A stretch of 23,244 nucleotides of DNA from a virus (IMGVR_UViG_3300020475_000550:1-23244), one strand, 5' to 3'. Shown: positions 1-23,244, numbered from the stretch's first letter. Numbers and translations: made by a program. The notes: a model not told the origin generated them from the sequence alone.

Positions 1-3000
1 CAATTAACTAAATTAAAATTAATTCCTGATTGGCGACAAGTTGGAAGAATGACACAACACATGGGGTTGTTGCGTAATTTAGGATACAGGTTTGGAATTG
101 CTCAACTAGATTTATTTTTCCAAAAATTTTGGCGACCTAAAGTATTGTTAAAACTTGGTGTAGCTCCAAGAAACTTTTTTGACGAAGCATTACAAATGGG
201 ATTACGTCATGGGTTTGGCGCGCAAGTTGATACTCGTTTAGCAATTACTGCGGCGGGAAGAATTTCTCAACGAGATGAATACGGCAGAATATTTGGAGCG
301 CAAGTTGGTGATGTTGCTTGGACTAAAGAACAAATAATTAAAGGTGACAGACAAGCTTTATTAAGACAATTAGCTGGTGTTCAACCAGTGGCTCAATCAA
401 ATATTGCGTTACTTAAATTCCCTGCCATTGTTTCAAGAAAATTTTTAGATGTTATGCAAATGGGTAATAAAGCCATTCATAAAAAAGCTGAAAAAGCTGC
501 TATCGCTAGAGAAGGTGGACGTTGGGATAAATTACCAAGTGAAGAAAAAGATGCGATTGTTCGTAATGAAATGATAAAACTTTATCAAGAAGAATCTGGG
601 TTTGTTTCAGAAGCAGCTATGCATACACAATTTGTTTTAGAATGGAAGCTTCAAGAGATGTTACCTAACGCTCATTTAACAAGTAAATTGTCACCATTTG
701 ATCCTGCTATTTCTGACAAAATTGCTGTAGCTAATAAAATATTAGAAATGCGTGGCGTGTCTGGAGCTAAACAAAGAGAAGGTGTATACCACGCTTTAAA
801 CAATCCTGTAGTAATGGAAGCTGTTACAGAAAGTTTAATGCGCCCTCTAGCGCCTTACATGGATGACGCTAAAGGAACTGATTTAGTAGTAAGACATGGT
901 GGCGATACTCATAATCGAAACATTATGTATCGACTAGAAATGGATCCTTCAAGAATAGAAACCAAATTTTATACTGAAACTAGAAACAGTAGAGAAAGAG
1001 TTGAAGGCGCTTTACAGCAAATGAATTGGATGAAAGATGAACCTGCTGCTGTAGAAATGGGAGTTGAACTTGCTCATCATATAGATGAACCTATGAATCT
1101 GTTCTTTAGAGATATTGTTCCTCCGGGTTATCAAGCTCCTTGGAGGAAAACTGGTAAACCTGCTTTGCCTCAAGGTACTGGAATGCCTCCTCATGTTCCA
1201 GATATAGATATTAAAAATGTAGATACTGGAGTAGGGTCTTCGATTCATCGAGCTACTGACTCGCTTAAAAATGTTGAAGGTAAATTAGAAATTCATTTAG
1301 ACTTTGGTGTTCTTGCTAAACAGTATAAAGCTATTTTATTTAATCACAAAAACATAACAAAAGGACCTAATGCTGTTGCTTTAAAAACTCTTGGTTATAA
1401 TCCTTCTACATTTGTTAAAGGTTTATCAGAGCTTAATTTAACCGCAGGTCATTCAAGTGTTCCTGAAACTTTTTTAAATGCTTTAAATGTTGAACGCGCA
1501 AAAATGGGTATGGCTCCAAAAAAAGCAGGAGATGTATTAGAAGAAGCTGAACCTTTTTATTTGTATTCTTTTGAACGTCAGTTAGCTGCTGTTCGTTTAC
1601 AACATTATGATGATGCTGTTTCAGCTTCTGATTTAGTAAAAGCTAATCAAATTGCTTTGCAACAATTAGGTGTTGGTGAATCAGCAGCTCTTTCAAGTAA
1701 AGTTCCTCTTGCTCATCCTGTTACTAGAATTATTTCTGGCGGTCAATCTGGTGCTGATATAGCTGGTGTTCGTGCGGGTCGTGCGCTTCAAATTGAAACT
1801 GGTGGAGTAGCTCCTGTAGGAAAAACCGGCAAACTTTCTTCTAGTAAAGAAAAAACAAAATACGGAAAATTAGTTACTGATGAAGAAATGAGAGATCTTG
1901 GTATAACAGAAGTTGAAGGACCTATACCAGAAGACGGTGGTAATTGGGGCGAATATTATATGAGGCGGACTAAAGCTAATATAGATGCGTCTGATGGTAC
2001 TGTTATTTTCACTCAACCAAATTTGCCTAAAACAATTAAAGGTAGAGGAGTTTCAGGTACAGAAAGAACAATTAAATATGCTACAGATAAAGCTGATTAT
2101 CCAGATCCTTTAATATTTAATGCAGAAAAATTTACTGATAAAGATAAAACAAGACTTTTAAAATGGTTAAAACGAAATAATATTCAAACACTTAATGTTG
2201 CTGGTCCTAGACAACATGTAGTTGAAATGAAATGGCAAACAAACAAAAAGAACTCTGTTGTTCTTAGTGGTAAATTTGGCAAAGGTAATATATTTAAAGC
2301 AGCAGCAGGAAGTAAATCTAAAACTCTTTTTGAAGCAGTAGTTAAAGGTGAGCGTAATGCTTTAATAGCTCCTAAATCTACTGAGGTAAGATCTGACACA
2401 GTAAGAGGCATGGAACGAGATCCTGAACTAGCAAAAGGTGTTAGTCCACTTATAGAAAAAGGTTATAAAAGTGGAGAAGCAAAGATATTACCGATTGATT
2501 TAAATCCGGGTCTTTTAGAACGGTTTGGCGAAGGTGAGTTGCTAACTATAACAAGTGGTAAAGAAAAAGTTTTAGTTCGTGTTATTAGTAAAAAACCTTC
2601 TGATGAATACAAAAGTAGAGAGTTAGCTAAAAAGCTTGGTTATGAATATGATACAAGAACACAAAATTGGGACGAGCTTGCAGTTAGCCATACTGTAATT
2701 GAGTTTGAAGTAGTAGCAGAAGATCTTCTTAAAACTGCTCCAGATTTTGAATCTTCAGTTCAAAAGTTTTTAACTGACTCTTTGTCTGGTGGTGCTAGAA
2801 CTTATGTACCTCCTGCTCCTACTGCAAGTGGAATTGATTTACAAAAGAATCTTGAAGCAATAGAAGAATTAGGTGGGCAATTAGATTATTACCCACAATC
2901 AATACAAGGAATTACGTTAGATGATGTAGATAATGTTGTTGAATGGCAATCACCGTTTGGTGCAAGTAAACCTGAAGTAACTGTTTTAGGTGAAGTAGGA

Positions 3001-6000
3001 ACAGATTATTATTACACGTATCATCATTATCATATTGTTGATGAAGGTAAACCAGTTGGTACTGTTCTTCGCTCAAAAGGAAATGGTACAAAAGGAAGCA
3101 CTAAACATGTATACGTTCAGGGCGGTTGGGATCCTGTTATTCAAGATGTTAAAAATCAAGTAGAAGCTATAACTGGTTACGAATTTGATACAGTTATTGT
3201 TCAAAAATATGCAAGAGGTAATGTTGATTTAGGTTTTCATTACGATAAAGAAACAGGAACTTGGCCTGCGCAACCTGAAGCAATTATTGCTTCTGTAAAC
3301 CTTGGTGCTACAAGAGATTTTGTTTTCAGACCACGAACTTATATAGATAAAACTGGTAAACGAGTAGAGTATTCGCGTCAAGCATGGAACAAAACATCTA
3401 GAAAAGAAGAACATGTACCGTTTGAATTAAACGATAAAGATGTTTTCTTAATGCGTGAAGGCACACAAGATGCTTGGGAACATAGTTTAATGCGACGTAA
3501 AGGAAATGTTGGTCCACGTATTAATCTAACATTCAGGCGACGTAATCCTGCTATTCAGAAAAAAAGTCGCGGCGACGCAGCAGTTCCATTTAGAGGTGAA
3601 GACGTTGCATCTTCAGGATTTACTCCAGCCCCTCCAAAACCACCAGCATTTGCTCCTGCTTCACCGCCACCACCTGAAGATCCTTCATCACAATTTGCAC
3701 GAGCTGCATATGACAAAGTAACAGAAATGGGAGTTCGTTCTCATTTACGAGAATTTTATGAAAACGTACATACTTTTGAACAAGGCACAATGCGTGATGA
3801 AGTTAATTTACTTATTAAAAATATTAAAAAAACAGTAGGTATAACACCTTCTGAAGAAAAATTTATTAGAGGATTGTTAACTCCTTCAGATAAAAATGTT
3901 GGTTACGTTCACAGTAATGCTTTAGCTTGGCTTGTTAATTACAGAGTTAATCCTGAAGCTTTAGTCGGCGGCAGAGATTTACAACCTATTGTTTCTCGGC
4001 AAGTTGATAGAGGAGTAAAAGAGTTTACAACTATCTCTGGGCAAGACAGATTAAGATCTTTAAAAGCACATGGCGGTCATCAAGGAGTTATGCTTCCTGT
4101 TCCTCCTGATCGAGTAGAAATCTTTTTGCCTCAAATTAATGGTGATGCTGCATTGCATCTTGGGTATTTATTTGAAGCAGCTCGTGGTCCTATGACTATT
4201 GAATTAAGAAACGCTCTTAAAGGATTTCTTGTTAAAGAATTAGGAACTGACAAATTAGCTATAGATGCTTTAAATATGTTGAACCCTATGAATAATCCTT
4301 ATGGTTCAACTTTGCCTAGTGCTTGGTTAGAAAGAAACGTACCTAAAGGCGGAAGTTTTCTTGGACAATTAATAAGTAATAATCCTTCAAATGGTTCTCC
4401 GGGAACTTTTGTACCTTTAGGTAGACATACAGGTGTTCAACAACAGACTGTAATTGGTTTAACAGGATCTCATAATAGTGAACATGCTCAAGCTATTAGT
4501 AGAGCAGTAGAAAAATGGAATGAATGGATCTATCAAAGCGGTGGACAAATCGGATCACAAATGCTTGATGATGCTTTGAACCCAATGGGACCATTTAAAT
4601 CTTTGCCTTCTGTTAGACGACTTTATTCTAAAGGTGAGTATCAAGCAGATATAGGTTTTGGTAGACAATTTGGTTCTTCTCAAGGTATAAATCTTCCGCG
4701 AGGTGGGTATGGTCAAGATGTTTCTAGACCACCTTCTGTCTATATTGCAGGTGAAGGTTGGGCTGATAAAAAGAGTGTTCCTTTAGGTTGGGTTGAAGAA
4801 CGAGCTGATGGTGTACCAACTGGTAAATGGATTCCAGATGAGACTCCAATGCCTAGCGAATTTGAACCAACTGGTATTATTGGATTAGAAACTGAACTTG
4901 AAGCACGTAATATACGTTTTCCTACTACACCACAATCCCCTGAAAAACTTGCTACTACTCTTGATAGACGAGAGTATCTTGAAGAAGAAATTATAAATCT
5001 TGCACATTCACTACTTTCTTTACCAAGTGGATCAAAAGTAACTTATCCGTTTTCTGCAACAGCTTCGTATCAAAGATGGAAAGGCGATTTACCATACTAT
5101 GACGATTTTGGATTTACTTTAAATAGATTAATAAAAATTGTTAACGATCATGGTGCGTCTTCTACTTCTACTATTGCAGATTTAGAACGAGAAATATGGC
5201 AAATACTTGGAGATCTTCCAACAGTATCAAAAGGAATAGCAGACTTGCCGTATATAGGTACTGTAGGTGGGGTAAAACATGATGGTGTTCGTAGAATATT
5301 TACTGATTTTGAACCTACAGATCTTGTTCCTAATTTAGAAATAAAAGGAAACCCTGTAGGTGATATAACACAATTTGATTCTGATATTTTAAAACCGTGG
5401 AACATGAGTTATGAAGAAGTTCAATGGATGCACGATGATCCTTCTCTTATAGTAGGTGACACTATAGAACAATTAGCGCAAAGAGACATAGGTTTTGAAC
5501 AAGATGTCTTCTGGAATTACGCGCGACCTGACGAACAATTTTTCCCTGCTGCTGGTTTATCTACAGCAAAACCGGGTGATGTTATACCTCCTCGTGGTGT
5601 TATTGGACGTAAAAAAACTCCTGAAACTCATGACGCTTTATTCCAAGCTGGTGTTAAAGACGTTGAAGAATACATGATAAATAGAATTAGCGGAATGCCT
5701 GAAGAAAAACTTGCAGCATTTTTAAAATGGAGACAACAACAAATAGATGAAGCAATACAAGCAGGACATGTTGATGCTGTGTGGCCTTTCTTTCGTAATC
5801 CTTCTAGCGCTACTTTTGATTATGATGGAGCAGCTAAAACAATTTTAAGAAATCCTGATCCGCAAGATTATCCTGTTTCGTTTAAAGAAACTGCTAAAGA
5901 ACTTAAAGCTAAAAACATTCCAATCGATGAAACCGCCCAACAAAATATGCCTACGAGAACAGCAGCAATAGTTAAAAGTAAATTAAGAACAATAGCTGAA

Positions 6001-9000
6001 TCAGATACACCTAGAGCATTATGGACGTACGATAGTGAAAGAGCAGCATCTTTAAGACCAAGTGATATAGGTGGTTTTCATCATGGCATAGATCTTGTAG
6101 GTGTAAATCCTAAGAGTGTTGGACCAAATGATATTGAAACTGTAATGGATTCACATAATGTGTTTCATGTTTGGGAACATACAAAAACAAAAGATATACA
6201 CATTCTTCCTGATACTGCTTATAATCCTACTACTAAAGAATTAAATATACCTGTCGGTTTTAATCCAAAAGATTATAAATCAATAGGTTCGTTTGAAGCT
6301 GGTTCTAACGATATGGCTCAATTTACTAGAGTCCAAACTGAAAAAATAAAAAATGAAATGAATCATCTTTTAACTACACATGACAGAGTAGAAGCATCTG
6401 GAGGCGCACAAGTTAATCATCCTATGTTGCTTGAGTTAACTGGTTTTCCAAAAGATGCAGCTATGTCAGAAGCGCGATTAGTTACACATAGTAATGATGG
6501 ATTGTTGCCTCAAAGAATGTTGCATACAATGCCAGCGGGCGCTCCTAAAACTGGAGCGGGTGGAGCAGTTATGTCTGGTATTAAACATTTAGAAAGAGCT
6601 TTCTTTGGTGGTTACATGCATCCTGTTATTAAAGCAGGTATCCGTGAACCTATGTTCTTGTGGTATTTTTCTGAAACTTGGGCTACTAAATCTTTAGGTA
6701 TAACTGAATTTTATCAACACAGCGCTAATGCGTTTAAATTTTTAGAAACAACATTGTTAAAAGAAGTACCTAATTGGTTGCTGCCTAGCAGACTATCGCC
6801 ACATCATAAAGCTATGCATAACGGAGTAGAACAATTTGATATTCCTGAGTTAAGAACCTTTATTGAAACTTTCCGTAATAGAAGAAAAGCTGAAGATGTT
6901 ACTGCTGTTTTTGCTGACGTAGTAGATGATTGGATGTCAGGAGTTAAAGACAAAAATCTTTTGTTAGAACAAGTATTTGATCTTCCTAAAGGTGAAGTGC
7001 GTATTGGAAATGATTATGGATTGCCCGGAGGTGGGAATCTTAAAGGTACGCATAGTTTAAGTAAAGCATATGGAAATAATCCTGATGAAGCTTTACGTGA
7101 TGCTTTAGCAAATAGAAATTATTATGATGTTGAAATTAATTTTAAAGACAAAGGATTATTCCACAGAGTATTTGCAGGTAACGAAGAACAGTTCTTTCAT
7201 CTAAAAGAAACATTACCAACAGACGAATACAATTTATTTATACGCAGCATAATGGAATGGATGTCGCAACAACTTGCTTCACATCATGCAAGAGTTGATT
7301 TTGCAATGCTTGATTCTGCTAAACGAATGAGTCATTACGTTGACATGCACACAAAACGATCATTCTTTCAAGAGATGGTTGGATCAGCAATACCATTTCA
7401 TTTTGCTCATTTCCAATTCTTATCAAGATGGGCAAAAACAATAGAGCATAATCCAGCAGCTATACCAAGATTAAATTGGTTATTGTTTGCTGCTGTACAA
7501 ACAGGTTACAGATATGAAGATGAACGAACAGGACAGATGAGACTTAAAATACCTTTCACTGAAACAGGTGTAGGTATTTTCTTAGAAGTAATGAATAGTA
7601 TTCCTATAGTTCAAAAATTCTTTGGTAGTAAATTATTAAGCGTCTTTGAAGATGGTGTAGGGTTCCCTGAAAGATTTATTTTGCCGGGATACGATCCAGA
7701 TAATTTACTTGAATTTCAACTTGGTCCAATACTAGGAATCCCTTTAACAGCAGCATCTCATGTAATTGGTCCACAACTGCTTAATGAAGGTTTACTTGGT
7801 GTAGGTGAAAATCTTGTAATGAATAGAACTTACGATGAGCCTTTAGTTAATTCAATTTTTGGTCAGCTATTACCTACAACATTTGTTCGACCATTTGCTG
7901 CTGTTCTTAATGCTTTTGGTGGTTCTGATATAGCTGGACTTTATTCTAAAGCTGAAGCTGACGCAGTTATGATCTTAGGATTAAAAGGAATGTTACCTGA
8001 CCAAGCTGACATGGCTGGCAGGCCGGGTGAAGAAGTTTTCAATCAGAATTGGTATGAAGCTATTTCTCATATAGCTAAAGTAAAAATGGTTATGGATATG
8101 GTGACATGGCAAATAGTTGGTACGTCATCACGTTCAACAATATTGTCATCTGATGCAGCTTGGGAATGGAATGAGTTAATGCAACGAGGTATTGATATGG
8201 GTATGCCTCATGAAGAAGCTTTTGAATACATGTTGGATCAAGCTAAAGAAGACTTTGATGCTAATTTTGCTATAGAGTATCCAAATATTTCTACAGATGA
8301 TTCTTTTTATTGGGATGAATGGAATAGAGAAATAACTAGAATAGGTACTACTGGCGTAGGCGCAACAGAGAAAATAACAATAGCTGATTTGCCTATGACT
8401 GTGGCAGCTTGGGAATGGTTGACAACAGGAGACAATCAAGAATGGGTATTAGCTGCACCTTTAGTTCATTCATTCTTTATTCCAAGAGGATTTACTGAAG
8501 AAGAAACATTGTATGCACAGTTTGCAAGAGATTGGCAATTAGGTGAAGCGTTACGTTGGGATCGTACAACTGAAGAAATACAAATTGCTATTCAAAGTGT
8601 TGCTCCTTCTGTTGAATATTATCAAACAAAAGAAGCTCATTTAAGACAATTAAATATATTCAGAGAAGCTAGAGACAGTGGTCGTAGAAACGATATAAAA
8701 CCGGGTGTGTCATGGGCTGATATGATTATGATGGAAGAAGAAAGCTGGGATTCATACGATGCAACGTTTAAAGAACGGTATCCTATATGGGCAGAAAATA
8801 CGTTCGGTTTAGATTCTCAACATAAACGTAAAGAAACGCTTGATGAAATGCGTCGTTTGTTTACATCAGATAATATTGATGCAATTCCTGACAGCCCACA
8901 TAAAACCGATATTCTTTCAGGTATGAAATTAATTATTAATTTAGATAACGCTTTAATACAATTATCTGGTGTAAGAGGTAGTAATGACAAAGGTGTTAAA

Positions 9001-9171
9001 TGGACATCTATTCGTAATAATCTTATACTTGATACATACAACGAATTTAGTGCTTTAGTTGCGGGTAGACCGTGGCTTAACACAATGTTTTATAACTTGC
9101 TTTTGCCTTTCATTGGTGAAGATTGGGTAATAAAGTTAGAAGAAGGCACATTAGATTTAGGAGTTAATTAA
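1..9171 (+). CDS. Giant polyvalent virion-type protein with SLOG, ASCH-like and AlkB domains (5' partial)
   Basis: The frame is open from base 1 with no stop, so the true start lies off the left edge; the ATG at 49 is only the first internal Met. At least 3056 codons are present (residues here count from base 1). Residues about 575-760 match the circularly permuted YpsA/SLOG family, often mislabelled molybdenum carrier: GGQSGAD 580-586, RRTKAN 655-660, DGT 665-667, SGTERT 685-690, LNVAGPR 731-737. Residues about 775-905 look PUA/ASCH-like. Residues about 960-1182 are an AlkB-type dioxygenase: H1080, D1082, H1161 and R1173-x-N-x-T-x-R1179. A proline-rich linker lies at 1207-1230. The rest is unassigned. 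The segment near 2460-2490 (PFHFAHFQFLSRWAKT) resembles the C-terminal part of large ejected phage proteins. Enzymatic domains joined to a large virion-like scaffold fit the 'polyvalent protein' concept. Packaging and ejection into the host are inferred from the neighbours, not shown. Confidence 0.85.
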   Translation, partial: QLTKLKLIPDWRQVGRMTQHMGLLRNLGYRFGIAQLDLFFQKFWRPKVLLKLGVAPRNFFDEALQMGLRHGFGAQVDTRLAITAAGRISQRDEYGRIFGAQVGDVAWTKEQIIKGDRQALLRQLAGVQPVAQSNIALLKFPAIVSRKFLDVMQMGNKAIHKKAEKAAIAREGGRWDKLPSEEKDAIVRNEMIKLYQEESGFVSEAAMHTQFVLEWKLQEMLPNAHLTSKLSPFDPAISDKIAVANKILEMRGVSGAKQREGVYHALNNPVVMEAVTESLMRPLAPYMDDAKGTDLVVRHGGDTHNRNIMYRLEMDPSRIETKFYTETRNSRERVEGALQQMNWMKDEPAAVEMGVELAHHIDEPMNLFFRDIVPPGYQAPWRKTGKPALPQGTGMPPHVPDIDIKNVDTGVGSSIHRATDSLKNVEGKLEIHLDFGVLAKQYKAILFNHKNITKGPNAVALKTLGYNPSTFVKGLSELNLTAGHSSVPETFLNALNVERAKMGMAPKKAGDVLEEAEPFYLYSFERQLAAVRLQHYDDAVSASDLVKANQIALQQLGVGESAALSSKVPLAHPVTRIISGGQSGADIAGVRAGRALQIETGGVAPVGKTGKLSSSKEKTKYGKLVTDEEMRDLGITEVEGPIPEDGGNWGEYYMRRTKANIDASDGTVIFTQPNLPKTIKGRGVSGTERTIKYATDKADYPDPLIFNAEKFTDKDKTRLLKWLKRNNIQTLNVAGPRQHVVEMKWQTNKKNSVVLSGKFGKGNIFKAAAGSKSKTLFEAVVKGERNALIAPKSTEVRSDTVRGMERDPELAKGVSPLIEKGYKSGEAKILPIDLNPGLLERFGEGELLTITSGKEKVLVRVISKKPSDEYKSRELAKKLGYEYDTRTQNWDELAVSHTVIEFEVVAEDLLKTAPDFESSVQKFLTDSLSGGARTYVPPAPTASGIDLQKNLEAIEELGGQLDYYPQSIQGITLDDVDNVVEWQSPFGASKPEVTVLGEVGTDYYYTYHHYHIVDEGKPVGTVLRSKGNGTKGSTKHVYVQGGWDPVIQDVKNQVEAITGYEFDTVIVQKYARGNVDLGFHYDKETGTWPAQPEAIIASVNLGATRDFVFRPRTYIDKTGKRVEYSRQAWNKTSRKEEHVPFELNDKDVFLMREGTQDAWEHSLMRRKGNVGPRINLTFRRRNPAIQKKSRGDAAVPFRGEDVASSGFTPAPPKPPAFAPASPPPPEDPSSQFARAAYDKVTEMGVRSHLREFYENVHTFEQGTMRDEVNLLIKNIKKTVGITPSEEKFIRGLLTPSDKNVGYVHSNALAWLVNYRVNPEALVGGRDLQPIVSRQVDRGVKEFTTISGQDRLRSLKAHGGHQGVMLPVPPDRVEIFLPQINGDAALHLGYLFEAARGPMTIELRNALKGFLVKELGTDKLAIDALNMLNPMNNPYGSTLPSAWLERNVPKGGSFLGQLISNNPSNGSPGTFVPLGRHTGVQQQTVIGLTGSHNSEHAQAISRAVEKWNEWIYQSGGQIGSQMLDDALNPMGPFKSLPSVRRLYSKGEYQADIGFGRQFGSSQGINLPRGGYGQDVSRPPSVYIAGEGWADKKSVPLGWVEERADGVPTGKWIPDETPMPSEFEPTGIIGLETELEARNIRFPTTPQSPEKLATTLDRREYLEEEIINLAHSLLSLPSGSKVTYPFSATASYQRWKGDLPYYDDFGFTLNRLIKIVNDHGASSTSTIADLEREIWQILGDLPTVSKGIADLPYIGTVGGVKHDGVRRIFTDFEPTDLVPNLEIKGNPVGDITQFDSDILKPWNMSYEEVQWMHDDPSLIVGDTIEQLAQRDIGFEQDVFWNYARPDEQFFPAAGLSTAKPGDVIPPRGVIGRKKTPETHDALFQAGVKDVEEYMINRISGMPEEKLAAFLKWRQQQIDEAIQAGHVDAVWPFFRNPSSATFDYDGAAKTILRNPDPQDYPVSFKETAKELKAKNIPIDETAQQNMPTRTAAIVKSKLRTIAESDTPRALWTYDSERAASLRPSDIGGFHHGIDLVGVNPKSVGPNDIETVMDSHNVFHVWEHTKTKDIHILPDTAYNPTTKELNIPVGFNPKDYKSIGSFEAGSNDMAQFTRVQTEKIKNEMNHLLTTHDRVEASGGAQVNHPMLLELTGFPKDAAMSEARLVTHSNDGLLPQRMLHTMPAGAPKTGAGGAVMSGIKHLERAFFGGYMHPVIKAGIREPMFLWYFSETWATKSLGITEFYQHSANAFKFLETTLLKEVPNWLLPSRLSPHHKAMHNGVEQFDIPELRTFIETFRNRRKAEDVTAVFADVVDDWMSGVKDKNLLLEQVFDLPKGEVRIGNDYGLPGGGNLKGTHSLSKAYGNNPDEALRDALANRNYYDVEINFKDKGLFHRVFAGNEEQFFHLKETLPTDEYNLFIRSIMEWMSQQLASHHARVDFAMLDSAKRMSHYVDMHTKRSFFQEMVGSAIPFHFAHFQFLSRWAKTIEHNPAAIPRLNWLLFAAVQTGYRYEDERTGQMRLKIPFTETGVGIFLEVMNSIPIVQKFFGSKLLSVFEDGVGFPERFILPGYDPDNLLEFQLGPILGIPLTAASHVIGPQLLNEGLLGVGENLVMNRTYDEPLVNSIFGQLLPTTFVRPFAAVLNAFGGSDIAGLYSKAEADAVMILGLKGMLPDQADMAGRPGEEVFNQNWYEAISHIAKVKMVMDMVTWQIVGTSSRSTILSSDAAWEWNELMQRGIDMGMPHEEAFEYMLDQAKEDFDANFAIEYPNISTDDSFYWDEWNREITRIGTTGVGATEKITIADLPMTVAAWEWLTTGDNQEWVLAAPLVHSFFIPRGFTEEETLYAQFARDWQLGEALRWDRTTEEIQIAIQSVAPSVEYYQTKEAHLRQLNIFREARDSGRRNDIKPGVSWADMIMMEEESWDSYDATFKERYPIWAENTFGLDSQHKRKETLDEMRRLFTSDNIDAIPDSPHKTDILSGMKLIINLDNALIQLSGVRGSNDKGVKWTSIRNNLILDTYNEFSALVAGRPWLNTMFYNLLLPFIGEDWVIKLEEGTLDLGVN

Positions 9172-9173
9172 AC

Positions 9174-11003
9174 ATGCCACCAGATGATTTAGATGAATTT
9201 ACTCCAAATGAGGGGAGTGTTCCTTCTGGCGCTCCTGAACCAGATAATCCTTGGGAAATAGAACAACCTAATTTTACAGGTGGTGGTGTTAATACACAAG
9301 AAGCTGCTTCTTTATCTACAATAATTCAAGCACCAGATAAACTTCATCATATTTATTTAGCTAACAGTGACCCTGCAACTTCTTTTACTAGAATGATTAA
9401 TGTTCTTTTAGATAACTATATTTATTATGTAACATTTAGTGGCAACGCTCCTTTGCCTGCTGATTCAATATATGGGGCTGTTGATCCTTTAGGTTTAAGT
9501 GGACAGTTTGGTGAAATTATGGGAGCAGGAGGAGTAGAGGGACGTACTCCTATGACTGTTGAAGTTGTTGAAATAAATTCTGTAGGCGGACAAGAGCTTT
9601 TAAGAAATTATCATGCAGCTAATGGGGATGGTGGCGGAGAAAAAAATAGAACATACGAACAATTAAACGACGAAGAAAAAGCTAAAGTAGATGCACATAT
9701 AACTGGTACTTATGCTGGACATGAGTTTATGTTTTTAGCACCAGAAGATGAGGGTGCTACTTTTAGAGATCCATTAAATCTTAATTTGTATGATGATCCT
9801 GAAACAGATGTGAATGAAGGTGTGCAAATTCCTATGATAGGTATTGTTCCTTCTTATGATGGAACGAACATGGGATACATTTCAACAATAGAAGAAATGA
9901 TGATGGGTGTACCGTTAGATCAAAAAAGTTTAGATTACTATATGCGTAATTTAGAAACAAAAAGCCCTGATATGTTTCGTGCAGTTCAAGGACAGCTTTC
10001 TGCTTTAGGATATTACAACACTGATTCTGGTGGACCAGAATGGGGTTACTCTAGGAATAGAGACAGGCAAGCGTTTCGTAGTTTTATGGCTGACATTATT
10101 ACTGAACGTGTAAGAGTAGAGGATTACAACAGAAAGAATCCTAACAGCCCAATTTCTATGGCTAGGGTAGGAGAGTATTTAGATAAAAGATTTTTTTCTA
10201 ATATTGAAGCTAACAGCGCTAAATGGGGTGTAGGCGTTACAAAAGATGCAGATGGTAATACTATTTCTATGTCTCCAATGAGAGGTTTACAAAACGATGT
10301 GCAATCAGAAATTGTAAATACATTAAATAATTTGTGGAATGGTACAGGCAGGCAAGTCGGTGACAGAGAACAAGACATAATAGAAAAAGCATTTAATGAA
10401 TTGTATGTTGCAGGTGACATTGATCCTACTGAATATAAAACAGAAGGGTTTACTGATTTAATGGGGTTAGCTGATTCTTTTGGTGCTGAATATTATGGCG
10501 GTCAAGAAGGATGGGAAAATAATATACGGATAGGAATTGGTGGTAATCGAAACGAGTTTTTGCGTATGGCAAGAGCTGCTGGTGTGCCAATAAATGTTGA
10601 CGAAGCTCCTACTGCTCAACAACGTAAAGATATTTATAGATGGAATTTTATTACTTTGTTAAATAAAAACAATGGTAACTTTGAAGCAGCAAGTAATGAA
10701 TTTGCTAATACTTTTGGCGCTCAAACATTTAGAAATCAAGAATATAATTCTGATTGGTTAAGAAATGTAATTTCAAATGCTCAAACTCCTACATCATTTG
10801 GTCATGTAGCCGGGGCTAAAACAATGCTTGAGCAAGACGAACTACGGTTAGGTGCTTTAGACGATATAACTAAACGTGTTCAAGTTGCTTCTGGTTTTGG
10901 TAATGAAAAATCTGGTATGGCTAGGAAAGCAGCTAACGATGTGCTTGCAGCTTTTGCTTCTGTAGGGAAAGGTAATCAAAGAGACAGAGGTACTAGAATA
11001 TGA
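9174..11003 (+). CDS. Large internal virion protein, 609 aa, with PG-binding-like segment
   Basis: The function is not recognised with certainty. The gene starts two bases after the giant gene's stop, with AGGAG about 12 bases upstream, and ends in an ATGA overlap with the next gene. The N-terminus is rich in Pro, Glu and Asp (residues 1-40). Residues about 266-310 (AVQGQLSALGYY, then AFRSFMADI) have the spacing of a peptidoglycan-binding type 1 helical repeat. The remainder is mixed and then helical, with a conserved-looking C-terminal helix pair before a basic tail. There is no signal peptide or membrane span. Its position between a giant virion-type protein and a lytic transglycosylase suggests an internal or ejected protein of the infection apparatus. 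The PG-binding reading rests on pattern only and could be coincidental. Confidence 0.6.
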   Translation: MPPDDLDEFTPNEGSVPSGAPEPDNPWEIEQPNFTGGGVNTQEAASLSTIIQAPDKLHHIYLANSDPATSFTRMINVLLDNYIYYVTFSGNAPLPADSIYGAVDPLGLSGQFGEIMGAGGVEGRTPMTVEVVEINSVGGQELLRNYHAANGDGGGEKNRTYEQLNDEEKAKVDAHITGTYAGHEFMFLAPEDEGATFRDPLNLNLYDDPETDVNEGVQIPMIGIVPSYDGTNMGYISTIEEMMMGVPLDQKSLDYYMRNLETKSPDMFRAVQGQLSALGYYNTDSGGPEWGYSRNRDRQAFRSFMADIITERVRVEDYNRKNPNSPISMARVGEYLDKRFFSNIEANSAKWGVGVTKDADGNTISMSPMRGLQNDVQSEIVNTLNNLWNGTGRQVGDREQDIIEKAFNELYVAGDIDPTEYKTEGFTDLMGLADSFGAEYYGGQEGWENNIRIGIGGNRNEFLRMARAAGVPINVDEAPTAQQRKDIYRWNFITLLNKNNGNFEAASNEFANTFGAQTFRNQEYNSDWLRNVISNAQTPTSFGHVAGAKTMLEQDELRLGALDDITKRVQVASGFGNEKSGMARKAANDVLAAFASVGKGNQRDRGTRI

Positions 11004-12295
11004 CGTTTATTACAGGTAATAATGCTCCTCTAGTTAAAGATGAAGTCATAGAAGCAGTAGACATTCTTTATGATGTTAATCAATGGGCTTGGAATCAAGG
11101 CGTAGAAGTATTAGATGAGTTATGGAATCCTTTTGGAAATAATGTTAATAAGTGGCTTGGTGAAATGCAGCATCTTGTAGTTCCTGTTATGGGCAAATCT
11201 AATCCTGATGATATTAAACAAATGTGGGATTATTTATATGGGATGCATGGAGAAAGTGCATCCGATATGTTTGCTCCCTCTGGTTCTAATCCTTTAGAAG
11301 ATGGTTTAGGATTGTATGTAATTTATGAAGATGAAAAAGCTGAGAAAAAAGGAAAAGAAACATTAGGTCAGTATGGGTTAGCTTCTCCTGTTATACCTAA
11401 TATGATTGTACCAATGGGATTGTATTTAGATGACACTCCTTATGATATCCCTAATGTTGACACAGCTAAATACAATATAGGTAACACTAAAACAAGACGC
11501 AGATTTGACGCTATGAACGAAGGTTTTGAAAGTATTTACAGTCCAATATTTTATGCACCTCAATGGGAACTAGGTCAAGCAGGAACTAAATGGGCTAATA
11601 AATATCAAATGAATCGTGGAAATGTAGAAAACCCAGAGTTGCGTTATGCAGATGTGCCAAATCCTGAAACAGATGCAGGGTTAAGTCGTGGTAATCCAAA
11701 CTTTGGTAGAAATTTACCAAGTATGGCTACGCCTGATTACGAAGAACAAGCTCGTGATTTAGCTGTAGTTATGGCTATGCAAGAAAATGATGGAGCAGGT
11801 TACGATGACGGCTGGGGTGATCCAACAGTAAAGTATAATGGCGCATATCAGTTTAGTGAAAATGATTGGGCTTATTGGAGCAACGATTTATATGGTGAAC
11901 CAGTTACAGGTAAACCTAATCCTGATGTTCAAGATGCTGTAGCTGAACATAAATTTAAATCTTTTTTAGAAAAATATGATGGTGACATAGGCGCAGTAGC
12001 TGCTGAACATTATGCTGGTATCCCAGCTAAAATTCGTTTCTATGACAAAGGAATAGATTTTACTCATGGGAAACCTAATAGTGAACATCCAACTATGATG
12101 GAATATGTATCTTATATTAATCGTTCTTATTTAAATTATTTGAATACAAAACAGTCATCTGGAACAGGGTCTGTTGTAAAGGGTGAAGGTTTACCTTCTG
12201 TTACTGGTGCTAATTATGCACGTACAAAAGAAGAACGTTTAGCTTATGAATTACCTGATACAAATTTTTTAGATAAGAATCGAGGTTTAAGATAA
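11000..12295 (+). CDS. Virion-associated lytic transglycosylase, 431 aa
   Basis: The C-terminal part, residues about 250-390, reads as a phage lysozyme-like transglycosylase. It has MAMQENDG with the likely catalytic Glu at 262, GAYQFS at 281-286, a helical stretch ending AVAEHKF, and AEHYAGIPAK near 335, the equivalent of the usual VAAAWYAG motif. Enzymes of this type cleave the glycan strand of peptidoglycan between MurNAc and GlcNAc. The N-terminal 240 residues are unassigned and Asp-, Asn- and Trp-rich. The start overlaps the preceding stop (ATGA, with GAGGT upstream) and the end overlaps the next start (TAATG). Placement among large virion proteins, far from holin and endolysin, suggests a cell-wall drilling role during DNA entry rather than lysis. 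Confidence 0.72.
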   Translation: MTFITGNNAPLVKDEVIEAVDILYDVNQWAWNQGVEVLDELWNPFGNNVNKWLGEMQHLVVPVMGKSNPDDIKQMWDYLYGMHGESASDMFAPSGSNPLEDGLGLYVIYEDEKAEKKGKETLGQYGLASPVIPNMIVPMGLYLDDTPYDIPNVDTAKYNIGNTKTRRRFDAMNEGFESIYSPIFYAPQWELGQAGTKWANKYQMNRGNVENPELRYADVPNPETDAGLSRGNPNFGRNLPSMATPDYEEQARDLAVVMAMQENDGAGYDDGWGDPTVKYNGAYQFSENDWAYWSNDLYGEPVTGKPNPDVQDAVAEHKFKSFLEKYDGDIGAVAAEHYAGIPAKIRFYDKGIDFTHGKPNSEHPTMMEYVSYINRSYLNYLNTKQSSGTGSVVKGEGLPSVTGANYARTKEERLAYELPDTNFLDKNRGLR

Positions 12296-13404
12296 TGAAT
12301 CTTCCTAATATAGATTACGATGCACTAGGAAATGCAGAAGAACAAATGACTGTTTTTGGAGAACATTGGTTAGAAGATTTCTATGATGAGTTTCCTGCTT
12401 GGGCTTCAATAATTAGAAATGATGAAAACCTTAAAGGAATTATTTTTGATTGGTGGAATAAACACGGCAGGACAATGAGTTCTGATGGTCTACCATATAC
12501 AGATTTGTATGACGGATTAATGAATGCTCTTAAAGAAAGTGAATGGTATTTAACGCAACCAGAAAAACTTCGTAATGCTTTAATATTAGAAGCAACTGAT
12601 CCAGCTACATACGAATATAATTTTAATGAAAATATGCGTTACGCAACAGACATTGTAGGCACATATTTTGGAGGTGAGTTTTCTCCAGATTTTTATAAAT
12701 TTTTGTCTAACGAAGCTTTACGAAATGATTGGACTGATGATCGATTTAAAAGAGAAATTATAGGTGCAGCCCGTTCAGGCAAATGGACAAAATCTGCACC
12801 AAATTCAGGCCGTGTTAAACAAAACCATGACGATATTATGAGCTATGCACAAGACATGCTTGTACCAGTAGGCGGTGACGCTTGGGATTTAGCTTGGAAA
12901 ATAGCTGAAGGTACTAGAAATCTTAATGATGCAAAAGATTTTGTAGATGGGTTAGCAGAAAGTAGATACGGGCAATGGATTGATATACGTGGTTTAACTA
13001 ATAGAGGCATGACTATGGCTGATGTTGTTGCAGAACAAAAAGATGCAATTGTTGAAACATTAGAATTGAATCCTGAAGATGTCCACATGTGGAAGATACC
13101 TGTTGATGATTTGTTTGTTGATCCTTCTCAAAGCCCTCTTTCTCCTCCTACTATCCCTGATACTAAAGGTATAGACAAAGGATTAGAAGCAAGTAACGAT
13201 CAAGGTGTGCAACTGTTTTCTAGTAAAGCTACTAAATTTGGTGAAGTTATGACAGAAGAAGGTTCTAGAACTAGAAGACTTAGAACAGCAGACGAAGCTA
13301 GAACTTGGGCTAAAGGTAGAGATAGGTATCAAACAACTAGAGGCTTTAGAGATAGTATCAGAAGTCTTTCTGGTGCCATGGCTCAAACGATGGGAACAAG
13401 GTAA
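12295..13404 (+). CDS. Helical virion structural protein, 369 aa
   Basis: I cannot name this protein. It contains two helical patterns I associate with large phage virion proteins. The first is a segment near residues 115-160 reading roughly 'YATDIVGTYFG ... LSNEALRNDWTDDRFKREI', resembling repeats of the type 'A...GW(S/T)D.(R/Q)(L/I)...'. The second, at 180-265 (DIMSYAQDMLVPVGGDAW ... NRGMTMADVV ... LELNPEDV), is a common companion of that repeat. The C-terminus (residues 315-369) is Arg-rich and low in hydrophobic residues. No signal peptide or transmembrane segment is visible. The gene starts inside the TAATG of its upstream neighbour, with GAGGT nearby, and ends in another TAATG. It is probably part of the same internal virion protein set. 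Confidence 0.6.
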   Translation: MNLPNIDYDALGNAEEQMTVFGEHWLEDFYDEFPAWASIIRNDENLKGIIFDWWNKHGRTMSSDGLPYTDLYDGLMNALKESEWYLTQPEKLRNALILEATDPATYEYNFNENMRYATDIVGTYFGGEFSPDFYKFLSNEALRNDWTDDRFKREIIGAARSGKWTKSAPNSGRVKQNHDDIMSYAQDMLVPVGGDAWDLAWKIAEGTRNLNDAKDFVDGLAESRYGQWIDIRGLTNRGMTMADVVAEQKDAIVETLELNPEDVHMWKIPVDDLFVDPSQSPLSPPTIPDTKGIDKGLEASNDQGVQLFSSKATKFGEVMTEEGSRTRRLRTADEARTWAKGRDRYQTTRGFRDSIRSLSGAMAQTMGTR

Positions 13405-14822
13405 TGGCAGAAGATTATTTTATTGACAATGATGAAACAGATCCATTGGCAAATGTATCTACAGAAGATCAAAATGCTGTAGATGCTTTTTTAAGAAGCA
13501 TTAGTGGCATTGGACAAGCTGCTGTAGAACAAGGCAAATCTTTTATAGAAGGAGTTGTTCAACATTTTCAAGATCCTTTAGGAGATCAAAGCGGAAGTAT
13601 TTTAAGTACAAAAGCTGCTGAAGAACTTTTAAAAGGAACAAGTATTAATGATGCTTCAATGTTTGGTTGGGGTAGTCAGATGGATAAAGGAATGTTAGGT
13701 CCGACAGATCCTTCTACTGGTTTACCAACAGATAAATTGTTTCTTCAAAGTGAGAAACCTACAACTACTATTGTAGATGATGGAGGTTATGTTGCTCCCC
13801 CAAGTCTCGGAGATCAAGCAGGTGTTCAAACAGGTAATCAAGGAGATGATTGGGGTGGATTTCAAAACGACCCTGAACCTTTTGGAACAGATGTATTGCC
13901 TACATTATCTCAAAGAGAAATAGATGACGCTAAAGATTTTATAGCAGCAGAATTAAGATTAGCAGGATTTAATACTGGTTCGATTACATCTATGATTGAA
14001 AACTGGATTATCCCTAGATTAACTGGAAAATTTATTGACACTGTTAGTGGAAAAGCAATGCCTCCACCTACTGAAGCTAAAAATCTTTTACCTGAATTGT
14101 TTGAACGTCCTGAATTTAAAGAAAGATTTCCGGGCTATCATCCTCGTCTTGAAGCAGGTTATAACGCTATAGATATTCAAGATTATTTAGCATATGAAAA
14201 TACTTTTAAAGAATTGATGTATACCCACGGGTTAGATACTTATATTAATAATGCTACTAATACTAAAACTATGGATACATACATTGGTGATTTAATTACT
14301 GGCAATGTTTCTATACAACAAGTTCAACAACGTATTAATCAAGGTGTGTCTGCTGTTATGAATGCGCCTGAACAAGTTCAAACTACTTTTGCAAATTGGT
14401 ATGGAGAAAAAAATGGAGAGAACGCGCTGCTTGCTAACTTCTTAGATCCTAATGAAGATTTGTTTGATCTTAAAAACATGGCTCAAGCTGCTATAGCTGG
14501 AGGTTATGCAATAGATATTCTTGGAGAAGATGGAAGAATTACTCAAAACATGGCTGAAGAAATTGCTGATTTAGATTACAGCAATCAACAATTACAACAA
14601 GCTTATAGTCAGTTGTCTCAACAAACTTTATTGTTTGCCGAAAAAGCTGGTGAAGAAGATTACACTATTGCTAGAGAAGGTGTTTTGTCTGCTTTAAATA
14701 TGAACTCAGAAGTACAAGAACGTGTTCGTCGTCGTAAAAGAGAAAGAATGGGTGACTTCTCTGGTGGCGGTGGTGCCATGGTTTCAGGCACAACTACAGG
14801 TTTTGGTAGCGCAAATAGATAG
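13404..14822 (+). CDS. Virion structural protein with C-terminal Gly-rich tail, 472 aa
   Basis: The function is unknown. Residues 1-160 are acidic and low complexity, with many Asp, Gln, Gly and Pro residues. Residues 165-245 are a compact domain ending FPGYHPRLEAGY. Residues about 250-440 are almost all helical, including a Gln-rich stretch (QQLQQAYSQLSQQ). The tail goes from a basic run (RVRRRKRERMGDF) straight into SGGGG and further Gly, Ser and Thr. A basic helix followed by 'F-x-GGGG' at the extreme C-terminus is a pattern I recall from other phage virion proteins, but I cannot name the family. It begins at a TAATG junction with AAGG almost touching the start codon, suggesting translation coupled to the upstream gene. 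It is followed closely by a 27-codon gene. Confidence 0.6.
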   Translation: MAEDYFIDNDETDPLANVSTEDQNAVDAFLRSISGIGQAAVEQGKSFIEGVVQHFQDPLGDQSGSILSTKAAEELLKGTSINDASMFGWGSQMDKGMLGPTDPSTGLPTDKLFLQSEKPTTTIVDDGGYVAPPSLGDQAGVQTGNQGDDWGGFQNDPEPFGTDVLPTLSQREIDDAKDFIAAELRLAGFNTGSITSMIENWIIPRLTGKFIDTVSGKAMPPPTEAKNLLPELFERPEFKERFPGYHPRLEAGYNAIDIQDYLAYENTFKELMYTHGLDTYINNATNTKTMDTYIGDLITGNVSIQQVQQRINQGVSAVMNAPEQVQTTFANWYGEKNGENALLANFLDPNEDLFDLKNMAQAAIAGGYAIDILGEDGRITQNMAEEIADLDYSNQQLQQAYSQLSQQTLLFAEKAGEEDYTIAREGVLSALNMNSEVQERVRRRKRERMGDFSGGGGAMVSGTTTGFGSANR

Positions 14823-14830
14823 GAGAATAT

Positions 14831-14914
14831 ATGCCAAAATATGCAACTAGCTCTTCCAAAGGGAAAGCTAAGAAAGTACCATATAAGAAAGTAAGGAAAG
14901 GTAAACGTAAATAA
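14831..14914 (+). CDS. 27-residue lysine/arginine-rich peptide
   Basis: This is a short ORF between the 472-aa virion protein and the holin. It is preceded by a good Shine-Dalgarno (AGGAGA at 14821-14826, five bases from the ATG) and ends in TAATG, sharing one base with the holin start. Twelve of 27 residues are Lys or Arg, there is no acidic residue, and the N-terminal third is Ser/Thr-rich. Such composition suits a nucleic-acid-binding or DNA-condensing packaged peptide, or a small lysis regulator; neither is shown. The strong ribosome site, tight spacing and full use of the gap between two genes support real translation. It may partly serve to couple translation into the holin gene. Confidence 0.6.
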   Translation: MPKYATSSSKGKAKKVPYKKVRKGKRK

Positions 14915-15102
14915 TGTTTAACAAAGACGTACTAGAGAGAGTGGTTGCCACATTCGCGCAATCATTTCTTGCTGTGTTTACTATTGGTGACATGGGAAGT
15001 ATGAAAGCTGCTGGGATTGCAGGCGGTACTGCTGTACTTAGCCTTGTTAAAAGTGTGGTTGCATCACGCTTTGGTGACGGATCAGCTTCAGCGGCAAGCT
15101 AA
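14914..15102 (+). CDS. r1t-like holin, 62 aa
   Basis: The protein has two short hydrophobic segments, residues about 9-26 (RVVATFAQSFLAVF) and 31-50 (KAAGIAGGTAVLSLVKS), joined by a short charged turn. The order 'ER..ATFAQ..LA' then 'A...A..AVLSL.KS..' is characteristic of the phage r1t holin family seen in phages of Gram-positive bacteria, especially actinophages. A holin accumulates in the cytoplasmic membrane and opens it at a set time so that endolysin reaches the wall. The gene overlaps the upstream stop by one base and the downstream start by one base (TAATG on both sides), with AAGGAAAGG upstream. The endolysin candidate lies about 7 kb downstream rather than next door. Confidence 0.72.
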   Translation: MFNKDVLERVVATFAQSFLAVFTIGDMGSMKAAGIAGGTAVLSLVKSVVASRFGDGSASAAS

Positions 15103-15359
15103 TGGCTAAACAGTACTGGATGAAAAACCGCCAGACACCAAGAACAAATAAAAAAGGTTTACAAAAGCGCGGTAAAGAAGCCGGTAGTATTTACACTCAA
15201 GCTTTTTTTGCAACGACTGTTAATGCTATGGCACATAACGCAAAGCAAAATAAAGTACCTAAGCCGGGTGATGTCAAGAGCAAAGGTTCTGTCGCTGGGC
15301 GTGGTACACGGTGGGGTGCGGCTACTCCAACGACTATGCCTAGGAGAAAGCTTCCTTAA
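15102..15359 (+). CDS. Small basic protein, 85 aa, unknown
   Basis: I do not recognise this protein. It is strongly basic, with Lys and Arg clusters at both ends (MKNRQTPRTNKKGLQKRGK near the N-terminus and RRKLP at the C-terminus) and a short neutral helix in the middle (IYTQAFFATTVNAMAHNA). There is no membrane span. It starts at a TAATG junction with the holin and has no obvious Shine-Dalgarno, so it is probably translated by re-initiation. The next gene starts directly after its stop (TAAATG). It may bind nucleic acid or a membrane surface. Its place in the holin and membrane-protein cluster makes a lysis-related or minor virion role equally possible. Confidence 0.55.
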   Translation: MAKQYWMKNRQTPRTNKKGLQKRGKEAGSIYTQAFFATTVNAMAHNAKQNKVPKPGDVKSKGSVAGRGTRWGAATPTTMPRRKLP

Positions 15360-15863
15360 ATGTCTGACGTTACTGACCTTAAACAAATCAAAGTATCCAA
15401 GATAACTCTTGGGCTTATCATGTCTGTTGCTATTACCAGTGGAGTCGTAGTATGGAATGCGGCTAGTATTGCTGGCAGGATAGATGATTTGGAAAAACAG
15501 GTGCAAGTAATTGAAGGAAACACTGGAACAGACAGTACAGTTTTGGCGAAGCTTGATGAAATTTCTGCGGGAGTACTGGAAAATTCTGGTGCCATTGACA
15601 ATCTTACCGCCGCTCGTCTTGACGACCTTTCTCGTTTTACTCCTTCTCTTATTACAGAAGCTATTGCATCAGACTTAAAAGAAGTTAAAGAGCTAGTTAA
15701 CAAACTAGATACTGACTGGGTTACTACTGAATTAGATGTTCTTTGGTATGAAATAGACACCATGATGTTAGCAACGTCTAGTATTTTAGCGCGTATTGAT
15801 CTAGCTGAAGAAGCAATCAAGAGTAAACCATGGGGTGAGAAGTTCTACGATAACAATGAATAA
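15360..15863 (+). CDS. Single-span membrane protein with coiled-coil, 167 aa
   Basis: After a short charged N-terminus the protein has one hydrophobic helix at residues about 15-36 (ITLGLIMSVAITSGVVVW). A long helical, heptad-like region follows (IDDLEKQVQVIE, then LDEISAGVLENSG, then LKEVKELVNKLD) up to about residue 155. The layout is membrane anchor plus extracytoplasmic coiled coil. It sits directly after holin and basic-protein genes and overlaps the next small membrane protein by eight bases, so a part in lysis timing or envelope disruption is plausible. No lipobox or peptidoglycan-binding motif is visible, and a spanin label would assume an outer membrane that the holin type does not suggest. 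Confidence 0.6.
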   Translation: MSDVTDLKQIKVSKITLGLIMSVAITSGVVVWNAASIAGRIDDLEKQVQVIEGNTGTDSTVLAKLDEISAGVLENSGAIDNLTAARLDDLSRFTPSLITEAIASDLKEVKELVNKLDTDWVTTELDVLWYEIDTMMLATSSILARIDLAEEAIKSKPWGEKFYDNNE

Positions 15864-16038
15864 GACTGTCAAGCTGATTACAGCGATAACAGGTTTGTTG
15901 GTTGCTATAGGTACTTTAGTAGGAGCAATTACTGTTACTTTTGGAAGAAGCGATGACAGTGCTAAGTATTCTTACACCACAATAGTGCTAGATAGTCCAG
16001 AAAAATACGAGCAATTCATACAGAACCATCCCGGCTAA
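15856..16038 (+). CDS. Small single-span membrane protein, 60 aa
   Basis: A 60-residue protein with one strong hydrophobic helix at residues 7-29 (LITAITGLLVAIGTLVGAI) and a polar C-terminus of about 30 residues containing YSYTTIVLDSPEKY. I chose the ATG at 15856, which overlaps the end of the previous gene. A GTG at 15835 in the same frame would add seven residues, and neither start has a convincing Shine-Dalgarno. It may be an antiholin, an accessory holin or a superinfection-type membrane peptide. With the upstream gene it forms a pair of overlapping membrane-protein genes. It ends in a TAATG junction with the ferredoxin gene. Confidence 0.55.
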   Translation: MNKTVKLITAITGLLVAIGTLVGAITVTFGRSDDSAKYSYTTIVLDSPEKYEQFIQNHPG

Positions 16039-16283
16039 TGGCAAAAACATGGATAGACCAAGACTTATGTACAGGTGATGGGCTTTGTGAAGAGATATGT
16101 CCGAGTATTTTTTATGGACATCAGGATGGTCTTTTTTATGTTAAAGAATCAGGGTCTGAAACCCCTAAGGAACCTACTCACAGGATGGGACAATCAGTAG
16201 AAATACCTGATGATCTTCTTGAAAGTGTTATTGAAGCGGCTGAAGAATGCCCCGGAGAGTGCATATTCCTTGATACTGACTGA
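16038..16283 (+). CDS. Single-cluster [3Fe-4S]/[4Fe-4S] ferredoxin, 81 aa
   Basis: This is a bacterial-type one-cluster ferredoxin. The N-terminal motif is C11-x2-D14-x2-C17-x3-C21-P and the distal motif is C71-P-x2-C75-I near the C-terminus. Asp14 replaces the second cysteine of a classic CxxCxxC motif, the arrangement of Pyrococcus furiosus ferredoxin (C11, D14, C17 and a distal Cys as ligands). The cluster may therefore be [4Fe-4S] with an Asp ligand, or [3Fe-4S]. C21 and C75 are extra and could form a disulfide. Such proteins are soluble one-electron carriers, for example to P450s, hydroxylases or oxidoreductases. The gene starts in a TAATG junction behind membrane-protein genes and ends just before the capsid leader. 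No partner redox enzyme is in the window, except that AlkB-type oxygenases need reduced iron; a link is speculative. Confidence 0.88.
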   Translation: MAKTWIDQDLCTGDGLCEEICPSIFYGHQDGLFYVKESGSETPKEPTHRMGQSVEIPDDLLESVIEAAEECPGECIFLDTD

Positions 16284-16297
16284 TATTGTAGTATAGT
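16270..16297 (+). promoter_or_regulatory. Candidate sigma-70-like promoter for the capsid operon
   Basis: TTGATA at 16270-16275 and TATAGT at 16292-16297 are separated by 16 bases. Both are close to the -35 and -10 consensus. The -35 box lies inside the last codons of the ferredoxin gene. A transcript would start near 16304 and carry a leader of about 160 bases before the scaffold gene. This is the only sizeable non-coding gap in the window, which makes a promoter here plausible. The boxes are AT-rich and could arise by chance. Confidence 0.4.
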
Positions 16298-16302
16298 AAT
16301 TT

Positions 16303-16446
16303 ACATGGATGTACCGCTCTAAGCTGTCCATATCCGCTAGGATCACCCACGCTCCTAGTGTGTAAGTAGTGGAGGCTGATCCAGCCCGTGACGACTGGGG
16401 ATGCTAACAATAGTCACGCACCGCATAGTTCCTCCGACTGTGTGCG
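16303..16446 (+). promoter_or_regulatory. Structured 5' leader of the scaffold-capsid operon
   Basis: The gap between ferredoxin and scaffold holds a series of inverted repeats. They are ATGGA 16305-16309 with TCCAT 16327-16331, CTAGGA 16337-16342 with TCCTAG 16353-16358, GGCT 16374-16377 with AGCC 16383-16386, CGTGAC 16387-16392 with GTCACG 16413-16418, and CGCATA 16422-16427 with TGTGCG 16441-16446 (one G-U pair). The last hairpin's loop carries CCTCC, which is partly complementary to the scaffold gene's own ribosome site. The region is richer in G+C than the flanking late genes. It could be a regulatory leader, a processing or stability element, or a small RNA. I recognise no known riboswitch or tRNA. 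Confidence 0.45.
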
Positions 16447-16452
16447 ATAGCA

Positions 16453-16458
16453 AAGGAG
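16453..16458 (+). promoter_or_regulatory. Strong ribosome binding site of the scaffold gene
   Basis: AAGGAG lies four bases upstream of the ATG at 16463 and is the best Shine-Dalgarno in this part of the window, fixing the scaffold start. Most genes upstream rely on stop-start overlap instead. Confidence 0.8.
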
Positions 16459-16462
16459 AGGC

Positions 16463-16945
16463 ATGGAAGACGAATTTGATGTAAGTGATTCTAGTGGAAT
16501 CAAGGACTTACGCGATGCGGCTGAAAGAGGTCGTAAAGCTACACAAGAACTTGATGATATGAAACGCGAAATGGCGTTCATAAAAGCTGGAGTTGATACC
16601 GAAAGCAAAGCAGGTCAACTGTTGTATAAGGCTTACGATGGGGAACTGGAAACAGAACTCATACAAGCTGAAGCATCAGAACTTGGGATTCTTAAAGGGG
16701 ACGCGCAAGCACCTCAGCAAGATTCATCTACACAAGATGTAGCAGGTGTGCAGGAGCGTCAAGCTCTCGCAGGTGACAGTATTTCGCCAGAGGTAAATAC
16801 TCAAAGTCCTTACGAACAAGGGTTTCAAGAATTTAAAACTGCGTACGATTCAGGAAAGCCGAAAGATGAATCGGCAGCAAGATTTGTACACACTGTTCTT
16901 GAAGCGGCTGGTCGAGGGGATGATCGAGTTATCGATAGTCGTTAA
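16463..16945 (+). CDS. Capsid scaffolding protein, 160 aa
   Basis: The sequence is acidic, soluble and helical. Residues about 12-75 read as the usual actinophage-type scaffold core: a charged coiled-coil-like helix (LRDAAERGRKATQELDDMKRE), then MAFIKAGVDT, then LLYKAYDGELETELI, then ASELGIL. The middle is low complexity (Gln, Ser, Asp), and a short helix ends the protein. Scaffold proteins direct assembly of capsid subunits into the procapsid and are then lost. No protease domain is present here. The gene has a strong Shine-Dalgarno and opens the capsid operon, followed at once (TAAATG) by a zinc-ribbon gene and then the major capsid protein, the expected place for a scaffold. Confidence 0.8.
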   Translation: MEDEFDVSDSSGIKDLRDAAERGRKATQELDDMKREMAFIKAGVDTESKAGQLLYKAYDGELETELIQAEASELGILKGDAQAPQQDSSTQDVAGVQERQALAGDSISPEVNTQSPYEQGFQEFKTAYDSGKPKDESAARFVHTVLEAAGRGDDRVIDSR

Positions 16946-17308
16946 ATGCCTACATATGTTTACGAGTGTTCGGAGTGCTACTCTCATTGGGAGTTAGTAC
17001 AAAGCATGAAGGACAAACCTAATAGGTTTTGTTCTGAATGTGGCAAGGAATCCGGTAAACGGATTCTTCAGTCACCAGCTTTAACGGCTGATGCTACTCC
17101 AAACAGGGGAAGAAATAAGATCCCTCCTCGAAGACCAAATAATAATTGGGAAAGAGGAAAAGCTGGTCAACATAGAGCAGATGGGTCATTTGTTCCATAT
17201 GTTAAGTCAAATGGTGACAATATACCTGTTAAAGAATTTGCTGATAATCGCTCAAAGTATGAAGGACTGTTGCGAGAAAGAAAAAACAGACAATCCACTA
17301 CTAAATAA
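16946..17308 (+). CDS. FmdB-type zinc ribbon protein, 120 aa
   Basis: Residues 1-40 are a classic FmdB-family zinc ribbon. The protein starts MPTYVYEC, with cysteine pairs C8-x2-C11 and C29-x2-C32 around the ELVQSM segment, which would bind one Zn. The remaining 80 residues are basic and probably disordered (Arg-, Asn- and Pro-rich, e.g. KIPPRRPNNNWERGK), with a charged C-terminal helix. FmdB domains are small regulatory or nucleic-acid-binding modules in bacteria; the role in a phage is not established to my knowledge. Placement between scaffold and major capsid protein suggests an assembly factor, a minor capsid component or a transcriptional/translational modulator. It starts right after the scaffold stop with only a weak ribosome site. 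Confidence 0.82.
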   Translation: MPTYVYECSECYSHWELVQSMKDKPNRFCSECGKESGKRILQSPALTADATPNRGRNKIPPRRPNNNWERGKAGQHRADGSFVPYVKSNGDNIPVKEFADNRSKYEGLLRERKNRQSTTK

Positions 17309-17320
17309 AGGAGCGATAAC

Positions 17321-18502
17321 ATGGCCATTGTAGGGCATGGAGGTATAGTAACCTCATACGATCTTGACGTTGGCGTTAAGATCAACATGGATGAACTCAT
17401 TTACATGATTTCACCAACAGACTCTCCGTTTATCAACGGTATTGGAACTGATGGAAGGCAACTTCTTTCTAGTTCTCCCGTAGATCAACAAGAGTTCAAA
17501 TGGATGGACGAAGAACTTTTGCTTCCTAGTGCATTCATTTCAGCAACAACAGGTGCAGGAGGAGCGGCAGCTTCAGAAATAACTGTAGCCGCTGCTGATT
17601 CTTACAAATTCCAAGTAGACGATCTTTTGTCAAATGCGGCAGAAGGCGAAGTATGGAATGGTGCTATAAAAAGAGTTACAGAAATCAACAACACCACTGG
17701 TGTGATTGATGTAGTTGAATGGGCAAACGGCAGCGTTTGGCCTGTACCAACAATAGGTGACAAAATTATCTGTGTTGGTACTGCACTAGTTGAAGGTTCC
17801 GATCCGGGACAATCGCGTACAGCAGATCGTACGATCAGCTCGAACTTCACGCAGATCTTCGGACCTACGCCTATCCACATGTCACGTTCAGAACAGCAGG
17901 TATCCCGTTACGGTGTATCTGATGAGTTTGCCAAACAAGTTTATGGCCGCTCAGTTGAGAATGTGATAACTCGTGAGCAAGCATTCCTTTATGGTAAGCC
18001 TGTAAACGATACTGCAACCAAGCGCCGTTCAACTGGTGGCTTGATGCACTACATCTCTTCTAACACTGATGCTTCAACAACAACGTTAACTATTGGAGCG
18101 TTAGAAACTTTGATGCAGAAATGCTACAACGCAGGCGGTATCCCCGATCTTCTGATCGCTAACCCAGCCTCGTTTGCTACCTTAAATGATATATCAGATA
18201 GTGGCCGTGTTCGCACAGTCATTGACGATCCTCGTCGTGGCCGTGTACCTGTCACATCTGTCTTCACCGAGTTTGGTGAAACACAGATGGTAAGGAACCG
18301 CTGGTGTCACTCTGAGACAGCATTCGTAGTCCAGAAGGAAAATGTTTCCCGACGGGTTATGCAACCACTCGTAGTCGAAGCTCTCGCTAAGACTGGCGAT
18401 AGCGACAAGGTGCAGATTGTTTGTGAAGAAGGACTCCAAATTAAGGGTCAAGCTCACATGGCAAGATTCACTGGACTCACCGGCTACACGGATAATCCGT
18501 AA
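17321..18502 (+). CDS. Major capsid protein, SU10/DUF5309-like HK97 fold, 393 aa
   Basis: The protein matches the SU10-type major capsid family. The N-terminal region has VKINMDELIYMISPTDSPF at residues about 20-38 and EFKWMDEELL near 57-66. A beta-rich insertion with IKRVTEINNTTGVIDVVEW follows, then a helical spine with SRSEQQVSRYG. A long E-loop-like and P-domain region ends in LIANPASFATL, the FGETQMVRNR strand, and a C-terminal TGLTGY. About 390 residues is the usual size. It forms the icosahedral shell. A clear AAGGAG lies a few bases before the ATG. Codon choice is visibly richer in G and C than in the giant gene, as expected for the most highly expressed late gene. A strong hairpin follows. 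Confidence 0.9.
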   Translation: MAIVGHGGIVTSYDLDVGVKINMDELIYMISPTDSPFINGIGTDGRQLLSSSPVDQQEFKWMDEELLLPSAFISATTGAGGAAASEITVAAADSYKFQVDDLLSNAAEGEVWNGAIKRVTEINNTTGVIDVVEWANGSVWPVPTIGDKIICVGTALVEGSDPGQSRTADRTISSNFTQIFGPTPIHMSRSEQQVSRYGVSDEFAKQVYGRSVENVITREQAFLYGKPVNDTATKRRSTGGLMHYISSNTDASTTTLTIGALETLMQKCYNAGGIPDLLIANPASFATLNDISDSGRVRTVIDDPRRGRVPVTSVFTEFGETQMVRNRWCHSETAFVVQKENVSRRVMQPLVVEALAKTGDSDKVQIVCEEGLQIKGQAHMARFTGLTGYTDNP

Positions 18503-18522
18503 AGTAGTCCTCCCATAGGCTA

Positions 18523-18562
18523 GTTGTTAGGGGGCGTAGGTATAGCCTCGCCCTCTAACAAC
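18523..18562 (+). terminator. Strong hairpin after the capsid gene (possible terminator or mRNA barrier)
   Basis: A 14-bp stem pairs 18523-18536 with 18549-18562, with one G-U pair. A one-base bulge and three more pairs (AGG 18538-18540, CCT 18546-18548) lead to a five-base loop. No T run follows, so it is not a textbook intrinsic terminator. It may act as a partial terminator, or protect the 3' end of the capsid mRNA so that capsid is made in excess over tail proteins. Confidence 0.65.
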
Positions 18563-18577
18563 AGCTAATATTTAACT

Positions 18578-19507
18578 ATGCCTACTATCGCAGATGCCAT
18601 TCAAGATACGAAAAGACTTTTAAATAGTAATACTCGTACTGAAATAGATGCTTTAAAAACAACTCTTTCTTCTGCTTCTACAGTTGATCTTGAGTTGTCG
18701 TATGGTGCTGATGGTATACGAGCAGGTTCGTATCTCTCTATTAGTAGAGGTAATACTGCTCCTGAAACTGTATACGTTCACTCTCGTAATGGTTTCAATA
18801 TAAAAGTTCAACGTGGTATGGATGGTAGTACTGCAACAAACTGGCAAGCTGATGGCACTTCAGGAGTTCCTACTTTAATTGAAGTAGAACCACGATTCAC
18901 TGGGCATCAAATCTATTTAGCTGTCAAGCAAGCTATCCATGCATTGCCAGAAAATTTGTTTGCTGTTGATACTTTCACTGTTGATTTTGGTACTTCTGAC
19001 CAAGCTAAAGCTGTTACGTTAGCCAATGGATTTACTAATATCTTGTCTGCTACACGTACAGCTAGAAGTGATGAAGATCGTTTACTTAAATTTAACTGTA
19101 AAATACAGGAGTATGACGGTACTTATAAGCTAATGAGACAAGAAGGTATAGAGAAAACTGTTACTGCACAGGTTACGTATAGTCATCCATTTGTAACAGG
19201 GACTCTAAGTCTGGAAACCGATCTTGTGTCCACTCTGAAAATGTCGTCTGAGATGACAGATATTCCACCATTAGGCGCAGGAGCAATTCTAATGCTTGCT
19301 GAGGAGTCAACTCGTCTTGATCTTCATGCCGCTGGTGATTCGAGGGGTGACGCAGCCGTGAATCCCGGAGATCGTTCTCGTTACTCATTGATATTACAGG
19401 CGCAATATGATCGTCGGGTAAGTCAGGAGGCGCGTCGTCTGATGGCGAAGTACGGTTTACGTTCTGATAGTGTAACCGGCGCAACATTTCCCACGACACT
19501 TCGTTAG
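18578..19507 (+). CDS. Head-tail connector / tail tubular protein A-like, 309 aa
   Basis: The gene follows the capsid gene and precedes the nozzle-type tail gene, the usual slot for the podoviral adaptor (tail tubular protein A). The N-terminus is helical (IADAIQDTKRLLNS), followed by a beta-rich stretch that includes the segment GSYLSISRGNTAPETVYV and RGMDGSTATNW at about 86-96, typical of small phage beta domains. The C-terminal third (AILMLAEESTRLDL, then SLILQAQYDRRVSQEARRLM) is helical, as in adaptors. The start has no Shine-Dalgarno because the capsid hairpin ends only 15 bases upstream; the ATG was chosen because the frame closes just before it. The family assignment rests on position and fold pattern, not on a sequence hallmark. 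Confidence 0.6.
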   Translation: MPTIADAIQDTKRLLNSNTRTEIDALKTTLSSASTVDLELSYGADGIRAGSYLSISRGNTAPETVYVHSRNGFNIKVQRGMDGSTATNWQADGTSGVPTLIEVEPRFTGHQIYLAVKQAIHALPENLFAVDTFTVDFGTSDQAKAVTLANGFTNILSATRTARSDEDRLLKFNCKIQEYDGTYKLMRQEGIEKTVTAQVTYSHPFVTGTLSLETDLVSTLKMSSEMTDIPPLGAGAILMLAEESTRLDLHAAGDSRGDAAVNPGDRSRYSLILQAQYDRRVSQEARRLMAKYGLRSDSVTGATFPTTLR

Positions 19508-19509
19508 AC

Positions 19510-21429
19510 ATGCCGCTCCATAACAACACTCATCGGGATTCCCTTCCTATACGATTAGGTGATCGTAAATTTAATATTGATGTTACCAGATTAGCTCGTC
19601 AAACTATAGATCCTATTCGTCAAGGCTTTGATACTGTAGGTCAGCCGGGAGAGCAATCTTTAAATCAGGCTGGTGTGTGGAAGCGTAGCCGTAATGACTG
19701 GGAGTTAGGTGCTGGTCAAAGAGAAGCTGATTCTCCTGAGTCTGGTTTGCGTAGGTTCCATACAAGTCTTGGTATAGATCCTTGGACTAAGAATGAAATT
19801 AAATTACATAAAGACGTTACTGAATCTAAAGATGCAACTGGTACCAATCTTCTTTTAACTACAGCCAATGATGGTACTAATGATTATATTTATATGGCTA
19901 ACGGAGCCAATGTTGAATACTCAACAGATAGTGGTGCAACATGGAGTGGAAGTCCTATAGCTAATCCTGCTGGCGGTACTATTTTTGCTATGGCTAGTGA
20001 CGGTGCGAGCATCTATGTTGCTGGTAACGCTGGCGCTGGTTCAGAAGTTCAAAAAATATCAACGACGACTGCTGGTGCTGGCACTGGCAACGTTTGGACT
20101 TTGACAAATATGGCGGCAACCGATGGTGTGTGGTTTGCAAATGGATATCTAATAGCATCTGTTGGTTCTCGCCTTACTTGGTTGCCTAGTACAGCAGACG
20201 AGTCTAGTTCGTTTGATATAACTTCATCTACTTTTTCGCAAGTAAGCACATGGTCATCCGTCATAGGCACACCAGTAGGTATATACGCAGCAGGTAACCA
20301 AGGCAATCAAGGTCGCATCTATTACATAGGTATCAACGACTCGACTGTTGCTTTAGACGTACCTGTTCTTGCAGCTCCTTTACCAGAAGGAGAAACTATC
20401 AATGTTCTATCAGAGTACGGTGGTGTGATACTCATCGGAACTAACAAAGGTTTTCGTCTAGCTCAAACAGGACAACGAGGCACGTTATCGTTTGGGCCTT
20501 TAATAACTATTGACAATGGTGTTTCTGTTCTTGAACCTCAAGGAGAGTTTGTTTGGTTCGGATGGAAAAACTATAGCGGTAGCTCAGGGCTAGGACGGAT
20601 AAGTTTAAAAGAATTTACTGAACCTCTTGTTCCTGCTTATGCTACCGATCTTATGAAGGGCAGTACGAACGAAAATATACAAGGTGTTATTACTACTGCT
20701 GATAGTCGCAGGATGTTTACTATTTCAGGTGATGGTGCGTACATAGAACATGCTACTAATTATGTTTCTAGTGGAACTATAAATGAAGGTAGATTTAGAT
20801 GGGGTATAACAGAACTTAAAGTACCAGTATCAGGAGACATACGGCATAACGCTTTAATAGCAGGGCAATCAGTTACTTTAACTGTTACGAGTGATGATGC
20901 ACAAACAGATAGTATTACATCTAATACTGTGGGTAAAAGCACACCAGTAGATGCTGATGGAAATCCCAATGTTCAACCATTTGATGATGTAGATGGTGAA
21001 TATCTTATTCCTTCATTAACTATTACTCGTGGTACAGATGCTACTGAAACTCCTACTGTGTTTAGGTGGACAATCCGCGCTATACCTATGCCTTTTGTGG
21101 CAGAAGCAATTACATTGCCTATTGTTTTAACTGTACAAACAGAACACGATAAACGACATGTGTGGCAAGACATTTATGACGAATATAAATACATTAAAAG
21201 TTTGTTAGAGAAACGTCAGCTTGCTTTGTTTATTATGGGAACAGAAGTAAAAAACGTGTATGTTGCAGGTGTTGGTTACGATCAAGGTGCTATTAGTAGA
21301 TGGTCTGATAGTCAGCAAAGAGATTACGTAGAGGGCTACGGTAGAGATAAGTGGGTTGAAGGCATACTAACTGTGCAATTAATTACTGTGCAAACTGGTG
21401 TGACTTTAACTCCAAGTGATACGGCATGA
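19510..21429 (+). CDS. Tail nozzle / tail tubular protein B-like beta-propeller protein, 639 aa
   Basis: The protein is long and beta-rich. Residues about 100-400 contain repeated blade-like units: DYIYMANGANVEYSTDSGATW, SIYVAGNAG, VWFANGYLIASVGSRLTWLP, RIYYIGI and GVILIGTNKGFRLAQTG. These resemble the propeller domain of podoviral nozzle proteins. The N-terminus (DSLPIRLGDRKFNI, RQGFDTVGQPGEQSLNQ) and the C-terminal beta region (residues about 430-560) complete the tube-like body. Position directly behind the connector and before the fibre is that of tail tubular protein B. It starts two bases after the previous stop without a clear Shine-Dalgarno and overlaps the fibre gene by four bases (ATGA). 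It is likely the gated channel for DNA exit. Confidence 0.7.
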   Translation: MPLHNNTHRDSLPIRLGDRKFNIDVTRLARQTIDPIRQGFDTVGQPGEQSLNQAGVWKRSRNDWELGAGQREADSPESGLRRFHTSLGIDPWTKNEIKLHKDVTESKDATGTNLLLTTANDGTNDYIYMANGANVEYSTDSGATWSGSPIANPAGGTIFAMASDGASIYVAGNAGAGSEVQKISTTTAGAGTGNVWTLTNMAATDGVWFANGYLIASVGSRLTWLPSTADESSSFDITSSTFSQVSTWSSVIGTPVGIYAAGNQGNQGRIYYIGINDSTVALDVPVLAAPLPEGETINVLSEYGGVILIGTNKGFRLAQTGQRGTLSFGPLITIDNGVSVLEPQGEFVWFGWKNYSGSSGLGRISLKEFTEPLVPAYATDLMKGSTNENIQGVITTADSRRMFTISGDGAYIEHATNYVSSGTINEGRFRWGITELKVPVSGDIRHNALIAGQSVTLTVTSDDAQTDSITSNTVGKSTPVDADGNPNVQPFDDVDGEYLIPSLTITRGTDATETPTVFRWTIRAIPMPFVAEAITLPIVLTVQTEHDKRHVWQDIYDEYKYIKSLLEKRQLALFIMGTEVKNVYVAGVGYDQGAISRWSDSQQRDYVEGYGRDKWVEGILTVQLITVQTGVTLTPSDTA

Positions 21430-22400
21430 GGTTTTATCCTTCGTATACTTTTGAGACTCCTGCTGCACCTCAGCAACGTATAGGTAATGGTGCTATGACC
21501 CAATGGAAATCAAGTAGTCCTAATTCTGCTTCAATTAAAATAGGTTCATCTAATACTTTAACTGGAAATTATTCTTATGTTGGTTTTGATACAGGTCATA
21601 GTGAACAAGATTATTTAGGATACATGGTTGGTACGAGTGGGACCACTTCTGGTTCAGGTGATTGGGGTGGCGTGATAATGCGTCCACCTGTAATGACTAA
21701 TGATAATTATCGTCCCTTTATGAATATGGTTGAATATGGTTCAGGAGATGCTGGACGTTCTTACGCGGCGGTAGGTATTTACGATCAAGGTGTTGATAAT
21801 GGAGATCAAAATACAACCACTTGGTATCGTTTTTCTAGTGGGACGTATGCTCAAACCAATTATGGTGATGTTTGGTACTGGTATGACAACCCAACTACAG
21901 GTACTTCATGGACTACCTTAATGTCACTTAATGCTTCAGGTAATCTAGCTGTTGCAGGTTCATTGTCTAAAGGATCCGGGTCATTCGACATACCTCACCC
22001 AGTATTAGAAGACAAAAGATTACGTCACTCATTTATAGAGGGACCGTATGCTGATCTAATATACAGAGGCACTGTGACACTCGGAGCAGAACCAGTAACT
22101 ATTTGTATGGATGAACAATACAGTATGACTGAAGGTACATGGAAAGCATTAAACACTAACCCTTGGTCTATCGTTTCAGCATCAGGCAAGCTGGTTGAAT
22201 GGTCGTTAGATGAATGCAAACTGACTATCACTGGGGATGAAGGAACAGTTTGTCAATGGATGGTGATAGGTGAACGTAAAGATCAGCATATGATTGACAC
22301 TGATATTAGTGACAATGATGGTAGAATTGTATTAGAGTATACTCCGACGGCTGAACCAGAGGACATACATGACCAACCCCCTACTCCCGACTACAGATAA
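21426..22400 (+). CDS. Tail fibre / receptor-binding protein, 324 aa
   Basis: The first 180 residues are Gly-, Ser-, Thr-, Tyr- and Asn-rich beta sequence without cysteine. Residues about 185-215 hold the motif GSFDIPHPVLEDKRLRHSF followed by IEGPYADLIYRGTVTL. This closely matches the 'FxIDHP ... LxHxFvE(g/s)P ... IYxG' domain seen at the C-terminal end of many phage fibre and baseplate proteins. It probably forms a trimeric fibre or spike touching the host surface. The start codon overlaps the nozzle stop (ATGA), and the stop lies 32 bases inside the endolysin gene, so the two are tightly coupled. The receptor cannot be read from the sequence. Confidence 0.75.
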   Translation: MRFYPSYTFETPAAPQQRIGNGAMTQWKSSSPNSASIKIGSSNTLTGNYSYVGFDTGHSEQDYLGYMVGTSGTTSGSGDWGGVIMRPPVMTNDNYRPFMNMVEYGSGDAGRSYAAVGIYDQGVDNGDQNTTTWYRFSSGTYAQTNYGDVWYWYDNPTTGTSWTTLMSLNASGNLAVAGSLSKGSGSFDIPHPVLEDKRLRHSFIEGPYADLIYRGTVTLGAEPVTICMDEQYSMTEGTWKALNTNPWSIVSASGKLVEWSLDECKLTITGDEGTVCQWMVIGERKDQHMIDTDISDNDGRIVLEYTPTAEPEDIHDQPPTPDYR

Positions 22401-23112
22401 GCATATAGATTTAAGTTTACTTCATCCTAGATTTGTAGAACGATTAGAAGATTTCTTTGCTGACGGGCGCATAGGTAACAGGGTAAGTATATGCTCAGGG
22501 TGCAGATCATACGCTGCTCAGAAGGCCCTCTACGACCGTTACAAGAGAGGTAAAGGTAACCTTGCAGCTAATCCTGATTGGAAAAGACCCGATGGTTTCT
22601 TTCGAGGCAGCTTTCATCAAGAACAACCAGACGGATATTCTTATGCAGTTGACCTACGTATAGTTAAACGAGGTTTAACAACAGATGAAGTAACCAGTGT
22701 CGCTCACAGGTACGGTATACGACCCACAGTCAGAGGAGAATGGTGGCATTTTCAACCACGTAACGGCAACAGTTGGTTTAAAAGAGTAGGATCAGTGTTC
22801 CTTGGCAGACCAGAAGAACCACCTGAACCAGAGGTTAACTGGGCTGGCATTCAAGCAATCATAGATGACATGGGTAGACAGATAGCAAACGCTCCAATTA
22901 GAAGAGGATCTAAAGGAGCAATCGTAAAGGTTGCACAATCGAAGCTCAACTCGTTAGACTTTAATTGCGGAATAGCAGATGGGGTATATGGACGCAAAAC
23001 TTTAAAAGCTGTGTTGATGTTACAACGTACAATGCTACTGAAAGAAAGTGGGAGTATGGATTATAAAACATGGAATGCGATGTGGAATCCTGAGGTGCCT
23101 ATTGGCCTCTAA
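22369..23112 (+). CDS. Endolysin: M15 (VanY-like) peptidase plus peptidoglycan-binding domain, 247 aa
   Basis: Residues about 10-135 are an M15-type D,D/L,D-carboxypeptidase or endopeptidase, with CRSYAAQKALYDRY, then H83 and D95 (SFH ... YAVDLR), and E124-W-W-H127-F. H83, D95 and H127 are the expected Zn ligands and E124 the catalytic base. The H-to-D spacing is longer than the classic SxHxxGxAxD by an inserted EQPDGYS, seen in some phage lysins. A linker (PEEPPEPE) leads to a peptidoglycan-binding repeat at about 183-245 (RRGSKGAIVKVAQSKLN, GVYGRKTLKAVLMLQ, MDYKTWNAMW). It cuts the peptide cross-links of the wall at lysis. AGAGGA-type sequence (AGAGGA at 22358-22363) just before the ATG supports this start inside the fibre gene. 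Confidence 0.88.
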   Translation: MTNPLLPTTDKHIDLSLLHPRFVERLEDFFADGRIGNRVSICSGCRSYAAQKALYDRYKRGKGNLAANPDWKRPDGFFRGSFHQEQPDGYSYAVDLRIVKRGLTTDEVTSVAHRYGIRPTVRGEWWHFQPRNGNSWFKRVGSVFLGRPEEPPEPEVNWAGIQAIIDDMGRQIANAPIRRGSKGAIVKVAQSKLNSLDFNCGIADGVYGRKTLKAVLMLQRTMLLKESGSMDYKTWNAMWNPEVPIGL

Positions 23113-23244
23113 ATCTTTAGAAGAATTTGCAACCGAAGGACGCAAACTACCCGGAGCTTGGATAGATACATTACCCGATGAGATTTACAACCAAGTATGG
23201 GATGCATTAAACACTGATCTTCCTATTGGAAAGATAATAATAAC
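23102..23244 (+). CDS. Start of an ORF running off the right edge (3' partial), possible HTH/terminase-small-like
   Basis: A TTG start at 23102, 11 bases inside the endolysin gene, is preceded by GAGGTG at 23092-23097, four bases away. The frame stays open to the window end (47 codons). The visible part is helical: ASKSLEEFATEG, then KLPGAWIDTLPDEIYNQVW, then LPIGKIII. The pattern 'L..LP.E....(I/V)..AL' resembles the N-terminus of small phage HTH proteins, some of which are terminase small subunits. Only a short fragment is visible, so the assignment is weak. Confidence 0.45.
   Translation, partial: MASKSLEEFATEGRKLPGAWIDTLPDEIYNQVWDALNTDLPIGKIII

Follow-up and report, generated by a model that had tools for sequence, protein, structure and literature searches.

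The stretch of viral DNA analysed here (IMGVR_UViG_3300020475_000550:1-23244, hereafter "the window", 23,244 nucleotides) begins inside a giant gene, of which only the last 3,056 codons are present; an ATG at position 49 is internal to this gene. The entire protein of 4,216 aa (P0002) is supplied by a second contig, L002, which is 99.99% identical to the window over 13.5 kb. Taken together, the gene order runs from the terminase (phrog_38) and portal (phrog_104) through a 153-aa gene to the giant gene, followed by genes of 609, 431, 369 and 472 aa, a holin and, further on, the major head protein and an endolysin. Terminase and portal are seen upstream of the giant gene in L002/L134 (phrog_38, E 1e-47; phrog_104, E 9e-8), and the genes from the 609-aa gene to the endolysin lie downstream in the window itself. 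The giant gene sits, in other words, inside a packaging and structural cluster, beside the portal and terminase genes. Its product is probably virion-associated and stands about an even chance of being delivered to the cell.

A second group of phages, represented by L118/G001 (P0007, 4,365 aa) and L117/G002, possesses the same scaffold blocks at 25-29% identity (E down to 1e-109) and the same start of the gene order. A more distant relative, ct2KA10 (OX376640.1), encodes a portal and has a homologue of the 472-aa gene, together with a 1,764-aa protein that weakly matches part of the C-terminal block in the form found in P0007 (22.6%, E 1e-13). Among annotated phages this was the only homologue recovered, with no close homologues for either the N- or the C-terminal part of the giant protein. 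Pfam searches of the window and its relatives recognised no known virion-protein or large-polyvalent-protein (LPD) domain in the scaffold, and the giant protein contains no HExxH protease motif. A motif in the C-terminal block (AIPFxFA..QFL.RW) had suggested kinship with LPD38; this was not supported, although the LPD38 search matched no control either.

Table 1. Features of the giant gene and its domain cassette in the window (residue numbers count from base 1 of the window's frame, which is open at the 5' end; P0002, full-length protein of L002)
Feature	Position	Strand	Basis or remark
Giant protein gene, 3' part, 3,056 codons	1..9171	+	full length L002:3596-16246, 4,216 aa
Conserved N-terminal scaffold block, end	1..561	+	P0002 up to about residue 1347; block map against P0007
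Exchanged cassette	1237..3555	+	P0002 about 1573-2345; lineages differ less here at synonymous sites than in the rest of the gene
cpYpsA-type SLOG domain	1702..2214 (PF12694 match 1729-2214)	+	E 1e-16, 61.4 bits against a cut-off of 26.2
ASCH-like domain (tentative)	2269..2712	+	hhalign to L004 insert, E 1e-6, probability 90
Proline-rich linker YVPPAPT before AlkB	2803..2823	+	
AlkB-like 2OG-Fe(II) dioxygenase domain	2857..3549	+	PF13532, PHROG, ALKBH2 sequence and fold matches
Nucleotide-recognition-lid region	2971..3111	+	E992 in place of the lid Arg; extra stretch of ~30 residues, absent from cellular AlkBs
Q1068-K-Y1070	3202..3210	+	position of the 2OG-binding Asn-x-Tyr motif; Gln for Asn
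H1080-x-D1082 metal ligands	3238..3246 (H1080 3238-3240, D1082 3244-3246)	+	
H1161 metal ligand	3481..3483	+	
R1173-x-N-x-T-x-R1179 motif	3517..3537 (R1173 3517-3519, R1179 3535-3537)	+	N1175 and T1177 within
Variable slot after AlkB	3550..3615	+	empty in the window
Proline-rich linker after AlkB	3616..3684	+	
Scaffold middle block	3922..6219	+	P0002 2468-3233; block map against P0007
Scaffold C-terminal block	6448..9150	+	P0002 3310-4210; common to the L118 group

A preliminary description of this DNA had placed an AlkB-like dioxygenase with intact catalytic residues on the same polypeptide as the giant protein, and both parts of that claim hold: a Pfam profile search matched PF13532 in the window's frame (E 6.1e-21; 75.9 bits, cut-off 31.2), each of the named residues lies where it had been listed, and the open frame of the giant gene contains the domain. 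The span first given, 2881-3543, was correctly located but somewhat short, as the longer span in Table 1 also takes in an N-terminal GGxLxYxP segment and the lid. A further match is to the PHROG family "alkylated DNA repair" (E 2e-10); among solved structures, human ALKBH2 comes closest by sequence (E 2e-15). An AlphaFold model of window 2839-3558 was generated from an alignment of 42 sequences; this alignment included AlkB homologues, so that the fold result is not independent of sequence kinship. The model (mean pLDDT 89.1, pTM 0.87) contains the double-stranded beta-helix that the preliminary description had proposed to look for, and Foldseek ranked ALKBH2 first (best E 3e-14), then ALKBH3 and then E. 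coli AlkB (E 1e-8), with a TM-score of 0.75 by target length against 3bty. A chance origin of the motif can be rejected, with profile, PHROG, sequence and fold E-values all far beyond chance, and the predicted AlkB fold is virtually certain.

Relatives were sought more widely. A genome-wide scan with an alignment of close AlkB relatives gave no match, and a broader alignment yielded 566 matching stretches, 80 of which were kept; most of the homologues retrieved in this way were stand-alone bacterial AlkB genes. One sequence labelled "Acinetobacter phage MD-2021a" was set aside, as its neighbours (pgsA, ada and aaeB) look chromosomal. The residue comparison was made across 96 aligned AlkBs, five from giant phage proteins and 91 others. 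The catalytic H, D, H, R, N, T and R are present in all 96, so that the metal triad, whose loss in close relatives had been named as grounds for doubt, is invariant in the giant-protein set. At the 2OG site, by contrast, the Asn-x-Tyr motif is replaced by Gln-x-Tyr in 5/5 giant-protein AlkBs, against Asn in 90/91 others; in E. coli AlkB, the Asn at this position, two before the conserved Tyr, contacts 2OG. The lid diverges as well: its Pro-Arg, whose Arg is found in 91/91 AlkBs outside the giant proteins, is Pro-Glu in the window and Pro-Asp in L003/L006 but retained in L118, and the window group carries ~30 extra residues after the lid. The aromatic lid residue Y1003 is present. Both the Asn-to-Gln change and the divergent lid had been overlooked in the preliminary description. 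We take Asn-x-Tyr to be common rather than family-defining, the Gln form being a variant that leaves membership of the AlkB family standing, and the same is true of the lid Pro-Arg.

Selection on the domain is purifying where the window phage is compared with three other lineages (dN/dS 0.26-0.38); among the closely related L003, L004 and L006 cassettes, which differ by few changes, dN/dS is 0.59-0.69. With these substitutions, 1mA/3mC repair of the ordinary kind becomes a less secure assignment, and the Gln together with the lost lid Arg of the window group may reduce or change activity on standard substrates. Since the Gln and all of the ligands are conserved, with the low dN/dS against the three lineages, the sequences favour an enzyme that is active but altered. 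The AlkB is likely to be catalytically active.

The AlkB domain belongs to a cassette of several domains that lineages have exchanged, a point overlooked in the preliminary description. Several unrelated enzymatic domains share one polypeptide, cpYpsA-type SLOG and AlkB both scoring above their cut-offs in a single frame, with DUF7831 joining them in relatives. The SLOG domain has a homologue in L118 (E 1e-25) and a weak match to PDB 3imk (E 0.0055). Every lineage that covers this region has an ASCH-like domain next to AlkB, and that of the window is homologous, less strongly than to the L004 insert, to the domain before AlkB in L118/L117; in L004 a second ASCH-like domain, homologous to the upstream one, is inserted within AlkB itself, between the HxD and the second His. 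The slot that follows AlkB is empty in the window and in L002, is filled by DUF7831 in L003 (E 1e-30) and L004 (E 2e-29), and holds a NADAR-like domain in L006. The NADAR and ASCH assignments were checked by Pfam, NCBIfam, six-frame and PDB profile searches and by hhalign comparisons against shuffled sequences. PF04266 (ASCH) fell under its cut-off in the L004 insert (18.6 bits against 21.2, E 0.003), as did PF08719 (NADAR) in L006 and L118 (E 0.009 and 0.03), and the six-frame search found neither; the NADAR-like place in L006 is also matched by TIGR02464 (E 0.006) and PF08010 (E 0.09). Scores for both families exceed those of the shuffles yet lie below the curated cut-offs, and we therefore name these domains only as "-like", tentatively.

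Differences at 4-fold-degenerate sites reveal exchange of this region between lineages. Between L003 and L006 they amount to 13% within P0002 1573-2345 versus 41% elsewhere in the gene (Fisher p 5e-20), and between L004 and L006 to 6% within the cassette versus 38% elsewhere (Fisher p 1e-29), the right edge of the low-divergence block coinciding with the end of AlkB. Synonymous-site constraint alone is an inadequate explanation, because particular pairs show the strongest decrease; the plain reading of the sequences is that the block recombined between lineages. The cassette has also changed place. In the window group it lies between the N-terminal and middle blocks, while in the L118 group it lies between the middle and C-terminal blocks and its domains run ASCH-like, AlkB, SLOG, NADAR-like (L117 being cut within SLOG). 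Furthermore, the 1,764-aa scaffold protein of ct2KA10 gave no AlkB or SLOG match, so such a scaffold exists cassette-free, and the cassette appears to be separable cargo. The lineages known so far are few. In a phylogenetic tree the giant-protein AlkBs group together and apart from stand-alone phage and bacterial AlkBs, with moderate support and long branches. The simplest reading would be that AlkB was captured once and then moved; independent capture, more than once, is the alternative.

These data are consistent with a giant phage protein, probably in the virion, that would carry a movable cassette of domains related to nucleic acids and nucleotides: cpYpsA/SLOG, ASCH-like and AlkB, with DUF7831 or a NADAR-like domain added in relatives. 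The protein would be packaged and enter the cell together with the DNA; its ALKBH2/3-like AlkB would oxidatively strip alkyl or other groups from nucleic-acid bases and so erase modifications; and the cassette may counter host-imposed marks or effectors. We regard this reading as a whole as evenly poised. It is possible, too, that the AlkB is used late, inside the producing cell, because genes of the virion cluster are made late.

As to the target, published work ties SLOG and NADAR-like domains to NAD-derived signals and to ADP-ribosylated bases (PMC9503650, PMC11125620), and for viral YpsA-like SLOG and NADAR a role against host nucleotide signals and ADP-ribosylation has been put forward (PMC9503650). 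The association with SLOG and NADAR-like domains, together with the variation between lineages, points to host conflict rather than plain repair, and, given that lineages exchange and vary the cassette, host marks or effectors are likelier targets than a fixed housekeeping repair function. Overall, we tentatively entertain counter-defence rather than repair as the service of the cassette, at somewhat less than an even chance. A bolder version, possible but doubtful, is that the particle carries modular "mark erasers" on one ejected giant, an AlkB of altered specificity for a host-imposed base mark accompanied by SLOG, ASCH-like and NADAR-like domains whose substrates would be modified bases, ADP-ribosylated nucleic acid or NAD-derived signals, the set being reshuffled against host defences.

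Plain DNA repair, in which AlkB would clear damage of the 1-methyladenine/3-methylcytosine type from phage DNA as it enters or replicates and would play no part against host defence, draws on the fact that the closest solved relatives, ALKBH2 and ALKBH3, are DNA repair enzymes and on the predominance of stand-alone bacterial genes among the homologues. We nevertheless consider it unlikely: the 2OG and lid residues have diverged, none of the adjoining domains is an alkylation repair enzyme, lineages swap and vary the cassette instead of keeping it fixed, and sporadic phage AlkBs have been argued to be closer to mark-resetting than to repair (PMC7824862). The constant proximity of the ASCH-like domain, which in L004 even lies inside AlkB, where the insert resembles a short ASCH protein above shuffled controls, raises the alternative of an RNA-directed enzyme, AlkB and ASCH-like acting together on host or phage RNA (e.g. 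tRNA) to reverse or add modifications and so sustain translation after an RNA-targeting defence. NADAR enzymes are able to act on ADP-ribosylated RNA (PMC11833690); however, the ASCH assignment is weak and its RNA binding only putative, leaving this a decidedly low probability. The AlkB could also lack catalysis and serve as a binder, or its specificity may have drifted, with the fold retained for nucleic-acid binding in the virion. This would fit the Gln at a position that is otherwise almost always Asn, the lost lid Arg and a very long branch in the tree but is highly improbable, given that none of the five giant-protein sequences departs from the three metal ligands or the two motif arginines and that dN/dS is low.

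If packaged and active, the carrier we propose would deliver a base-modification eraser at DNA entry, ahead of any phage gene expression. If this is true, the known repertoire of polyvalent proteins would gain oxidative demethylation, and a concrete, testable question about the substrate would be posed. The natural variants (an exchanged cassette, a slot that is empty or holds DUF7831 or a NADAR-like domain, and a relative with a cassette-free scaffold) offer ready-made comparisons, and DUF7831 acquires a functional context through the slot. A search of the main texts of the open-access literature found no prior report of an AlkB in a giant virion protein, though one may have been described elsewhere, and the main text of the study of phage polyvalent proteins does not mention AlkB, dioxygenase, NADAR, SLOG or ASCH (PMC5512222).

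Compared with known systems, the window AlkB shares with ALKBH2 and ALKBH3 the fold, the HxD...H...RxNxTxR signature and the aromatic lid residue, but differs in being embedded in a giant phage protein, in the Gln that replaces the 2OG-contact Asn throughout the giant-protein set, in the Glu/Asp that replaces the lid Arg and the additional post-lid residues of the window group and, in L004, in the ASCH-like insertion into the catalytic domain. Phages also carry AlkB-family oxygenases as stand-alone genes (PMC7824862; L108-L116), and a survey of jumbo phages mentions a few phages with AlkB-like 2OGFeDO enzymes and suggests a role in mark resetting (PMC7824862); those in L108-L116, however, are separate genes of ~200 aa that retain the usual Asn and lid Arg and group apart with moderate support. 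Viral NAD/ADP-ribose systems likewise include a YpsA-kind SLOG and a NADAR-like domain in phages, but were described without AlkB or ASCH (PMC9503650). In the window scaffold no LPD or processing protease was recognised, and its injection is putative. The phage polyvalent proteins are defined by a multi-enzyme architecture and virion-gene context like those seen here, being very large, multi-domain proteins of variable architecture that combine unrelated enzymes and are encoded beside virion genes in portal-terminase phages (PMC5512222).

The slot that follows the AlkB (2OG-Fe(II) dioxygenase) domain of the giant protein holds, in the related phage lineage L003, DUF7831 (PF25176, E 1e-30), directly 3' of AlkB and with an equivalent in L004. 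In L006, and in L118 from a second phage group with a relocated cassette, NADAR-like domains with the motif LSN...F.FRGK.F...E.AYQA.K are found, which fall under the Pfam cut-off and match NADAR-superfamily models weakly. In L004 the AlkB catalytic domain is itself interrupted: an ASCH-like domain separates its HxD motif from the second His.

Coordinates of domains and genes
Feature	Location	Position	Remark
cpYpsA-type SLOG domain	window	1702-2214	upstream of AlkB, same giant protein
DUF7831	L003	10613-11080	
NADAR-like domain	L006	10736-11185	
NADAR-like domain	L118	7648-8190	
ASCH-like domain	L004	10439-10795	
Holin	window	14914-15102	
Small gene	window	16946-17308	weak FmdB-like/zinc-ribbon match
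Endolysin (phrog_2649)	window	22369-23112	

Within the middle block, residues ~2866-3000 of the full-length protein (window ~5116-5520) appear from sequence to be another recombined segment; here L004 and L006 are 88-96% alike, far above the flanks, and L003 and L004 diverge.

Downstream, the small gene lies immediately upstream of that for the major head protein, and the endolysin gene follows the head genes, distant from the holin. Record L026 (CAKLQH020000005.1), although titled 'Acinetobacter phage MD-2021a', has the look of bacterial chromosome, not of phage; its ada-alkB adjoins pgsA, an IclR regulator and aaeB.
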